This document shows positions 1 to 64,000 of a stretch of DNA of 64,000 bases, piece after piece. The position numbers were made by a program, and so were the translations under genes. The notes under the pieces were generated by a model. That model ran no database searches. It was not told the origin of the DNA and saw nothing but the letters and a program-made list of their open reading frames with translations. Numbering within the stretch: the first letter of the stretch is position 1; the number at the start of each line of letters is the position of its first letter. Origin of the DNA: Nitrospinaceae bacterium (GTDB lineage: Bacteria; Nitrospinota; Nitrospinia; Nitrospinales; VA-1); NCBI GenBank assembly GCA_021604505.1, contig BQJC01000001.1:682001-746000 (forward strand). Direction: 5' to 3'.

Positions 1-660
1 ATGCGTTTCCAGTGTTCTCAATAAATGGCCGCGAAGGGCAACCTGCAACGCCTTGAAAAACGGCAGAGGGAATACGCCCAATTTTTCTATCGAGCTGTTT
101 TTCGAAAGGGAACCGATCACCGAGATCCCCCTGGCTTTTAAATAACCCTGGTAGTCAAACGCGCCGGGGTTTTTAAAATTTCTCGGGCGCTTCAAGCGGA
201 CCTGACTGAATTGGATGATGTCCCCCGCGTGAAACGTTTCCTGGATCCTTTCCGGTTGATAGTGGGTCAAGTGCGCCCGGCCCGTGACTTTCACAGGTGT
301 TTTTCCTGACTGGATTTGGCTTATATCCATATGGAAAAAAACTTTTTTATCCGCGAACTGGGGAGTTTCGACCAGTGTTCCCATCACGGTCGTGCGCCGG
401 GATTCATCGATGTGATTGAGGATGTGGTTGGAGGGGAGAGGTTTCTCTGATAGCGACGGAGAAAGATAACCCCATGAGAGGCAAAGAATCAGGAGAGCCC
501 ATCTCCAGAAGGATGGTTTTTTGATTCTCGAAAAAATAAAAAACCCGGACCCCGCCACCAAAACCGGAAGCAGGTAAGGAAAGAAAAAATGCACCGCCTG
601 CGGAATGGCGGCTAACAGTCCGCCGAGATAGGAAAGAAAATAGGGAAGCAGGGGATTCAT
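1..660 (-). CDS. comEC: ComEC/Rec2-family DNA uptake channel, N-terminal part
   Basis: The reading frame starts with ATG at 660 on the minus strand and stays open for 220 codons to the window edge, so only the N-terminus is present. The first ~75 residues hold hydrophobic membrane segments. A soluble region follows that fits the DUF4131 OB-like domain at the start of ComEC. Its hallmark, a Lys-Asn-Pro-Gly-Ala-Phe-Asp-Tyr stretch followed by Tyr-Leu-Lys-Ala-Arg-Gly-Ile, is visible near residues 160-180. In this family the protein forms the inner-membrane channel that brings single-stranded DNA into the cytoplasm during transformation. The channel (Competence) and metallo-lactamase-like domains would lie outside the window. 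It lies 64 bases downstream of rnr on the same strand and may be co-transcribed with it. No strong Shine-Dalgarno sequence is seen. Confidence 0.85.
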   Translation of the reverse strand, partial: MNPLLPYFLSYLGGLLAAIPQAVHFFFPYLLPVLVAGSGFFIFSRIKKPSFWRWALLILCLSWGYLSPSLSEKPLPSNHILNHIDESRRTTVMGTLVETPQFADKKVFFHMDISQIQSGKTPVKVTGRAHLTHYQPERIQETFHAGDIIQFSQVRLKRPRNFKNPGAFDYQGYLKARGISVIGSLSKNSSIEKLGVFPLPFFKALQVALRGHLLRTLETH

Positions 661-724
661 TGGATTTGGTTTGTCCCGCTCTTGAAATGGACGAACCGGC
701 GGATGCCTCGTTGAACCACCAGTT

Positions 725-2845
725 TTACTTCGAATCTAGGATCAGGCCAATCTGGCGCCTGGCAATGTCGACTGTATCGACGCGAACTTTTACTGTGTCA
801 CCGATCTTAAACGTGCGGTGGCGGCGTTGCCCTTGCCATTTATGTTCCGTTTCTATGAAGTTATAATAGTCGTCACCGATGCTGGAAATTTTCACCAGAC
901 CTTCCACGTAGACTTCCGAAAGCTCAACAAAGAAACCAAACGCCGTGACGCTGATGATGAGTCCCGAATAAACATTTCCGATTTTATCGGCCATGAATTG
1001 CGCCCGCCTGAGATCATTGACCTCGCGCTCGATGGCCATGGCATTCTGTTCCCGAGCGGACGATTGGTCAGCAAATTCAGCGATCTTAGGAAGCAGGCGT
1101 TTATTTTCCCTTTGCGAGCATTTTCTTTTATGCAAAAACGTTTTGACCAGCCGATGGGTGATGAGGTCCGGGTAACGCCGGATGGGAGAAGTGAAATGCG
1201 TGTAATATTTGAATCCCAGGCAGTAATGCCCAGGGTCCTTGGCGGAGTAAACCGCTTTTTTCATGGTTCTCAATAAAAGCGTGTTTATGGTCCGTTCTTC
1301 TGGGTGATTCTTGATTCGTTTCAGCAAATTCTGAAGGTCGACGGACGGTACCTTGTGAATGGTTTTTAATTTGATACCGAATGAAAGTATGAATTCGTTG
1401 AATTCAGCGATCTTATCGTCGTCCGGGGGTTCATGAATCCGGTGGATGGAGGGAACGTTTTTATCGAATAAAAATCTGGCCACCACCTGGTTGGCGGCCA
1501 GCATGAATTCCTCGACCATCTCGTGAGCGACGTTGTGCTCGGCCATCACGATCCGTTCGATTTTACCCTTCTCGTTCATTTGCACTTCCGGTTCCGGAAG
1601 ATTGAAATCCACGCTCCCTTGCCGAAACCGGTTTTTTCTTAATATCTGGCTGAGCTCCCCCATGATTTTCAGAGTCGGCAAAATCTCTTTATAGAGGTTT
1701 TTGGGATCGCCTGTTTCCAACAGATGCGCCACCTCGGTGTAGGTGAAGCGTTTTTTACTTTCTATGATGGAGTTGAATATTTTCCTTCCCACCACATGGC
1801 CCTCGGCATCGTAGTCGATGAGCACACTCAAGGTCAGGCGCTTTTCATCGGGTTTGAGGCTGCAGATCTCATTGGACAGTTGAAACGGCAGCATGGGGAC
1901 GACACTGTCCGGATAGTAAATGCTGGTTCCCCGCTGAAAGGCTTCCTTATCCAGAGGAGAGTCTTCGCGGACGAAATGGCTCACATCGGCGATGTGCACC
2001 CCCAGGCGATAGCCGTCTCCCATCTTTTCGATGGACACCGCATCGTCAAAATCCTTGGCTTTTTCCCCATCGACGGTAAAAATCAACTCGTCAGACAGAT
2101 CGGTCCTTTGTTCCATCTCCTCATTCATCAAGTCCGCATGCGCCGCTTTTTCCGCCGAGTTCAGCACCTTTTGTGGAAACTCCGCCGCGACTCCAAACTT
2201 TCTTAAAATCGCTTTGACTTCGACTTCCGGGTCGTCGGAAAAACCCAGCACTTCCGTGACGCGCCCAACAGGGGGCTGATGCTTGGAAGGGAACGATTCA
2301 AGAGTGACCGAAACGATATGGCCGGTTTTCGCTCCTTTATTACTTTTTCCGGCAACGAACACATCGTGAACATATTTTGCATCCATGGGGATCACCCAGC
2401 CATCGCGCCCAAACTGTTCGTAGGTGCCCACGAGAGACGTGGTGTTGCGCTTCAAAATCCGGATCACCCGGCCTTCCGGTCGTTCGCGGTCCTTGCCCGA
2501 TTCAATGCGCACCGCCACCAGGTCTCCATGCATGGCATCGCCCCTATGCGTGCGGTTGACATAAATATCCGGCTGATCGCGGTCCTTTTCCTGAACCACA
2601 AAGCCGAATCCCTTGGGATTGCTCGTGAGAATTCCAGAGACCAGATTCATCTCATCCGGAAGGCCGTAGCGGCCGCCACGGATTTTAATCACCCGTCCGT
2701 CCGCGGCCATTTCCTTCAGCCGGCTTCTAAACTCCCGGCGCTGCACATCGGGAATCTTAAATTGTTTCACCAGTTCCGAAACCTTCATCGGGCGGTTGGC
2801 TTTGTTGCGTAGGAGTTTGAGAATGGTTTCTTCAGTGAGTTTCAT
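725..2845 (-). CDS. rnr: Ribonuclease R
   Basis: A 706-residue RNase II/R family 3'-5' exoribonuclease that degrades structured RNA. The order is an N-terminal winged-helix segment (about 1-65), cold-shock OB domains (about 65-240), the RNB catalytic core, and a C-terminal S1 domain (about 620-706). The catalytic metal-binding aspartates sit in the Asp-Gly-Glu-Lys-Ala-Lys-Asp-Phe-Asp-Asp motif at residues 259-268. The winged-helix start distinguishes RNase R from RNase II. The ATG at 2845 has no clear Shine-Dalgarno, but a good promoter lies 28 bases upstream. The gene is divergent from pheT and followed by comEC. Length is slightly below the 750-810 residues usual for RNase R because the N- and C-terminal tails are short. 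Confidence 0.96.
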   Translation of the reverse strand: MKLTEETILKLLRNKANRPMKVSELVKQFKIPDVQRREFRSRLKEMAADGRVIKIRGGRYGLPDEMNLVSGILTSNPKGFGFVVQEKDRDQPDIYVNRTHRGDAMHGDLVAVRIESGKDRERPEGRVIRILKRNTTSLVGTYEQFGRDGWVIPMDAKYVHDVFVAGKSNKGAKTGHIVSVTLESFPSKHQPPVGRVTEVLGFSDDPEVEVKAILRKFGVAAEFPQKVLNSAEKAAHADLMNEEMEQRTDLSDELIFTVDGEKAKDFDDAVSIEKMGDGYRLGVHIADVSHFVREDSPLDKEAFQRGTSIYYPDSVVPMLPFQLSNEICSLKPDEKRLTLSVLIDYDAEGHVVGRKIFNSIIESKKRFTYTEVAHLLETGDPKNLYKEILPTLKIMGELSQILRKNRFRQGSVDFNLPEPEVQMNEKGKIERIVMAEHNVAHEMVEEFMLAANQVVARFLFDKNVPSIHRIHEPPDDDKIAEFNEFILSFGIKLKTIHKVPSVDLQNLLKRIKNHPEERTINTLLLRTMKKAVYSAKDPGHYCLGFKYYTHFTSPIRRYPDLITHRLVKTFLHKRKCSQRENKRLLPKIAEFADQSSAREQNAMAIEREVNDLRRAQFMADKIGNVYSGLIISVTAFGFFVELSEVYVEGLVKISSIGDDYYNFIETEHKWQGQRRHRTFKIGDTVKVRVDTVDIARRQIGLILDSK

Positions 2846-2872
2846 GGTAGAGGAAGCCGTGAATTGAGTTCG

Positions 2873-2901
2873 TTTATATAATAAAGTATCCCTCTATTCA
2901 A
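2873..2901 (-). promoter_or_regulatory. Sigma-70-type promoter of rnr
   Basis: On the minus strand a -35 box TTGAAT (2896-2901) is followed by a 17-base spacer and a -10 box TATAAA (2873-2878). Transcription would begin near 2866, giving a leader of about 20 bases before the rnr ATG. It is divergent from the pheT promoter, with about 60 bases between the two -35 regions. Confidence 0.65.
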
Positions 2902-2964
2902 TAAGTAACCTTTAGACATATTGGGCAGATTGATCCAGTTCTATGGTTTCAAGGAGCCTCTGTT

Positions 2965-2993
2965 TTGCTTTTTTTTGGGTCATCTCTTATAAT
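2965..2993 (+). promoter_or_regulatory. Sigma-70-type promoter of pheT
   Basis: TTGCTT (2965-2970), a 17-base spacer and a perfect TATAAT (2988-2993) precede pheT by about 40 bases. This implies that pheT is transcribed on its own here rather than from an upstream pheS. Confidence 0.7.
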
Positions 2994-3031
2994 CCCGACT
3001 TTGTGAATGTGATAACGATTAAGGAAACAAT

Positions 3032-5125
3032 ATGCTGATCCAGTTGGACTGGTTGAAAGAGTATGTAGAATACGACGTTCCCGCCGAAGAGCTGGCGGAA
3101 GTTTTATCCATGGGCGGGCTGGAAATAGAAGCCTCGGAGTGGGTCAATTTGCCCGATGGGGTCGAGACTCAGGTCATGGAAGTCAACGTGACCCCCAACC
3201 GCGGATACTGCCTGAGCTATCGAGGAATTGCAAGGGAAGTGGCGGCCCTTTTGGGGAAAAAGAGGCATTGGAAGTCCCCTGAAAAAGAACTGGAGCAATC
3301 GTGGGGCGCGACTCCGGTTGAGCAACGACTCACCGTAGAGAACGAAGAAGAAACCCTGTGTCCGCGTTACGCAGGCATGGTGATTGAAAACGTGACTCCC
3401 GGACCCTCGCCGAAATGGCTCACCGACCGCTTGCTGGCCGTGGGGCTCAGACCCATCAACAACATTGTCGATGTCACCAATTTCGTGATGTTGGAGTACG
3501 GCCAGCCCCTGCATGCGTTTGACCGCGACTTATTGGCCGGATTTCGGATCGTCATCCGCCGCGCCAGAAAGCAGGAACCTTTCACCAGCCTGGATGGAAG
3601 CAAACTGCTTCTTGATGAAGATGCCCTGGTGATCGCCGACGCGGAAAAACCGGTGGCTTTGGCCGGAATCATGGGGGGAGCCAACAGCGAGGTCTCGAGT
3701 TCCACCCGCAACGTGGTTCTGGAAAGCGCCTGTTTCGACCCTGTCGTTGTCCGAAAGGGATCGAAAAAATACGGCATCCGCACCGATTCCTCGTTTCGTT
3801 TTGAACGGACGGTGGACGTCGAATCTGTAATAACGGCGCAGACCCGTGCGGCTTTATTGATTCGTCAACTGGCTGGGGGAGAGATTTGCAAGGGACGCAT
3901 CGATCTTTACCCAAACCCGAAACCTGCCCCGTCCATCGACCTGCGGATTTCCAGGGTCAACAAAATTCTCGGATTGAATTTAACCAATCAAAAAATCGTC
4001 GAATATCTGGAGCGGCTTGGAATCGGAACAGAATCATCAAAGACGGATGAGACCCTGAAATTGAAGGTTCCAGAGTTCCGTCCGACCCTGACGCGTGAAA
4101 TTGACGTCATTGAAGAAATTGCCAGGCTGCATGGCTTTGGAAATGTTGAGGTCGTCCACCCGGCGGCAGAAATTCTTCCGGTCCAGGTGTCCCGGCGCAG
4201 GCAGGCCATTCAAACGGTTAAAACCACTCTTTGTCACCTTGGATATTCAGAGGTCATCAATTACAGCTTCATCGATTCGAAAAGTGCGGATTCCTTTCGG
4301 CCAGCGTTTGAAGCGGCACAGGTAGAGTCTATCGGTGTCAGCAATCCCTTGAGCAAGGAATGGGCGGCCATGCGCACCAGTTTGATTCCCGGTTTGCTGG
4401 GTAACGCAGCCAGAAATTTGAGCAAAGGTCAGAAGCCGGTCAAGATATTTGAGCTGGGGGATATTTATTTTCATCAGGACGACCAGAAAAGTGCGCGGGA
4501 GATAACCTGTTTTTCCGCGCTGGCCGTAGGCGCCTACGAACCCAGTGTGTGGAAGGAACAAACAAAAGGGTATGATTTTTTTGATTTGAAAGGCGATCTG
4601 GAAACGGTGTTGAACCAGTTGAAGTTGTCGGTGGAGTTTTATTCTTCGCCGAATCCTTTTCTCACCCCGGGCAAAAGCGTGGATTGTTTCATCGCAGGAA
4701 AGAAAATAGGGTATTTGGGCGAAGTGTCCTCCCGCTTGATACGCGAATGGGATATTGGACGGTCGACCTATGTTATTGAGTTTGATTTTGAGGGGATCGT
4801 CGAAGCGCTTCCCGGCCGGCCCCGGTTTGAGCCGATCCCCAAGTTTCCTGAGACCTATCGAGATATCTCCTTACTGGTCGACGAAGGAATTCCTTCCAAA
4901 GAAGTCTATGATCTGATTCAGAAAACCAGCGCACCCTTGATTCGCCGGGTCGATCTCTACGACACTTTTGAGGGCAAGAAGATTGAGAAGGGTAAAAAAA
5001 GCCTGACTTTTTCCCTGGCCTTTCAGTCGATGGAAAAGACGCTGACCGATGATGAAGTCAATCCCGTCTTTGACGAAATCGTCAGGGCGCTTTCCGAAAA
5101 ATTAGGGGCTAAACTGCGAGAGTAG
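3032..5125 (+). CDS. pheT: Phenylalanyl-tRNA synthetase beta subunit lacking the tRNA-binding OB insertion
   Basis: This is the beta chain of the alpha2-beta2 phenylalanyl-tRNA synthetase. It has 697 residues where bacterial PheT usually has about 790-810. The N-terminal segment (1-38) runs through a short linker straight into the Val-Thr-Pro-Asn-Arg motif near residue 55 that normally follows the EMAP/Arc1p-like tRNA-binding domain. About 110 residues are therefore missing, with no frameshift. The B3/B4 editing domain (about 110-290), a B5 domain (about 305-370), the catalytic-core-like region and the C-terminal FDX-ACB anticodon-binding domain (about 605-697) are all present. AAGGA precedes the ATG. 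No pheS is adjacent, unlike the common pheST arrangement. The gene has its own promoter. Confidence 0.95.
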   Translation: MLIQLDWLKEYVEYDVPAEELAEVLSMGGLEIEASEWVNLPDGVETQVMEVNVTPNRGYCLSYRGIAREVAALLGKKRHWKSPEKELEQSWGATPVEQRLTVENEEETLCPRYAGMVIENVTPGPSPKWLTDRLLAVGLRPINNIVDVTNFVMLEYGQPLHAFDRDLLAGFRIVIRRARKQEPFTSLDGSKLLLDEDALVIADAEKPVALAGIMGGANSEVSSSTRNVVLESACFDPVVVRKGSKKYGIRTDSSFRFERTVDVESVITAQTRAALLIRQLAGGEICKGRIDLYPNPKPAPSIDLRISRVNKILGLNLTNQKIVEYLERLGIGTESSKTDETLKLKVPEFRPTLTREIDVIEEIARLHGFGNVEVVHPAAEILPVQVSRRRQAIQTVKTTLCHLGYSEVINYSFIDSKSADSFRPAFEAAQVESIGVSNPLSKEWAAMRTSLIPGLLGNAARNLSKGQKPVKIFELGDIYFHQDDQKSAREITCFSALAVGAYEPSVWKEQTKGYDFFDLKGDLETVLNQLKLSVEFYSSPNPFLTPGKSVDCFIAGKKIGYLGEVSSRLIREWDIGRSTYVIEFDFEGIVEALPGRPRFEPIPKFPETYRDISLLVDEGIPSKEVYDLIQKTSAPLIRRVDLYDTFEGKKIEKGKKSLTFSLAFQSMEKTLTDDEVNPVFDEIVRALSEKLGAKLRE

Positions 5126-5146
5126 TTCGTCCGAAACATGTGACGA

Positions 5147-5175
5147 TTGACACCCTAAAATGCCAGTGTTAGGAT
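5147..5175 (+). promoter_or_regulatory. Sigma-70 promoter for the zapB-like/zapA/6S RNA unit
   Basis: A consensus TTGACA (5147-5152), a 17-base spacer and TAGGAT (5170-5175) lie in the short gap after pheT. The predicted start of transcription, 6-7 bases beyond the -10 box, falls on or next to the ATG at 5182, so the mRNA may be leaderless. Confidence 0.65.
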
Positions 5176-5181
5176 TCGCCT

Positions 5182-5460
5182 ATGAACTCGGAAAAGCTTG
5201 AGAAACTGTCACTCCTAGTGACTTCAGTGATTGAAGAATCCGGCAGATTAAAAAACGAAATCCGATGCTTGGAAGAAAAAGTTCAGGAGATGGATCGGGA
5301 AAACAAAGCCGTTCTGGAACAAAATCAGCGCTTGTTGTCTGACCTGGAAAAGCTGAATGTTTTAGAGGATTGCAACCGGAAAATGCAAGAGGACAAATCT
5401 GTGATTCGGTCCAAAGTTCAGACTATTCTGGAAAACCTTGAGAAAATGGATATTTCCTGA
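5182..5460 (+). CDS. ZapB-like coiled-coil cell-division protein
   Basis: A 92-residue, highly charged protein that is almost entirely heptad-rich coiled coil (about 5-85). It has no signal peptide or membrane segment. It ends 6 bases before zapA. A short ZapB/DUF904-like coiled-coil gene before zapA is a recurring arrangement, and ZapB-type proteins bundle ZapA/FtsZ filaments at midcell. The assignment rests on size, coiled coil and position, not on a diagnostic motif. No Shine-Dalgarno is present. The upstream promoter places the transcript start at the ATG, which argues for leaderless translation. Confidence 0.7.
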   Translation: MNSEKLEKLSLLVTSVIEESGRLKNEIRCLEEKVQEMDRENKAVLEQNQRLLSDLEKLNVLEDCNRKMQEDKSVIRSKVQTILENLEKMDIS

Positions 5461-5466
5461 TTCGCT

Positions 5467-5760
5467 ATGTCTGAGAGCTTAAAAATAAATATTTATGGAA
5501 GAGAATATAATGTCAAAAGCGACTCATTCTCTGTGGATCCGCATGAAGTGGCAAATGTAGTGGATTCCAAAATGCAGGAGTTGTCAAGAGTGGCGACAAA
5601 AACGTCCACAACCGATCTGGCTATTCTCACGGCTCTGAACATTGCCCAGGAGTTATTGGAGATCAAAAACAAGACGGGAGAAAACAACCGGAATGCCGAA
5701 AAACGGATCGATGAGTTGATAGGAACTTTAGAGAAAGAGGTTGAAAACCTTAAACTCTGA
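5467..5760 (+). CDS. zapA: Cell division protein ZapA
   Basis: A 97-residue protein matching ZapA. It has an N-terminal globular head (about 1-45) with the typical opening of a short strand, Ile-Tyr-Gly-Arg-Glu-Tyr, then a helix and a C-terminal coiled coil (about 50-97). The central segment Leu-Ala-Ile-Leu-Thr-Ala-Leu-Asn-Ile-Ala is the usual ZapA signature region. ZapA cross-links FtsZ protofilaments in the Z ring. It follows the zapB-like gene by 6 bases and precedes 6S RNA and 5-formyltetrahydrofolate cyclo-ligase, the same order as zapA-ssrS-ygfA in Proteobacteria. That synteny strengthens all of these calls. Confidence 0.92.
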   Translation: MSESLKINIYGREYNVKSDSFSVDPHEVANVVDSKMQELSRVATKTSTTDLAILTALNIAQELLEIKNKTGENNRNAEKRIDELIGTLEKEVENLKL

Positions 5761-5837
5761 CTCCACCCTTCGGGCTACATAACCCTTGAGGGGGGAGGCT
5801 CTTTGTGCTAGGATTAGAATTATTTCGTGGGAATATC

Positions 5838-6018
5838 GCTTCCCTGTTGTGTGCGTGTAAAAATTTATTTTTTTGAGCCAACATTTTGTAAAAGGGGTCG
5901 ATGAATCGGTTGCGGTGTGCATGCCTTCTCGTTAAGGAAGCCTAAAGCAATATACGGAAGCCCCACCTGTCCTTGACAGGTTCAAAAAATGGTTTTTATA
6001 CGGCATAAACGGGGAAGC
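5838..6018 (+). ncRNA. ssrS: 6S RNA
   Basis: About 181 nt, close to the 184 nt of the E. coli RNA. The ends pair as GCTTCCC (5838-5844) with GGGAAGC (6012-6018), and the stem continues with TGTT against AACG and further broken pairing. The conserved central segment GCATGCC...GGAAGCCTAAAGC lies at about 5920-5958. It corresponds to the GCAUGCU...GAAGCCUUAAAAC part of E. coli 6S RNA flanking the open-promoter-mimicking bubble. 6S RNA sequesters the sigma-70 RNA polymerase holoenzyme in stationary phase. Its position between zapA and the fthC homologue is the conserved ssrS locus. The exact 5' and 3' ends are estimated from pairing. Confidence 0.88.
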
Positions 6019-6105
6019 TTCTTTTAAGAATCACTAAAAAGGGCGGAAAAAGGGCTGTATCACCCGGATCAGAGACGGTTGGTTTAAAAAAACTCAGGGA
6101 AAAGT

Positions 6106-6339
6106 ATGGAACTGGTTGCGAAATTAATCGGGATTTTAATTCCAGATTTAGAAATTTCGAGATACACCTTTGGGATTGATAATTCTGAACAAAACCTGAG
6201 CAATGGTTTTGTTTTCATTGATAAAAATTTAAAAGGTCTGGATGCTTCAGGGCCTTCATTTTTAGATCTTCAACCGGGCAATACCGCTTATTACCTCTTG
6301 CCACCGACCCCTCATCACCAAGTTTTAGCATTGTCTTGA
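6106..6339 (+). CDS. Small hypothetical protein
   Basis: A 77-codon AT-rich ORF with GGGAAA 6 bases before the ATG. The product shows no signal peptide, no clear membrane segment and no motif I recognise. A central asparagine/aspartate-rich segment and a proline-rich C-terminus suggest a short folded or partly disordered peptide. It lies between 6S RNA and fthC, where a gene is not usually found, and its base composition is lower in GC than its neighbours. It may be a real small gene or chance. Confidence 0.35.
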   Translation: MELVAKLIGILIPDLEISRYTFGIDNSEQNLSNGFVFIDKNLKGLDASGPSFLDLQPGNTAYYLLPPTPHHQVLALS

Positions 6340-6550
6340 TTTTTCGGTGTTTGTTCCCGCCCCATTTTCCTTGTGTTTTAATTTTATTTGCAATAGGTTA
6401 TAAGTCTGGAGCTCATGTGTTTCTTTAAGAAATGCGTGGGAAATAGCGTGCGTTGCAAATTTTTCCATGGGGAAAACAGAGTTTGAGCTTTTTGCTGGGC
6501 TTAAAATCTTGAAATTTAATATTTTTTAATTTTCAATCCCTTGGTATACA

Positions 6551-7135
6551 TTGGAACCTTTGGCAGAACCCAAAGCTTCGATCCGGAAAAATATGATCCG
6601 GATGCGGGAACAACTCAGCGAGGATTTTTTAAAGGAAAAAAGCCACGAGATAACAAAAAAACTGGTCGCATTACCGGAATATCAAAGTTGCCGGAATATT
6701 TTGATCTTTCTCTCCATGCCGGGAGAAGTCCAAACCGGAGAGATGATCCAAAAGTCGTTGGCGTCCGGTAAAAAAGTATATGTGCCTTTGGTAGATAAAA
6801 ACCGCAAACGACTGCAAATATCAGAATTACCGGGTTTGGATATCGAATTTCAAACAAAGAGCTTTGGAATTCGAGAACCCAGCCCTGAATATATAAATAT
6901 CCGTCCGCCAGCCGTTCTCGATTTTGTGCTGGTTCCCGGCCTGGCTTTTGACCGCAAAGGGGGCCGAATTGGTTTTGGAGCAGGATATTACGACAGGTTC
7001 TTAAAGGAAGAGGCGGGGCACGTGGCGCGAGTGGGTGTGGCCTTCCAGTTTCAAATTTTGGATTCCATCGCTCAAACAGAGTTTGATGTCCCAGTCCAAA
7101 AGATCCTGACGGAGAGCGTAACAACAATCTGTTAA
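6551..7135 (+). CDS. fthC: 5-formyltetrahydrofolate cyclo-ligase
   Basis: A 194-residue enzyme that converts 5-formyl-THF to 5,10-methenyl-THF with ATP (methenyltetrahydrofolate synthetase). The N-terminal Lys-Ala-Ser-Ile-Arg-Lys helix and the C-terminal Gly-Arg-Ile-Gly-Phe-Gly-Ala-Gly-Tyr-Tyr-Asp-Arg motif (about 138-149), which forms the ATP/folate site, are both typical. The first ATG in frame would cut into the conserved first helix, so a TTG start at 6551 or 6560 is preferred. No Shine-Dalgarno is visible. An extended -10-like TGGTATACA at 6542-6550 could start transcription close to the second TTG, so the true start is uncertain. It lies downstream of 6S RNA, as in Proteobacteria. Confidence 0.92.
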   Translation: MEPLAEPKASIRKNMIRMREQLSEDFLKEKSHEITKKLVALPEYQSCRNILIFLSMPGEVQTGEMIQKSLASGKKVYVPLVDKNRKRLQISELPGLDIEFQTKSFGIREPSPEYINIRPPAVLDFVLVPGLAFDRKGGRIGFGAGYYDRFLKEEAGHVARVGVAFQFQILDSIAQTEFDVPVQKILTESVTTIC

Positions 7136-7183
7136 AGTCGGGTTTAGGGCTTGCAGGTTTTTATATATAGAAAGGGAGCGAGA

Positions 7184-8770
7184 ATGCATATCTTCTTCAC
7201 CATTAAAGTAAATTTCATCACATTATTGATAGGGATGTTGGTTGCCCTCCTCGTGGGATACGCCATTGGCTATTTCCTACGCAAAATCTTCACCGAATAT
7301 CAGATTAAAGAAGCGGAAGAGCTGAAGAAAAAAATCCTCAGCGATGCGGAAAGTGAATCCCGCAACCGGTTGAAAACCGCTGAAATTGAAGCTAAAGAAA
7401 AGCACATTGCTGCTAAGGCAGACCTGGATAAAGATATCAAAGGAAAACGGGACGAATTGCGGGAGCAGGAATTGGCATTGCAGAAAAAAGAGGATGCCTT
7501 TCGCCGGGAAGTGGAAAATATCCATGACCGGGAAAAAGAACTGGACAACAAATTTAAGGAGTTGTCGGCCAAAGACGAAGCCCTTGGGCAGGAGAAGGTA
7601 AAATATCTCAATCTGGTCAAGGAAGAGGTTGAAAAGCTGGAAATCATCAGTTCATTCACGGCGGACCAGGCGAAAGAGGAGATCAAAAAGAAAGTTCTCG
7701 ATGAAGCCAGAATGGATGCGGCACGTGAGGTGAAGAAAATCGAAGAAAAAGCCAAAGTGCACGCAGAGGATGAAGCAAGAAAGCTGGTGACCATGGCGGT
7801 CCAGAGGATCTGCTCAGATCATGTCGCGGAAAGCACCGTTTCAGTGGTGGAGCTTCCCAACGACGAGATCAAAGGCCGAATCATTGGCCGCGAAGGACGC
7901 AATATTCGCGCGCTCGAGCAATGCACGGGAATCGATTTGATCATCGACGATACTCCGGGAGCCGTGGTGCTTTCCGGGTTCGACTCCATTCGCAGGGAAG
8001 TGGCCCGCCGCTCCCTGGAAAAATTGACTCAGGATGGCAGGATTCATCCGGGCCGCATCGAAGACGTTGTCAATAAATGCAAGAAAGAGGTCACCCAGCA
8101 GATCAAGGAAGCCGGTGAGCAGGCCATTTTGGCTGTGGGTATCGATAATGTTCCGCCGGATATGGTGCGCTTGCTGGGCCGTCTCAAGTATCGCACCAGT
8201 TATACCCAGAACGTTCTTGAGCACGTGCAGGAAGTGGCGTGGATCTGTGGCCACATCGCCGCGGAAATCGGCCTGGATGTGCAAATGGCCAAGCGGGCCG
8301 GGTTGTTTCATGACATCGGCAAGGCCATCGACCACCAGACCGATGGAACCCACACGCAACTGGGAGTGGAAGTGGCCAACCGCTACAACGAGCACAAATA
8401 CGTGGTCAACGCCATCGCCGCCCACCATGAAGATGTCGAGTGTGAATCGCTCTACGCGGTGCTGGTTACGGCGGGAGATACTATCTCAGCGTCCCGGCCA
8501 GGAGCCCGGCGGGAAATGCTGGAAACTTACGTCAAGCGGATGAGCAAACTGGAAGAAATCGGCGATTCCTATAAAGGCGTGGAAAAGACCTACGCCATTC
8601 AGGCGGGCCGCGAAGTGCGTATCATCGTTGTGCCTGAAGGGATCACCGACGAAGAATCGAATCTTTTAGCGCGGGACGTAGCAAAGCGGATTGAAAAAGA
8701 GGTCACCTATCCCGGTGAAATTAAAATCACCGTGGTCAGAGAAAAACGATTCACAGAATTTGCTCGATAA
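7184..8770 (+). CDS. rny: Ribonuclease Y
   Basis: A 528-residue membrane-anchored endoribonuclease that initiates mRNA decay. It has an N-terminal membrane helix (about 7-30), then a long charged coiled coil (about 35-190). A KH domain follows, with Ile-Ile-Gly-Arg-Glu-Gly-Arg-Asn near 232-240, and then an HD domain whose His-Asp pair lies near 375-376. The frame is open from 7151, but the ATG at 7184 is chosen because GGGAGC sits just upstream and the protein then begins with the membrane anchor. RNase Y alongside RNase R suggests a decay pathway that does not depend on RNase E alone. It follows fthC by 48 bases. Confidence 0.96.
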   Translation: MHIFFTIKVNFITLLIGMLVALLVGYAIGYFLRKIFTEYQIKEAEELKKKILSDAESESRNRLKTAEIEAKEKHIAAKADLDKDIKGKRDELREQELALQKKEDAFRREVENIHDREKELDNKFKELSAKDEALGQEKVKYLNLVKEEVEKLEIISSFTADQAKEEIKKKVLDEARMDAAREVKKIEEKAKVHAEDEARKLVTMAVQRICSDHVAESTVSVVELPNDEIKGRIIGREGRNIRALEQCTGIDLIIDDTPGAVVLSGFDSIRREVARRSLEKLTQDGRIHPGRIEDVVNKCKKEVTQQIKEAGEQAILAVGIDNVPPDMVRLLGRLKYRTSYTQNVLEHVQEVAWICGHIAAEIGLDVQMAKRAGLFHDIGKAIDHQTDGTHTQLGVEVANRYNEHKYVVNAIAAHHEDVECESLYAVLVTAGDTISASRPGARREMLETYVKRMSKLEEIGDSYKGVEKTYAIQAGREVRIIVVPEGITDEESNLLARDVAKRIEKEVTYPGEIKITVVREKRFTEFAR

Positions 8771-8874
8771 ATCAGGATTAAAGAGAGATTAAGTTTTAAG
8801 AACGGACAAAAAGCGCCAGTTATTTAAATGATCGTGGAATAAAGGATTTCTTTTTCCCTCATCCACTCTGTATT

Positions 8875-8894
8875 AGGGAGGATTCTTCCTCCCT
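8875..8894 (+). other. Perfect 8-bp hairpin in the leader before lysS
   Basis: AGGGAGGA (8875-8882), a TTCT loop and TCCTCCCT (8887-8894) form a perfect hairpin 65 bases before the lysS ATG. No T-run follows, so it is not a standard terminator. It could be a transcript-end or leader structure. The rest of the rny-lysS gap shows nothing else I can support. Confidence 0.4.
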
Positions 8895-8959
8895 TAAAGG
8901 TGAAGGGTCCCCGGCAGTTCCTCATCCAGACAACTAACGAATCCGGTCATCACAACTCC

Positions 8960-10465
8960 ATGGAAGAAACAGGTAATTTAATCAAGATAAGACGGGAAAA
9001 GGTGGAGGAGCTCCGCGCCAAAGGAATCTCTCCTTTTAATAACAAATTCAAAGTCAACGCCGCCATTGGCGATTTGGTCAGGGATTTTTCCGAGTATTCC
9101 AAGGAAGAGCTCGCCGAAAAGGACCCGCGGTTCATCATTGCGGGTCGCATGATGACGCGCAGAAACCACGGAAAGACCACGTTCATTCACCTGAAAGACC
9201 ATTCCGGGCAAATCCAGATTTACGTTAACGAAAAATCGCTGGGCGCCGATGACTATGAAACCTTCGGCATGTTTGACATTGGGGATATTGTCGGCGTGCA
9301 GGGAAAAATCTCTAAAACCCGAACCGGAGAGCTCACCTTGTTTTCCGAACGGTTGACCCTGCTCACCAAGTCCCTTCATCCGCTTCCAGAAAAATGGCAC
9401 GGGCTCAAAGACATTGAACTGCGTTACCGTCAGCGCTATGTCGATCTCATCGTGAATCCGGAAGTGAAAGATTTGTTTATTGCCCGGAGCAGGATCATCC
9501 AGTCCCTTCGCGGATTTCTCAACGAACGGGATTATCTGGAAGTGGAAACCCCCATGATGCAGTCCATCCCCGGCGGCGCCACCGCAAAACCGTTCAAGAC
9601 CCATCACAATGCCCTGAATATGGAACTCTATTTGCGAATCGCGCCGGAGCTCTATCTCAAACGGCTGGTGGTGGGAGGCATTGAGCGCGTCTACGAGATC
9701 AACCGCAATTTTCGTAACGAAGGGATCTCCACAGAGCATAACCCGGAATTCACCATGCTGGAGTTCTATACCGCCTATGTCGACTACAATGATTTGATGG
9801 ATCTCACCGAAGAGATGTTCCGCTATGTGGCTCAGTCCGTATTCGATACTTTAACCTTTCCCTACACCCATCGCGTCGACGGCAAAGAGAAAGAAGGCCA
9901 TTTTGATTTCAGCCAATCGTTTAAACGGATTCCTTTCAAACAGTCTTTGACGGAAATAGGGGAAGTGCCGCCCGATGTGTTGGAAGACCCCGAAAAGGCA
10001 GCGGCTTATGCCCTGGAAAACAAAGTGGCCCTCGAGAAAAAAGACACCCCGGCCAAGGTGCTGGCCAAGCTATTCGATGCGTTTGTGGAACCAAAACTGA
10101 TTCAACCCACTTTTGTTACCGATTATCCTGCAGCGTTATCCCCCCTTTCCCAGAAAAAGGCCGATGACCCCAGCCTGGTGGAGCGGTTCGAATTATTTAT
10201 TGGCGGTAAGGAAATCGCCAATGCTTATACCGAGTTGAACGATCCTATCGAGCAGAAACAGCGTTTCGAGGAACAGGTTGCGGAGAGGCAGGCGGGGGAC
10301 GATGAAGCGCACTGGATGGACCATGACTTTATCCGGGCGCTGGAAATTGGCATGCCGCCGACGGCGGGAGAAGGCATAGGCATCGATCGATTGACCATGC
10401 TTTTCACCAATTCGCAGTCGATTCGGGATGTTATTCTTTTTCCACAGTTGAAAAAAGAATCCTGA
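8960..10465 (+). CDS. lysS: Lysyl-tRNA synthetase, class II
   Basis: A 501-residue class IIb synthetase that charges tRNA-Lys. The N-terminal anticodon-binding OB domain (about 50-160) is followed by the class II core. The core includes motif 2 with Phe-Arg-Asn-Glu near 253-256 and the C-terminal motif 3, Gly-Ile-Gly-Ile-Asp-Arg-Leu (about 472-478), which binds ATP. The frame is open from a GTG at 8900, but the ATG at 8960 begins the family's usual N-terminal helix and gives the standard length. A Shine-Dalgarno is weak for either start. Confidence 0.96.
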
Positions 10466-10571
10466 TTGAAGATCATCAATTTAGAAGGCTCCATTGCACC
10501 GGACTCCAATGGAAAAAATCTCACCGCTTAATATTACCCTGAAACTTTCATTCACCGGTTGAATCCTTGCT

Positions 10572-11846
10572 ATGGCTTACGAACTTTTTGTCAGTTTGCG
10601 TCATTTGCGGGCCAAAAGGACGCAGAAATTTATTTCCTTGAATACCTGGATATCAATCGGGGGGGTGGCGCTTGGGGTCATGGCCCTGATCGTTGTCATC
10701 GCCGTGATGTCGGGGTTCGGTAAGGATCTTCGCGACAAAATTCTGGGCACGACCAGCCATGCGGTGATCACCAACATCAACCGCACAGGGATCAAGGATA
10801 TCGAAAACATCATCCGGCAGGTGAAAGAGGTTCCCGGAGTCGCCGCCGCCGCGCCCTTTATAATGAATCACGTCATGTTGACTCATGGCGACGCAGTGTC
10901 TGGCATCATGATCCGCGGGGTGGACGTAGTGCGCGAGGAAGGCGTGTCGGATCTCGAAAAAAACCTGATCGAAGGAAGTCTGGAGTTTTTGGAAACGGAA
11001 AAATCCAAACCCGCGGCTGGAAAAAATGTGCGTTCGAGAGTGGTTCTGGGAAAGGAACTGGCCCGCCGAAACGGATTGCGCGTTGGCGACGTGGTGTCGA
11101 TGGTCTCGCCGTCCTCACGCATCACGCCGATGGGGTTGATCCCGAAAATGAAAATCTTTCAGGTGGCCGGCATTTTCGAATCCGGAATGTTTGAATACGA
11201 TGCCAATCTGGCGTTCATTTCCATCCCTGCGGCGCAGAACTTTTTTTCCATGCAGGGGAAGGTGAGCGGTGTCGAAGTCTGGGTCGATGATATCGATCAG
11301 GCCGCTGTCATTGCTCAACAAATTCAAGAGCGACTGAAATTTCCATATTTCGTTCGCGACTGGATGCGCATGAATAAAAACCTGTTTTCTGCTCTGCAAT
11401 TGGAAAAAGTCGTGATGTTCGTGATCCTCATCCTGATCATCCTGGTGGCCGCCTTCAATATCGTCAGCACCCTGTTCATGGTGGTCATGGAAAAAACCAA
11501 GGAAATCGCGATTATGAAAGCGATGGGGGCGACGCGGACAAGCATCATAAAAATTTTCAGTTTTCAGGGGTTGATCATTGGCGTGGTGGGAACCTTTGTG
11601 GGATGCGTGGGCGGGTTCACCGTCGTTCCCAATTTGAATGAGATCGTCGGATTCATTGAAAACATATTCGGCATCACCGCTTTTCCAAGCGATGTTTATT
11701 ATCTCGATAAACTCCCTTCCGAAATTCTCTATTTAGATTCGTTTCTGATTGTGATTTTTTCCATCGTCATTTGTTTTGTTGCCTCACTGTATCCCGCCTG
11801 GCGGGCTTCCCGTTTGAACCCGGTAGAAGGATTGCGGTATGAATAG
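10572..11846 (+). CDS. Lipoprotein-releasing ABC transporter permease, LolC/LolE family
   Basis: A 424-residue inner-membrane protein with the LolC/E/MacB permease topology. There is one membrane helix near residues 25-50, a large periplasmic domain (about 50-275), and three helices (about 280-300, 325-350 and 385-410). The C-terminus is the typical Tyr-Pro-Ala-Trp-Arg-Ala-Ser-Arg-Leu-Asn-Pro-Val-Glu-Gly-Leu-Arg-Tyr motif. With LolD it would extract mature lipoproteins from the inner membrane for transfer to LolA. Only one permease gene is present, so the transporter may be a homodimer. The stop overlaps the lolD start by 8 bases, which indicates translational coupling. Confidence 0.9.
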   Translation: MAYELFVSLRHLRAKRTQKFISLNTWISIGGVALGVMALIVVIAVMSGFGKDLRDKILGTTSHAVITNINRTGIKDIENIIRQVKEVPGVAAAAPFIMNHVMLTHGDAVSGIMIRGVDVVREEGVSDLEKNLIEGSLEFLETEKSKPAAGKNVRSRVVLGKELARRNGLRVGDVVSMVSPSSRITPMGLIPKMKIFQVAGIFESGMFEYDANLAFISIPAAQNFFSMQGKVSGVEVWVDDIDQAAVIAQQIQERLKFPYFVRDWMRMNKNLFSALQLEKVVMFVILILIILVAAFNIVSTLFMVVMEKTKEIAIMKAMGATRTSIIKIFSFQGLIIGVVGTFVGCVGGFTVVPNLNEIVGFIENIFGITAFPSDVYYLDKLPSEILYLDSFLIVIFSIVICFVASLYPAWRASRLNPVEGLRYE

Positions 11847-12564
11847 CGAGGGAAAGCCAAACTCTCCCGATATGCCTTTACTGGAAGGCGTGGATGTTAA
11901 CAAGAGCTATAAAACCAGGCGCGAAACCCTTCACATTTTGGTGGATGCCGGCCTGAAAGTATTGAAGGGCGAAGTGTTGGGCATTGTTGGAGCGTCAGGG
12001 GTGGGGAAAAGCACCCTGCTGCATGTTCTGGGAGGATTGGACCGGCCCGATTCCGGCCGCATCCTTTTTAGGGGAGTAGATATTTACCGCCAGAAAAATA
12101 ATTTTCTGGATAAATTTCGCAATCGCCGGGTGGGGTTCGTTTTTCAGTTTTTCAATCTTCTGCCGGATTTCACCGCCCTGGAAAATGCCATGTTTCCTGC
12201 GATCATCCGCAATGAGAGCCGAAAAGTCGCCCAGGAAAAGGCGGAGCATCTTTTATGCCAGGTTGGGCTGAAAGAACGCCTGCTGCATAAACCCGGTGAA
12301 TTATCCGGAGGAGAAAGTCAGCGCGTGGCTTTGGCGCGCGCCCTGATCAATCAGCCAGATCTTCTTCTGGCGGATGAGCCGACGGGAAACCTGGACACCC
12401 ACGCCAGCGATTCTCTGATCGAATTGATTCGTAAATTGAATGAAGAGTTCAAACAAACCTTTGTGCTGGTGACCCACAGTCAACGAATCGCCCAGCAAAT
12501 GGACCGGGTCATGCAATTGAGCGAAGGAAAAGTGAAAGCCATTGACAGGAATGTGATTATTTAA
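11839..12564 (+). CDS. lolD: Lipoprotein-releasing ABC transporter ATPase LolD
   Basis: A 241-residue cytoplasmic ABC ATPase. The Walker A motif Gly-Ala-Ser-Gly-Val-Gly-Lys-Ser-Thr lies near residue 51. The signature Leu-Ser-Gly-Gly-Glu-Ser-Gln-Arg and the Walker B segment Leu-Leu-Leu-Ala-Asp-Glu-Pro-Thr-Gly-Asn-Leu-Asp follow, the last being typical of the LolD/MacB/FtsE branch. It overlaps the upstream permease gene, so the pair forms one transporter. lpxD follows after 38 bases, keeping outer-membrane biogenesis genes together. Confidence 0.95.
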   Translation: MNSEGKPNSPDMPLLEGVDVNKSYKTRRETLHILVDAGLKVLKGEVLGIVGASGVGKSTLLHVLGGLDRPDSGRILFRGVDIYRQKNNFLDKFRNRRVGFVFQFFNLLPDFTALENAMFPAIIRNESRKVAQEKAEHLLCQVGLKERLLHKPGELSGGESQRVALARALINQPDLLLADEPTGNLDTHASDSLIELIRKLNEEFKQTFVLVTHSQRIAQQMDRVMQLSEGKVKAIDRNVII

Positions 12565-12602
12565 TCCGGCGTCTGGGAAGGTCGAATGGGGAAGGAAGAG
12601 CT

Positions 12603-13619
12603 ATGAAACTCGAAAAGGTCGCGGCTTTGGTTGGCGGCTCCTTAAAGGGAAACGGAGAAATTGAAATCAGTGACGCCCGGGGGATCGAGGATGCCGGCCA
12701 GGGGCAGGTGACGTTTGTCGCCAAGAAAAAATTCCTCAGGCTCTTGTCCGAATCCAAAGCCTCCGCGGTTATTGTGGATCGGGAAATCGATACAGATTTG
12801 CCGCAGATCGTCGTCGCCAACCCGATGCTGGCTTTTGCTAAACTCCTCAACGTCTTTCATCCCGAACCCCAACCGCAGCCCAATATAGACTCCAGAGCCG
12901 TGATGGGCGAGAACGTGAAGCTGGGAGCCAACGTCACTATTTTCCCGTATGTTTGTATCGGCGATAACGTTTCCATCGGCGAGGGGGCCATTCTTCATCC
13001 GGGCGTGGTCGTGGGGCCGGACTGCAGCATTGGAAAAAGCGCCGTCCTGCATCCCAATGTCACTCTTTACCGCAAAACGACTCTTGGGAACCGCGTCATC
13101 CTGCATGCGGGGGTGGTGATTGGCGCCGATGGGTTCGGATACACCCTGGACGAGAAAGGCGAGCATTATAAAATTCCACAAATCGGCCAGGTGGTGATTG
13201 AGGATGACGTCGAGATAGGGGCCAACACCTGCATCGACCGGGCGACTTTGGGCGCCACCATCGTCAAGCGGGGCACGAAAATCGACAATCTGGTCCAGAT
13301 CGCCCATAACTGCACCATTGGCGAACATTCTATTCTTGTGTCCCAGGTGGGACTGGCTGGAAGCTGTACCCTGGGGCATCACGTGGTTCTAGCCGGTCAG
13401 GTTGGGTTGGCGGATCACGTCACCATCGGCGACCAGGCCATATTGACCGCCCAGTCAGGAACGTTTCGGGATGTCGAAAGTAAAGACGTTCAAGGCGGTT
13501 CCCCCAGCGTTCCCGTGAACACCTGGAGAAAATACGTGACCCTCCTTCCCAAATTGCCGCAACTGACGCGCAAAATTAAAGATCTGGAAGCCAGATTGAA
13601 CGCAATTGAAAAAAAATAA
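12603..13619 (+). CDS. lpxD: UDP-3-O-acylglucosamine N-acyltransferase LpxD
   Basis: A 338-residue lipid A biosynthesis enzyme that transfers a hydroxyacyl chain to the 2-amino group of UDP-3-O-acylglucosamine. The N-terminal uridine-binding domain (about 1-95) has the typical Gly-Asp-Ala-Arg/Gln-Val-Thr-Phe segments. It is followed by a left-handed beta helix of hexapeptide repeats (about 100-300) with many Gly-Asp/Gly-Asn-X-V/I turns, and a C-terminal helix. The probable catalytic His lies in the His-Ala-Gly-Val-Val-Ile-Gly-Ala-Asp-Gly-Phe-Gly segment (about 163-180). It shows that the cell makes lipid A, so it has a Gram-negative envelope. The Shine-Dalgarno GGAAGGAAGAG precedes the ATG. 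Confidence 0.95.
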   Translation: MKLEKVAALVGGSLKGNGEIEISDARGIEDAGQGQVTFVAKKKFLRLLSESKASAVIVDREIDTDLPQIVVANPMLAFAKLLNVFHPEPQPQPNIDSRAVMGENVKLGANVTIFPYVCIGDNVSIGEGAILHPGVVVGPDCSIGKSAVLHPNVTLYRKTTLGNRVILHAGVVIGADGFGYTLDEKGEHYKIPQIGQVVIEDDVEIGANTCIDRATLGATIVKRGTKIDNLVQIAHNCTIGEHSILVSQVGLAGSCTLGHHVVLAGQVGLADHVTIGDQAILTAQSGTFRDVESKDVQGGSPSVPVNTWRKYVTLLPKLPQLTRKIKDLEARLNAIEKK

Positions 13620-13621
13620 AT

Positions 13622-13683
13622 GGCCAGTTAGAATAGAGGTAACCTAGAAATTATGGGTATTTATCTATTCTAACTGACAGGCC
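13622..13683. repeat. Long inverted repeat between lpxD and the LRR gene
   Basis: GTTAGAATAGA (13627-13637) and its exact complement TCTATTCTAAC (13664-13674) are flanked by GGCC at 13622-13625 and 13680-13683. The element fills almost the whole 68-base gap and ends 5 bases before the LRR gene's ATG. No T-run follows. It could be an operator, an mRNA hairpin that masks the downstream start, or a small mobile palindrome. Confidence 0.7.
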
Positions 13684-13687
13684 GTTT

Positions 13688-14755
13688 ATGTTTCGATTCC
13701 ATTGGACAGTCCTAGGACTGCCTTTTTTTTATTTGCTGTTCATCGCGGCGTCTTCTTCGAAGATGAGCGAAGCGGACCTCCTCAAATATGTCGAGGGCAA
13801 ACTCCGAAGAAATAACGCCATTCTCAAGATAAATGAGAAAAATCTTGGGGATTCGGGTTTAAAAGTCCTTGCCGAATCTCCCCTCCTCAAAACCGTCGAG
13901 ACCCTTGTTATCTATAAAGGTAATTTTGGAGATGAGGGAGTTCGCGCTCTTGCCAATTCCCCCTATCTTGAAAACCTGACCTCGCTTTCCCTGGAGAACA
14001 ATTCAATCACCGACCTGGGCGCGAAGATCATCGCCACCTCAAAAACCTTTGCCAACCTGACTGCGCTTAATTTGTACCGCAACCAGATCAAAGATTCAGG
14101 AGCCGTTGCCATTTCCCAGTCCGAGGTTTTAGCCAACCTCGTGTATTTGAATTTAAACTATAACCAAATTCGAGATGAGGGGGCCATTCACCTGACCACA
14201 TCGCGCGAATTGAAGAGCGTCCGGCAGGTCGGCCTTTCATACAATCCGCTTGGAAAAGACGGTAGTGAGGCGTGGCACCGTTTTAAGGTCGTCAGAAAGC
14301 TTGAAGAATTGCATAAGCAGAACCGGTTGCACGAGATGGGCAAATTTATTCTCGGTGATATGGGAGTGTTTGCTCTTTTGGATCTGCCTTATGCCTCGGA
14401 TCTAAAGGAGCTTGATTTGCACGGCAATGATTTAAGCGATCACGCGATTGTGGTTTTAGCCCGGTCTCCCAAACTGAGTGGTCTCGTTTCCTTGAATCTT
14501 GGGAGCAATAACATCACTGATGTGGGGGCCACGGCGCTGGCCGAGTCAAAAACCCTTAAAAATTTAAAATCTCTCAATTTAAACTTCAATTACATCGGAG
14601 ATCAAGGTGCCATAGCCATTGCCAAATCGCAGGCCCTTTCCAATCTGGAGTCGCTTAAAATGGGGCAAAATAAGATTGGCCGTGAAGGCGCGGTGGCTCT
14701 GGAGGAGTCTCCGATATTAACCAAACTCATTCATCCGGTTTTTGGATTTTACTGA
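13688..14755 (+). CDS. Exported leucine-rich-repeat protein (ribonuclease-inhibitor type)
   Basis: 355 residues. An N-terminal hydrophobic segment (about 5-25) looks like a signal peptide or anchor, and the rest is built of about nine 26-28-residue leucine-rich repeats. Their consensus is LxxLxLxxNxIxDxGAxxIAxS, the RNI/RanGAP type common in eukaryotes and found in scattered bacteria. A less regular segment (about 195-235) breaks the array in two. Such folds bind proteins, but nothing here names a partner. The start lies directly after a strong inverted repeat, and no good Shine-Dalgarno is seen. A later start would remove the signal segment. Confidence 0.8.
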   Translation: MFRFHWTVLGLPFFYLLFIAASSSKMSEADLLKYVEGKLRRNNAILKINEKNLGDSGLKVLAESPLLKTVETLVIYKGNFGDEGVRALANSPYLENLTSLSLENNSITDLGAKIIATSKTFANLTALNLYRNQIKDSGAVAISQSEVLANLVYLNLNYNQIRDEGAIHLTTSRELKSVRQVGLSYNPLGKDGSEAWHRFKVVRKLEELHKQNRLHEMGKFILGDMGVFALLDLPYASDLKELDLHGNDLSDHAIVVLARSPKLSGLVSLNLGSNNITDVGATALAESKTLKNLKSLNLNFNYIGDQGAIAIAKSQALSNLESLKMGQNKIGREGAVALEESPILTKLIHPVFGFY

Positions 14756-14906
14756 CCTCTATCCAGACGAATTTCCACCAAATAAGCAGCAAAAAATCAA
14801 GGGCACTCTTCCCCTTTCTTCTTAGGTGCGTGGAAGGAAGTGAAATGTTGTGTTACTATAACAGGGAAAAATTGATGTCTAACCCATTGAAAACTGAGGT
14901 TTAAAT

Positions 14907-15872
14907 TTGCAAATCCTGGATTTTGAAAGAGATATTTTTGCTTTGGAAAACCAGATTCAAGATCTGGTTTCCCTGTCGCACATGTACGACAGCGTAGGAG
15001 ATATCACCCACGAAATCGCCAAGCTCAAGAAAAAACTGCGGCACATGAAGCACGATGTCTTCGCCAATCTGAAAGGTTGGCAAAAGACCCAGGTTGCACG
15101 TCATCCGGATCGTCCATACACCCTGGACTACATACAGCGGATTTTTACCGATTTTCAGGAATTGCATGGTGACCGACATGGAGGGTATGGGCCTTCCATC
15201 GTTGGAGGCCCTGCGAAATTTGATAACCAATCCGTGATGGTCATTGGCCATCAAAAAGGCCGGGAAAACGAAGAAAAGATTCGCCGGAATTTTGGTATGT
15301 CGCAACCGGCAGGCTACCGCAAGGCCTTGCGTTTGATGCAACTGGCAGAAAAATTCGACGTTCCCATCATCACTCTCATAGATACCCCTGGGGCTTATCC
15401 TGGTATCGACGCAGAAGAAAAAGGCCAGTCGGAAGCGATTGCGACCAACATGTACACCATGACCAATTTAAAAGTTCCCATCATCGTGGTGGTGATAGGT
15501 GAGGGAGGTTCGGGGGGAGCGCTGGCCCTCGGCGTGGGAGACCGGATATTGATGATGGAACATTCCATCTATTCTGTGATTTCACCGGAAGGATGCGCTT
15601 CGATATTGTGGGGCGATAAAAAGAAAGTGGAACAGGCGGCGGAAGCCTTGTGCATGACGGCAGACAGCCTTTTGAAGATGCAGGTCGTCGATGAAATTAT
15701 CCGGGAGCCATTGGGTGGCGCTCACCGAAATTATAAGCAGGCGGCCATCAGTTTGAGAAAATCCCTTCGCACCAACTTGAAGATGTTGATCGATCATTCC
15801 CCTGAAAAACTTATCCAACAAAGATACGAAAAATTCCGTGCGATGGGCGCCTTTGCCAATGGTGCCGGTTAA
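14907..15872 (+). CDS. accA: Acetyl-CoA carboxylase carboxyltransferase alpha subunit
   Basis: A 321-residue AccA that forms the carboxyltransferase with AccD and makes malonyl-CoA for fatty acid synthesis. The N-terminal coiled-coil region opens with the family's Leu-Asp-Phe-Glu, which requires the TTG start at 14907; GAGG lies 8 bases upstream. The crotonase-fold core contains Gly-Gly-Pro-Ala-Lys (about 103-107), Thr-Pro-Gly-Ala-Tyr-Pro-Gly (about 158-164) and Gly-Glu-Gly-Gly-Ser-Gly-Gly-Ala (about 197-204), which bind the acyl-CoA. Length fits the family. It stands alone, with no accD nearby. Confidence 0.96.
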   Translation: MQILDFERDIFALENQIQDLVSLSHMYDSVGDITHEIAKLKKKLRHMKHDVFANLKGWQKTQVARHPDRPYTLDYIQRIFTDFQELHGDRHGGYGPSIVGGPAKFDNQSVMVIGHQKGRENEEKIRRNFGMSQPAGYRKALRLMQLAEKFDVPIITLIDTPGAYPGIDAEEKGQSEAIATNMYTMTNLKVPIIVVVIGEGGSGGALALGVGDRILMMEHSIYSVISPEGCASILWGDKKKVEQAAEALCMTADSLLKMQVVDEIIREPLGGAHRNYKQAAISLRKSLRTNLKMLIDHSPEKLIQQRYEKFRAMGAFANGAG

Positions 15873-15929
15873 ACGTTTCCACGGCCTTCCAAAGAAAGTC
15901 ATCGTGTTTAAATACTTTAGACCCTACGG

Positions 15930-16559
15930 ATGACGAATCGATCGTTTTTCTCCACTCTCCTATCGATTTTTTCGGCAGTCTTTATCTGGTCTGCCATTGG
16001 TTTTCACGATGCATTCACCTGGTTTCTGGAAGTCCTGCCTGCGATTCTAGGCCTCGGAATTCTTTTTGCAACCTATTCAAAATTTCCTTTTACCCGGATC
16101 GCTTATGTGCTGATGTTGATCCACGCTGTGATCTTGATGGTTGGGGGCCACTACACCTATGCCGAGGTTCCGCTGTTTGACTGGATAAAAGAAGGATTGG
16201 ATTTAGAGCGCAATCATTATGACCGGGTGGGTCACCTGGCCCAGGGATTTGTTCCGGCCATTGTAGGCAGGGAAATTTTATTGCGCTCCTCTCCGTTGCG
16301 ACCTGGAAAATGGCTGTTCTTTATCGTTGTGTGTATTTGCCTGGCCTTCAGTGCATTTTACGAATTCATCGAATGGTGGGTGGCGCTGGCGACCGGAACC
16401 GCCGCGGATGCGTTCCTTGGCACACAGGGGGATATTTGGGACACGCAATGGGACATGGCCTTGGCCATGTTTGGAGCGGTTTTTTCACAAATACTGTTGA
16501 CTAAAACTCATGACCGGGCTTTGGCCGGGATTTCAAAAGAGAATCGAAAGGCAGGCTGA
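15930..16559 (+). CDS. DUF2238 (YjdF-type) integral membrane protein
   Basis: 209 residues with about six membrane helices. The central loop contains Asn-His-Tyr-Asp-Arg-Val-Gly-His-Leu-Ala-Gln-Gly (about 93-104), and later Glu-Phe-Ile-Glu-Trp-Trp and Gln-Gly-Asp-Ile-Trp-Asp-Thr-Gln-Trp-Asp-Met. These conserved acidic and His motifs are typical of DUF2238/YjdF inner-membrane proteins. The family's function is unknown. It follows accA by 57 bases and is followed by a strong bidirectional terminator. Confidence 0.88.
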   Translation: MTNRSFFSTLLSIFSAVFIWSAIGFHDAFTWFLEVLPAILGLGILFATYSKFPFTRIAYVLMLIHAVILMVGGHYTYAEVPLFDWIKEGLDLERNHYDRVGHLAQGFVPAIVGREILLRSSPLRPGKWLFFIVVCICLAFSAFYEFIEWWVALATGTAADAFLGTQGDIWDTQWDMALAMFGAVFSQILLTKTHDRALAGISKENRKAG

Positions 16560-16609
16560 ATGGGAGTTAAAACTTAGTAGGGGCTATCTCTCTGACTGAA
16601 TGTGAAAAT

Positions 16610-16631
16610 GGGCTGCCTTTTCAGGCAGCCC
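16610..16631. terminator. Bidirectional intrinsic terminator
   Basis: GGGCTGCC (16610-16617), a 6-base loop and GGCAGCCC (16624-16631) are followed by AAAATTTTT on the plus strand and by ATTTTC on the minus strand. It serves the convergent DUF2238 gene and the small secreted-protein gene. Confidence 0.85.
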
Positions 16632-16647
16632 AAAATTTTTCACTCCA

Positions 16648-16947
16648 CTATTTCTTTTCAGAACCTTTTTTCTTTCCAGCTTTTTCCGCCTCTTCAAGCA
16701 ATTTCAGAGTGGAGTCGGGATTGGTTCCCAGGCCGCTCGCTTTTCCCGAAGTTTTGGCGGCAGAATCCGTAATCTTTGACGCCGCTGCTGGGCTGGATTG
16801 CGAAGGGGACGTCGTCGAAGACTTCATTGCCGAGAGAGGTTTCATGGCGGTGGACTTTTCAACGTCCGTTTTTCCAGGTCCGGCATGCAACGTCATGGGT
16901 AAGGTGAACAAGGAAACTGCGAAAGCGCTGATGATGACTTTTTTCAT
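16648..16947 (-). CDS. Small secreted alanine/serine/lysine-rich protein
   Basis: 99 residues with a clear signal peptide: a Met-Lys-Lys start, a hydrophobic stretch, and likely cleavage after Leu-His-Ala at about residue 22. The mature part is low-complexity Ser/Ala/Thr/Lys-rich (about 25-75) with a lysine-rich C-terminus (Lys-Lys-Lys, Lys-Lys). It has no cysteine and no recognised domain. AAGGAG lies 8 bases before the ATG, so translation is likely efficient. I do not recognise the family. Confidence 0.8.
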   Translation of the reverse strand: MKKVIISAFAVSLFTLPMTLHAGPGKTDVEKSTAMKPLSAMKSSTTSPSQSSPAAASKITDSAAKTSGKASGLGTNPDSTLKLLEEAEKAGKKKGSEKK

Positions 16948-17176
16948 TGTTGATTCTCCTTAGTTTTTTTTGGGTAATCTTTTGGGTTAAGGGATAGGAT
17001 ACGTTGAACAGACTAGATAACCTGCAGGTTGTATTTAACTTAAAATAGTTTTGCAAAACGTGTAAGGAAACAAATCACAAGGCATTGTGATTTAAATAAC
17101 AAGCATAAACATTTCTTTACCCCGCTTTGTTTTAAACCTGAGAACAGGCTTCCGCTGATTAGGAATTTAAGAATTC

Positions 17177-18778
17177 ATGATCAAAAACTCTTACGCTCTT
17201 TTGATAGTCGCCATTCCCATTTTAACGGGCTATGTCATTCAGGTTTCTCGTGGCCGCACATCCCTTTTGCCTATTGATGCCTATTTGGTTTTTTATGCGT
17301 TCAGTCTGGTCTTTGCTTTGTTCGTTCTGGGGCAGAAGGTTCATTTAGGTTCGATAAATAAAAACCTGCATTGGAATAAACAATTTGACCGGGTCAGCGA
17401 TCATGCGTTGAAAATTATTTTTCTCCTATCGGCGGTTTATTTTCTTTTGTGGACCTCGGTTTTGTGGGGAAAACTGCACTCCTTCCGTTTGGATTTTATT
17501 GATTCGGGAATCTACAGCGATATTGTCTATAACTCGGCTTACGGACAGCTGTTTTATTCCTCCCTTTATAATATCCATGGGTTGGGAGAGCATTTTTCGC
17601 CTGTGGTGCTGGCCTTTGTCCCATTCTATTGGATCAGCCCCAATGTCCTTTGGCTGTTGACGGCGCAGGTGGCTGCTTTTGCCCTGTGTCCCGTTATCTT
17701 GTTTTTTATTTGCCGGGAGATATTTCGAAATGAATCACTGTCCCGCAAAGTTGCTCTGGGTATGGCTGTCTTATGGTTCGCGTTTCCCACCATGCTCAAT
17801 GCTGTTCAGACAGGATTCCACCCTTCCACCTTATCTCCCCCGTTTATTCTACTGGGTTTTTATTTTCTGGTTGCCAATCGCTTGCGAAGGTTTTGGGCGG
17901 TCATGGTTCTACTTTTGTGTTTCAAGGAGAACCTGGCTTTAGTTTGGATTTCATTTGGTTTGTATTCCTTCCTGGTTTTAAAGAGAAAAACTCTGGGGAC
18001 GGCCTTGATCCTGATAGGCGGCTTTTGGGGGATCGCGGTCGTAAAATGGGTCATCCCATTTTTTAGAGGCGAGGGTTGGGGCCATGTCGGTAGAATCGGG
18101 CCCACCGACCACATCTATTACAAATTAAAATATTTGTTTCTCTATTTGTTTGTGCCTCTGGGTTTTCTTTCTTTAGCAAACTGGCAGTCGTCTTTGATGA
18201 TCTGGCCTCCCATTTTGCTCAATCTTGCCGTTAAATATACGAAGCAGCTGCATGGCGTTTATCATTACGATGACATCATCGTTCCGGTTTTGTTTCTCGC
18301 CGCAATCAGCGCCCTGGCGGCAGGAAAGTATCGTCCCCTGATGAGAAAGATAAAGGTGATGAACGCCAGGTATTTAATGTGCTGGCTGTTGGTTCCCATT
18401 GGATTTTCGTTTTTTTTCCCGGTGGAGCGCTTGATCCAATATTGTCCCAGCGCAACGCACCGTGGAATTGCGGAAGAATTGAAACAGGTGAAAGAACGCT
18501 GGCCGCAAAAAACCATTCATGTGCAACACAATTTGAGGATGGTTTTGAACCGGTACGGAAAAACCGAAAGCTTGGGAAGGGACTGGCGGGGTTGGAAGTT
18601 CGAGCCCGGGGACCTGATCCTTCTGGCCCCGGATCTTAGAGAAATTAAATCCAACAAATACTATAATTTAAAAAAGGAATACACCAACATTTTGAAGTTC
18701 TTTGAAGACAGCTCAGGCAACCAGTTCAAGCGAATCAACGAACCGTTTCATTTTCTCCAAGTTTATGAAGTGCTTTAA
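17177..18778 (+). CDS. DUF2079 multi-spanning membrane protein
   Basis: 533 residues with about ten membrane helices. The first extracytoplasmic loop has Phe-Ile-Asp-Ser-Gly-Ile-Tyr and, after about 30 residues, Gly-Glu-His-Phe-Ser-Pro-Val, both hallmarks of DUF2079. This family resembles GT-C-type polytopic glycosyltransferases, in which such acidic loop residues can be catalytic, but no reaction has been assigned to it. A soluble C-terminal tail (about 425-533) follows the last helix. The gene stands alone between a small secreted-protein gene and an outer-membrane protein gene. Confidence 0.85.
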   Translation: MIKNSYALLIVAIPILTGYVIQVSRGRTSLLPIDAYLVFYAFSLVFALFVLGQKVHLGSINKNLHWNKQFDRVSDHALKIIFLLSAVYFLLWTSVLWGKLHSFRLDFIDSGIYSDIVYNSAYGQLFYSSLYNIHGLGEHFSPVVLAFVPFYWISPNVLWLLTAQVAAFALCPVILFFICREIFRNESLSRKVALGMAVLWFAFPTMLNAVQTGFHPSTLSPPFILLGFYFLVANRLRRFWAVMVLLLCFKENLALVWISFGLYSFLVLKRKTLGTALILIGGFWGIAVVKWVIPFFRGEGWGHVGRIGPTDHIYYKLKYLFLYLFVPLGFLSLANWQSSLMIWPPILLNLAVKYTKQLHGVYHYDDIIVPVLFLAAISALAAGKYRPLMRKIKVMNARYLMCWLLVPIGFSFFFPVERLIQYCPSATHRGIAEELKQVKERWPQKTIHVQHNLRMVLNRYGKTESLGRDWRGWKFEPGDLILLAPDLREIKSNKYYNLKKEYTNILKFFEDSSGNQFKRINEPFHFLQVYEVL

Positions 18779-18838
18779 AATTTACGGGTAAAGCGGGATC
18801 AGGTCGTATATTGCTTTTTTCGACCATGGAAAAACCGG

Positions 18839-19768
18839 TCAATAGGAAATTACGAAATCAACATTGGTCCTCCAATCAAAGAGATCTTTCTGACCGCTGA
18901 CAGATTTCTCATAGCCCGCACCCATTTGAATATGCCGATTGAACTTGTAGCGGGCGCCTACGCCAAGAGTGACAACCGTCCCTGAGTCGGTGCTTCCAAA
19001 GTTGACGATGTCATTGCCCTCGAAGCTTGCTATTCCCGTTCGATTGCCATCGTCGATAGTGGTCAATCCATTGACCTCAATTAAAGGAAAAAAGTTTTTA
19101 AACAGCTCATAATTCACCCCTCCCGACCAATGCCAAAAGGAACTGTCGTGATTGCGATCGAGAGCCAGGTCGACGCCGGTGCTTCCCTGCAAGCCTAACT
19201 TTCCATAGGCCTTAGCGCCGGTAACAAACAGATCGATCAGCCCGTCGCCGCCGTCGCCTTGCGGGCCGTTTCCTTGAAAATCGATTCCTCCCGTAGAAAT
19301 ATTCCCGGTCGGCGGCTCATACTCAAAACCTACGGTGAGATACTTTTGTTCTTGATGATTGGAGATAAGAGCATACTTGAGACCGGCGGAGATGTTTATA
19401 AAGCCATGCGTGTCCGGCAGAACACTGTCAAAATTTAAATCTGCATATCCGTCTTTTGAGGCGATAAAACCCAGCCGTTCCGTTAAAGCCACCCTCAACT
19501 CGACTGCAAAGAGGTTTATATTCCCGCCACCGGTCACAAATTTGGAGGGAATGACATTATGAATAAAGATTGGGCGTGCTTCGGTGGTTATATAAGCAGT
19601 TTCATTTCGAATCGGGTTGGCTAATGGCGGGACATAGCGTTCATTTTCACTTTTTCCCAAAGATCCACGCAGGTCAAGCTCAAACCCCAATGCCGGAGTT
19701 GAAAAAAACAAAATAAGAAATAGATGAACTGCCAGGGTCCGCATTTTGCGCTTCAAAGTCATTTTCAT
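18839..19768 (-). CDS. Predicted outer-membrane beta-barrel protein
   Basis: 309 residues with a signal peptide (about 1-28, Ala-Leu-Gly end). The rest is rich in alternating polar/hydrophobic strands and Gly/Asn/Asp turns, and ends in Val-Ile-Ser-Tyr, an aromatic C-terminus as expected for insertion by the BAM complex. About 10-12 strands can be drawn. No family name is evident. It resembles conserved hypothetical porin-like proteins and could be a transport or structural barrel. GGGAGGG lies just before the ATG. The gene is convergent with the DUF2079 gene. Confidence 0.78.
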   Translation of the reverse strand: MKMTLKRKMRTLAVHLFLILFFSTPALGFELDLRGSLGKSENERYVPPLANPIRNETAYITTEARPIFIHNVIPSKFVTGGGNINLFAVELRVALTERLGFIASKDGYADLNFDSVLPDTHGFINISAGLKYALISNHQEQKYLTVGFEYEPPTGNISTGGIDFQGNGPQGDGGDGLIDLFVTGAKAYGKLGLQGSTGVDLALDRNHDSSFWHWSGGVNYELFKNFFPLIEVNGLTTIDDGNRTGIASFEGNDIVNFGSTDSGTVVTLGVGARYKFNRHIQMGAGYEKSVSGQKDLFDWRTNVDFVISY

Positions 19769-20061
19769 TTCCCTCCCGTTATTTTAAGCTTGGCTGTCTG
19801 GGCTAGATCCACGAAGGCCGTAATTTATGTAAATGCTTAAGAATTTTTGAAAATGGCTCAGAATAAAAAATTTTTGAATCAGGCCACCGAATATAAAGGC
19901 ACACGAACACAGCGACCCTCTTACCGACCCATGCTCCCGGTAGTCAGAAAAATGAGCTTTTTTAGACGCATTTCTCCCTGTAGTCAGGTTCACAAGCTAA
20001 AGATTATGGAATCGGTAAATTTATTCCCTCATATTTGCTTTTTTTTTCTAATGAACCATCA

Positions 20062-20090
20062 TTGACATTCTCAAAAGGCGGATTTAAATT
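20062..20090 (+). promoter_or_regulatory. Sigma-70 promoter of the Sel1-repeat gene
   Basis: Consensus TTGACA (20062-20067), a 17-base spacer and TAAATT (20085-20090) lie 26 bases before the ATG at 20117. The rest of the 19769-20116 gap is AT-rich and holds nothing else I can support. Confidence 0.65.
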
Positions 20091-20116
20091 GAGCCTGATG
20101 AAAAAAGGAGGGGAGA

Positions 20117-20524
20117 ATGAACTCACTTCACAAATCGCTAAAATCTAAAAGGCTCATTTTAATAGCGGTTGCTTTTCTTTTACTCAATACCTCTGTACTG
20201 GGGCATGCGGATACCAGTATCGAATTCCAATTGGCTCTGGAAGCTTATGAAAAAGGGGATTACAAAGCGGCCTATACAATGTTTAAACCACTGGCAGAAC
20301 AGGGTGATCATGATGCCCAGTTTTGCCTGGGAGTGATGCACGCCAACGGATACGGTGTTCCGAAAGACTACATTCAAGCCCATATGTGGTTAAATCTTGC
20401 CGGCATGGGAGGAGATAAAAAAACAGAGGAGTTAAGGGATTTTGTGGAGAAGCACATGACCCCCTTCGATATTTCGGCGTCTCAGAAACTGGCCCGCGAA
20501 TGGATGAAAGAACATGCGAAATAA
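20117..20524 (+). CDS. Secreted Sel1-like repeat protein
   Basis: 135 residues. A signal peptide (about 1-31, cleavage likely after Gly-His-Ala) is followed by Sel1/TPR-like helices. The diagnostic Ala-Gln-Phe-Cys-Leu-Gly-Val-Met...Gly-Tyr-Gly-Val-Pro-Lys-Asp segment of a Sel1 repeat lies around residues 72-90. The protein ends in a charged helix. Such exported one- to two-repeat proteins are usually periplasmic scaffolds, and no partner is evident. GGAGGGGAG precedes the ATG. It is transcribed from its own promoter. Confidence 0.85.
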   Translation: MNSLHKSLKSKRLILIAVAFLLLNTSVLGHADTSIEFQLALEAYEKGDYKAAYTMFKPLAEQGDHDAQFCLGVMHANGYGVPKDYIQAHMWLNLAGMGGDKKTEELRDFVEKHMTPFDISASQKLAREWMKEHAK

Positions 20525-20639
20525 GTCCTGCTCGATATAATCCGGCGAATGCAGTTCTCAAAAAAAATGTCACAGAAAAATTAAAATCCCAGAAAAACGG
20601 TTGACAAAATGCGGACCGGGAAACAAATTAAAGCTAACG

Positions 20640-20758
20640 AACGGGAAGGGCAACCCTTCCAATTCAAGTCAGAGTGTGTAAAAGGGGGAATGGCTTAAAC
20701 TCCGCTTCTCCCTGGAAATTTGGGAACCATTTTCCCTTCACACTCTGGCTTGTTTTTT
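20640..20758 (+). ncRNA. Candidate small RNA with a 21-bp stem and intrinsic terminator
   Basis: A consensus -35 TTGACA (20601-20606) with a weak -10 (around 20624-20629) precedes two structures. The first is the tight hairpin GGAAGGG/CCCTTCC (20644-20660). The second is a long stem made of CAGAGTGTG (20670-20678) with CACACTCTG (20739-20747), continued by AAGGGGGAATGG with CCATTTTCCCTT. That is 21 pairs, two of them G-U, with only a TA bulge. T6 follows shortly after (20753-20758). No credible ORF lies in it. It could instead be an elaborate terminator for the Sel1-repeat gene. Confidence 0.5.
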
Positions 20759-20845
20759 AACAGCCATCCCTTGGATTCCTGCCAGATATATAGTTTCTCC
20801 CCACCGAACGGCCAGAACCCGATATGCTGAAAATGTTCCATTTTT

Positions 20846-20877
20846 TGCAAGAATGATTGAAAAATCATAAACTTGCA
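20846..20877. promoter_or_regulatory. Nested palindrome, probable activator site
   Basis: TGCAAG (20846-20851) pairs with CTTGCA (20872-20877), and inside it ATGATT (20853-20858) pairs with AATCAT (20863-20868). It lies roughly 80-110 bases before the start expected from the sigma-54 promoter, the usual place for an enhancer-binding protein. Its role is inferred from position and symmetry. Confidence 0.5.
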
Positions 20878-20930
20878 GACTGCCCTGGAGGAGATCGGTT
20901 GATAACGCGCGGTTTTTCAATGGCCTGGAC

Positions 20931-20948
20931 TTGGTACGGAAATTGCTT
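20931..20948 (+). promoter_or_regulatory. Sigma-54 (-24/-12) promoter of the SYLF gene
   Basis: TTGGTACGGAAATTGCTT matches the sigma-54 consensus TGGYACR-N4-TTGCW at every key position, with GG (20933-20934) and GC (20945-20946) spaced as required. It is 47 bases before the ATG at 20995 and correctly oriented. Expression should need RpoN and an activator ATPase. Confidence 0.75.
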
Positions 20949-20994
20949 GCTTTAGACTAGTGAAAACCTGAATCAAATCAAAGGAGGGGCATTC

Positions 20995-21564
20995 ATGAAG
21001 GGGGATATTCGCAAATATTCAGGCGGGATGTTTGAATTTCTGCTCATTGCGCTATTCAGTTTGATATTTACATCCAGCGCCGCCGCCGCATCCGCCAAAT
21101 CCATTGATTTGGATGTGAACGAAGCTCTGGCAAACTTCAACAGGCAAGTGAACGGCAGTAAGGAATTTCTCAAAAAAGCCAAAGGCGTGCTGGTGTTCCC
21201 CTCGGTCATCAAGGCAGGGTTCGGTATCGGTGGCGAGTACGGGGAAGGGGCTCTGAGGATCAACGGCAAAACCAGGGAATATTACAATACCGTCGCCGGA
21301 TCGTTTGGGTTTCAGATTGGCGTTCAGGCCAAGACCATTATTCTCGCGTTCATGGAGAAAAGCGCCCTCGCAAAATTCAGAAACAGCGATGGCTGGAAAG
21401 TGGGCGTCGATGGTTCCGTGGCATTGATCACACTGGGCATGGGCGATTCACTCGACACCATCAACGCCAAAGACCCCATTGTGGCCTTTGTCTTTGGGCA
21501 AAAAGGCCTCATGTATAACCTGACCCTGGAAGGGTCCAAAATCACCAAACTGAATAAGAGCTGA
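20995..21564 (+). CDS. Secreted SYLF (Ysc84-type) lipid-binding protein
   Basis: 189 residues. There is a hydrophobic N-terminal export segment (about 12-34, ending in Ala-Ala-Ala-Ala-Ser), then a SYLF/DUF500 domain. The domain has Lys-Gly-Val-Leu-Val-Phe-Pro (about 63-69), Gly-Ile-Gly-Gly-Glu-Tyr-Gly-Glu-Gly (about 77-85) and Tyr-Tyr-Asn-Thr-Val-Ala-Gly-Ser-Phe-Gly-Phe-Gln (about 96-107). SYLF proteins bind acidic phospholipids, and bacterial forms are periplasmic or surface proteins without a fixed role. GGAGGGG precedes the ATG. It has a sigma-54 promoter and a strong terminator, so it is probably a single-gene regulon member. Confidence 0.9.
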   Translation: MKGDIRKYSGGMFEFLLIALFSLIFTSSAAAASAKSIDLDVNEALANFNRQVNGSKEFLKKAKGVLVFPSVIKAGFGIGGEYGEGALRINGKTREYYNTVAGSFGFQIGVQAKTIILAFMEKSALAKFRNSDGWKVGVDGSVALITLGMGDSLDTINAKDPIVAFVFGQKGLMYNLTLEGSKITKLNKS

Positions 21565-21679
21565 TACTCGCGCCCAAACCCTGAAACGCGTCACGCCCTG
21601 AGCCATCCGCACCTTCGGCGAAACGAGGGTAAAAGCGGAATCGAAACGCTGAGTTTGATTTTAATAGTTGCAGTCACTG

Positions 21680-21707
21680 CCGGGCCCTTCGGGACCCGGT
21701 TTTTTTT
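21680..21707 (+). terminator. Intrinsic terminator after the SYLF gene
   Basis: CCGGG-CCC, loop TTC, GGG-A-CCCGG (21680-21699), then T8. It has nearly the same sequence as the terminator at 22327-22353, including the CACTG before the stem. Confidence 0.85.
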
Positions 21708-21909
21708 GCGCGCGGGTTTTTACCCAGTCCCTCCCGGTTAAGAAAAATCCCGGACCCGTGATTCAGGGCACGTACACAGAAAAAATATTCCCGATTGACT
21801 TTAAACGGCGATTGGGAATAACGTATAGAAATCATCAAAACACGCGTTGAAAAAATCCTTCAAGACTCCGCTCAATTTATGGGGAAAGGAATTTTTCGGG
21901 AGGATCGAT

Positions 21910-22296
21910 ATGAAAACAAAATGGATGGCTGTTTTGTCTTTATTATTTCTCACCGGTTGCGCGACCTATGGGGATAACCTGCCTCGAACGACCTCATTAG
22001 AGCAAGTGGATCAATTAGCCGGAGCCCATCAGCCAGTCGAATACAAAGTGGGATTTAAAGAGGGCTGTGACAGCGGGTTGGTGTCCGCAGGCCACTCCTC
22101 CTACCAATTTCAAAAAGACGCCCACCGTTATTCCGTCGACGATCCCTACAAACACGGATGGGACGATGGTTACAACAAATGTCAGCAATACAAGGCACAG
22201 TCCAGAGCTTACTCGCCGGGATATTATCACCCCCGGTATTTTTATGGATTCCGGCATTTTCACCGGCACCGGCATTTTCATCGCCATTCCTGTTGA
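21910..22296 (+). CDS. Histidine-rich outer-envelope lipoprotein
   Basis: 128 residues. The frame is open from 21847, but the ATG at 21910 has GGGAGG just upstream and starts a proper lipoprotein signal peptide with lipobox Leu-Thr-Gly-Cys (Cys near residue 17). The mature part has a Glu-Tyr-Lys-Val-Gly-Phe-Lys-Glu-Gly-Cys and a Tyr-Lys-His-Gly-Trp-Asp-Asp-Gly-Tyr segment. The C-terminal tail is rich in Tyr, His, Arg and Pro with repeated Phe-His-Arg-His units, which could bind metal. The middle resembles short repeats of a conserved hypothetical lipoprotein type. Function unknown. A TTGACT at 21795-21800 may belong to its promoter. Confidence 0.8.
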   Translation: MKTKWMAVLSLLFLTGCATYGDNLPRTTSLEQVDQLAGAHQPVEYKVGFKEGCDSGLVSAGHSSYQFQKDAHRYSVDDPYKHGWDDGYNKCQQYKAQSRAYSPGYYHPRYFYGFRHFHRHRHFHRHSC

Positions 22297-22326
22297 GGGT
22301 TCCAAGCGCAAGCCATACGATCACTG

Positions 22327-22353
22327 CCGGGTCCTTTGGGGCCCGGTTTTTTT
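22327..22353 (+). terminator. Intrinsic terminator after the lipoprotein gene
   Basis: CCGGG (22327-22331) and CCCGG (22342-22346) pair with an inner TCC/GGG extension, followed by T7. It is a near copy of the terminator at 21680-21707. Confidence 0.85.
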
Positions 22354-22363
22354 ATAGACAATA

Positions 22364-22392
22364 TTGACAGGTTATAAATGCGGGTACATATT
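22364..22392 (+). promoter_or_regulatory. Sigma-70 promoter of a candidate small RNA
   Basis: Consensus TTGACA (22364-22369), a 17-base spacer and CATATT (22387-22392). Transcription would begin near 22399. No ORF with a ribosome-binding site follows before the terminator at 22532. Confidence 0.65.
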
Positions 22393-22398
22393 TTAAGT

Positions 22399-22532
22399 GA
22401 AGAGAGTTGGAGGGCAGATGTTGTGGGACGCCCTCCGACAGTGCCAGAGCGCCCTTTTAGCGTATGTTGAGTGAAGTCTCTCCCTCAACAGGTGGTGCGG
22501 GCAGACCGCATACTGGACGCTCTGGTTTTTTT
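22399..22532 (+). ncRNA. Candidate structured small RNA, about 134 nt
   Basis: The region is bounded by a good promoter and a terminator. A 10-bp hairpin GTTGGAGGGC/GCCCTCCGAC (22406-22439) is followed by an outer stem CCAGAGCG (22444-22451) with CGCTCTGG (22518-22525) and T7 (22526-22532). The outer stem encloses two inner hairpins, GTTGAG/CTCAAC and TGCGG/CCGCA, forming a branched structure. GTATG (22462-22466) could instead pair with CATAC (22509-22513), an alternative to the TGCGG/CCGCA hairpin. It matches no RNA family I can name. It may be a small RNA or the attenuated leader of the AlbA_2 gene. Confidence 0.55.
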
Positions 22533-22602
22533 ATGCCTCATTCCGGTCTGTTACCCTGCGGGTGCCCCTCAGAGGGGAGAATGAGTTTCTTCCTCTTACC
22601 TG

Positions 22603-22624
22603 TCATCCTGAGCTTGTCGAAGGA
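22603..22624. repeat. CTGAGCTTGTCGAAGG-type dispersed repeat
   Basis: The segment at 22603-22624 contains CCTGAGCTTGTCGAAGG, a short motif seen as a dispersed intergenic repeat in many unrelated bacterial genomes. It lies 24 bases before the AlbA_2 gene. Only one copy is seen in this window, so the call rests on recognising the motif. Confidence 0.5.
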
Positions 22625-22647
22625 AGGGGATAAAAAGGTAAATTGAT

Positions 22648-23805
22648 ATGCATCTTACTACAGATGAGTTTTTAGCCTTAAATGAAGAATCGCTCAAAGA
22701 ATTTCTTTGCCGTGAATTGCCAGAGGACCATTTTCTTGACTATAAAGAACAACTGTCGGGAGATAGCAAAGATGCCAAGAGTAAAGAGTTTCTTAAAGAT
22801 GTTACGGGGTTTGCAAATGCAAATGGAGGGACCATTTTAATTGGAGTTCTAGAACCCAAAGCTGGCTTGTCGGTTGATGAGCAGGTGGTGGGTTTAGAAA
22901 ATGGCGCCGATATTCAGAAACAATTAGAACATTTATTTAGGGATTGTATTGAACCAAAAGTATCTGGAGTTATAGTTAAACCAATTCCATTAACCAGTAA
23001 TAAATCGGTTGTGGTAATCCAAATCCCTCCCAGCCTTGGGAAACCCCACATGGTAAAATTTAAAAAGCATAGGACTTTTTATATTCGGCATTCAGAGGGT
23101 ACGATGCCGATGGATACTCATCAAATAAGGGAAACTGTGCTTAAAACAGCCTCTGCAGAAGATAAAGCTATTTTGTATTTGATAAAAATGGAAAAAGATT
23201 TAATTAAATATGAGAGGTCTAAGCAGGAATCACTTTTGGTTATACAAGCAATGCCAATAATTGCTCCTGAAGTTCCTTGGGACGTTCTTAGTGAGGAAAT
23301 GAGAAACAGAGTTTGGAATCATAGTGGGAGTTACGCACAATGGGGATTTGGTTTAAATTGTATGCATAAGCCACGTCCTTCTTTAGACGGTATCCGCGGT
23401 CAGGAAACTCAAGAAAATGAAATTTTTTCTGTCCATGTCCATAGGAATGGGTATATTGCCGTCTGTTATAAACATGAAAATGAAGACAATATGCCAGACA
23501 AAAAAAGATCATTTCATAAGGAATTTGGCGATTTTTTTGATTCATTCTGTGAACTTTGCACAGATTTGATTTCTATTACCCAAAATGATGTTCCTTATTT
23601 GATGAGTTGTAAATATCATTTTGCATTGAATACTTACTTTTGTCAGAAGGAACATATTGGATATAATTCTTACGGTCCTTTTGGTAAGCGAACAATGACG
23701 TGGCCAGAACAAATTCGACAACCAGGTGAGGATTTTCAGTTTATTGCAGACCGATGGTTTGAAGGGATGTATCACGCCTTTGAATTAGAGGCCCCGTCAA
23801 GATAA
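22648..23805 (+). CDS. AlbA_2 (Schlafen-like) domain protein
   Basis: 385 residues. The N-terminal ~150 residues fit the AlbA_2/Schlafen nucleic-acid-binding domain: Phe-Leu-Asp-Tyr-Lys-Glu near 28-33, Asp-Val-Thr-Gly-Phe-Ala-Asn-Ala-Asn-Gly-Gly-Thr-Ile-Leu-Ile-Gly-Val near 51-67, and Phe-Tyr-Ile-Arg near 145-148. The C-terminal ~230 residues contain many aromatic, Cys and His residues and match nothing I recognise. The gene is clearly more AT-rich than its neighbours. It sits between a candidate small RNA and a tRNA-Arg fragment, which suggests it arrived by transfer. AlbA_2 proteins occur as regulators and in defence islands; the role here is unknown. Start: ATG at 22648 with AAAAGG upstream. 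Confidence 0.85.
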   Translation: MHLTTDEFLALNEESLKEFLCRELPEDHFLDYKEQLSGDSKDAKSKEFLKDVTGFANANGGTILIGVLEPKAGLSVDEQVVGLENGADIQKQLEHLFRDCIEPKVSGVIVKPIPLTSNKSVVVIQIPPSLGKPHMVKFKKHRTFYIRHSEGTMPMDTHQIRETVLKTASAEDKAILYLIKMEKDLIKYERSKQESLLVIQAMPIIAPEVPWDVLSEEMRNRVWNHSGSYAQWGFGLNCMHKPRPSLDGIRGQETQENEIFSVHVHRNGYIAVCYKHENEDNMPDKKRSFHKEFGDFFDSFCELCTDLISITQNDVPYLMSCKYHFALNTYFCQKEHIGYNSYGPFGKRTMTWPEQIRQPGEDFQFIADRWFEGMYHAFELEAPSR

Positions 23806-23880
23806 ATGCTAACCCCCAAGGTCGCAATTTGAATTTCAGGATTGATGGTTCCAAGTCAACCCGGTTCTTTAAACGCTATT

Positions 23881-23925
23881 TTTGGCAGAATTCGAATCTG
23901 CGAACTACGGGTTAGAAGCCCGTCC
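23881..23925 (-). pseudogene. 3' half of tRNA-Arg(UCU), probable attachment-site remnant
   Basis: Read on the minus strand, ACGGG-CTTCTAA-CCCGT is a complete anticodon arm with anticodon TCT. After a short variable loop, GCAGA-TTCGAAT-TCTGC is a complete T arm. The sequence closely follows bacterial tRNA-Arg(UCU) from the anticodon stem onward. No D arm or 5' acceptor strand lies upstream, because the ABC transporter gene ends there, and no CCA follows. Integrating elements commonly target exactly this tRNA 3' half, so it is best read as one end of an integrated or decayed island. Confidence 0.75.
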
Positions 23926-23935
23926 ATTGTCTCAT

Positions 23936-25681
23936 TCAAAGATGAATCTGGTTCCTGAACAGCTGGTTGTACTCCGAATCGTGGCTGATCAACTCGTCGT
24001 GCGTGCCGGACTCGACCAGATGCCCCTCTTTCAGCACCAGTATCCGGTCGGCGTTTTCCAGCGTCGACAGACGGTGTGCGATGATCAGAGTCGTGCGGCT
24101 GGCCATCAGGTGTTTGATGGCATCCTTGATTTTGGTTTCGGTCTCTGTGTCTACCGTGGAGGTGGCCTCGTCCAGCACCAGGATCGGCGGATTTTTGAGA
24201 AACGCCCGCGCAATGGCGATGCGGTGTTTTTCGCCGCCGGAAAGTTTGACTCCCCGTTCCCCGACCAGCGTGTCGTAGCCCTCCGGCAGGTTTTTGATGA
24301 AGTCGTCGGCATGCGCGGCTTCCGCCGCCTGCACCACCCGGTCCATGCTCGCTTCAATGTCCCCGTAGAGAATGTTTTCCGCCACCGTTCCATTAAAGAG
24401 AAACGGGTCCTGCGACACCAACCCGATCTGTTCTCGTAGAAACGACAGCTTCAAGTCCTGCAACCGATGGTCGTCGATCAGAATCGATCCCGAATCGACG
24501 TCGTAAAAACGCATCAACAATTTCGTGAGAGTGGTTTTTCCGCTTCCGGTGTGGCCGACCAGGGCGATCTCTTCCCCCGCCTCGATGTTAAACGAAATGT
24601 TTTTAATCGCCGGCTTGCCTTTGATGTAGGAGAAACTGACTTGGTCGAATTCAATCGCCCCCCGCACGTTCGTGGTGGGGAGGTAGGCGTCTGGCGTGTC
24701 GAGGATGTCGGGGACCGCGTCGACGATTTCAAACAGCCGCTCTCCCGATGCCAGCGCATGTTGAAGCATGTGGTTCACCGAATGCAACTGGTTGATCGGC
24801 GTATAGAATAGCGCCAGATACCCGATGAACGCCACCAGCGATCCGACGGTGATCTCTCCCGCCTGCACCAGTCCGATCCCGTACAACAGGATGAACACCG
24901 TGCCGAGCGAACCCAAAAACATCATCGACGGCGAATAGACCGCCCACAGGCGCATGACTTTCAGGGTGCCGTCGCAATAGTCCTGACTGCGTTTATTGAA
25001 CCGCTTGATTTCGTGAAGCTGGCGGTTGAAGGCGTGGGTTTCCCGGATTCCGGAAATGGAATCCTGAAGGGAGGCGTTCATCTTTGCCGCCTTTTCCCGC
25101 ACCAGGTGATACAGGCTGTGCGCCTTGACCGTGTATTTGCTGGCGCCATAAATGAGCAACGGAATCGGCAAAAGAGCCACCAGCGCCAGCTTCCAGTGCA
25201 GGTAAAACAGAATGGCGCTGATGCCGATCAGGGTCAGCACGGCCGTCACCACCTGTTCGACCCCGTCGATGAAGATGCGCTCGACGTAATTCACGTCGTC
25301 GTTGACGCGCGACATGAGCTCTCCCGTCGAGCGGTTTTCAAAATATTTCGGCGATAGTTTCTGCAGGGCGCGGTAAACCTGCGACCGCATGTCGAACACC
25401 ACTCTCTGCTCGACCTTGTTGTTGACCAGGATACGCTGATAGTTGGCGAAGTTTCGTCCGAAATAGGACAAAAGCAGTCCGCCGACGGCCCAATAGACCC
25501 AGGTCGTTTCCACTCCCTGGCTCATCTCCGGTTGACCCTCCACCAATTGATCGATGATGATCTTGATCAACCAGGGAGGAAGAAGATCCAGCAGAGTGGT
25601 GAGAATGGCAAAAAACAGGGTTAAATAAACGTATTTCGAATAAGGCTTCAAATAGCCCAAGACACGGAGCAAAGATTTCAT
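23936..25681 (-). CDS. ABC exporter, fused permease-ATPase (MsbA/type IV half-transporter)
   Basis: A 581-residue half-transporter. Six membrane helices lie in about 1-310 (type IV ABC exporter fold). The ATPase domain follows with Walker A Gly-His-Thr-Gly-Ser-Gly-Lys-Thr (about 370-377), signature Leu-Ser-Gly-Gly-Glu-Lys-His-Arg, Walker B Ile-Leu-Val-Leu-Asp-Glu-Ala-Thr and a His switch (Ile-Ile-Ala-His-Arg-Leu-Ser). It works as a dimer. Substrates in this family include lipid A, other lipids, peptides and drugs; the sequence alone does not choose. It stands alone, divergent from the aldo/keto reductase, and its stop lies about 10 bases from a tRNA fragment. Confidence 0.9.
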   Translation of the reverse strand: MKSLLRVLGYLKPYSKYVYLTLFFAILTTLLDLLPPWLIKIIIDQLVEGQPEMSQGVETTWVYWAVGGLLLSYFGRNFANYQRILVNNKVEQRVVFDMRSQVYRALQKLSPKYFENRSTGELMSRVNDDVNYVERIFIDGVEQVVTAVLTLIGISAILFYLHWKLALVALLPIPLLIYGASKYTVKAHSLYHLVREKAAKMNASLQDSISGIRETHAFNRQLHEIKRFNKRSQDYCDGTLKVMRLWAVYSPSMMFLGSLGTVFILLYGIGLVQAGEITVGSLVAFIGYLALFYTPINQLHSVNHMLQHALASGERLFEIVDAVPDILDTPDAYLPTTNVRGAIEFDQVSFSYIKGKPAIKNISFNIEAGEEIALVGHTGSGKTTLTKLLMRFYDVDSGSILIDDHRLQDLKLSFLREQIGLVSQDPFLFNGTVAENILYGDIEASMDRVVQAAEAAHADDFIKNLPEGYDTLVGERGVKLSGGEKHRIAIARAFLKNPPILVLDEATSTVDTETETKIKDAIKHLMASRTTLIIAHRLSTLENADRILVLKEGHLVESGTHDELISHDSEYNQLFRNQIHL

Positions 25682-25866
25682 GGATAGTTAGAACCGGAAG
25701 CTTAAAGTTATAGATACATTTTGAATTGCAGCCAAATGGCCAGCCTGCCGCTGGACCCAATATTGACTTGCGATGGATTTACGGTTTCTCGGGGTTCGTG
25801 AGCAAAGCAAAAACGTCCGTTCCATATTTCCTCCCCGCGTTGCGGGACGGAGAAATTCAAAAAAGA

Positions 25867-25895
25867 TTTCAGGTGAAACAAACAACCATTATAAT
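25867..25895 (+). promoter_or_regulatory. Possible promoter of the aldo/keto reductase gene
   Basis: A perfect -10 TATAAT (25890-25895) has a poor -35, TTTCAG (25867-25872), at 17 bases. It lies about 80 bases before the ATG at 25978. A CCCGC/GCGGG hairpin lies just upstream in the same divergent gap. Confidence 0.4.
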
Positions 25896-25977
25896 GCTAT
25901 TTTTCACAATAAGGAAAGTCAACTCCGATGGATCGTATTTACCGGTTTATCAGGGGTTTTGATGGAAGGGAGACGGT

Positions 25978-26922
25978 ATGGAATACAGGAAACTGGGGAA
26001 CAGCGATTTGCAGGTGTCGGTCATCGGCTTCGGAGCCTGGGGCATCGGCGGCGCCCCGTTTTGGAGCACGGAGGGGGATCATCCCTCCTGCAAAGCCATT
26101 CTGAAGGCGGTCGATCTGGGCATCAACTTTTTCGACACCGCCCCGGTTTACGGGTTCGGTCATTCCGAGGAATTGCTGGGCAAGACCTTAAAGCCCGTCC
26201 GCGATAAAATTTTACTCGCCACCAAATGCGGATTGGTGTGGGATAAGGAACAACTGGGATCGATCGCAAAAAATGCCACACGGGATTCCATTTTAAAGGA
26301 AATCGACCAGAGCCTGCGCCGCCTTAAGACCGACGTCATCGATCTTTACCAGGTCCACTGGCCGGACGTGAACACCCCGCAGGAAGAAACCATGCAGACC
26401 CTTTTAGAGATTCAAAAGCAGGGAAAGATCCGCCACATCGGCGTCAGCAATTATTCCGTTGAGCAGATGCAGGAATGTCTGAAGGTCGGGAACATCGTCT
26501 CTCTGCAACCGGAATACAGTTTGCTGGCCCGCTCCATCGAAAAGGACACCGTTCCCTTCTGCATAGAAAACCGGATCGGCATCATCGCTTACAGTCCGCT
26601 TGCGTCCGGCGTGTTGACGGGCAAATACGACAAATCCACCCGCTTTACAGACTGGCGCAGTAAGGGCATCATCGGCACGTTCACCGGTGAAGGCTACGAA
26701 AAGAATATCGACAAGGTGGAGGGGCTCAAGGAAGTGGCGAAGCCAACGGGTAAAACCTGCGGTCAGACGGCCATCAACTGGGTGACCCGTCAACCGGGAC
26801 TGACCACGGCGCTGGTGGGCGTTAAAAATGAACGCCAAATGGAAGAAAACCTGGATGCCGTTGGATGGGAGCCCACCCCGCAACAACAGGAAAAAATCGA
26901 GAAAATTTTTGCCATTGAATGA
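25978..26922 (+). CDS. Aldo/keto reductase
   Basis: A 314-residue NADPH-dependent TIM-barrel oxidoreductase of the AKR superfamily. The catalytic tetrad is readable: Asp53 and Tyr58 (Phe-Asp-Thr-Ala-Pro-Val-Tyr-Gly), Lys83 (Thr-Lys-Cys-Gly) and His127 (Val-His-Trp-Pro-Asp). The cofactor-binding Gly-Val-Ser-Asn-Tyr motif and the late Val-Gly-Val-Lys-Asn motif (about 279-283) are also present. It resembles the YajO/IolS-like and voltage-gated potassium channel beta-like branches, which reduce a wide range of aldehydes. The substrate cannot be read from the sequence. GGGAG lies 7 bases before the ATG. Confidence 0.92.
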   Translation: MEYRKLGNSDLQVSVIGFGAWGIGGAPFWSTEGDHPSCKAILKAVDLGINFFDTAPVYGFGHSEELLGKTLKPVRDKILLATKCGLVWDKEQLGSIAKNATRDSILKEIDQSLRRLKTDVIDLYQVHWPDVNTPQEETMQTLLEIQKQGKIRHIGVSNYSVEQMQECLKVGNIVSLQPEYSLLARSIEKDTVPFCIENRIGIIAYSPLASGVLTGKYDKSTRFTDWRSKGIIGTFTGEGYEKNIDKVEGLKEVAKPTGKTCGQTAINWVTRQPGLTTALVGVKNERQMEENLDAVGWEPTPQQQEKIEKIFAIE

Positions 26923-26958
26923 CAGAGTGCTCCGAAAGGTTTTTCTTAAAACATTGGG

Positions 26959-27540
26959 TTAATTCTGTCCAAAAATTTTCTTTTCGAAGTGGTCCGGGCT
27001 TTCCCCGTCACCCGGCTCTGACTGTAGCGATTTTTGGTGTTCAGCATACGCTTGGCCCAATTCCATGGAATGCCTTTTGACTTGATCGACGAGTTCAGCG
27101 GTCTTAGGGTCATCGGGGTTCAGCCGGGAAAGAGCCAGGGACATGTTTTCCAGTCCTACCTGCAAATCGCTTTTTGTTCTGTTCTCCGCGTTTATGGCAA
27201 GTTGATCGATCTGGTTATAGACGTTTTTTTCCACCGACATCAATTCCCGTTTCATGAGAGTCTGCAGAGTATGAATGCTGGATTCCAAGCTGGCCATTTG
27301 CGCGCGTTGCAGGGTGGAGTTTGTATACAGGAAGCCGAGCAACAATACGATGAGGCCGGTATAAAACAGGATTTTCAGCGTTGTGTTTTCACTTTTACGT
27401 TTTTGAATATTCAGTTTGATGGTTTCCAGTTCTGACGAGATGGTTCCCATCGAATCCTTCAACTGGTCAATTTGATATTCAAGCGCTTTATCGGCTTTCT
27501 TTCCGGTAGCACCATCGTCGTTTGTTTTTTCGTTATCCAT
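26959..27540 (-). CDS. Membrane-anchored coiled-coil protein of unknown function
   Basis: 193 residues. A charged N-terminal coiled coil (about 15-50) is followed by one membrane helix (about 57-74) and a longer coiled-coil region (about 75-170), ending in an acidic tail. No catalytic motif is visible. It is last in the minus-strand run after the prepilin peptidase gene (46 bases apart), so it may belong to the same transcript. A role in type IV pili is possible from position only. Confidence 0.7.
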   Translation of the reverse strand: MDNEKTNDDGATGKKADKALEYQIDQLKDSMGTISSELETIKLNIQKRKSENTTLKILFYTGLIVLLLGFLYTNSTLQRAQMASLESSIHTLQTLMKRELMSVEKNVYNQIDQLAINAENRTKSDLQVGLENMSLALSRLNPDDPKTAELVDQVKRHSMELGQAYAEHQKSLQSEPGDGESPDHFEKKIFGQN

Positions 27541-27586
27541 CAGCCGGCACCTTTTTTCGTTTGAAACCGTTTCATAGAATGGTGAT

Positions 27587-28369
27587 TCAGAATTGACTGG
27601 TGACTGTCGTCAAATACAGGCGAATCAGGTCCTCGCCGAAAAAAATGGCGGCGAGGGTTCCGAGGACCAGAAAAGGCCCGAATGGAATCTGGCTTTTACG
27701 GTCCTTTTTTTGCGCGGCCATTAGAGCCAGGCCGATCACCGACCCCAGGACGGCGGCCAGGAAAATAACCAGTAGCACCTGTTGCCACCCCAGTAAGGCC
27801 CCTGCTCCCGCGATGAACTTGACGTCTCCGCCTCCCATGCCCCGTCCCTGCGTTAACACCGCGAGTAAATAAAATAATCCACCCCCCAGTAAAAATCCCA
27901 GGCCCGAGTTGATCATCCCCACCAGATAACTTCCGGCTCCCAGACCGAAAATAATTCCAGGAAGGGTGATGCGATCAGGAATGATCTGGTGCTGGAAATC
28001 GATCACCGTGATTATGACCAAAGCCGGGCAAACAATGGCGTAGATCAGAGATTCCCAGGAAATCCCGAATTTAACGACAACCGCTACGAACAGCAACCCG
28101 GTCACGATCTCAATTAAGGGGTAGGCGATCGAAATTTTCTGACCGCAGGCCCTGCATTTGCCTCTCAGCAAAAGATAACTTAAGACCGGTATATTGTCTA
28201 CCGCCTTTATGGGCGTGTTGCAGGAGGTGCAGCGGGAAGCAGGAAAAACCACCGATTCCTGTTTAGGAAGCCGGTAGATGCATGCATTGGAAAAACTTCC
28301 GATAACCAGACCCAATAAAAAAGCGGCGGACACGGCAAAAGGAAAGGGGAGAGATAAAGCTGTTTCCAT
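27587..28369 (-). CDS. pilD: Prepilin peptidase (type IV leader peptidase, PilD/GspO)
   Basis: A 260-residue polytopic aspartyl protease that cleaves and N-methylates type IV prepilins and pseudopilins. The cytoplasmic N-terminal domain has two Cys-X-X-Cys pairs (Cys47/50 and Cys72/75) that bind zinc. Catalytic aspartates are Asp124 (Val-Ile-Asp-Phe-Gln) and Asp182 (Gly-Gly-Gly-Asp-Val-Lys-Phe). About eight membrane segments follow the family plan. It shows the cell makes type IV pili or a type II secretion system; no pilin gene is in the window. It lies 63 bases downstream of recX. Confidence 0.94.
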   Translation of the reverse strand: METALSLPFPFAVSAAFLLGLVIGSFSNACIYRLPKQESVVFPASRCTSCNTPIKAVDNIPVLSYLLLRGKCRACGQKISIAYPLIEIVTGLLFVAVVVKFGISWESLIYAIVCPALVIITVIDFQHQIIPDRITLPGIIFGLGAGSYLVGMINSGLGFLLGGGLFYLLAVLTQGRGMGGGDVKFIAGAGALLGWQQVLLVIFLAAVLGSVIGLALMAAQKKDRKSQIPFGPFLVLGTLAAIFFGEDLIRLYLTTVTSQF

Positions 28370-28432
28370 AAAGAGTTATTTTTACAAACCGGTTGGCATT
28401 ATATCTGGATGGATAATAAACAATTACGAGTT

Positions 28433-28933
28433 TTAGCTGGAAGAGAATTCACGATCGTTGTTGTAAGGAATCAACTCTTTCACAGTTTTAAATACCGTGT
28501 CGGATGGAAATCCTTTCCGTTGCAGATATTGGGCCAGTCGGCGGCTTTGGGATTTTGAATCGACTCCTTTGAGCAGGGAGAGTTTTTTTTTTGCCAGAGA
28601 CTGGGCGAGATCCCGCTCATTGGTTTCGGAATATATGGTCCGCAAGGTTTTTTCGATGATACCGGTGGCCAGGCCCTTGGCCGACAACTCCTTTCGCATC
28701 CGGTGCTCACCGAATTTTTTAGCGGAGACGCGCGAACGGCTCCAGCTCAAGGCAAACCGTTCATCATTGAGATAGCCGAGCCGTATCAACCAGTCGATGG
28801 TGGATTGGATCGTAGCTTTAGCAAAGTCCTTTCTTGCCAGGCGCTCCCTGATTTCAAACTCGCTTCGGTCCCGGTAAGACAAATACTTTAACGCCACGCT
28901 CTGAGCTTTTTTGAGTTCGTCCGAATCGGGCAT
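28433..28933 (-). CDS. recX: Regulatory protein RecX
   Basis: 166 residues made of the three-helix RecX repeats: Tyr-Leu-Ser-Tyr-Arg-Asp-Arg-Ser-Glu-Phe-Glu-Ile-Arg-Glu-Arg-Leu near the start, then Leu-Gly-Tyr-Leu-Asn-Asp-Glu-Arg-Phe-Ala, and Arg-Lys-Gly-Phe-Pro near the end. RecX binds RecA filaments and limits recombinase activity. The gene follows recA by 13 bases on the same strand, the usual recA-recX operon. The ATG at 28933 is chosen over the in-frame TTG just before it. Confidence 0.93.
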   Translation of the reverse strand: MPDSDELKKAQSVALKYLSYRDRSEFEIRERLARKDFAKATIQSTIDWLIRLGYLNDERFALSWSRSRVSAKKFGEHRMRKELSAKGLATGIIEKTLRTIYSETNERDLAQSLAKKKLSLLKGVDSKSQSRRLAQYLQRKGFPSDTVFKTVKELIPYNNDREFSSS

Positions 28934-28946
28934 CAAATCTCAAAAG

Positions 28947-30020
28947 TCATGCGGACTTAGCCGCTTTTTTCCCCTTGGTGTCTTGAGAGTCGGCTTCCTC
29001 CGGCTGAGGCGCGGGCGCTTCAGGCAGTGGAAGACCGAGTTTTTCCCTGAGTTTTGTTTCAATTTCAAAGTACATTTTTGGGTCGTCCTCAAGGAACTTG
29101 CGCGCGTTTTCGCGTCCCTGTCCGATTCGATGTTCATTGTAAGAGAACCAGGTGCCGCTTTTCGAAATGATTTCCTGAGCCACGGCCTGATCCAGCAGGT
29201 CGCTGGTTTTAGCAATGCCCTCGCCGTAACGGATATCGAACTCGCAATTACGGAAGGGTGGGGCGACCTTGTTCTTGACGATTTTCACCCGGGTCCGGTT
29301 GCCGATCACCTGGTCGCCATCTTTAAGGGCGGCGATGCGCCGGATATCCATGCGAACCGAGGAATAAAACTTGAGCGCGTTCCCGCCTGTTGTGGTTTCA
29401 GGGTTGCCGAACATCACTCCGATCTTCATGCGGATCTGGTTGATGAAAATCAGACAGGTTTTCGATTTGCTGATCACCCCCGTCAGTTTGCGCATGGCCT
29501 GCGACATGAGCCGTGCCTGTAGCCCCATGTGAGAGTCGCCCATGTCGCCATCCAGTTCTGCCTTGGGAACCAGCGCCGCCACGGAGTCCACGACGATCAC
29601 ATCGACGGCGCCGCTGCGCACCAGGACTTCTGCGATTTCCAGCGTTTGCTCGCCTGTGTCCGGTTGGGAAAGGAGCAGGTTGTCGAGATCGACACCCAGG
29701 TCATTGGCGTACTTTGGGTCCAGGGCATGTTCCGCATCGATGAACGCCGCCACACCTCCGGCTTTTTGCGCTTCGGCAATGATGTGCAGGGTGAGGCTGG
29801 TTTTTCCCGAACCTTCCGGTCCGTAAATCTCGACGATGCGTCCCCGGGGAACGCCGCCAACGCCGAGCGCGCTGTCCAGCGATATGGACCCGGTGGAAAT
29901 AACCGAAATGTCTTTCAGGCTTTCAGCCTGGCCCAGTTTCATGATGGAACCCTTGCCGAACTGTTTTTCTATTTGACCAAATGCCAGTTCAAGGGCTTTA
30001 TCTCTATCGTTTGACCCCAT
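28947..30020 (-). CDS. recA: Recombinase RecA
   Basis: A 357-residue ATP-dependent strand-exchange protein and SOS co-protease. Walker A Gly-Pro-Glu-Gly-Ser-Gly-Lys-Thr is at 67-74. The family segments Val-Asp-Ser-Val-Ala-Ala-Leu-Val-Pro, Ile-Asn-Gln-Ile-Arg and [10 protein letters not shown] (the last in or near DNA loop L2) are intact. The tail is rich in Pro/Glu and Lys/Ala. The ATG at 30020 has AAGGAGG at ideal spacing; a longer open frame to 30062 has no such site. A candidate LexA-type operator lies just upstream, and thpR precedes by 64 bases. Confidence 0.98.
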
Positions 30021-30033
30021 TGATCCTCCTTGG

Positions 30034-30051
30034 CTTGAACGGCTCAAGAAC
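30034..30051 (-). promoter_or_regulatory. Candidate SOS operator upstream of recA
   Basis: On the minus strand GTTC-TTGAGCC-GTTC (30037-30051) fits the GTTC-N7-GTTC LexA box known from alphaproteobacteria. It overlaps the palindrome CTTGA-N5-TCAAG (30034-30048). It lies about 15 bases before the recA start, a plausible repressor position. The LexA specificity of this organism is unknown. Confidence 0.45.
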
Positions 30052-30084
30052 AGGTCGCCCAAGCAGATTAGAAAATGATTTTAC

Positions 30085-30669
30085 TTATTGACGAGAGATC
30101 GACTCGTTAAAGACGAATTCTTCCTGAACAGTATAGATAGAACCTTTTGGCGTCAATGCACTTTTTATTAACTGGACCGATGATACGTCAAACGGCTCTA
30201 TGTCGATACGTTGACTGGACTCAACGGCCTTTTTCAAACCTTCCACACCTTTACGTGACTTGATGCGCCCGAGGGTCAGATGATGCACCGTTTTTTTGTG
30301 GTCCGCAGGAAAGCCAAGATGCATCATTTCCAGTTCTATCTTTTCTTTCAAAGAATCGAGCCGGCCTTCCGTTTCCTCAACGCCAACCCATAAAACCCGG
30401 GGGCGGGAAAGATTGGGAAACGCTCCCACATTCCGCAGTTTTATGGAAAAAACCGGTGTCGTTTTGGTGATTCTCGCAATGCGTTCTTTTATCTTCGGGA
30501 TCAAACCGGGTTGCGTGTTTCCCAAAAACTTGACGGTCAGGTGCATGTTGGACGGTTTGACCCAGGAGGCGTCCAGATTCAAGGTTTTATAAAAGCTCTG
30601 TACCGCGGTAATTTTTCCCCTGGCAGAGTTCGGAATATCAATGGCGAGAAACAACCTTAAATCGCACAC
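30085..30669 (-). CDS. thpR: RNA 2',3'-cyclic phosphodiesterase (2'-5' RNA ligase family)
   Basis: A 194-residue 2H phosphoesterase. The two His-X-Thr-X motifs, His43-Leu-Thr45-Val and His130-Leu-Thr132-Leu, form the active site and give the family its name. The enzyme opens 2',3'-cyclic phosphate ends on RNA, and older literature calls it LigT. Length is normal (about 180-195). thpR upstream of recA is a frequent neighbourhood in deltaproteobacteria and Firmicutes-like clusters that also contain cinA; cinA is not next to it here. Confidence 0.93.
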   Translation of the reverse strand: MCDLRLFLAIDIPNSARGKITAVQSFYKTLNLDASWVKPSNMHLTVKFLGNTQPGLIPKIKERIARITKTTPVFSIKLRNVGAFPNLSRPRVLWVGVEETEGRLDSLKEKIELEMMHLGFPADHKKTVHHLTLGRIKSRKGVEGLKKAVESSQRIDIEPFDVSSVQLIKSALTPKGSIYTVQEEFVFNESISRQ

Positions 30670-31227
30670 AGTCTATCAAGGCCTTGGAAATAAAGTCAAA
30701 CCTGAACCTTAAACGCATGAAACTCCAACGATTTCAGTGGAAAACGCTCATTGCTCGGAGGTTTTCCCCTGTTTGAAGCTGACGGCCCGGTCGGCATTCC
30801 GATACCCCGTAATTATATAGAGGGGGTTCACGTAAATAGCAAGTGTAATTTCCGAAGTAATCGGGAAGCCAGTTGTATAGAGGTCAAAGAATTCAATTTG
30901 CTAATCGTCTTGTTAGCTGCAAGTCGATTCCTCCATTCAAACAGGGCAGGACCTCTACCTGATTTTTTTTGGCATAACGCCCAGTATTTGTACGCAGTTA
31001 GCTTGTAGATACCTTGTCCCCGATCATAGGTTCGAGGGGTCAAAATTTTTTAATGACAGGCTCGCGATCATTCTCGGAAAGCAGTTCCATCACCCTCAAT
31101 AGCAAGCAAAATTCTCATCTCTGCACATAGAGTAGGAATCCAGGTTTAAAGCAAAACTTATGTAAATAGAACGAGTCGCATGTTTGCGGTTTTGAAATCA
31201 GTTTAACTGAAAGAGCGGGGGCGGAAA
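30670..31227. other. 558-base stretch without a recognisable gene
   Basis: Short ORFs on both strands (30751-31008 plus; 30828-31043 minus) have no good ribosome-binding site or recognisable domain. The sequence has an AT-rich stretch with a small CCCC...GGGG inverted repeat around 30803-30825, and TAGCAAG occurs twice (around 30837 and 31100). I see no tRNA, terminator or promoter I would defend. It could be a decayed gene. Confidence 0.4.
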
Positions 31228-31518
31228 TTGAACGATTTTACATTGAAAGAATTTGAAGATGCGCTTGAAAATAAACTAAAGCCGCTATGCAAAGAGGTGA
31301 GAGATATAAAAAAAACCATGTTCGGAGAGGACGGTCGGGGGGGAATTACTGCGGATGTTGCTAAGGCCCATGATCTGGCCGTCGATCATGAGGTGATTCT
31401 CCGCGGGCGCGACAAGGCTTCCGGTTTGATACATAAAATCAATTACCTTTGGGGTGTGGCTTTCACAGGAGCCGCCGGGCTGTTTTGGAAAGCCTACGAT
31501 TGGTTCTCAAATAACTAG
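31228..31518 (+). CDS. Small hypothetical protein with a C-terminal membrane segment
   Basis: A 96-residue ORF with a TTG start preceded by GGGGGCGG. The N-terminal half is a charged helix, the middle contains a Glu-Asp-Gly-Arg-Gly-Gly turn, and the C-terminus has one moderately hydrophobic helix (about 72-90). The pattern of a charged coil followed by one membrane helix resembles small phage-type XhlA/holin-accessory proteins, but no motif confirms it. It lies next to an unexplained 558-base stretch, so it may belong to a decayed mobile element. Confidence 0.5.
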   Translation: MNDFTLKEFEDALENKLKPLCKEVRDIKKTMFGEDGRGGITADVAKAHDLAVDHEVILRGRDKASGLIHKINYLWGVAFTGAAGLFWKAYDWFSNN

Positions 31519-31683
31519 TCTTTATAGAAAATCCTTACACGCATCAACGTTGCTTCCAAGCTATCTTTTTGCTGACGAAAGCATCGCTTTTTTTCATTCC
31601 AACCAGCACGTTCCACGGGCCACTCCCGTCCTGCCCCCAGAATCTTCTTTGATTTAACCAACCCCAATCAAACCCAGATAGTT

Positions 31684-32601
31684 TTATTTAGATAAATCCA
31701 GAGGAGATTGAACCAACTCCTCTTCATTCCCACTGAATTTTTTTTGAAGCCTGACGGAGAGTTCCGTGGCTTTTCTGAGTTGCTTGATATTTCCGTTTTC
31801 CAACGCGACCTTTTCCCACTTCTCCGCATAGGCGATGGCCTTTTCATACGCTTCCATTTGGTCATAAATCTGGGCGAGGTTACAGTAGGGATACTCCAGT
31901 TTCGGATTCAAACGGATGGTTTTCTCAAAGGTGAGAATGGCTTCCTCATAACGTCGAAGGCCGATGTAAGCCCAGCCCAGATTATTATGGGAATAAGCCG
32001 ATTCCGGATTCAAGCGGATGGCTTCCTTGAGAATGGGAATGGCTTCCTCAAACTGTTTTTCAGCGTTTAAGGCCCAGCCAAGGTTGTTATAAGCATCGGC
32101 ATTATCGGGTGCCAGGCGGAGGGCTTCTCTGAGGCTCGGAATCGCTTTCTTAAAAAGGCCCTGCTGATTGTAGGTCCATCCCAGATTGTTGTGGGCCACC
32201 GCGTATTCAGGCTTGAGACGGATCGATTCTTTTAAATGCCGAATGGCTTCTTCATAGAGGCCCCGTTTGTTAAACATGAAACCCAGATTATTTTGGGCAA
32301 CTGCATCGTCCGGCCTGATATGAACGGCTTCCAGATATTCGTTGGAGGCTTCCCAATAGCGGTTCAATTGGGAATAAGCATAGCCCAGGTTATTGTGGGA
32401 TTGAAAGTGATTGGGATCGAGCCGAATGGCTTCTTTTAATTGCTCTATAGCTTCTTCATACTTTCCATCCTTGATCAATTCCCCTCCCTGCAGGGAGTGA
32501 GCCTTGGCTTGGTCTTTGTCCGCAAGCGCCAGGGCCGGGACGGCCAGCAACCCGTAAAGAAAAATAACTGTCAGGCTGGAAATTACAAACTGTTTATTCA
32601 T
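31684..32601 (-). CDS. Exported tetratricopeptide-repeat protein
   Basis: 305 residues. A signal peptide (about 1-27, Ala-Leu-Ala end) is followed by about seven consecutive 34-residue TPR units (about 30-265). They show strong conservation of Asn-Asn-Leu-Gly-Trp/Tyr, Tyr-Glu-Glu-Ala-Ile and Ala-Ile-Arg-Leu-Asn-Pro. A short charged tail closes the protein. The repeats are alike enough to suggest recent duplication. TPR arrays are protein-binding scaffolds and this one should act in the periplasm; the partner is unknown. Confidence 0.88.
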   Translation of the reverse strand: MNKQFVISSLTVIFLYGLLAVPALALADKDQAKAHSLQGGELIKDGKYEEAIEQLKEAIRLDPNHFQSHNNLGYAYSQLNRYWEASNEYLEAVHIRPDDAVAQNNLGFMFNKRGLYEEAIRHLKESIRLKPEYAVAHNNLGWTYNQQGLFKKAIPSLREALRLAPDNADAYNNLGWALNAEKQFEEAIPILKEAIRLNPESAYSHNNLGWAYIGLRRYEEAILTFEKTIRLNPKLEYPYCNLAQIYDQMEAYEKAIAYAEKWEKVALENGNIKQLRKATELSVRLQKKFSGNEEELVQSPLDLSK

Positions 32602-32819
32602 GGCAGGCTATCCAAAACGCGGGGTTTATAATTTTTCTTTGCCGGGCCGTCCCCTGAAAACGAGCGGTAAAAGCTTTTTCCCTGACAGGTTTAGCTTTTT
32701 GTTGTTTTTTGGGAGTATAGCAATAATATGATTTGACGTTCCACAATTTATGTTATGTTAGAAATAGTATTTTAATAACAAATAGATAGGTTGCAAAAAT
32801 TATTATTAAGGAGAAGGTT

Positions 32820-32981
32820 ATGAAACTGTTCAAGCAAGCCATCCTGATTGCGGTCCTCTCGCTTTTGGTGTTGGGAGTTACCGGATGTAAGGAAAAAGGT
32901 CCTGCCGAAAAAGCTGGAGAGAAAATAGATGAGTCGGTGGAAAAGGCCGGTGATGCTGCAAAGGATTTGATGGGCAAGTGA
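32820..32981 (+). CDS. Very small lipoprotein
   Basis: A 53-residue lipoprotein. The Met-Lys-Leu start, a hydrophobic stretch and the lipobox Val-Thr-Gly-Cys (Cys at residue 23) are clear. The mature 30 residues form an amphipathic Lys/Glu/Ala helix with repeated Glu-Lys-Ala-Gly units, recalling entericidin-type or other small stress lipoproteins. AAGGAG lies 7 bases before the ATG. TTGACG at 32733-32738 may be part of its promoter. It is too short for ordinary ORF filters but the signals are convincing. Confidence 0.82.
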   Translation: MKLFKQAILIAVLSLLVLGVTGCKEKGPAEKAGEKIDESVEKAGDAAKDLMGK

Positions 32982-33022
32982 TCCGGAGGATCGACGGCTC
33001 AAACGCATCGATAAATCCTTAA

Positions 33023-33044
33023 GTGGCTTTTAAATTAAAGCCGC
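33023..33044. terminator. Possible terminator between convergent small genes
   Basis: GTGGCTTT (33023-33030), loop TAAATT, AAAGCCGC (33037-33044): 8 pairs including one G-U. T5 comes only about 9 bases later, so termination on the plus strand would be weak. Confidence 0.4.
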
Positions 33045-33074
33045 ACACAAGAATTTTTCATGATGAAATTTGTG

Positions 33075-33368
33075 TTAAATCTGCCGGGGCCGGATGGTTG
33101 CCGTCAGTTCTTCCATGCCAAGGGTGGGTTCCGTTGGCGGTCTGTTTCTGAATTTTCCGAAAACGGCGTGGCATTGTTTCCTGAGGTTGTTTCTCCAGGC
33201 CTTCCAATTCATACCGGTTTTTTCGCTTTGCGTTAGCTCATACTCTCTTAGCATCATTTCCTTAATGATTTCTTTGCATTCCTCGGGGCTCAATTCCCCC
33301 GTTTCCAGCTTGTGTTCCAAAAGAGGAATGAACTTGGGAGGCAACAAAGATTTAAAATCCGTTGGCAC
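33075..33368 (-). CDS. Hypothetical cytoplasmic protein
   Basis: 97 residues, starting at a GTG (33368) that has AAGGAG at good spacing. A longer frame to 33428 lacks a start site. The product is helical and basic at the C-terminus. It has Leu-Pro-Pro-Lys-Phe, a Leu-Ser-Pro-Glu-Glu-Cys-Lys-Glu segment and a Trp-Lys-Ala-Trp-Arg motif. No signal peptide and no family that I recognise. It is convergent with the small lipoprotein gene. Confidence 0.6.
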   Translation of the reverse strand: MPTDFKSLLPPKFIPLLEHKLETGELSPEECKEIIKEMMLREYELTQSEKTGMNWKAWRNNLRKQCHAVFGKFRNRPPTEPTLGMEELTATIRPRQI

Positions 33369-33557
33369 TTCAATTCTCCTTAATATCTTGTATTTGCAGT
33401 GGTTAAAAATTATCCCTAAAGGCATCAAAATGGGAATAATAGTTATAAAGCAAACCTCGTGCCAGGGTTAAATCGTTAGAAATAAAGAATTTTTCGGGAT
33501 AGTGAACCGTCAAAAAACGGGCGGGCGGTAGAATAATGGCGGTTTGAGGTAGGGATA

Positions 33558-34421
33558 ATGCCGAATGCTTTCAAAATTCCCTCTGAGGATAGCTTCATCC
33601 ATGAAGATGAAGTGCAGAAAAGCGAAAAAATTTTTAAATACAAGAAGAGCTTGTTGTTTCTTTCTTTAACTTTATTGATTGGCGCGGCTTTTAGTTTGTA
33701 CTTCAGCTCAGAAGATGAAATCGAGTTGTCGAACAAATCTCTGGAACAACATCTGACACCGCCTGACGAACACGAAAAACCTTTGCCGGTGCAAAACCAA
33801 GCCGATCAGCAAAGTTACGTTTCCCCCATAGAAAAAATTCCAACCGCAGAGCTGCAAAATCCATTGACTTCTCCATCGCCAAAGAAAGGTGACAAAGAGT
33901 TTAGCTACAGGAAGGACAAGGAATATCTGGCGATGAACCGGTTCGAGCGGCCCAGGGTGAAGGTAAAAGAACCTACGGTTAGCCGCTTGGAAATTCAAGA
34001 TTCAGTAGCGGTGGTGGACAAACCCCTGGCACTGGCAGGAAGGGGTTTTGACATCAAGGGGTTTCAGTCCTATTCCAGGGAAACCCCGCAGGCGGACTTT
34101 CTCAGGCATTTGAAAAGGCCCGTTCCTAAACCGGACCCGGTCCTCAAGGACCATCTCGACTTGCAGTTGAGCCAGGTAAAAAGTTCCAAACATTTAATTT
34201 TTCACCCGCTGGGGCCGTCCCTGAGTCCCTTTCAAAAACCAGCTCACCCGGAAGGCCCCGAGCCTCAAAAAAAACCGCAAGCTTTGAAACCCATTCCTGA
34301 AACTAAACTGCTGTTAAACGAAGGTGAAAAAAGCGGTTTGCTTTTGCGTCCTGGAAGCGAGTCTTTGGATTTGTTGATCGGCAATGAAAAGATCAATCGA
34401 AAAAGATATGAAAGTTGGTGA
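33558..34421 (+). CDS. Proline-rich membrane-anchored hypothetical protein
   Basis: 287 residues with an N-terminal cytoplasmic tail, one membrane helix (about 30-48) and a long Pro/Lys/Glu-rich, probably disordered extracytoplasmic region. The plan resembles TonB-like or PilP-like linkers that span the periplasm, but no C-terminal TonB domain or other folded domain is seen. Start: ATG at 33558 with GTAGGG upstream. TAGAAT at about 33528 may be its -10 box. Function unknown. Confidence 0.65.
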   Translation: MPNAFKIPSEDSFIHEDEVQKSEKIFKYKKSLLFLSLTLLIGAAFSLYFSSEDEIELSNKSLEQHLTPPDEHEKPLPVQNQADQQSYVSPIEKIPTAELQNPLTSPSPKKGDKEFSYRKDKEYLAMNRFERPRVKVKEPTVSRLEIQDSVAVVDKPLALAGRGFDIKGFQSYSRETPQADFLRHLKRPVPKPDPVLKDHLDLQLSQVKSSKHLIFHPLGPSLSPFQKPAHPEGPEPQKKPQALKPIPETKLLLNEGEKSGLLLRPGSESLDLLIGNEKINRKRYESW

Positions 34422-34480
34422 CGGCGTTTCTTCGTAAAACGTATTCCGCCAGTAATGGCCAGGGAGCCTCAAGGTTTCTA

Positions 34481-34669
34481 TCAGGGGTTTAATGCATCCA
34501 GGGACCTTTCTTTTTGCGTTTCCGGCGTGTCTTTAGGGGAGGGGGGTGTTTGTAGACTCCAGTACCAATAAAAGAAAACCCAAAAGGCGATAATAAAAAT
34601 TAAAAGCATTATTTTCCGTGCCCAACTGACAGTCGGCTTTCCTGGGTCTTCTGAGTTTTGTTGCGGCAC
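34481..34669 (-). CDS. Small single-pass membrane protein
   Basis: 62 residues from a GTG start (34669). A single very aromatic membrane helix (about 20-38: Leu, Ile, Phe, Trp, Tyr) is followed by a Pro/Ser/Lys-rich tail. It begins about 30 bases after the FGE-family gene on the same strand and could be co-transcribed. No family is recognised, and the Shine-Dalgarno is weak. Confidence 0.5.
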   Translation of the reverse strand: MPQQNSEDPGKPTVSWARKIMLLIFIIAFWVFFYWYWSLQTPPSPKDTPETQKERSLDALNP

Positions 34670-34699
34670 GTTCGAAACCTTTTTCGATGGAGAAAAGCT

Positions 34700-35767
34700 T
34701 TAAGGAGATTTCGCGCAACGAAATCCAAAGCTGTTGTTCCTGACTTCCGGCGTGAAGAAACTGCGGTTAAACGTCGGTGCGCTCAAGCCGCATCCATAAG
34801 AAAGGCAGTCAAACCAGGACCCTCCCTTAAGAATTCTCTTGTCCTTGCCATATTCCGCCCGGTGAACGGTATTTCCCGGATGCGGCAGATAGAAACTATC
34901 CACCCATTCCCACACATTTCCCGACATATCAAACAGTCCGTAAGGACTCCTGCCGTCCGGGTAAGACCCAACAGGTTCCGTCCCGGTGGAATGTTTATAA
35001 GGATTGTTGGATCTGTCCAGCGTCCACTCATGTCCCCAGGGGTAGGTGAATCCCTCTTCACCGCGCGAAGCCTTTTCCCATTCCTTCTCGTTGGGCAGTC
35101 GTTTGCCCGACCACTCACAATAATCTTTGGCGTCAAACCAACTCACGTAGACCACGGGATGCTTTTCCTTGCCCTTGGCAATCACTCCATTCGGCCAGTG
35201 ATAGGGAGCTTCCCTTTTGGTGGCATCGACAAACTTTTTATAATCTTCATTGGTGACTTCATTTAAGTCGATGTAAAACCCATCCGTCGAAGCGATGTGT
35301 TCCGGAGATTCGTCATCCCAACGTTCGTTGGATCCCATGATAAATTCCCCGGCAGGTACATAAACCATGCCGGGGATTTGGGATGTGACTGAGGGTTCAT
35401 TCGATTTGCCAGGATTGGCTTTTTGAGCTTCTTTTTTGACAGCGGCAACCCGTTGCGATGAAGGACGCAAATGAGATACCGAAACTCCGGAAATCTTCCG
35501 GATCGTTTCAACGGATTGAAATGGGGATTTGGTCGTTGTGGGGTGGGCGCCCACATGGCAATTCCGGCATTCGTTTTTTTTCTCCTTATCCGCATGGGTT
35601 TTGATTAAATTTTCCGGTTGGTGACAGGTGGTCTGGCATTTTAAGGCGGGGGAACCGGAAGAAAAACTTTCAAAAGCCGTTACCGGCTCCGCGAAAACGA
35701 ATATAAGAAAAAGCAGTCCCAATCCAGAGGCCGTTGTTATTTTTTTGATTGGTATGAGAAAATTCAT
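34700..35767 (-). CDS. Exported FGE-sulfatase domain protein with N-terminal haem-type motifs
   Basis: 355 residues. There is a signal peptide (about 1-31), then a short cysteine region with Cys44-X3-Cys48-His49 and a canonical Cys67-X2-Cys70-His71 haem c-binding motif. A linker (about 80-130) leads to a formylglycine-generating-enzyme/SUMF1 domain (about 133-355) with Pro-Ala-Gly-Glu-Phe-Ile-Met-Gly-Ser, Gly-Asn-Val-Trp-Glu-Trp and the final Gly-Phe-Arg-Cys-Ala. Cys321 and Cys326 are spaced like the active-site pair of true FGE, but the domain also occurs in non-enzymatic proteins. A cytochrome-like segment on this domain is unusual. The ATG at 35767 is used; a TTG two codons earlier is possible. 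Confidence 0.85.
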   Translation of the reverse strand: MNFLIPIKKITTASGLGLLFLIFVFAEPVTAFESFSSGSPALKCQTTCHQPENLIKTHADKEKKNECRNCHVGAHPTTTKSPFQSVETIRKISGVSVSHLRPSSQRVAAVKKEAQKANPGKSNEPSVTSQIPGMVYVPAGEFIMGSNERWDDESPEHIASTDGFYIDLNEVTNEDYKKFVDATKREAPYHWPNGVIAKGKEKHPVVYVSWFDAKDYCEWSGKRLPNEKEWEKASRGEEGFTYPWGHEWTLDRSNNPYKHSTGTEPVGSYPDGRSPYGLFDMSGNVWEWVDSFYLPHPGNTVHRAEYGKDKRILKGGSWFDCLSYGCGLSAPTFNRSFFTPEVRNNSFGFRCAKSP

Positions 35768-35934
35768 GTGCAATTGGAAAATTTACGAGATAATCGATTT
35801 TTGCCCGAAATTTGAGGTCATTGAATGCCAGGCACCAATTATTGATACTAAAAGATGCTGCTGGGGGAGTCAAAGCAAAATTCTTCCGGTAAAAATGTGG
35901 GAAATTTTGCGCTGAGGAGAGGACCAGGTTGGAA

Positions 35935-36735
35935 ATGTGGCGGCTGATCAAAGATGGACCGGGTGACGGCGCCCTGAATATGGCCACAGACCGGGCGATT
36001 CTCGCGGCCTGCGATGAAGGCAAGGCGCCTCCAACATTGCGTCTGTATGGCTGGAAAGAGCCGACCCTGACGGTCGGGTATTCCCAGAACAGCAACCGGG
36101 ACATCGACCTGGACCGTTGTCAATCCCTGGGAATTCCCGTCATTGACCGGCCCACAGGAGGGAGAGCCCTTCTGCACGACAAGGAGTTGACCTACAGTCT
36201 GGTGGCGCCCATCCCGCACCCACAGTTTCCTTCCAGCCTGCGCGCTTCCTTTAAAGTGATTTCTGGGGCGCTTTTGTTTTCCCTCGATCAGCTGGGCATT
36301 CAGAATACAGCGATGGCCGAAGTTCGCAAGACTTCCGCGAATGGAAGATCGCCTTCCTGTTTTTCATCGTTGAATCATTGTGAAATAATCGTTAATAATA
36401 AAAAGTTGATCGGAAGCGCCCAACGCAGAAAGAGCCGGTCGTTTCTTCAGCATGGGTCTTTGTGGATGGATTGTGACCGGGCGCTGATGAACTCCCTGTT
36501 TCGCTTCGACCTGCCGAAAATGCGGAAAGCCAATCTGGAAATTCTTGCGCGTCACACCGTTTCCTTAAATCAACTGCTCGAAAGAGAAGTGAGGTTCGAT
36601 GAGGTGGAGCTGGCATTTTGCGCGGGATTCATGCGGGCATTGCCAGGTGAATGGGAACGCGGAAAATTAAGCGCCTATGAGATGAATCTGCGTGACCTTT
36701 ATTTAAGTCAATTATTAAGTCAAAAGGATGAGTGA
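35935..36735 (+). CDS. LipM-like octanoyltransferase / lipoate-protein ligase family
   Basis: 266 residues of the BPL/LplA/LipB fold, used to attach octanoate or lipoate to lipoyl domains. The Arg72-Pro-Thr-Gly-Gly-Arg motif followed by His81 and Glu-Leu-Thr-Tyr-Ser binds the acyl group. Ser-Cys142-Phe corresponds to the acyl-accepting Cys of LipM, and Lys-Lys-Leu-Ile-Gly-Ser-Ala-Gln carries the conserved catalytic-site lysine region. The Cys favours LipM over LplA; ATP-dependent ligation cannot be excluded. The ATG at 35935 starts the usual Met-Trp-Arg-Leu-Ile; a TTG two codons earlier is open. It abuts the next gene (TGA then ATG). Confidence 0.85.
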   Translation: MWRLIKDGPGDGALNMATDRAILAACDEGKAPPTLRLYGWKEPTLTVGYSQNSNRDIDLDRCQSLGIPVIDRPTGGRALLHDKELTYSLVAPIPHPQFPSSLRASFKVISGALLFSLDQLGIQNTAMAEVRKTSANGRSPSCFSSLNHCEIIVNNKKLIGSAQRRKSRSFLQHGSLWMDCDRALMNSLFRFDLPKMRKANLEILARHTVSLNQLLEREVRFDEVELAFCAGFMRALPGEWERGKLSAYEMNLRDLYLSQLLSQKDE

Positions 36736-37986
36736 ATGCGTGTGAAGAATAACCACAGGAGCCGGGCGGCCTTTCTGATCATTCTAATAATGATGATCGC
36801 TCCATATGCTTCCGGATGTTCTAAAAAGCAACTGCTATCTAAAGATTCCTATCGCCAGCATTATGTCGATGCCACGGAAAAATATCTCCCCCGGATTTCC
36901 GGAACCATTCAGGCGGCCCAATTTGCCCGTGTGGACAATGACTCCTTCCGGGATCTCATCCTGCATAAAGTCGATAAGGGACAACCATCGCAGATTTTAT
37001 TGTTGATCAACAATAAAAAACGCGGGTTTGATTTTCCCAGCGGCAACAAAACTGTTAAAACCGAAAAGGGGGACATCGTTTTTTTTGGCGCCGGAGATTT
37101 TAACCGCGATGGCGCCGATGACCTTTTCTTCATTCAAAAAGAAGGTGGAAGAGATTTTGCCAGCCTTTTGTTCAATAATAAAAAGGGGTATTATTACAAA
37201 AAGGTCGATTATGTCTTACCAGAAATAAGGCAGGGGGTCGAACGTGCTGAGGTGATAGACCTCGATCACGATGGCGATCTCGATCTGTTTTTCTATGGAA
37301 AGCGGGTTTTGAATCCCGCAGGCCGCCCGGACCGGATGCAGTCGCAGATCTTTATCAATAATGGCAAAGGGGACTTTCAGGATCTCACGTCCATTTTATT
37401 GACTCCCTTGCCGCCGGGGATCTCAGGCGCCTCCATCGCTGATTATGACGGCGATGGAATTCGTGACATCTTTCTCATGTATGGCAACGGAAGAGACCGG
37501 TTGCTTTTTAATAACAGTCTGGGAAAATTTTCCGATAAAACCGCTGCCTATCTTCCAGGCATTAAAGGGGAAACCACCCATGCCGATTGGGCGGATTTCG
37601 ACGGCGATGGAGACAACGACCTTCTCATCGTCAGCCGCCGCGCCGCTTCCGGGGAAACTTGTTATTTTTTGGAAAACGACGGTCAGGGACGCTTTACGAA
37701 ACGGTCGCACGATATTTTGCCGAGAGCGTCTGCGTCACGCGTTTACTTACTGGATGCCAATGGCAACGAAATCCCCGATGCCTTGATTTTAAGCGAAGGG
37801 AAAACCATTTATTTGCAGGGAAAGGGAGAGTGGAAGTTTTCGGTTGAAACCGTAAAGCGGCTTCCCCGTTACCGGTGGATAAGTGAGATGGCGTTCGGGG
37901 ACATCAATGGCGATGGTTATCTGGATATTTTCGGTATCGACACGAGAAGCCGTAAAGGAAGATTGTGGCTGAACCGTTTCAAATAA
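36736..37986 (+). CDS. FG-GAP/VCBS-repeat lipoprotein
   Basis: 416 residues. The signal peptide ends in the lipobox Ala-Ser-Gly-Cys (Cys near 28). The rest forms a beta-propeller of FG-GAP/VCBS repeats with recurring calcium-binding loops: Asp-Phe-Asn-Arg-Asp-Gly-Ala-Asp-Asp, Asp-Leu-Asp-His-Asp-Gly-Asp-Leu-Asp, Asp-Tyr-Asp-Gly-Asp-Gly, Asp-Phe-Asp-Gly-Asp-Gly-Asp-Asn-Asp, and Asp-Ile-Asn-Gly-Asp-Gly-Tyr near the C-terminus. Such propellers bind ligands or proteins at the cell surface. The start codon follows the upstream stop directly, so it is coupled to the LipM-like gene although the functions seem unrelated. Confidence 0.88.
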   Translation: MRVKNNHRSRAAFLIILIMMIAPYASGCSKKQLLSKDSYRQHYVDATEKYLPRISGTIQAAQFARVDNDSFRDLILHKVDKGQPSQILLLINNKKRGFDFPSGNKTVKTEKGDIVFFGAGDFNRDGADDLFFIQKEGGRDFASLLFNNKKGYYYKKVDYVLPEIRQGVERAEVIDLDHDGDLDLFFYGKRVLNPAGRPDRMQSQIFINNGKGDFQDLTSILLTPLPPGISGASIADYDGDGIRDIFLMYGNGRDRLLFNNSLGKFSDKTAAYLPGIKGETTHADWADFDGDGDNDLLIVSRRAASGETCYFLENDGQGRFTKRSHDILPRASASRVYLLDANGNEIPDALILSEGKTIYLQGKGEWKFSVETVKRLPRYRWISEMAFGDINGDGYLDIFGIDTRSRKGRLWLNRFK

Positions 37987-38013
37987 ACAACAGAGGCATT
38001 TGGGAATTCGATC

Positions 38014-38913
38014 ATGTCCTATTTTAAGAAGCTGACGTTTTTAAAAGTGATGACCACCGTCGCCTGGGCCGACGGCGAGATGACCCACACCGAACTCAAC
38101 CTTCTCAAATCCTTTATCAGGAAATTTGATCTGGACAAAAAGGATGTGGAAGAGTTGCGCCCGTATCTGGAAGCGCCTGTCTCGAAAAAGCGCCGCGAAG
38201 AATTGTTTCATCAGCTCATCGCGGAACTGTCTTCGCTGGAAGAAAAGCAGGAGATCATTCAAGCCATGGAGACCATGGCCGCAACGAAAAAGAAAAAGAG
38301 CGAGGAAGAACTGGCGCTCGTGGATCAGTTCACCGCCTGGTTGAAAAAATCCTCCTTCACCACCCGGTCTTTCGGAAAAGTCCGCAATTTTTTTCAGCGT
38401 ACGATTTTCGCCGATGCGAGGACGAAAGATCCGGAGCTTGAAAAATATTTCAAGCGCAAGGTGTTCAAGAAAATTGAATTAAAAAGCGCGAAAAGCGGTC
38501 ATAAAATAAACCTGCCCGATGATGAGATTTACCACATCTGTTTACTGGGAACGCTTCTCGCTTCCGTCGCGCAGGTGGACGGCATCTTCGATGAAGTGGA
38601 AAAGGTCGTACTCCAAAAAGTCCTGCTCAAGACCTTCTCATTCCCGAAGCAGGAGTCGGAAATTCTCCTCGCGGTCGTCGAGGAGCAGGCGAAACAGGGG
38701 TTCGATTTTCATGAAGTGATCACCGAAACCAACCGATTCATAGTTTATAAAGAACGTTTACAATTGATCGATTGTTTTTTCGCGATTGCCGCCGCCGATG
38801 GCCGCATCTCGAATGAAGAATCCGAGCAGATACGAAAAATCACCAAAGCGATGTACATTCCGCACCAGGCGTTTAAAGAATCGAAAGTGAAAGCCCTGGA
38901 AGCATTGAAATGA
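38014..38913 (+). CDS. TerB-like helical protein with two TerB domains
   Basis: 299 residues, all helical. An N-terminal TerB/DjlA-like domain (about 1-110) has the motif Ala-Trp-Ala-Asp-Gly-Glu-Met-Thr. A second one (about 165-299) has Ala-Gln-Val-Asp-Gly-Ile-Phe-Asp-Glu-Val-Glu and a final Ala-Ala-Ala-Asp-Gly-Arg-Ile-Ser-Asn-Glu-Glu. The Asp-Gly...Glu pattern is the metal-binding hallmark of the tellurite-resistance TerB fold. No membrane segment is present. Its role in this gene run is unknown. The stop overlaps the yjbQ start (ATGA). Confidence 0.85.
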   Translation: MSYFKKLTFLKVMTTVAWADGEMTHTELNLLKSFIRKFDLDKKDVEELRPYLEAPVSKKRREELFHQLIAELSSLEEKQEIIQAMETMAATKKKKSEEELALVDQFTAWLKKSSFTTRSFGKVRNFFQRTIFADARTKDPELEKYFKRKVFKKIELKSAKSGHKINLPDDEIYHICLLGTLLASVAQVDGIFDEVEKVVLQKVLLKTFSFPKQESEILLAVVEEQAKQGFDFHEVITETNRFIVYKERLQLIDCFFAIAAADGRISNEESEQIRKITKAMYIPHQAFKESKVKALEALK

Positions 38914-39335
38914 GCATTCATGTGAAATCCGGACAGTTTACGGTTGAAACTCTGGGGTTCGGTGACGTCCTCGACATCACCGTACAGGTGACCGGAGAGA
39001 TGGAGAGTTCCGGATTTTCCAGTGGCGTGGCGACGGTTTTTGTTCCCGGTTCCACGGCGGGAATCACCACCATCGAATATGAGCCCGGTGCGGTGGAAGA
39101 TTTGAAAAAAGCCATTGCGCGTCAGGCTCCGACCGATATTCATTATGACCATGACGCCCGCTGGGGAGATGGCAACGGATTTTCCCATGTGCGCGCCGCG
39201 CTCATGGGTCCTTCCCTGGCGATTCCATTTGCAGACGGTGAACTGCAACTGGGAGCCTGGCAGCAGATCGTTCTCTGCGATTTCGACAATCGGTCGCGAA
39301 CCCGGCAGGTGGTGGTCCAGTTGATGGGGGAGTGA
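38910..39335 (+). CDS. yjbQ: YjbQ family protein (UPF0047)
   Basis: 141 residues matching UPF0047/YjbQ. Markers are Ala-Thr-Val-Phe-Val-Pro-Gly-Ser-Thr-Ala-Gly-Ile-Thr near 41-53, the segment Asp-Ala-Arg-Trp-Gly-Asp-Gly-Asn-Gly-Phe-Ser-His-Val-Arg-Ala-Ala-Leu-Met-Gly near 82-100, and Gly-Ala-Trp-Gln-Gln-Ile near 115-120. Some members show weak thiamine-phosphate synthase activity, so databases may name it that; the physiological role is unsettled. It overlaps both neighbours: 4 bases with the TerB gene, and its stop shares a base with the next ATG. Confidence 0.92.
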   Translation: MSIHVKSGQFTVETLGFGDVLDITVQVTGEMESSGFSSGVATVFVPGSTAGITTIEYEPGAVEDLKKAIARQAPTDIHYDHDARWGDGNGFSHVRAALMGPSLAIPFADGELQLGAWQQIVLCDFDNRSRTRQVVVQLMGE

Positions 39336-39511
39336 TGCCGGAGAAGAAAAAATTCCTCGGAATTCTTTTTGAATGCTGCAACGTTTACCGGCGGATCTAC
39401 ATCAATAAAGAAAAGAACGCCTACGAGGGCCGCTGTCCCTATTGCATGCGGGAAGTGAGGGTTCTGATCGGCTCCGACGGAAGTTCTTCCCGGTTCTTCA
39501 ACGCCAGGTGA
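39335..39511 (+). CDS. Small zinc-ribbon-like protein
   Basis: A 58-residue protein whose ATG overlaps the yjbQ stop (TGATG). It has Cys14-Cys15 and a Cys34-Pro-Tyr-Cys37 pair, likely to bind zinc, followed by Val-Arg-Val-Leu-Ile-Gly and a Ser-Ser-Arg-Phe-Phe end. The pattern is one I associate with short conserved proteins in several phyla, but no function is known. The coupling to yjbQ suggests a shared transcript. It is short and easily missed. Confidence 0.8.
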   Translation: MPEKKKFLGILFECCNVYRRIYINKEKNAYEGRCPYCMREVRVLIGSDGSSSRFFNAR

Positions 39512-39651
39512 TCGTTCAAACAAAATTGGACAGGTTAAAGATAAACTCTTCCCCTTGCGAACGGGAGGCTGGGAGGGGTGATTTCACCGCAACACTCGAA
39601 GGGTGACGGCGCAGAGGACGCAAAGAAAAAAACTGGAAAGAAAAAGATTCG

Positions 39652-39690
39652 TCCTCTCCCCCTTGGGGGAGAGGATTTAGGTGAGGGGGA
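39652..39690. repeat. REP-like palindromic repeat (CCTCTCCCCC type)
   Basis: TCCTCTCCCCC (39652-39662) and GGGGGAGAGGA (39665-39675) form a perfect 11-bp hairpin with a TT loop, followed by TTAGGTGAGGGGGA. This CCTCTCCC...GGGAGAGG-GTGAGGGG form is a common dispersed intergenic repeat in many bacteria. It lies in the 254-base gap before dtd, which also contains a GGACGCAAAG-type segment (39616-39625). Nothing else is coded there. Confidence 0.7.
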
Positions 39691-39765
39691 TGTTGGTTTT
39701 TAGTGGGTTTAGCAATTTTTTCATTTCATTGAATGGGGTGTTTCCTCTCTGTCCAAGGTTCAATC

Positions 39766-40200
39766 ATGAAACTGATATTGCAAAGAGTCCGGAGCGCTTC
39801 GGTGCAGGTGGATGGCGAGGAAATAGCTAAAATAAGCAATGGTCTTCTGGTGCTTTTTGGCGCGGAACAGGGTGATGCCATCTCAAGATCCGATTTTTTG
39901 GCCGAAAAAACCGTCAACCTGCGCATTTTCGCCGACGGTGCCGGCAAGATGAACCTGTCTTGCAGGGATATCGGCGGAGAAATTCTCGTGGTTTCCCAGT
40001 TCACCCTGGCGGGAGACTGTTCCAAGGGCCGCCGTCCGGGGTTCGATAAAGCCGCGCGCCCACAGGATGCCGAGACGTTATACTTACGCTACATCGAAGC
40101 CCTCACCGAAAACGGATGCCGTGTCGCCACCGGAAAGTTCGCCGCCGACATGCAGGTGGAACTCATCAACGACGGACCCGTGACGTTTATTTTGGATTGA
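39766..40200 (+). CDS. dtd: D-aminoacyl-tRNA deacylase
   Basis: 144 residues. Dtd hydrolyses D-aminoacyl-tRNAs (and glycyl-tRNA-Ala), a chiral proofreading step. The active-site motifs Ser-Gln-Phe-Thr-Leu (about 77-81) and Asn-Asp-Gly-Pro-Val-Thr near the C-terminus are both present. The open frame extends back to 39733, but the ATG at 39766 begins the standard Met-Lys-Leu-Ile-Leu-Gln-Arg and has AAGG upstream. Length is normal (about 145). It is convergent with nuoN, with 11 bases between the stops. Confidence 0.97.
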   Translation: MKLILQRVRSASVQVDGEEIAKISNGLLVLFGAEQGDAISRSDFLAEKTVNLRIFADGAGKMNLSCRDIGGEILVVSQFTLAGDCSKGRRPGFDKAARPQDAETLYLRYIEALTENGCRVATGKFAADMQVELINDGPVTFILD

Positions 40201-40211
40201 GCAAATTCCTT

Positions 40212-41735
40212 TTAGAACGGAATGGAATCGAGGGCGAGTTGCATGAGTGCGGAGGGGAAAATGCCAAGTAGAAGAATAGCCACGGTGCTCACCATGACAA
40301 TGGCGCCCATGCCTTTGTTGATGGTGAAAGGGACATCACCCTCTTCTTCGTGAAAATACATCATCACGATCACGCGCAGATAGAAATACACTGAGATCAC
40401 GCTGGCGACGACCGCCAGGACCGTTATCAGAATGTACCCGGATTTGATGGCGGCGACAAACACGTAAAACTTACCGAAAAAGCCAGCCGTCGGGGGGAAA
40501 CCCGCCAGGGAAACCATGAACAGGCTCATCGCCGCCGCCAACCGGGGATTGCGCTTGGCCAGCCCCTTGAAGCGGTGAATCGAGTTGCCTTCTTCACCTT
40601 CACCCTCCATGATGAACACCACGGCAAACGCGCCGATGTTCATGAACAGGTAAATCGCCAGATAAAACAGGATACTGGCAACACCTTCCTCACTGTTGGC
40701 CACGATGCCGATCAAAAGATAACCGGCATGGGCGATGCCGGAATAGGCCAGCATGCGTTTTAAGTTGTCCTGAAAAATCGCCGCGATGTTGCCGACCAGC
40801 ATCGTCAGGACGGATGCGCCGAACAGGAACGGCATCCAGATTTCCTGGAATTGCGGCAGGGCGATGTAGAAAATCCTCGCGATGAGAGCGAGCGCCGCCG
40901 CTTTGGTGGCAACGGACATAAATCCGGTGATCGGTGTTGGAGCGCCCTGGTAAACGTCAGGCGTCCACGAGTGAAAAGGCACCAGCGATACCTTGAATCC
41001 CAGCCCGCAAAACATCAGCGCCATCCCGATATAGACCAGCAGGTTCGAACTGTAAGGGTTTTCCCGGATCAGTTGACCGACCAGACGAATCTCCGTGGTT
41101 CCCGTTCCCGCATAGATCATAGCCATTCCGTAAACCAGGACTGCCGAGGCGAAGGCCCCGGTCAGCAGATATTTAACCGTCGATTCCTGAGAAGCCTGAG
41201 TTTCCCAGGAAAGTTCATCGACGGTGGATGGCGTTTCGCGTCCCGTGCCGTGTTTTGCTGAAAATCCGCACAGGATGTAAAGCGCCACGGAAAAAATCTC
41301 CAGCGAAATAAACGCGGTGATCAGGTTGCCTGATTTTGCCAGAAACATCATTCCCATCACCGCGAATAAGACCAAAGAGAAGTATTCGGCCTTGTTTTCG
41401 TGGTCCGGTTGCGGGTAACGCACCGATCCAAAGATCGCGAACAGCGACATGAGCAGAAAAATGATGTTGAAGGTCTGGGAAAACCGGTCGTTGAGCAGCG
41501 CATTGCTGAACATTTCCGGAGTTTCCCCGTTGGAAGCCGTCGGCGCCAGACCCCAAAGGTAAACGGAGAAAAACAGCGCGATCATCACCCCGGAAAGCGA
41601 AGTCTGGGAAAGGTATTGGTTTGAGTTGAGGGTCTTATTGAGCCCCACCATCAGGACGAACAGCGCCGTGATCAGCACCGTGAGTTCCGGTGCCAGGGCC
41701 ATCCAGTTCATGTCAGCAAAATTGATGAGACTCAT
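40212..41735 (-). CDS. nuoN: NADH-quinone oxidoreductase subunit N
   Basis: 507 residues with about 14 membrane helices, an antiporter-like proton-pumping subunit of complex I. Typical segments include the conserved Lys/His-containing helix around Pro-Phe-His-Ser-Trp-Thr-Pro-Asp-Val-Tyr-Gln-Gly and Ala-Tyr-Ser-Gly-Ile-Ala-His-Ala-Gly-Tyr, which marks NuoN. Length is normal (about 480-510). It lies alone on the minus strand about 16 kb before nuoA, although nuoN normally ends the nuo operon. nuoL and nuoM are not in the window. Confidence 0.95.
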   Translation of the reverse strand: MSLINFADMNWMALAPELTVLITALFVLMVGLNKTLNSNQYLSQTSLSGVMIALFFSVYLWGLAPTASNGETPEMFSNALLNDRFSQTFNIIFLLMSLFAIFGSVRYPQPDHENKAEYFSLVLFAVMGMMFLAKSGNLITAFISLEIFSVALYILCGFSAKHGTGRETPSTVDELSWETQASQESTVKYLLTGAFASAVLVYGMAMIYAGTGTTEIRLVGQLIRENPYSSNLLVYIGMALMFCGLGFKVSLVPFHSWTPDVYQGAPTPITGFMSVATKAAALALIARIFYIALPQFQEIWMPFLFGASVLTMLVGNIAAIFQDNLKRMLAYSGIAHAGYLLIGIVANSEEGVASILFYLAIYLFMNIGAFAVVFIMEGEGEEGNSIHRFKGLAKRNPRLAAAMSLFMVSLAGFPPTAGFFGKFYVFVAAIKSGYILITVLAVVASVISVYFYLRVIVMMYFHEEEGDVPFTINKGMGAIVMVSTVAILLLGIFPSALMQLALDSIPF

Positions 41736-41953
41736 AATTTACGGTTCGGCGTCAAAAGCGTTCATGTGAAATGACTTGCGATGCCACGCAAGAGTATGAC
41801 GTGTAGTGCGTTTTTTAAAGCATTTCCTCTTTTTTTTCAAGGAAATGTTTCATTATCAGGAAAATTTTCGTATTCTCATTTATGAAAGCGGAAAATACTT
41901 TGATCCAATTATTTCAGCCATCGGAGGATTCCTTTTTCGAATGTTGGTTTCGC

Positions 41954-41959
41954 TATAAT
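41954..41959 (+). promoter_or_regulatory. Possible -10 box for the CHAT-protein gene
   Basis: A perfect TATAAT lies 41 bases before the ATG at 42000. The -35 region is poor (TTTTTC at 41933-41938, spacing 15). The rest of the 264-base gap between the divergent nuoN and CHAT genes holds a CATTTCC/GGAAATG hairpin with a T-rich loop (around 41820-41850) and nothing else I can support. Confidence 0.4.
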
Positions 41960-41999
41960 TAATATTCAAAAAGTTGTCCTCATCCAATCAAGGACGTTC

Positions 42000-44900
42000 A
42001 TGTTGATTCGCAGAGTGTCGCTCCTGTTTCCCGCCATCGCACTTCCGATATTTTTGTTTTCGGTCACCCTTCAAGCTTTTGCCTCTTCGCAATTCAACCG
42101 CCCCATCCAGGTAACGACGCATCCAGGTGAGGACTTTGCCCCCACGTTGTCTACAGACGGCAAACGCATGATTTTTGTCTCCGACCGCTCCGGCAACCTG
42201 GACCTTTGGTTGAAACACAGGGGCCAGGGCGTTCAGCCCCCGGATGAGCAGTTGACATATCACAGCGCCGAAGACAACTTCCCTAAACTGAGTCCTAAAG
42301 GCAACCGCATCGTATTTGTTTCCCACCGGTCCGACCCGAAAGGCGATATTTACCTCATGGACCTTGGCAAAGGGAGATCAGAAGAGATCCGCCTGACCGA
42401 GGCTGATTTGCCAGAAGAAGACCCGGAATGGTCCCCCGATGAAAAATACATTTATTTCACGTCGGTCCATCCGGAAACCAGACAACGCGGAATCTTCAGG
42501 ATGGAACTGAAGAATAAATCGAAATCCCTGCTGATCGAAAATGCAGTCAACCCCGCAGTCTCTCCTGATGGACGATACCTGGCTTTCGTTTCGAACAATG
42601 AAAACCGCGACCTGTGGGTTCAGGATTTAAAATCCGGGTCTCGCATTCAGATGACTTCCGGTTCTGAGATAGAGATCACTCCTTCCTGGTCGAAAAGCGG
42701 CGGTCATATCTATTTCACCCGCTATCAGGAAGACACCAATTTTGACGGGGAGGTGACGATTGACGACAACCCCAGTATCTGGAGAGTTGAATTTCTTGCC
42801 AGAAAGGCGGGTAATTTACGCCAATTGACCGACAGTTTGTCTTACGACCTGTTCCCGGCCATTTCCGCTCCAGGAAGTCTGGTGTTTACCTCCAACCAGA
42901 GAAACAGCATCGATATCTGGGAAGTTCCGGGAGAAGGATTACTGCCCACAGCCTCCGGTTACGGCAATTCCCTTCAGGTTGTGGATGACCTGTGTTCGGG
43001 GCCGGAAGGTTATTCTTATTCCTGCCTTTTGGGGTACACCAATCTGATCCACGAGTTCGATGGAGAAGACGGCCTTGCCCGCACCCGTTACCGGCGGGCG
43101 CTCGGGTTTAAGAAAAAAGGGCATCTCGACACCGCTTACCGTTGGTTTAAAGATCTGATCGAAAAACATCCTGACGAAAAACTGTACCGGGGATTGGCGG
43201 AGATCGATCTTTTATTGCTGGATCTGAACCGTTCCCGGCTGGAAGGACAGACCGTCTACAAACAAAAGATCACTGAAGCGCTGGAGTTTCTGGAAAAAAT
43301 CCCCGCCCGTTATCCCGATTCCTCGGCGATCGGGGCGCGTGCGTTTACGGAAATGGGCAACCTGCATTTCCAGTTGGACAATCACGAACGTGCTCTGGAA
43401 TTGTACAAAAAAGTCATCATCCAATACCCCAGTCAGCGGTTTTTGTCGGCAGAAGCGGCCTTTTCCAAGAGTCAAATCTACTCTCTGGTAGGCGACCGGG
43501 AGAGTCTGGTGCAGACCTATGTGCAGGTCGTGAAGGATTACTACGACGTCGATTACTGGACCGAAAGCGCGGTCGAGGAAATTCTGGAAATTTATGAAAA
43601 ACAACCCACCCTCGAAAAGAAGGTATCGAGTCTGCAAGCCCTCACGGTTAAATACAAGGACATTCCCCGTTTGGCCGGCTCCATTCAGAACCGTATCGGA
43701 GAGCTTTTTTACCAGGCCAACGAAAACCTGTTAGCCAAGGAAGCCTACAAAAAAACCATCGGCCAGTATCCTAAAGCAAGTTCTCAAGTATTTAATGCCA
43801 GGGTCGCTCTCGCAAATATTTATTCCGAAGAAGAAAATTTTGAAAAAAGCCTGGCGTTCTACGAAGAAATTTCCGCGGGCTCCGATTTGCTCCAGGACCA
43901 ACAGCAAAAGGCAAGGGATGGATGGATACGCAAAACGGTGGAAAAGGGAACCTGGGAACTCAGAGTGGGGGAGGTCAAGCTGGCTCTGAAAACCTTCCTG
44001 AAGCTGATCGATGCAAGCCCCGAAACGGTGGAAGCGCATCGCGGTTATCTGCAAGCGGCGGCGGCCTTGAAAAAAATCGACAGCGCCGTCCAGTTTTATA
44101 AGGAGCGGTTGAAGAATCGGAAAGATTCCGCTGTGGATCATTACGCGTTGGGATTGGCCAATACCTATCTTTCTCCGCCGGATTTTGAGCAGGCGGAACA
44201 ATCGGTCTCCCAGGCGTTGGAAATTGATTCCCAGCAGGTTTTCTTTCATCAGACCCTGGGCTACATTTTTGAGCAAAAAGAGCGGTTGGCGAAAGGGGAA
44301 GATTATCTGGAACGGGCGGTTTCCGAATATCAGATGGCTCTGGCCTTGAACGATGAGAACGCCGATCCTGAAAACGAGGCCAACCTGACTCTAAACCTCG
44401 GCAATGGGCATTATCTTCTGAACAACCATTTTTCAGCCTACCACTATTACAACAGAAGAAAGTTGAGCGGCGTCCCGTTTTTTAATACCCAGCGGGAAGG
44501 CATTTTTCATCAGAGGTTTGGCGAGAGCGCTTTCAAAGCCGGGTTTCATGACGAATCCCTCGCACAATACCAAAAAGCTCTCAAGATCGTTTCCGAAAAC
44601 AAAGAGCTGAACCGCATGGCGGAGCTCAACGACCGGATCGCCTTGGTCTATCAGGATATGGGGAATCACGCCAGGGCCGTGGAGTTTTTCTCCAAAACGT
44701 TAGAGCTCAATCAACAAGCCGGCAATCAGGTGTCCCATTCCCGTTCGCTCAGAAACATCGCCAACAACCTTTTCATGTTGAATCAGGAGCAGGACCATCC
44801 GGACACCCAGTCCATGAACCGGGCGCTCAATAAATATTTTCAGGCCATCGAGAGCCTGGAAAAGCACGGTGTCGTGCAACGTGCGAAAAAGAAAGAGAAA

Positions 44901-47900
44901 GGCGGATTGATAGGCATAGATATTCAAACCGGGGTGGGAGAAGACGCTTCCGCCGCGGCCACCGGGTTTGACCGGGTCGGCGAACAAAAACTCATTTTCC
45001 ATTTTATCGGTAGAATTTACGGAGATTTCCGGGAATACGGCAAGGCGGTCGAATATTTTAAGAAAAAACTCGCCTTGATCCCCAAGGACCTCGACATTGA
45101 AAAGAACATCCCTGTTATTTTAGAAAAAGCCCTGCTCCAAAACCAGATCGGAAACTTTTTGTTTCACGAGGGCCGGTACGACGAAAGCCTCGATTATTTT
45201 AAGGAGTCGTATCAACTCAGCCGCAAATTGAACAACAAATACGGAATTGCGGTGAATGCCGCAAATATAGGCCGCGCGGTTTTCATCAAGTGCCAGTATC
45301 AACCCCTGGCGCCTTTAAAAGTGGAAATCCAGGCCGCGGTTCGGCTTCTGGAAGAATCGTCCAGGGAGATGGGGCCTATAGAAACGTCTCCCAACCCGGA
45401 ATACATTCTGCTGAACAAAAATTATCTCGGAGTTTTTAACCATTACCTTGGATATTATCTTCCTGGGAATTCCACGTCCGGGCCAGGCACAGACAACTCA
45501 TCGGAGGCGATGAAGGCCATTATTAAAGCCTCGACTTTGGACCTCAGGCAGGACTTGGATTATATAAAGCGATCCCGGAATTATTTTGAAGAGGGGCTTT
45601 CCCTGCTTTCAAAGAGTAAAAAATCGTTTCCCGAACTGGAAACCGTGCTCCGGCAAAATCTGGATTTGACCGTCGGATTGACCGGAAAAGAAAAAGGCAA
45701 AGCTAAAGGGGAAACAGAAAACGTTCCGCCACCTCAGCTCAAATGGAAATACAAATACATCGAGTCCTTGATTGCAGAGCCCTCCAAGCGTTTGCCCCTT
45801 CTTCTGGAGGCGGAACAGCTTTTAGCGGCGCTTCCCTACGGTGTTGTGAGCAAGGATTTTTCCACGCTTGCGATGGTAGAGGATCTCTACCTCGCGCTCA
45901 CCCGCTTGTTGTATGACGAGAAAGAATTTCCCGGAGCCTTACTTTTTTCCGAAAAGGGACGCCAGCAGTTGTTGCTGGCCCTTCGGCCTGAGTTGGAATT
46001 GATCGATGAAGACCGGCGCAACTATTATGATGAACTCAGCGGGTATGCCGGCCGCTACCTGACGGCGGCTTCCCTGGAAGCGCAGGGCATGGGCGATGAA
46101 GCGGAGCAGGGAACCGAAGAAATTGTGGAAGAGTATAACGAAGTCTTAGACATGCTTAAGGAGGACAATCCCGCCCTTGCCGCGTTGTTTTCTCCCTATG
46201 TTCCGCGGCTTGAAGAAACCCAGGGTCAGCTTCGTCCCGGAGAGATTCTGCTGATTTACAAGATGGTCTTTGACCGTTTGCTGATTTGGAAAATAGATTC
46301 GGAATCCGTCCATGTGCGCGGGATTGGCCAAACCGCGGAACTCTCCGAGCGTATCGCGCGTTTGGGAAGGGAAGGCGCTGATCCGACCGTTGCCGACATC
46401 AACTGGCTTTCAAAGTTTCTGATCGCTCCCGCCGGGAAAGCCATTCAAAAAAGCAAATCGTTGACCCTGCTGGCGGATGGGGCATTGGAGTTTCTTCCCT
46501 GGGCCGCTCTGCGCCTGGAAGGGCAGACTTTGATCGAAACGGTTCCAGTGACGTTTATTTCTTCTTTGGCGCAACACCATTTTGCCGAGTCTAAAAAGAA
46601 CCTTTACAATTCCAGGATTCTTGCAGTGGACGCTTCCGGTTTCGATAAGGCGGCTGTGAGTTTTACTTCCTCCGCCAACCTTGCGGGGGAACAAACCCAT
46701 CTCGATCAATTCCGGGATCTTTGGCCGCACTACGGCGTGGTTCAGATCGACAGCCGCACCCACTTGGGCCGTCTCGATCCCTTGGACTCCTTCATTTCCA
46801 TCGGCGGGCGTCAAAATCATTTTCAGCGGATAGAGCTTCGCGATCTTTTCGTACAACCTGTGGATTCAAATCTGATCGCTTTGAATCATGTCGAGCCGGA
46901 ATTTCATCCGGAATTGCGATTGTCACCCACCACACCCCTGATCCAGGCTTTGACCGTCAAAGGATATCCTGGAATTCTGATGCACCGCGGAGCATTTGAT
47001 CCCGCCGTTCACGCAGAAATAATGGAAGTGTTTTATCAAACCTTTCGCCAGGGAAAACCGGCCGAGTCTCTAAGACAGGCGCAAATCGAAATGAGTGCGC
47101 GTTATCCCGGGTCCCTGGCGTGGGCCGGATACCGGTTTTACGGATTTCCGGGAATGGAGGGCGCGGAGAAACAGGAATTTGCCCAGACTCATTTCCTGGG
47201 CAACGCCACAAAAGGCGCCCAGGCTTTTACGGAAAGCAATTGGCTGGGCGCCATCGATCATTTGGAAAAGGCTCTCGCCCTGGTCGATTTTCTGGAAGAC
47301 AAGAGCCTGGTTGAAAGAATCATCAAAACCCTGGCCCAGGCCGCATACAACCTGGAAGATTACCCCAAGGCGATTCAATACCAGGAAGAGCTTGTGAAAC
47401 GCGCCGAGCAAAAAGAAGACCCTGAAGAGCGGGCGGAAGCGCTTTATTTTCTGGGAATCTTGTATTCCAGGGCGGAGAATTATCCCGTCGCCGTCGAGCA
47501 TTTACACGAGGCGCTGGCTATTTATGAGCAATACGAAATTCTCGACCGTCTGGCGGAAAACTACAGCACCCTTGGAATTGTTGAAGAGAACTCCCTGGAT
47601 TTTGACAAGGCGCTTGAAGCCTTCACCGCGTCTTTGGCCCTCAACGAAGAGATCGGTGAAGACCTGAACCAGGGGCGTGAACTGCGGCGCATCGGCAGGA
47701 TTTATTACCTGCGTCTGAACCAGTACGAGCAGGCCAAGCAATATTTTCAGCAGGCGTACCAGTTGTTCCAGGAATTACAGCACACCGAACAAAAGGTGGA
47801 AACCCTGCTGGAGTTGGGGCTGGTCTCTGAGAAGCAGGGGGATTTCACTCAATCTTTAAAGTTCTATCAACAGGCGCAAACGCTGGCTTCCGCGGAAGAT

Positions 47901-50036
47901 TTAAAAGCGGGGCTTTCCAAGGCATTGCTCTACCAGGCGAATTCTCACTGGTACCAGGGAAATTACCAGAAGGCGTTTCGTTTTCAAAAAGAGTCGCTTG
48001 AAATCGCCGAAGCGATAAAGGACAAACGCCAGCAGGCGTTTATCTACAACACCCTCGGATTGATTTACTGGACGTTGAACGATTCCGAACGCGCCCTTAG
48101 GAACCTGAACCGCAGTCTCAAGCTGGCCGAAGAGATCCAGTCGCCTCTTGATGTCGCGTCTGCAAATAACAACATCGGTCTGGTTCACCGAAAAGACAAG
48201 AACTACGAAAAATCCATCGAGTTTTTCAACCGAGCACTGGCAAAGGACATCGAGCTTAAATCCAAATGGGGGCAGGGATACACTCATCGCAACCTGGGAA
48301 TGAGTTTTATGCGCATGAAGCAGTTGGATAAGGCGGAAACTCAAATTGCCCAGGCGATCGCCCTGAGCCGCGAGATCGGCAACCAGACCAATCTGGTGAA
48401 ATCCATGCTCGAGTCCGCTCATCTGGCCTTGGAAAAAAATGATTGTGAAAAGGCGATTCCGGGTTTTCAGGAAACCGGCCAGCTTGCGGCAAAATTGAAC
48501 ATCCCCGAAGTTCACTGGCGGGCCTTACGAGGGCAGGGCGCCTGCCTGGCAAAAGCCGGGAAACTGGCCGAGGCTTTGGACCCCTACAAACAGGCGGTGG
48601 CGGTGGTCGACGGCATGCGCGCCGCGATCAAAGTGGAAGAATTTCAAAACGGTTTTCTGACCGACAAACAGGATGTCTATAAAGAATTGATTCTGGTCCT
48701 GCTCAATCTGGGAAAAGTGGAGGAATCGTTTAACTACGCTGAACGGGCAAAGTCCAGAAGTTTTATCGATCTTTTGGGCAACCAGAAAATCAACCTGAAA
48801 AACGACGTCAGCCAGAAGCTATATAACCAATTGACCGATCAGAAACAGAAGATCCGTTCCATTGAAGACGCACTTGGGGTTGCCCGGTCAGGAACCGATG
48901 AAGAAGAAATGAAACGCCTTGCGGAAGACCTGGTGAAAGCCCGCAGTCGTTATCAGGACCTGTTGATCCAGGCCAAGGAGGAAAGCCCGGAAATTTCCAA
49001 TTTCGTAACCGTGGAGTCCATCACTCTAAAGGAACTGGAGAAATTGCTGGAACCGGAGGTGGCCCTTATAGAATATCTGGTGACCGCAAACGAACTGGTC
49101 GCCTGGGTCATCCGGCAGGGCGGCATTGAGGTCGTACGCACGCCCCTGAAAGAAGCGGAACTGAATGCGCTCATCAAAGATTACAGAAAACGCATGCAAC
49201 AACTGGCGCCTTTGGAGGACCAGGCCGCGCAACTTTATAACTGGTTGATCCGGCCCATCGATCCGTTAATCGACAAGAAGCGGGTGTTGGGCATCATTCC
49301 TCACAGTCATCTGCATTACATTTCCTTTTCTTCTTTAAAGGATGGCGAAAGTTATTTGATGGAAAAGTATCCCTTGTTTTTCTCGCCCAGCGCCTCGGTG
49401 TTGAAATTTACTTTTGCGAGAAAAACGGCTAAAAGCGAACCGGGAGCGGTGAAGGTTTTAGCGCTCGGAAACCCTGATCTGGGCGACTTCAATTACGACC
49501 TGCCTCTGGCGGAGATGGAAGCCAAGTCCATCAAATGGGATTTCCCCCAGATTGATGTTCTGACCCGTGACAAAGCCACCGAAAGCTGGCTCACCGAACA
49601 TATTGGGGAATACCAGATCATTCATATTGCCTCGCACGGCGAGTTCGATCCCATCAACCCTCTGTTTTCATCGCTGAAGTTGACTAAAGATGTAAAGGAG
49701 GATGGAAATTTTGAGGTCAATGAGGTGTTTTCCCTGCAAATCAATGCCGACATCGTCACCTTGAGCGCCTGCCAGACCGGGCTGGGTGAGATCACCGGCG
49801 GAGATGAACTGGTGGGGCTCAACCGCGCGTTTATTTATGCCGGGACGCATTCCCTGCTGTCGTCGTTGTGGCGGGTCAGCGATATTTCCACCGCCATTCT
49901 CATCAAACATTTTTACCGCAATTATGCGCTGAATAATAAAGCCGAAAGTTTGCGCAAGGCGCAACTGCTGGTCAAGAGGCTGTATCCGCATCCTTCGTAT
50001 TGGGCGGGTTTCAATTTAACGGGGGATTACCGTTAG
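42000..50036 (+). CDS. Giant exported PD40/TPR protein with two CHAT domains
   Basis: 2678 residues, uninterrupted. A signal peptide (about 1-28) leads to TolB/PD40-type propeller repeats (about 35-310) with recurring Ser-Pro-Asp-Gly/Lys-Tyr-Ile/Leu-X-Phe. A long TPR array follows (about 340-1100), then a helical region. A first CHAT-like domain (about 1400-1720) lacks the catalytic Cys. A second TPR array (about 1730-2230) and a coiled coil lead to a C-terminal CHAT domain (about 2345-2678). This one has His2546 (Ile-Ala-Ser-His-Gly-Glu) and Cys2591 (Leu-Ser-Ala-Cys-Gln-Thr-Gly), the caspase-like dyad. CHAT proteases cut protein substrates selected by partner domains. The signal peptide implies action outside the cytoplasm. 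It stands alone; no gasdermin-like or other target gene is adjacent. Confidence 0.9.
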   Translation: MLIRRVSLLFPAIALPIFLFSVTLQAFASSQFNRPIQVTTHPGEDFAPTLSTDGKRMIFVSDRSGNLDLWLKHRGQGVQPPDEQLTYHSAEDNFPKLSPKGNRIVFVSHRSDPKGDIYLMDLGKGRSEEIRLTEADLPEEDPEWSPDEKYIYFTSVHPETRQRGIFRMELKNKSKSLLIENAVNPAVSPDGRYLAFVSNNENRDLWVQDLKSGSRIQMTSGSEIEITPSWSKSGGHIYFTRYQEDTNFDGEVTIDDNPSIWRVEFLARKAGNLRQLTDSLSYDLFPAISAPGSLVFTSNQRNSIDIWEVPGEGLLPTASGYGNSLQVVDDLCSGPEGYSYSCLLGYTNLIHEFDGEDGLARTRYRRALGFKKKGHLDTAYRWFKDLIEKHPDEKLYRGLAEIDLLLLDLNRSRLEGQTVYKQKITEALEFLEKIPARYPDSSAIGARAFTEMGNLHFQLDNHERALELYKKVIIQYPSQRFLSAEAAFSKSQIYSLVGDRESLVQTYVQVVKDYYDVDYWTESAVEEILEIYEKQPTLEKKVSSLQALTVKYKDIPRLAGSIQNRIGELFYQANENLLAKEAYKKTIGQYPKASSQVFNARVALANIYSEEENFEKSLAFYEEISAGSDLLQDQQQKARDGWIRKTVEKGTWELRVGEVKLALKTFLKLIDASPETVEAHRGYLQAAAALKKIDSAVQFYKERLKNRKDSAVDHYALGLANTYLSPPDFEQAEQSVSQALEIDSQQVFFHQTLGYIFEQKERLAKGEDYLERAVSEYQMALALNDENADPENEANLTLNLGNGHYLLNNHFSAYHYYNRRKLSGVPFFNTQREGIFHQRFGESAFKAGFHDESLAQYQKALKIVSENKELNRMAELNDRIALVYQDMGNHARAVEFFSKTLELNQQAGNQVSHSRSLRNIANNLFMLNQEQDHPDTQSMNRALNKYFQAIESLEKHGVVQRAKKKEKGGLIGIDIQTGVGEDASAAATGFDRVGEQKLIFHFIGRIYGDFREYGKAVEYFKKKLALIPKDLDIEKNIPVILEKALLQNQIGNFLFHEGRYDESLDYFKESYQLSRKLNNKYGIAVNAANIGRAVFIKCQYQPLAPLKVEIQAAVRLLEESSREMGPIETSPNPEYILLNKNYLGVFNHYLGYYLPGNSTSGPGTDNSSEAMKAIIKASTLDLRQDLDYIKRSRNYFEEGLSLLSKSKKSFPELETVLRQNLDLTVGLTGKEKGKAKGETENVPPPQLKWKYKYIESLIAEPSKRLPLLLEAEQLLAALPYGVVSKDFSTLAMVEDLYLALTRLLYDEKEFPGALLFSEKGRQQLLLALRPELELIDEDRRNYYDELSGYAGRYLTAASLEAQGMGDEAEQGTEEIVEEYNEVLDMLKEDNPALAALFSPYVPRLEETQGQLRPGEILLIYKMVFDRLLIWKIDSESVHVRGIGQTAELSERIARLGREGADPTVADINWLSKFLIAPAGKAIQKSKSLTLLADGALEFLPWAALRLEGQTLIETVPVTFISSLAQHHFAESKKNLYNSRILAVDASGFDKAAVSFTSSANLAGEQTHLDQFRDLWPHYGVVQIDSRTHLGRLDPLDSFISIGGRQNHFQRIELRDLFVQPVDSNLIALNHVEPEFHPELRLSPTTPLIQALTVKGYPGILMHRGAFDPAVHAEIMEVFYQTFRQGKPAESLRQAQIEMSARYPGSLAWAGYRFYGFPGMEGAEKQEFAQTHFLGNATKGAQAFTESNWLGAIDHLEKALALVDFLEDKSLVERIIKTLAQAAYNLEDYPKAIQYQEELVKRAEQKEDPEERAEALYFLGILYSRAENYPVAVEHLHEALAIYEQYEILDRLAENYSTLGIVEENSLDFDKALEAFTASLALNEEIGEDLNQGRELRRIGRIYYLRLNQYEQAKQYFQQAYQLFQELQHTEQKVETLLELGLVSEKQGDFTQSLKFYQQAQTLASAEDLKAGLSKALLYQANSHWYQGNYQKAFRFQKESLEIAEAIKDKRQQAFIYNTLGLIYWTLNDSERALRNLNRSLKLAEEIQSPLDVASANNNIGLVHRKDKNYEKSIEFFNRALAKDIELKSKWGQGYTHRNLGMSFMRMKQLDKAETQIAQAIALSREIGNQTNLVKSMLESAHLALEKNDCEKAIPGFQETGQLAAKLNIPEVHWRALRGQGACLAKAGKLAEALDPYKQAVAVVDGMRAAIKVEEFQNGFLTDKQDVYKELILVLLNLGKVEESFNYAERAKSRSFIDLLGNQKINLKNDVSQKLYNQLTDQKQKIRSIEDALGVARSGTDEEEMKRLAEDLVKARSRYQDLLIQAKEESPEISNFVTVESITLKELEKLLEPEVALIEYLVTANELVAWVIRQGGIEVVRTPLKEAELNALIKDYRKRMQQLAPLEDQAAQLYNWLIRPIDPLIDKKRVLGIIPHSHLHYISFSSLKDGESYLMEKYPLFFSPSASVLKFTFARKTAKSEPGAVKVLALGNPDLGDFNYDLPLAEMEAKSIKWDFPQIDVLTRDKATESWLTEHIGEYQIIHIASHGEFDPINPLFSSLKLTKDVKEDGNFEVNEVFSLQINADIVTLSACQTGLGEITGGDELVGLNRAFIYAGTHSLLSSLWRVSDISTAILIKHFYRNYALNNKAESLRKAQLLVKRLYPHPSYWAGFNLTGDYR

Positions 50037-50042
50037 GTTGAC

Positions 50043-50963
50043 CTATCGTTTGGTGGGGTTGATTTGATGCACGATCAGCCAGTAGGCAATGGCCAGACAA
50101 AGCACCAGCGCTCCATACAGCACGACATCCATCGTTTGCGCGGGAGAAAGCGAGAGGATCAGTATTTTCCGAATGAGTGCGGCAATGGCCAGTGCGATGA
50201 AAGCTTCCAGGGCAAATTTTCCGCCGCGCAGGTGCTTCATTTCTTCATGGATCAATTCGATAGCCGCCCACAGAATCAGAAGACTGCCGAGGATGGTCAA
50301 AATTCCTTTTTCAATTTCTTCCTTTCCCGAGAAAAGCAGGTAGACGTCGTAACCGAACAGCCCAATGGCAAAAAACGCCACCATCACCAACGCGATGGCC
50401 AGCAGATAATTAAAATAGGAACTGGTTTTTTTCAAGACGCCCAACAAGGTCTTTTCAACGTTGGAGAGGGAAAGGAAGCGGCTCATCTCTCCTTCTCGAT
50501 AGGAACTGGTCAGCACATCGAGGTTGATATCGAGAACCCTTTCAATGGCCTTGAAGCGGTCCGTCAAATCCGCTTCGTTGTTGAATTGCTTTTTGACGCG
50601 GCCCAGGATAAAAACCCGGACATAATTAAACGCCGCATTGACATAATGGGTGGGAAGACCGAGTTTGACGTGGATTTCTCCGATTTTGTATAGCTTCATG
50701 AAATACGAGATATCATAAGAGCCCCCGAAAAGATCCAGGTACCATTGACGAATTTTCTTCCGGTGCCGCGCGAGGATCGTCTCGTCTTTTAAGAATTCCG
50801 CTGTTTTCCCAAACCCCCAGATAAATTCATAAAACCCCTTCAGGAATTCATCCGCCGCCGATTCCAATTGCGGTTTCATTTGTAAAAGCAGGGCTTCATC
50901 ATCCCTGGTGAAGCGGTAGTGCGCTTTTAAAGTTAGAAAATCTTTTTGTAATTCGATGTCCAT
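50043..50963 (-). CDS. Protoglobin fused to a PsiE-type membrane domain
   Basis: 306 residues. Residues 1-165 fit the sensor-globin (protoglobin) fold of globin-coupled sensors: Tyr16-Arg-Phe-Thr near the start and Ile-Gly-Glu-Ile-His98-Val-Lys-Leu-Gly-Leu-Pro, where His98 is the expected haem ligand. Residues ~183-300 form about four membrane helices with a conserved Ile-His-Glu-Glu-Met-Lys-His pattern between helices, as in PsiE (phosphate-starvation-inducible E). The globin would lie in the cytoplasm and sense O2, NO or redox state. It is coupled to the upstream gene by a TGATG overlap. PsiE itself has no proven function. Confidence 0.82.
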   Translation of the reverse strand: MDIELQKDFLTLKAHYRFTRDDEALLLQMKPQLESAADEFLKGFYEFIWGFGKTAEFLKDETILARHRKKIRQWYLDLFGGSYDISYFMKLYKIGEIHVKLGLPTHYVNAAFNYVRVFILGRVKKQFNNEADLTDRFKAIERVLDINLDVLTSSYREGEMSRFLSLSNVEKTLLGVLKKTSSYFNYLLAIALVMVAFFAIGLFGYDVYLLFSGKEEIEKGILTILGSLLILWAAIELIHEEMKHLRGGKFALEAFIALAIAALIRKILILSLSPAQTMDVVLYGALVLCLAIAYWLIVHQINPTKR

Positions 50964-51637
50964 CAGGTTAATTTTTGCGTGGGAAATTCGGGGAACACCT
51001 GGCCCGCTTCCAGCAGCACCCAGCTTTCTGAGGTGTCGCCGAGCACCAGTTCCAGAGAGTCGTTCAGTTTGATAAGCGGAAGGATTTTTTCAGGCAACCG
51101 CAAACGCACGGTTTCGTTTTCCCTGCGCCCTTTAAGAGTTACAATTTCATTGTCAATTTTTATTACGGAGAAAACATCGTTGACCGTGTTTACGATATCC
51201 GGATGTTGCTCCAGAATGCGTCCCGATTCGTGGTCGAGAAGGTGACTGAGTTGCAGGCAACGCTCCTGCATGGCGCACAAATCCTTGATCAAATCCATCA
51301 GGTTGAGATGCGAGAAGCCATGTTTGATGCCCTTTTTGTCCATCCATTTGAAAAACGAATACAGGTCAAACAGAACCGCGTTCATTTCACTTTTTTCGGA
51401 CACAGAACTGAACGGCAAAAACGCCACCACAAAATAACTGAGGTGAGATCCATCGATTTCCGTTGGGGAAGCGGTCACCCAGGGTTTTTCTTCCTCACCT
51501 TCATGCGACAGTTCCGCTTCCAACAGGGCGGTGTGAAACAATGAAAGACTGTGGCCCAGCTCCGGCGTCAGAGTGGATGGATCGCCTTTCACTCCGGTTT
51601 CGACCGCATATTCCCGCATCAATTCGTAAAGTCCCAT
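50963..51637 (-). CDS. Unknown cytoplasmic protein coupled to the globin-PsiE gene
   Basis: 224 residues from the ATG at 51637. The frame is open back to 51775, but that would overlap the preceding aminotransferase gene by more than 100 bases. It is mixed alpha/beta with a helical centre (about 80-150, with several Cys/His) and a beta-rich end (about 165-224) that carries Val-Arg-Leu-Arg-Leu-Pro-Glu-Lys. No signal peptide and no family that I recognise. The stop overlaps the start of the globin-PsiE gene. The position between a PhnW-like enzyme and a haem sensor suggests a shared regulon only. Confidence 0.72.
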   Translation of the reverse strand: MGLYELMREYAVETGVKGDPSTLTPELGHSLSLFHTALLEAELSHEGEEEKPWVTASPTEIDGSHLSYFVVAFLPFSSVSEKSEMNAVLFDLYSFFKWMDKKGIKHGFSHLNLMDLIKDLCAMQERCLQLSHLLDHESGRILEQHPDIVNTVNDVFSVIKIDNEIVTLKGRRENETVRLRLPEKILPLIKLNDSLELVLGDTSESWVLLEAGQVFPEFPTQKLT

Positions 51638-51650
51638 GGTTCTCAGTGCC

Positions 51651-52772
51651 TCATCGAATTTTAGCGGAGCAACATTCCTTGAGAATGCGCAGGCAGGTTT
51701 CGATGTCTTCAGTTTTGAGGTCGCCCATATTGGCGATGCGAAATATTTTGTTTGCGAGATTGCCTTGTCCGGCATAGATCACGAATCCATTGCTTTTGAG
51801 CCGGTCATGCAGATCGGAATAACCGATGCCATCGGGCAGGCGAAGGGCTGTGAGGCAGTTGGACCGCGACTCCTCAGGAATCAGAAACTCCAGCCCCATC
51901 TCGGAGAAACCTTGACGAAACAAACCGGCGGCTTGTTTGTAGCGCTGAATCCTTCCGGCGACCGTTTCCTCCATCAATTCGTCGAGCGCTTCATCCAGCG
52001 CGTAATGGATTTGCACCGCCGGGGTGAACAACATATCGCCGGCCTCCTGCGCCCCGTGATGTTTCAGCAGATTAAAATAGAGCGACCGGTCCGGAATATA
52101 ATTGAGGCGGCAAAGATCTTTCTTGCGAAACAACACAAAGGCCACGCCGGGCAGACCCTGAATGCATTTGTTGGCCGTTCCAATGGCAAAATCGATCGAG
52201 CAGGTTTTGAAGTCCAACTCATCCCCCGCTAAAGAGCTGATGCAATCGGTCAGGAATTTTTTTCCGTACTCGCGGGCCAGTTGACTGATGGGTTGGATCG
52301 GGTTGAGCAGGCCGGTCGTGGTCTCATGATGCACCAGAGCGACCACTTCAATCTCACCATGTTGCTTCAATGCCTGTTCAACATCCTCCATACGCGGCGG
52401 TTCCCCCCAGCCATAGGTCAACAGATGTTTTGGGAATTGGTAGATATCCGCTATTTTCGAGATGCGCTCTCCATACACGCCGTTCTCTATAATCAGAATC
52501 GATTTTCCCGGACTCAGGCAGGAGGACACGCCCATCTCCAACGCCGCCGTTCCGGAACCGGAAATGAGGACGGGAGTGTATTCGTTTTCGATGTCAAAAA
52601 CTTTCAGCAGTTTTTTCCGGATCGAGCCCATGAGATCGGCAAACTCGACTTCCCGGTGGCACAGATCGCCCCTCAGCAAGGCATCCCGCACCCTTGGGGT
52701 CACATTGACCGGGCCGGGGTTTAAGAGAACGTGTGGTTTCAAGGGATTCATTTTATATGGTTTAGAAATCAT
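51651..52772 (-). CDS. Class V aminotransferase, 2-aminoethylphosphonate-pyruvate (PhnW)-like
   Basis: A 373-residue PLP enzyme of fold type I. It opens with the family's Leu-Leu-Asn-Pro-Gly-Pro-Val and Asp-Leu-Cys-His-Arg-Glu, as in PhnW. His-His-Glu-Thr-Thr-Thr-Gly-Leu-Leu-Asn-Pro and Thr-Asp-Cys-Ile-Ser-Ser-Leu-Ala-Gly contribute to the PLP site. Ala-Asn-Lys-Cys-Ile-Gln-Gly carries the Schiff-base lysine. PhnW converts 2-aminoethylphosphonate to phosphonoacetaldehyde. Related class V members are serine- or alanine-glyoxylate aminotransferases, so the substrate is not certain. No phosphonate transporter or phnX is nearby. The gene leads a three-gene minus-strand set. Confidence 0.82.
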   Translation of the reverse strand: MISKPYKMNPLKPHVLLNPGPVNVTPRVRDALLRGDLCHREVEFADLMGSIRKKLLKVFDIENEYTPVLISGSGTAALEMGVSSCLSPGKSILIIENGVYGERISKIADIYQFPKHLLTYGWGEPPRMEDVEQALKQHGEIEVVALVHHETTTGLLNPIQPISQLAREYGKKFLTDCISSLAGDELDFKTCSIDFAIGTANKCIQGLPGVAFVLFRKKDLCRLNYIPDRSLYFNLLKHHGAQEAGDMLFTPAVQIHYALDEALDELMEETVAGRIQRYKQAAGLFRQGFSEMGLEFLIPEESRSNCLTALRLPDGIGYSDLHDRLKSNGFVIYAGQGNLANKIFRIANMGDLKTEDIETCLRILKECCSAKIR

Positions 52773-53068
52773 TTTCGGCTAACGCGTGCAAAATCAGTCT
52801 AACCTACAGGATGAGAGTTAAGCAAAAATTATTCCGGGCCTGGCGGCAGGCCAGGCTGAACCGGGACTCAATAATGACGTTCGATCGGTTTCCGGGTGGC
52901 AGAATTCCATTGCGTAAAATCATCCACTCCGGCATTTGCTTCCAGAGAATCTTGCGGCGAGTGAGCGGAGGAGAACGGAGCCCACGCTTCTTACCACGCA
53001 GCTAGGCTCAGACTCTATTGCCATGTAACGGAGTTGAAAACAAAGGAAATCCTGTTTAAACTCAAACC

Positions 53069-53833
53069 ATGCGCTATTTTTATTCCATAATCATAAGTCT
53101 GGGTCTCATTGGCGGCGGCTGGTTCATGGCGCCGGAAGTGTCAGCGGACTATTCCGAGCTGACGATTCCCATTGTCAAATACCGCGGCGGGAACTATAAA
53201 CCGAGACCGGAAGCGGTCAGAAGCCTGATGGCTCAATTGGCCCGCAGAACGTCCATCGAGGTCAACCGGGAACCGGTGGAGATCGACCTCACCGACCCTG
53301 ATTTGTACCGATACCCGATCATTTACCTTTCTGGAGATGAATCCTTCGAACCTTTCTCCGAAAAGGAATTGCGGGCATTGCGGCATTACCTCAGCTTTGG
53401 CGGGTTTCTTATGATGGATGACAGCACTTCCAAAATTCATTCAGATTTCGATACCTCGGTCAGGAAAATGATCTCGCGATTGTTTCCTAAAATTCCCTTG
53501 CAGAAAATAAGCCGCGACCATTCCATTTACCGGTCGTTTTATTTGATCAACCGTCCGGCGGGACGCATCATCCTCAATCCGTTTCTTGAGGGAATTTCAG
53601 TGAAGGGCCGCACGGTTCTGGTTTATTCGACCAATGATCTTGGCGGCGCCTGGGCCAGGGATAAATTGGGGCACTGGAACTATGACATCATCGCCGGAGG
53701 AAACAAACAAAGGCAGGGGAGCATCCGGCTGGCGGTCAACATTGTCATGTATTCCCTGACCCTGGACTATAAAAAAGACATGGTGCATCTGCCTATCATT
53801 CTTGAAAGACTGCGAAGATACCACTCAAAGTGA
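53069..53833 (+). CDS. Exported DUF4159 protein
   Basis: 254 residues with an N-terminal signal or anchor (about 3-26). The rest fits DUF4159, a flavodoxin/GATase-like alpha/beta domain: Tyr-Pro-Ile-Ile-Tyr-Leu-Ser-Gly-Asp-Glu (about 76-85) and Gly-Gly-Phe-Leu-Met-Met-Asp-Asp (about 111-118). A Tyr-Asn-Tyr-Asp-type strand follows near the C-terminus. DUF4159 proteins accompany MoxR-DUF58-BatA-type aerotolerance clusters; MoxR and DUF58 genes are not seen here. The stop overlaps the next gene's GTG start by 4 bases. The 296-base gap upstream holds only a GCCTGGC/GCCAGGC hairpin (around 52840-52856). Confidence 0.83.
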   Translation: MRYFYSIIISLGLIGGGWFMAPEVSADYSELTIPIVKYRGGNYKPRPEAVRSLMAQLARRTSIEVNREPVEIDLTDPDLYRYPIIYLSGDESFEPFSEKELRALRHYLSFGGFLMMDDSTSKIHSDFDTSVRKMISRLFPKIPLQKISRDHSIYRSFYLINRPAGRIILNPFLEGISVKGRTVLVYSTNDLGGAWARDKLGHWNYDIIAGGNKQRQGSIRLAVNIVMYSLTLDYKKDMVHLPIILERLRRYHSK

Positions 53834-56133
53834 ATTTCCTCATTGAACTCCTGGGGTCCGGTCCGTCGGAATACAACGAATGGGACATCCAATGGGCTCC
53901 CGAAAATATTGAACTGATCCTCGCTCTTCTTTGCGTGGCGGTTCCTTTGGCGTTGTGGTTTTTTTGGACCAGCCTGTCACGCGTTCCTTCTCGTCTCAAA
54001 AAGGTTTTCCTGTTCAGTTTGCGAATGTTTGTATTTGTTCTCCTTGGGCTGCTTCTTCTAAAACCGCAGTTGGAATTAAAAAAAAGCCATTCCCTAAAAA
54101 ACTCCATCGCCGTTTTGCTCGATGACAGTAAGAGCATGGCCATCAAAACGTTTCCCACCGAAGAGACCAGAATCGACTTGGTGCGAAAAACGGTGGAAGC
54201 GAACCAGGGATATTTTGACGCCTTAAAAAACGACTTCAACGTCGATCTGTTTTTTGTTTCCGATCATATCAAATCTGTATCCGATGCCAATCCAACCACA
54301 GGGTACGAGCCTCGGACCCCGAACACCGATTTTGATCGAGTGTTTACGCAATTAAAAAAGCAGTATGAGAAAAAGCCTTTGAAGGGCGTTTTCCTGTTCA
54401 CCGATGGCGCCGATCTGACCGAGGGAACGGGCGAGGCGTCCAGCGACCTGATGGAACGTCTTGCAGGCATAGACGGTCCGGTTCATACCTTTCAGGCGGG
54501 GACCAATGAATCGTTTAAGGACCTGTCCATCCAGAATCTGGACGCTCCCGATTTTGGATTTGTTCATCAGCCGATCGACCTTTCCGTTTCCCTGTACGCC
54601 TCGTCCATGGGAAATAGAAATATTCCTCTGGTACTTAAAGAAGGAAAGAACATCCTTATTTCAAAAATTGTGGAAATTCGGGAAGACCAGGTTTCCTATG
54701 ATGTGGATCTGGAGTTCACTCCCAAGGATTTGGGAAACCGGATTTACTCCTTGTCGGTTCCCTTGTTTGCAGGCGAGTCCATTGGTTCCAACAACACCCG
54801 GGATTTTCAGGTGAAGGTCATCCGCGACCGCACCCGCGTACTGCATCTCAATGGCCGGCCTTCCTGGGACTCGCGTTTTTTGCGCGAAGTGCTGGTCAAC
54901 AACCCAAAGGTGGATCTGTTGTCTTTTTTCATTCTCAGAACGCTGGGCGACGACGTGGCCGCCCCCACCTCGGAACTCAGTCTGATTCCTTTTCCTTCCA
55001 ACCTGTTGTTCAGCGATTATCTCAATTCGTTCGATCTGGTCATTTTTCAGAATTTTCGGTTCGAGTCGTTCATCGACAAAAACCTGCTCAATAACATCAA
55101 AAACTACGTCATGCAGGGAGGGGCGTTTTTAATGATTGGCGGGGAACTGTCCTTTCAGGGAGGCGGTTATGAACGAACTCCCATTGAGGATATATTGCCG
55201 GTCAACATGCAACGCAGCGGCAAACAATATTTGAACGAAGAGTTTCGTCCCGTACTGGAAAGAAATCTGCTTCAACACCCGATCTTACGCCTGGAAAGAA
55301 AGGCGGAGTTCAACGAAAAGACCTGGCAATCCCTTCCTCCGTTAAACGGTCTCAATCTGGGTCTCGTGCCCAAACCCGGCGCCTACGTTTTAGCGGGAGC
55401 TGAAAAAGCCGACGGCAAGACGTTACGCCCGGTTCTGGTTGCCACCCAAATAGGAAAAGGCCGAACCGCCGTACTCGCGACCGATTCGTCATGGAATTGG
55501 GATTTCCGCAGAGTGGGGGAGGGAGGCAGTGGCAGGTATTATCAAAGGTTCTGGAACAACATGATCGCCTGGATCACCGACGCCCCTGAGACGCGCCTCT
55601 TAAAGCTGGAAACAGATAAGGAAAGATACCAGGAGGGTGAAGAGGTTCTCATCAAGTTCAATATCCTGAAGGAAGACTACACTCCCTCTGCCGGAGAAAA
55701 GGTGAAACTGACCATCGTCAAGGGCACCGGGGAACGCGAAAACCAAACATTGGAATCGGATCAAAACGGTGACGGCGGTTTTCAGTTTCTTCCTGAGCTT
55801 GAGGGATTTTATTCCGTCGAAGCGGAAGTGGACCGCAAAAAAAAGAAGATTTCCGACGCCGTAAGCTTCGGTGTTTTCGGAGAATCCGCGGAGTTCGACA
55901 AGCCCCTGGTCAACGATGCCCTGTTGAAGAAAATTGCCGCGGTGACTGGCGGTCAATACGTGGTGCTGAACGAAACCCGGGATCTGAAGGATTTTAAGTT
56001 TGAGAATCCTGAAGTCCTGGTGCAAACGAAAAGAAAAACCTATTCCTTGTGGGACAACTGGTGGTCCTACGGACTTCTGGTTGGATTTCTCATGATTGAC
56101 TGGTGGACTCGCAGGAAATCCGGTTTGAGTTAG
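53830..56133 (+). CDS. Membrane VWA-domain protein (BatA/B-like, with GATase1-like domain)
   Basis: 767 residues from a GTG start. Two membrane helices (about 28-50 and 60-80) precede a VWA domain with MIDAS motif Asp-Asp-Ser-Lys-Ser (about 96-100) and Phe-Thr-Asp-Gly-Ala-Asp. A class I glutamine-amidotransferase-like region (about 400-570) with Gly-Gly-Ala-Phe-Leu-Met-Ile-Gly-Gly but no evident catalytic Cys follows. Then come a beta-sandwich and a final membrane helix (about 745-760). Such proteins act with DUF4159 and MoxR partners in envelope complexes linked to stress tolerance. Overlap with the DUF4159 gene by 4 bases shows co-translation. Confidence 0.85.
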   Translation: MNFLIELLGSGPSEYNEWDIQWAPENIELILALLCVAVPLALWFFWTSLSRVPSRLKKVFLFSLRMFVFVLLGLLLLKPQLELKKSHSLKNSIAVLLDDSKSMAIKTFPTEETRIDLVRKTVEANQGYFDALKNDFNVDLFFVSDHIKSVSDANPTTGYEPRTPNTDFDRVFTQLKKQYEKKPLKGVFLFTDGADLTEGTGEASSDLMERLAGIDGPVHTFQAGTNESFKDLSIQNLDAPDFGFVHQPIDLSVSLYASSMGNRNIPLVLKEGKNILISKIVEIREDQVSYDVDLEFTPKDLGNRIYSLSVPLFAGESIGSNNTRDFQVKVIRDRTRVLHLNGRPSWDSRFLREVLVNNPKVDLLSFFILRTLGDDVAAPTSELSLIPFPSNLLFSDYLNSFDLVIFQNFRFESFIDKNLLNNIKNYVMQGGAFLMIGGELSFQGGGYERTPIEDILPVNMQRSGKQYLNEEFRPVLERNLLQHPILRLERKAEFNEKTWQSLPPLNGLNLGLVPKPGAYVLAGAEKADGKTLRPVLVATQIGKGRTAVLATDSSWNWDFRRVGEGGSGRYYQRFWNNMIAWITDAPETRLLKLETDKERYQEGEEVLIKFNILKEDYTPSAGEKVKLTIVKGTGERENQTLESDQNGDGGFQFLPELEGFYSVEAEVDRKKKKISDAVSFGVFGESAEFDKPLVNDALLKKIAAVTGGQYVVLNETRDLKDFKFENPEVLVQTKRKTYSLWDNWWSYGLLVGFLMIDWWTRRKSGLS

Positions 56134-56275
56134 CGTCTCAACAGTGAAGCGTTCGAGAACCATAAAGTTCATTGTGCTGAAAATGGATTTCAGGTAAGAT
56201 CAACCCCCTGAACGGGTTTTGATCAAATTCCTTCCTGTTAGACCTAATGGGCATCAGCCGAAAATAAAGGAGAAA

Positions 56276-57613
56276 ATGCAAAAACCATCAAAGAGCACGC
56301 CGAATTTTAAACGGTGGGTGCGGGACCGCATCATGTTTCTTGCCCTGACCATCTTTTTGATCGGCGGATCAGCTTATATTGCCGCTGATCATTTTATCCC
56401 GCACGATAATGTCTGGCTGCATCCGGTCAAAGAATTTTCTCTGCTGATCGCTTTGATCGGAATCGTATCCTTCGGTTATGAAGTGTTTTTGCGGGAACTG
56501 ACCTTTAGAGAATACAAGGATGCGCTGGAGGAAATTTTGAATCCAGATGCCGTCCGGTTGGGAATTCAAGCCATTTACAAGGACCGTTCGGAACTGGGGC
56601 AGGCGGTGTCGTTTGAGAGCCTGTTTAAAAAGGTCAATCACGAGATATTCATCGGCGGAACTTCATTGCTGTCGATTTCAACCGCCAGCAGGGAGTTGCT
56701 AAAGGAAAAGGTTTTAAACGGCATCAACGTCAAATTATTGCTCATGGACCCCAATTCTCCTGTCGTGGAGCTAATTATCAAGCAAGGCGGAGGAAAACAC
56801 ACCTTTCTCAACGAAATTAGAACATCGCTTCTGCTTTTGCAAAAGGTGGCGGATGAAATCGAAGAAATTTCAGGATCATCTGGCAATGGAAAGCTGACCG
56901 TCCATACTTACGACACCATTCCTTCCCATTCATTTATTTCTGTGGATTCCGATGGCTCCAGCGGAGTCATCATTGCCGACATCGGTCCCTATCTTGGGCG
57001 TTCGACACCGCGGCCCAGCATGATCGTCGTCAACAAAAGAAACGGCATGTTCCACTATTGGAAGCTTATGAACGAATTGATGTGGGAAAACAGCAAGCCT
57101 GTGAATTTGAAACCTGCCAAACCGCTGGCTTTAAAAACCAGAACTCTGGTTCTCACCAGTGGGCGGGAAACTGAATTCTATGACACGCAAACAGAAAGCT
57201 GGCGCCCGGCCTCCATTTGTCAGATGGATTCCAATTGGCTGGGTATCAAAGGAAGTCAATGGGTGTGGATACGGGAGTCCGTTACCGTCGAAGAAGCGAA
57301 AACCGGCAGTCAAAACAGGTTTCGGGTGAAATTAAGCGTTCCCCGCCAGAAGGTGGAGTCCCTGGTGCGGGCGGAACTGCTTCTTCGATCCGATGATGCC
57401 TGCCACATCACCGTGAATGATGTCGGGTTAAAACAGGAATATGGCGGGTCGGATTATCCGGACCCGTTTGTTATCGATATCGATAAATATATCAAGGACG
57501 GCGAGAATACGGTCTCCTTCGAACTCATTTCCTTCGCAAAACCCGATGCGGAAACCCCTGAAGACAACCGCACCGGCCTCATCTATCGTCTCCACATCGA
57601 ATACCGGGACTAA
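56276..57613 (+). CDS. Membrane protein with a degenerate PLD-like domain and C-terminal beta-sandwich
   Basis: 445 residues. The frame is open from 56219 but AAAGGAG directly precedes the ATG at 56276. Two membrane helices (about 17-37 and 52-72) are followed by a phospholipase-D-like region (about 115-285). This region has Ile-Phe-Ile-Gly-Gly-Thr-Ser, Val-Lys-Leu-Leu-Leu-Met-Asp-Pro-Asn and a Ser-His-Ser-Phe-Ile-Ser-Val-Asp in place of an HKD motif, as in catalytically inactive DUF5919-like proteins. A C-terminal beta-sandwich (about 330-445) resembles a carbohydrate-binding module. Function unknown. It may be co-transcribed with the VWA gene 142 bases upstream. Confidence 0.7.
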   Translation: MQKPSKSTPNFKRWVRDRIMFLALTIFLIGGSAYIAADHFIPHDNVWLHPVKEFSLLIALIGIVSFGYEVFLRELTFREYKDALEEILNPDAVRLGIQAIYKDRSELGQAVSFESLFKKVNHEIFIGGTSLLSISTASRELLKEKVLNGINVKLLLMDPNSPVVELIIKQGGGKHTFLNEIRTSLLLLQKVADEIEEISGSSGNGKLTVHTYDTIPSHSFISVDSDGSSGVIIADIGPYLGRSTPRPSMIVVNKRNGMFHYWKLMNELMWENSKPVNLKPAKPLALKTRTLVLTSGRETEFYDTQTESWRPASICQMDSNWLGIKGSQWVWIRESVTVEEAKTGSQNRFRVKLSVPRQKVESLVRAELLLRSDDACHITVNDVGLKQEYGGSDYPDPFVIDIDKYIKDGENTVSFELISFAKPDAETPEDNRTGLIYRLHIEYRD

Positions 57614-57826
57614 TAACCGGATTCATTGTCAAGCCTCGACCTGTTTGTGTTTCTGCTTTTTATGGTAGCGGCTGCGAAGTCAGATTGTCCTTTTTGAGTG
57701 ATGATTTCCCCCTTCCCGGATTCTAACCGGAACCCGCGCCAACCCCTTAAAAGTAATGGAAAAGAATGCGATTTCTGCGACTCAAGCCTTTTGTTTTGCG
57801 TGGCTTTCTTCTTGCAAAATCGCTTA

Positions 57827-57854
57827 TTGACAGGGGGGGCGAGGCTGATATAAT
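57827..57854 (+). promoter_or_regulatory. Strong sigma-70 promoter of the nuo operon
   Basis: Consensus TTGACA (57827-57832), a 16-base spacer and consensus TATAAT (57849-57854). Transcription would start near 57861, giving a leader of about 195 bases before nuoA. The leader has no riboswitch or terminator I recognise. The part of the gap before the promoter (57614-57826) holds nothing I can support. Confidence 0.85.
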
Positions 57855-58055
57855 CCCGTGTCCAATCACTTTATGTCATTCTGTGAATGGGATAGTGCTA
57901 ACATAAACCGATGTTATTTATTGCCATACATCTGTCCTTCACATTAGATTTTGGCGCTTAATCCGCATTTGGATAAACCGGGGGAAAGAGTTTCCAGCAG
58001 GAGACGTTTTTCCCAATATGGATTCTTCTAATTTTGGATTGAAGGAAATTTATAA

Positions 58056-58409
58056 ATGACGGAATACTTTTTCATTGCTGTATTTGCGGTTGTCGCACTG
58101 GTAGTGATCGGAGCCCTTTTGGCGCTGTCTACGATTCTCGGTCCGAGGAACCCAACTCCCCAAAAATTAATTCCTTACGAGTGTGGTATAATTCCGCGCG
58201 AAGAAGCGAAAGGCAGGTTCCCTGTCCGTTTTGCAACCATCGCCATGCTCTTTATCATCTTTGATATCGAGGTGGTCTTCATGTACCCCTGGGCGGTGGC
58301 CCTCGATCAGCTCCAGCTGTTTGGGTTGATAGAAATGGCGGTTTTCATTGCCATTTTAGGAGTGGCTTACATCTATATCTGGGGTCGAGGAGGTTTGGAA
58401 TGGGATTGA
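58056..58409 (+). CDS. nuoA: NADH-quinone oxidoreductase subunit A
   Basis: 117 residues with three membrane helices (about 5-28, 62-82 and 88-110). The family signature Pro-Tyr-Glu-Cys-Gly near residue 47 and Phe-Asp-Ile-Glu-Val-Val-Phe near 70-76 are present. NuoA is a small membrane subunit near the quinone site of complex I. GAAGG lies upstream of the ATG. It overlaps nuoB by 10 bases and opens the nuoABCDEFG operon. Confidence 0.97.
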
Positions 58410-58984
58410 TTGATTCTGCGGTCGATGCGTTTGAGACCGAAGTAAACAATATTAAGTTGAATGTTAAAGATGCCGTGGAGTCGCTCGATTATGATTATGC
58501 GGGAGCGGTTTACGACAGCATTTTGACCACCAAGCTGGGCAAGGTGGTGGGTTGGGCGCAGAAAAACGCCCTTTGGCCTGCAACGTTTGGCCTAGCCTGT
58601 TGCGCCATAGAGATGATGGCCATGGCCAATTCCCGGTGGGACGCGGCCCGGTTCGGAGCGGAAGTGTTTCGCGCGTCACCGAGACAAGCGGATCTGATGA
58701 TCGTCTCCGGTCGGGTTTCTCAAAAGATGGCTCCTGTTCTCAAGCAGATTTACGACCAGATGCCCGAGCCCAAATGGGTGATCTCGATGGGAGCCTGCGC
58801 TTCCTGCGGCGGCGTTTTCAACAATTATTCCATCGTCCAGGGCGTCGATCGCGTGGTCCCGGTGGATGTTTATGTTCCCGGCTGTCCTCCCGGTCCCGAG
58901 GCTTTGCTGTACGGCATCATCAAGCTCCAGGAGAAAATCATGCAGGAAGCGGGCACGGATCAAGCGAAAAAGAGGATGGCATGA
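58400..58984 (+). CDS. nuoB: NADH-quinone oxidoreductase subunit B
   Basis: 194 residues. NuoB carries cluster N2, the last iron-sulfur centre before quinone. The Cys67-Cys68 pair (Ala-Cys-Cys-Ala-Ile-Glu), the Gly-Ala-Cys-Ala-Ser-Cys-Gly motif and the later Val-Pro-Gly-Cys-Pro-Pro-Gly-Pro supply the ligands. The N-terminal ~45 residues are a longer charged extension than usual. It overlaps nuoA and nuoC (ATGA). Confidence 0.97.
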
Positions 58985-59511
58985 CCGGAGACGAGGTCAT
59001 TGAGAAGATAAAGTCGTCCGTGGGAGACGATATTCAAAAAGGGGAAGTGGACCTCGGTGACGCGGTTATTTTTGTTTCTCCGGAAAACCTGCATAAAGTA
59101 GCGCAATTCCTTAAAGAAGATTCCCAGCTTAATTTTGAATATCTATCCGATATCCGCGGGGTGGACTATCTCGATCAGGACCGTGAGCCGCGCTTTGAAG
59201 CGGTCTACGAACTGCAGTCGTTTGAGCACAATCATGCCGTTCGCATCCGCGTCGGCCTGGAAGAGGAGAATCCCTCAGTTCCGACGGTGTCGGATTTATG
59301 GAAAGGCGCTATGTACCCTGAGCGGGAGTTATTCGATATGTTGGGGTTCGACGTTGCCGGTCATCCCGATCTCAAGCGTTTGATCATGCCGGAGGAATGG
59401 GAGGGGCATCCTTTGAGAAGAGATTATCCTTTGACCATTGAAGATGTGGCTTTTTCGCACAATCGCGATTACAAAAGTGAACTGGTGAAATCCAAACCCC
59501 CGACCCGGTGA
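58981..59511 (+). CDS. nuoC: NADH-quinone oxidoreductase subunit C
   Basis: 176 residues of the 30-kDa subunit, in the peripheral arm beside NuoD. The signature Glu-Arg-Glu-Leu-Phe-Asp-Met-Leu-Gly and [14 protein letters not shown] are intact. The ATG at 58981 overlaps the nuoB stop by 4 bases. An upstream open frame in the same phase lies within nuoB and is not used. nuoC and nuoD are separate genes, unlike the fused nuoCD of enterobacteria. Confidence 0.96.
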
Positions 59512-59595
59512 GTTTTTGGATGAACCTAAAGAAAAAGCCCTATTAAAACCTGTACTTGGCTGGTAAAACTTAAAACTTTTGCCAGGTGATTTAAA

Positions 59596-60795
59596 ATGAG
59601 CATCACCGAACAAGGATTGTTGGAACGCGACAAAGACACGATGACCCTCAATATGGGTCCTTCGCATCCCAGCACGCATGGGGTTTTCCGGGTGATCCTG
59701 GAGATGGATGGGGAGATGGTCCTGTCCGCCGAACCTGAAATCGGCTATCTCCACACAGGGATCGAAAAAACCTCGGAAAACAAGCGCTACGTGCACGTCA
59801 TTCCCATGACCGACAGGCTCGACTACCTGGCGCCGCCCCAGAATAACCTGGCATTTTGCCTGACCACCGAAAAACTTCTGCAATGTGAAATCCCAATACG
59901 GGCCGAGTACCTGCGCGTCATCATGTGCGAGTTGGCCCGCATCGGCAGTCATCTGGTGTGGCTGGCCACGCACGCCCTCGATATCGGTGCGATGACCGTG
60001 TTTCTTTATTGCTGGCGGGAAAGGGAAATGATCCTCGATCTCAATGAGGAGATCTCCGGGGTCCGCATGATGACCAGCTATATCCGGGTAGGCGGCGTGA
60101 TGAAAGACGCGACCCCTGAATGGCTGGGTAAAGTACGAAAGTTCATCGACTACCTGCCAGCCAAGATCGATGAGTACGAACGTCTGCTCACCAACAACCC
60201 CATCTGGCTCGACCGGACACAAGGCGTCGGCGTGATGACACGCGAAGAGGCCATCAACTGGAGCCTGAGCGGTCCTGCCCTCCGGGCGTCCGGTGTGGAT
60301 TTTGATTTCCGTAAAAAACGGCCGTACAGCGGTTATGAGAATTTTGAATTCGATGTTCCGACCGGCAAGAATGGAGATGTCTACGACCGTTACCTGGTGC
60401 GTGTGGAGGAATTGCGTCAAAGCCGGCGCATCGTGGCGCAGGCCCTGAATAAATTCCCCGACGGTCCTTATAAAGCACAGGACAACAAAGTATCTTTGCC
60501 GGATAGAGACACCCTGCACACCAGCATGGAAGCGTTGATCCACCATTTCAAACTGGTGTCAGAAGGCATCAGCGTTCCCAAAGGGGAGACGTATGTTCCG
60601 ACGGAAGGTCCGCGCGGCGAGGTCGGGTTTTATATCGTCAGCGATGGAAGTAACGTGCCCTATCGGGTGAAATTGCGTGCGCCCTCCTTCATGGCGATCC
60701 CTGGTATGTGTCATATGATGTCGGGTTCGTTCATTGCGGATGTGGTGGCGATCATCGGAAGCATCGATATCGTGATGGGAGAGGTGGATCGCTGA
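59596..60795 (+). CDS. nuoD: NADH-quinone oxidoreductase subunit D
   Basis: 399 residues of the 49-kDa subunit that forms the quinone pocket with NuoB. It has Asn-Met-Gly-Pro-Ser-His-Pro-Ser-Thr-His-Gly near the N-terminus and the Arg-Ile-Gly-Ser-His-Leu-Val-Trp region. The C-terminal Asp-Val-Val-Ala-Ile-Ile-Gly-Ser-Ile-Asp-Ile-Val-Met-Gly-Glu-Val-Asp-Arg matches the family. AGGTG lies 9 bases before the ATG. The stop overlaps the nuoE start by one base. Confidence 0.97.
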   Translation: MSITEQGLLERDKDTMTLNMGPSHPSTHGVFRVILEMDGEMVLSAEPEIGYLHTGIEKTSENKRYVHVIPMTDRLDYLAPPQNNLAFCLTTEKLLQCEIPIRAEYLRVIMCELARIGSHLVWLATHALDIGAMTVFLYCWREREMILDLNEEISGVRMMTSYIRVGGVMKDATPEWLGKVRKFIDYLPAKIDEYERLLTNNPIWLDRTQGVGVMTREEAINWSLSGPALRASGVDFDFRKKRPYSGYENFEFDVPTGKNGDVYDRYLVRVEELRQSRRIVAQALNKFPDGPYKAQDNKVSLPDRDTLHTSMEALIHHFKLVSEGISVPKGETYVPTEGPRGEVGFYIVSDGSNVPYRVKLRAPSFMAIPGMCHMMSGSFIADVVAIIGSIDIVMGEVDR

Positions 60796-61271
60796 TGTTC
60801 GAGTTTTCCAAAGAAGCAGAGGAGAAGATCGAAAAGATACTTGCGAAGTATCCGCCCGAGCACAAGCGGTCTGCGTTGTTGCCGCTGTTGACCCTGACGC
60901 AACGGCAGGAAAAATATATCAGCCCGGATGCGATGCGGGAAATCGGCCGCCGGCTGGATCTGTCCCCCGCGTATGTGCAATCGGTCTGTTCTTTTTACAC
61001 CATGTACTCCTTCCAGCCGGTGGGAAAATACATGATTCTTTTCTGCGTCAATATCAGCTGTCAGTTAAACGGTTGCGACGCACTGCTGGAGCACACGGCT
61101 AAAAAGCTGAACATCAAAGTGGGTGAAACCACGTCGGATAAAAAATTCACCCTGCACCGGGAAGAGTGTCTTGCGGCATGTGCCGGCGCGCCGATGATGC
61201 GGATCAACGATACGTTTTATGAAAACCTGACCCCGAAAAAAATCGATCAGATCCTGGATTCTCTGGACTAA
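60795..61271 (+). CDS. nuoE: NADH-quinone oxidoreductase subunit E
   Basis: 158 residues of the 24-kDa subunit with a thioredoxin-like [2Fe-2S] domain (cluster N1a). Ligands are Cys83 and Cys88 (Cys-Val-Asn-Ile-Ser-Cys) and the Cys pair in Glu-Glu-Cys-Leu-Ala-Ala-Cys-Ala-Gly (about 126-134). The ATG at 60795 overlaps the nuoD stop (TGATG); an open frame from 60708 lies inside nuoD and is not used. NuoE works with NuoF and NuoG in the NADH-oxidising module. Confidence 0.96.
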   Translation: MFEFSKEAEEKIEKILAKYPPEHKRSALLPLLTLTQRQEKYISPDAMREIGRRLDLSPAYVQSVCSFYTMYSFQPVGKYMILFCVNISCQLNGCDALLEHTAKKLNIKVGETTSDKKFTLHREECLAACAGAPMMRINDTFYENLTPKKIDQILDSLD

Positions 61272-61279
61272 TAAAGTTT

Positions 61280-62539
61280 ATGACACAGATTTTATTTAAA
61301 AATATAAATAAAAAAAACCTGCATACCATTGAGGTTTACGAAAAGCAGGGCGGATACAATAGCTTGAAGAAAGCCTTTGCCAGGGAACCTGAGGAGATCG
61401 TGGAAATGGTCAAGGCGTCCGGGCTCAGGGGCCGCGGCGGTGCGGGATTTCCCACGGGGTTGAAATGGAGTTTTCTGGCCAAGGACGTGTTTCCCCGCTA
61501 TCTCTGTTGCAATGCCGATGAAAGCGAGCCGGGAACCTGTAAGGACCGCGAACTCCTGGAAAAAAACCCGCATCTTCTCATCGAGGGCATGATTCTCTGT
61601 TCCTACGCCTGCCGGATTGAAACCGCCTACAATTATTTGCGCGGCGAGTTCTACGATCTCTGCGAGATCTTTGAGAAAGCGCTGGAAGAGGCGTATGCGA
61701 AAGGTTATCTCGGGAAAAATATACTGGGATCGGGCTTCAATCTCGACATTCACACCCATTTAGGCGCCGGGGCCTACATCTGCGGAGAAGAATCGGCCTT
61801 GCTCAACTCGCTTGAAGGCGGGCGCGGCGAACCACGAATGAAACCGCCGTTTCCCGCTGTGCAGGGGTTGTATGCCAAACCCACGGTCATCAACAACGTC
61901 GAGACCCTTTGCGTGGTTCCCCATATTGTCAACGAAGGCCCGGAGGCTTACGCCGCCATTGGCACCGAAAAAAGCAAAGGAACCAAACTGGTCAGTGTTT
62001 CCGGTCACGTTAAGAAGCCCGGAAATTATGAGGTGGTCATGGGAACCCCCACCCGCGAAATTATCTATGAGATGGCCGGAGGCATTCGCGACGACAACCA
62101 GTTGAAAGCCTTCATTCCCGGCGGATCGTCCGTTCCCATGTTGCCGGCGGATCTGGTGGACACGCCCTACGATTACGAATCCCTGCAGGCGGCGGGAACC
62201 ATGCTGGGTTCCGGAGCCCTGATCGTCATCGATCATACGGTCAACGTGGTGGAATCCGCCTTGCGGCTGACCAGTTTTTACATGCACGAATCCTGCGGCA
62301 AATGCACTCCCTGCCGGGAAGGCACGCGCTGGATGTGGCAGATATTGAATCAGATACAAACCGGTCAGGGCAGACCCGAGCAGGTGGAAAAGCTCGTGGA
62401 CATCTGCGACAACATGAGCTTTAAATGTTTTTGCCCGCTGGGCGATGCGGCGGTAGCGCCGGTGGCCAGCAGTATCCAGCGTTTCCGCGAAGACTATGAG
62501 GAATTACTTGAAAAGATGGCGGCCAAAACCGGCGCCTAA
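61280..62539 (+). CDS. nuoF: NADH-quinone oxidoreductase subunit F
   Basis: 419 residues of the 51-kDa flavoprotein subunit that binds NADH, FMN and cluster N3. The NADH site Gly-Leu-Arg-Gly-Arg-Gly-Gly-Ala-Gly-Phe-Pro lies at about 50-60, and the FMN site with Gly-Ala-Gly-Ala-Tyr-Ile-Cys-Gly-Glu-Glu at about 161-170. The N3 ligands lie in Glu-Ser-Cys-Gly-Lys-Cys-Thr-Pro-Cys-Arg-Glu-Gly with a later Cys-Phe-Cys-Pro. A soxB-like SLBB segment lies between. It begins 8 bases after nuoE. Confidence 0.98.
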   Translation: MTQILFKNINKKNLHTIEVYEKQGGYNSLKKAFAREPEEIVEMVKASGLRGRGGAGFPTGLKWSFLAKDVFPRYLCCNADESEPGTCKDRELLEKNPHLLIEGMILCSYACRIETAYNYLRGEFYDLCEIFEKALEEAYAKGYLGKNILGSGFNLDIHTHLGAGAYICGEESALLNSLEGGRGEPRMKPPFPAVQGLYAKPTVINNVETLCVVPHIVNEGPEAYAAIGTEKSKGTKLVSVSGHVKKPGNYEVVMGTPTREIIYEMAGGIRDDNQLKAFIPGGSSVPMLPADLVDTPYDYESLQAAGTMLGSGALIVIDHTVNVVESALRLTSFYMHESCGKCTPCREGTRWMWQILNQIQTGQGRPEQVEKLVDICDNMSFKCFCPLGDAAVAPVASSIQRFREDYEELLEKMAAKTGA

Positions 62540-62548
62540 AATGAAATC

Positions 62549-64000
62549 ATGGCTGACGAACAAATCACTTTAACCATAGACGATCAATCGGTCACCGTTC
62601 CCAAGGGAACCAAGGTGGTGGATGCCGCCAAGACCGTGGGCATTGAGATTCCGGTATTTTGCTACCACGAAAAAATAGGGGCACTCGGCTGCTGCCGGAT
62701 GTGTCTCGTGGAAGTGGAAAAAATGCCCAAATTGATGACCGCCTGCACAATGGACGTCGGGCCGGACATGGTCGTCAAAACCAACACCGACAAAGTGGAA
62801 AAAGCCCAAAAGGGAGTTTTGGAGTTCACTTTGTTGAACCACCCGCTCGACTGTCCGGTTTGCGATAAGGGCGGCGAATGTCCGCTTCAGAACAACACCT
62901 TCAAATACGGTCCTGGCGACACGCGCATGGAATTCTACCGGGCGCACAATCTTAAGGCCGCGCCTCTCAGCCCGGTGATCACTCTTGACCGGGAACGCTG
63001 TATCGCCTGCCAGCGTTGTACGGCCTACAGTTCCGTCATCGAACAGGATCACGCGCTGGTCATGCACAACCGGGGGTTCAATAATGAAATCGGGACTTTC
63101 AACAACGAGCCTTATGACACGCGTTTTTCCGGCAACGTGATCGATATCTGTCCCGTCGGCGCCCTGACCAACACCCAGTTTCGTTTCAAGGCCCGCACCT
63201 GGGATCTGACCAATTCCGATACTCTGTGTGCGCATTGCGGATGCAACTGCAATATGACGCTTGGCGTTCGGACCAACAAGTTCATGCGCATCGAATCGCG
63301 TCCTAACGATTGGGTCGACGACGGATGGATCTGCGACAAGGCCCGCTGGGGGTATGATTTTCTCGAAGGCAAAAACCGCCTCGTAGAAGCTGTCGCCACC
63401 ATGGAAAAAGGGGAGATGACCATCTCCGTTCTGGATGGAGGGAAAAAGACCCTGCCCATTAAAGAAGCCGTCGAGCGAACCGCGAATGCGATTAAAAAAA
63501 TTGTGGATGAGCACGGGCCTCAGAGCGTGGGTTTCATCGGTTCGCCTTACGGGACCAACGAAGAACTTTATCTTTATCAGAAATTATTCCGGACAAAATT
63601 CGGCACCAACAACATCGATCATAAGGTTTATGCCGAATCCCCCGGACTGCCCATCGACCATTTTGACTTGAGCGACATCGAGACCTCCAACCTGGTGTTG
63701 ATGATCGCCAGCGATCCCACCGAAGAGTTGCCGATCCTCGATCTTAGAATCAAAAAAGTGGTGACCCGTAAAGGTGTCAAACTGGCGGTGTTGAACGATC
63801 AAGGAACGTTGATGGACAAATACGCGCATCTTTCCTTGAGATATAACATCGGCACGGACGCTCAAGTGTTTTCCGCACTGGCCGCCAGCCTTTCGGGAGA
63901 AGGAGGAGGGGATGTCAAAGACACTGGGATCGAAACCGAGCAATTGAGCTCTCTGGTGGAGATGCTGAAGTCCCACGAAAAGGTGACGATCGTCTACAAC
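62549..64000 (+). CDS. nuoG: NADH-quinone oxidoreductase subunit G, N-terminal part
   Basis: The frame opens at the ATG at 62549, 9 bases after nuoF, and remains open for 484 codons to the window edge. The N-terminal [2Fe-2S] ferredoxin domain (about 1-80) has Cys-Tyr-His, Gly-Cys-Cys-Arg-Met-Cys and a later Cys. The His-Cys3 cluster motif is Asn-His-Pro-Leu-Asp-Cys-Pro-Val-Cys-Asp-Lys-Gly-Gly-Glu-Cys. A [4Fe-4S] pair Cys-Ile-Ala-Cys-Gln-Arg-Cys and Cys-Pro-Val-Gly-Ala-Leu follows. A further Cys-Ala-His-Cys-Gly-Cys-Asn-Cys and a Cys about 30 residues later match the extra N7 cluster found in many NuoG proteins. The molybdopterin-oxidoreductase-like domain begins after about residue 220. The gene is incomplete only because of the window edge. 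Confidence 0.97.
   Translation, partial: MADEQITLTIDDQSVTVPKGTKVVDAAKTVGIEIPVFCYHEKIGALGCCRMCLVEVEKMPKLMTACTMDVGPDMVVKTNTDKVEKAQKGVLEFTLLNHPLDCPVCDKGGECPLQNNTFKYGPGDTRMEFYRAHNLKAAPLSPVITLDRERCIACQRCTAYSSVIEQDHALVMHNRGFNNEIGTFNNEPYDTRFSGNVIDICPVGALTNTQFRFKARTWDLTNSDTLCAHCGCNCNMTLGVRTNKFMRIESRPNDWVDDGWICDKARWGYDFLEGKNRLVEAVATMEKGEMTISVLDGGKKTLPIKEAVERTANAIKKIVDEHGPQSVGFIGSPYGTNEELYLYQKLFRTKFGTNNIDHKVYAESPGLPIDHFDLSDIETSNLVLMIASDPTEELPILDLRIKKVVTRKGVKLAVLNDQGTLMDKYAHLSLRYNIGTDAQVFSALAASLSGEGGGDVKDTGIETEQLSSLVEMLKSHEKVTIVYN

Follow-up and report, generated by a model that had tools for sequence, protein, structure and literature searches.

A conserved Nitrospinota protein with a predicted signal peptide, a TolB-like propeller, and one dead and one dyad-bearing CHAT module

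An 8-kb gene in a Nitrospinaceae genome encodes a single polypeptide with two CHAT modules, the first of which has lost both catalytic residues while the second has kept its His-Cys dyad. The gene lies in a 64,000-nt stretch of contig BQJC01000001.1, hereafter the window (Table 1). We read the product as an exported, single-chain CHAT-family sensor-protease, whose TPR2-CHAT2 half would be under the control of the propeller, TPR array 1 and the dead CHAT1, and we give this reading a probability of about 0.5. CHAT proteases are encoded in many bacterial genomes, and the function of few is known. A dead module preserved beside a live one across an order provides a natural test of the control of a CHAT protease by a pseudo-CHAT. 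Moreover, the conserved and probably exported form suggests an envelope use of caspase-like proteolysis in a widespread marine bacterial group.

Table 1. Features of the 2678-aa protein and their positions in the window
Feature	Position	Strand	Evidence or remark
Whole gene, 2678 aa	42000..50036	+	ATG start, no internal stop
Predicted signal peptide, aa 1-28, putative AFA/SS cleavage site	42000..42083	+	Hydropathy; N-terminal conservation
TolB-like PD40 beta-propeller, aa 34-331	42099..42992	+	Pfam PD40 E 1e-37; PDB TolB chains E ~1e-11, aa 41-241
EF-hand-like loop, aa 245-256, within propeller; putative Ca binding	42732..42767	+	D-x-[ND]-x-D in 28/28 covering orthologues
Cys332/Cys342 pair, possible disulfide, just after propeller	42993..43025	+	Both Cys in 29/29 covering orthologues
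TPR array 1, ~aa 352-1300	43053..45899	+	Pfam TPR families; approximate boundaries
CHAT module 1, catalytically dead, aa 1395-1745	46182..47234	+	Pfam CHAT halves; hhalign to CHAT2
R1586, CHAT1 position of catalytic His	46755..46757	+	R7/P17/K4/T1/L1 in 30 orthologues
V1631, CHAT1 position of catalytic Cys	46890..46892	+	V24/I4/A1/L1 in 30 orthologues
TPR array 2, ~aa 1760-2260	47277..48779	+	Pfam TPR_12, best stretch aa 1975-2045; approximate boundaries
CHAT module 2, catalytic by dyad, aa 2330-2678	48987..50033	+	Pfam CHAT, whole profile
Catalytic His2546 (IASHGEF)	49635..49637	+	H in 30/30 orthologues
Catalytic Cys2591 (S[A/G]CQTG)	49770..49772	+	C in 30/30 orthologues

Domain order and the two CHAT modules

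The original prediction of one open frame of 2678 codons, encoding in N- to C-terminal order a putative signal peptide, a TolB-like PD40 propeller, TPR array 1, CHAT1, TPR array 2 and CHAT2, was borne out by the ORF check, Pfam and the orthologues. Pfam searches of the ORF returned PD40, numerous TPR families and three stretches of CHAT, and TPR array 2 also matched the TPRs of G-protein-signaling modulator 2 in the PDB. The best named match, from a Nitrospinaceae MAG, covered residues 1-2678 with 71% identity in the top segment. Proteins with the same domain order, which the prediction had proposed to look for, were found as orthologues of matching length (2561-2786 aa) in four families of the order, indicating that the arrangement is more than chance. 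The two predicted CHAT modules are both present but not equivalent, CHAT1 lacking both catalytic residues and CHAT2 being catalytic by its dyad.

CHAT2 matched the whole PF12770 profile in the genome-wide CHAT search (aa 2408-2676, 199.9 bits, E 8e-59; cut-off, 24 bits), and this profile search found no CHAT elsewhere in the genome outside the 2678-aa ORF. Its mean column identity among orthologues is 80%. The PF12770 His-Cys dyad was found in CHAT2 of 30/30 orthologues and in CHAT1 of 0/30. In the nine closest pairs, the dN/dS of CHAT2 (0.07-0.14) was among the lowest values along the protein. The invariant dyad and these low values make it unlikely that the protein is a non-proteolytic envelope scaffold, whose propeller and long helical repeats hold complexes and whose CHAT modules are purely binding domains, even though repeats make up most of this very large protein and CHAT1 is conserved despite the loss of its dyad.

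The Pfam match of CHAT1 (aa 1467-1713) is split, covering only profile positions 4-114 and 213-286 (52.4 bits combined). When profiles built from 24 CHAT1 and 20 CHAT2 sequences were compared with hhalign, the two modules were collinear over 312 columns (probability 99.2, E 3.5e-19). The CHAT2 motif IIHIASHGEF aligned with VVQIDSRTHL of CHAT1, and VTLSACQTG aligned with LIALNHVEP. No cysteine at all was present in CHAT1 of 28 of the 30 orthologues. The dN/dS of CHAT1 in the nine closest pairs was 0.11-0.25, similar to that of TPR array 1, which rules out a decaying relic. Since CHAT1 is dead in 30/30 orthologues and under purifying selection, it is a preserved pseudo-module and, judged by its sequence, a pseudoprotease that has been maintained.

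An origin of CHAT1 by recent duplication of CHAT2 is not favoured. The CHAT1 profile gave 107 bits to L069, a Bacteroidota CHAT, versus 84 bits to its own CHAT2, and because of this ranking CHAT1 is taken as an old copy or a separate acquisition. In G003 (L063), a divergent partial relative from another family of the class, the translation, read by eye, likewise shows no dyad in its first module. AlphaFold models from shallow alignments had a pLDDT of 44.6 for CHAT1 (two sequences) and 42.5 for CHAT2 (three sequences); as the certain CHAT2 was modelled equally poorly, the low CHAT1 value is uninformative on its fold.

Predicted export and proposed mechanism

The predicted signal peptide, called from composition, hydropathy and conservation, combines basic residues with a hydrophobic core and a putative AFA/SS cleavage site (MLIRRVSLLFPAIALPIFLFSVTLQAFA/SS). 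It is the sole stretch with a KD19 hydropathy above 1.6 in the whole protein, and each of the 28 orthologues with a complete N-terminus has a comparable hydrophobic segment there. The propeller that follows is TolB-like, scoring 109 bits against the TolB equivalog TIGR02800, under the 343-bit cut-off; TolB proper is encoded elsewhere in the genome (C3:402224-403483, 377 bits). An EF-hand-type DxNxDGxxxxxD loop (DTNFDGEVTIDD) is kept in the covering orthologues (28/28) apart from single-position changes. Cysteines are few, and only three are conserved throughout, namely the catalytic Cys and the Cys332/Cys342 pair. Together, these sequence features support a soluble and probably extracytoplasmic protein. 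Of the envelope-located protease or signalling scaffold first proposed, export was supported by the predicted signal peptide, the Cys pair and the Cys-poor sequence, and the two CHAT modules were redefined as one catalytic and one dead module.

The signal peptide would also serve a secreted or surface protein whose targets are other cells or the extracellular matrix and not components of the producer's periplasm, and calcium-rich sea water would suit an EF-hand-like loop of this type. However, the ORF and the genes scanned included neither a sorting domain nor an autotransporter barrel, and no secretion-system gene was seen nearby; we regard this placement as quite unlikely.

According to the sensor-protease model, the protein would be soluble once its signal peptide is removed, either in the periplasm or farther out. 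Sensing, docking and regulation would fall to a first half made up of the propeller and its EF-hand-like loop, TPR array 1 and the dead CHAT1, and proteolysis to a second half made up of TPR array 2 and CHAT2. Binding of a ligand, a misassembled envelope protein or a partner by the first half might shift the TPR scaffold, and this shift would align His2546 and Cys2591. The aligned dyad would then cleave a limited set of extracytoplasmic substrates. Counted against this model are the failure to find a partner or substrate in the locus comparison, the poor AlphaFold models of CHAT1 and CHAT2, which give no support to a contact between the modules, the many relatives that live without the gene, and the need of an extracytoplasmic cysteine protease to keep its Cys reduced. 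Allosteric activation through the TPRs and control by the dead module are proposed only by analogy with Csx29, whose activation involves the movement of a sensing region within the TPR domain and a new position of the catalytic His and Cys in the active caspase domain (PMC10028731).

Comparison with known systems

In Csx29, a pseudo-caspase unit and an active caspase unit share a single chain (PMC10028731), and the protein resembles separase (PMC9729208). Csx29 shares with the present protein a TPR array followed by a caspase-like region, as well as the pairing of pseudo and active units in one chain. The profile match of CHAT2 to Csx29 (PDB 7y9x chain B, E 0.061) was weak and brought the His and the Cys into register. 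Csx29 is, however, only 751 aa long, acts with Cas7-11 and RNA, and has neither the signal peptide nor the propeller of the 2678-aa protein. Its TPR region ends near residue 411 and its catalytic residues are at 615 and 658. By an argument from length rather than from structural alignment, its pseudo and active units together correspond to about one module of ~345 aa here, and the 2678-aa protein therefore has a whole extra dead module. Cas7-11, Csx30 and a CRISPR array were absent among the neighbouring genes scanned.

CHAT has been described as the closest bacterial relative of separase (PMC9729208). Separase likewise has a long helical-repeat region, a pseudo-caspase and an active caspase, but it is regulated by securin and acts in eukaryotic cells. 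PDB profile searches with CHAT1 (E up to 10) and with CHAT2 (E up to 1) returned no separase chains.

Other relatives share single parts of the architecture. A Tenacibaculum protein (L035; Bacteroidota, 932 aa) has an apparent signal peptide, helical repeats and an active CHAT that is 29% identical to CHAT2, but it has one CHAT only, a C-terminal TM anchor and no propeller. Plasmid-borne cyanobacterial TPR-CHATs are ~24-29% identical to the TPR2-CHAT2 half and, among the matches listed, mostly align with the second half only (~70-76% of the query). HetF, a putative protease that needs its active site, differs in having its CHAT region in the N-terminal part and one TM segment (PMC8406250). TolB of the Tol-Pal system is similar in its PD40 propeller and in being exported, as is predicted for the present protein, and differs in that the propeller described here scores below the TolB cut-off.

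Exported TPR-CHATs, as in Tenacibaculum, and pseudo/active caspase pairs, as in Csx29 and separase, both have precedents. The suggestion that the protein may not have been described therefore held only for its combination of a propeller, a second complete dead module and order-wide conservation, which was not found outside Nitrospinota in the 148 Bacteroidota genomes and the literature searched and for which we do not claim uniqueness. Searched with the CHAT1 profile, the 148 Bacteroidota genomes yielded only single-CHAT ORFs and no double-CHAT forms, and the phrase 'two CHAT domains' was not found in the literature searched. We tentatively suggest, while leaning towards doubt, that this may be the first extracytoplasmic caspase-type sensor-protease described with a full pseudoprotease module in cis. 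It would be possibly calcium-responsive, an envelope counterpart of the pseudo-caspase/caspase pairing, and vertically inherited in Nitrospinota.

Distribution and locus

The gene, recognized by a strong CHAT1 match, was found in 37 of 77 Nitrospinota genomes (its own included), in addition to the divergent G003, and three single-contig assemblies are among its carriers. A CHAT of any kind was present in 47/77. The gene occupies a single housekeeping locus, where its start is divergent from a nuoN-type gene. On its far side, many genomes have a gene for a 270-aa unknown protein, a class V aminotransferase gene, DUF4159, a GATase1-like gene and the nuo cluster. Empty sites were also observed: only ~320 bp (G051) and ~210 bp (G023) stand where the 8-kb gene would be, and the flanking genes lie together. 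The trees of the whole protein and of the adjacent NuoN had 14/23 splits in common, with 3 strongly supported conflicts; for the CHAT1 and CHAT2 trees, these values were 15/23 and 2. These data are most simply explained if the gene was present in an ancestor of the order, descended vertically and was lost repeatedly, and some exchange is possible.

CHAT members characterised to date include Craspase/Csx29 and gasdermin-linked proteases (PMC9729208), but a cytoplasmic TPR-CHAT protease of defence or cell death, with the N-terminal hydrophobic stretch as a membrane anchor only, would be a long shot here, in view of the signal peptide followed by a TolB-type propeller, the conserved Cys pair, the Cys-poor sequence, the fixed housekeeping locus, and neighbours that include no defence genes and whose PADLOC matches were weak ones to generic components such as TPR and aminotransferase.

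A conserved neighbour or substrate had been expected to support a defined system. Neighbours are indeed conserved, but nuoN and the genes for the 270-aa unknown, the aminotransferase, DUF4159 and the GATase-like protein persist in the same order without the CHAT gene and were rejected as partners. Being housekeeping genes that occupy the locus with or without the CHAT gene, they define no system, and no conserved partner or substrate emerged from the locus comparison across Nitrospinota genomes. In genera g5 and g9, a 411-aa gene without a Pfam match lies directly upstream of the CHAT gene on the same strand (L053:4948-6183). It was rejected as a strict partner, since ORFs of similar size adjoin nuoN in two CHAT-less genomes (L085 and L081), including one of the same size (L085:1127-2362).

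Several other observations concern this locus and other genomes. The NuoN-type gene of the window (40212-41735, minus strand) lies apart from the nuo cluster; fifteen genomes searched have this type at 70-77% identity, and most also have a second copy at ~41%. At 50043-50963 (minus strand), the window encodes a fusion of a Protoglobin domain (Pfam E 2e-26) with a PsiE-type membrane domain (Pfam E 4e-24), found in this position only in near relatives. The 270-aa protein (50963-51775, minus strand) has no Pfam, NCBIfam or PADLOC match, and its gene adjoins the aminotransferase gene in many Nitrospinota. Apart from the long protein, G038 has several CHAT matches on contigs C1, C11, C21 and C44, in ORFs of up to 1146 aa, which suggests a local expansion of TPR-CHATs.
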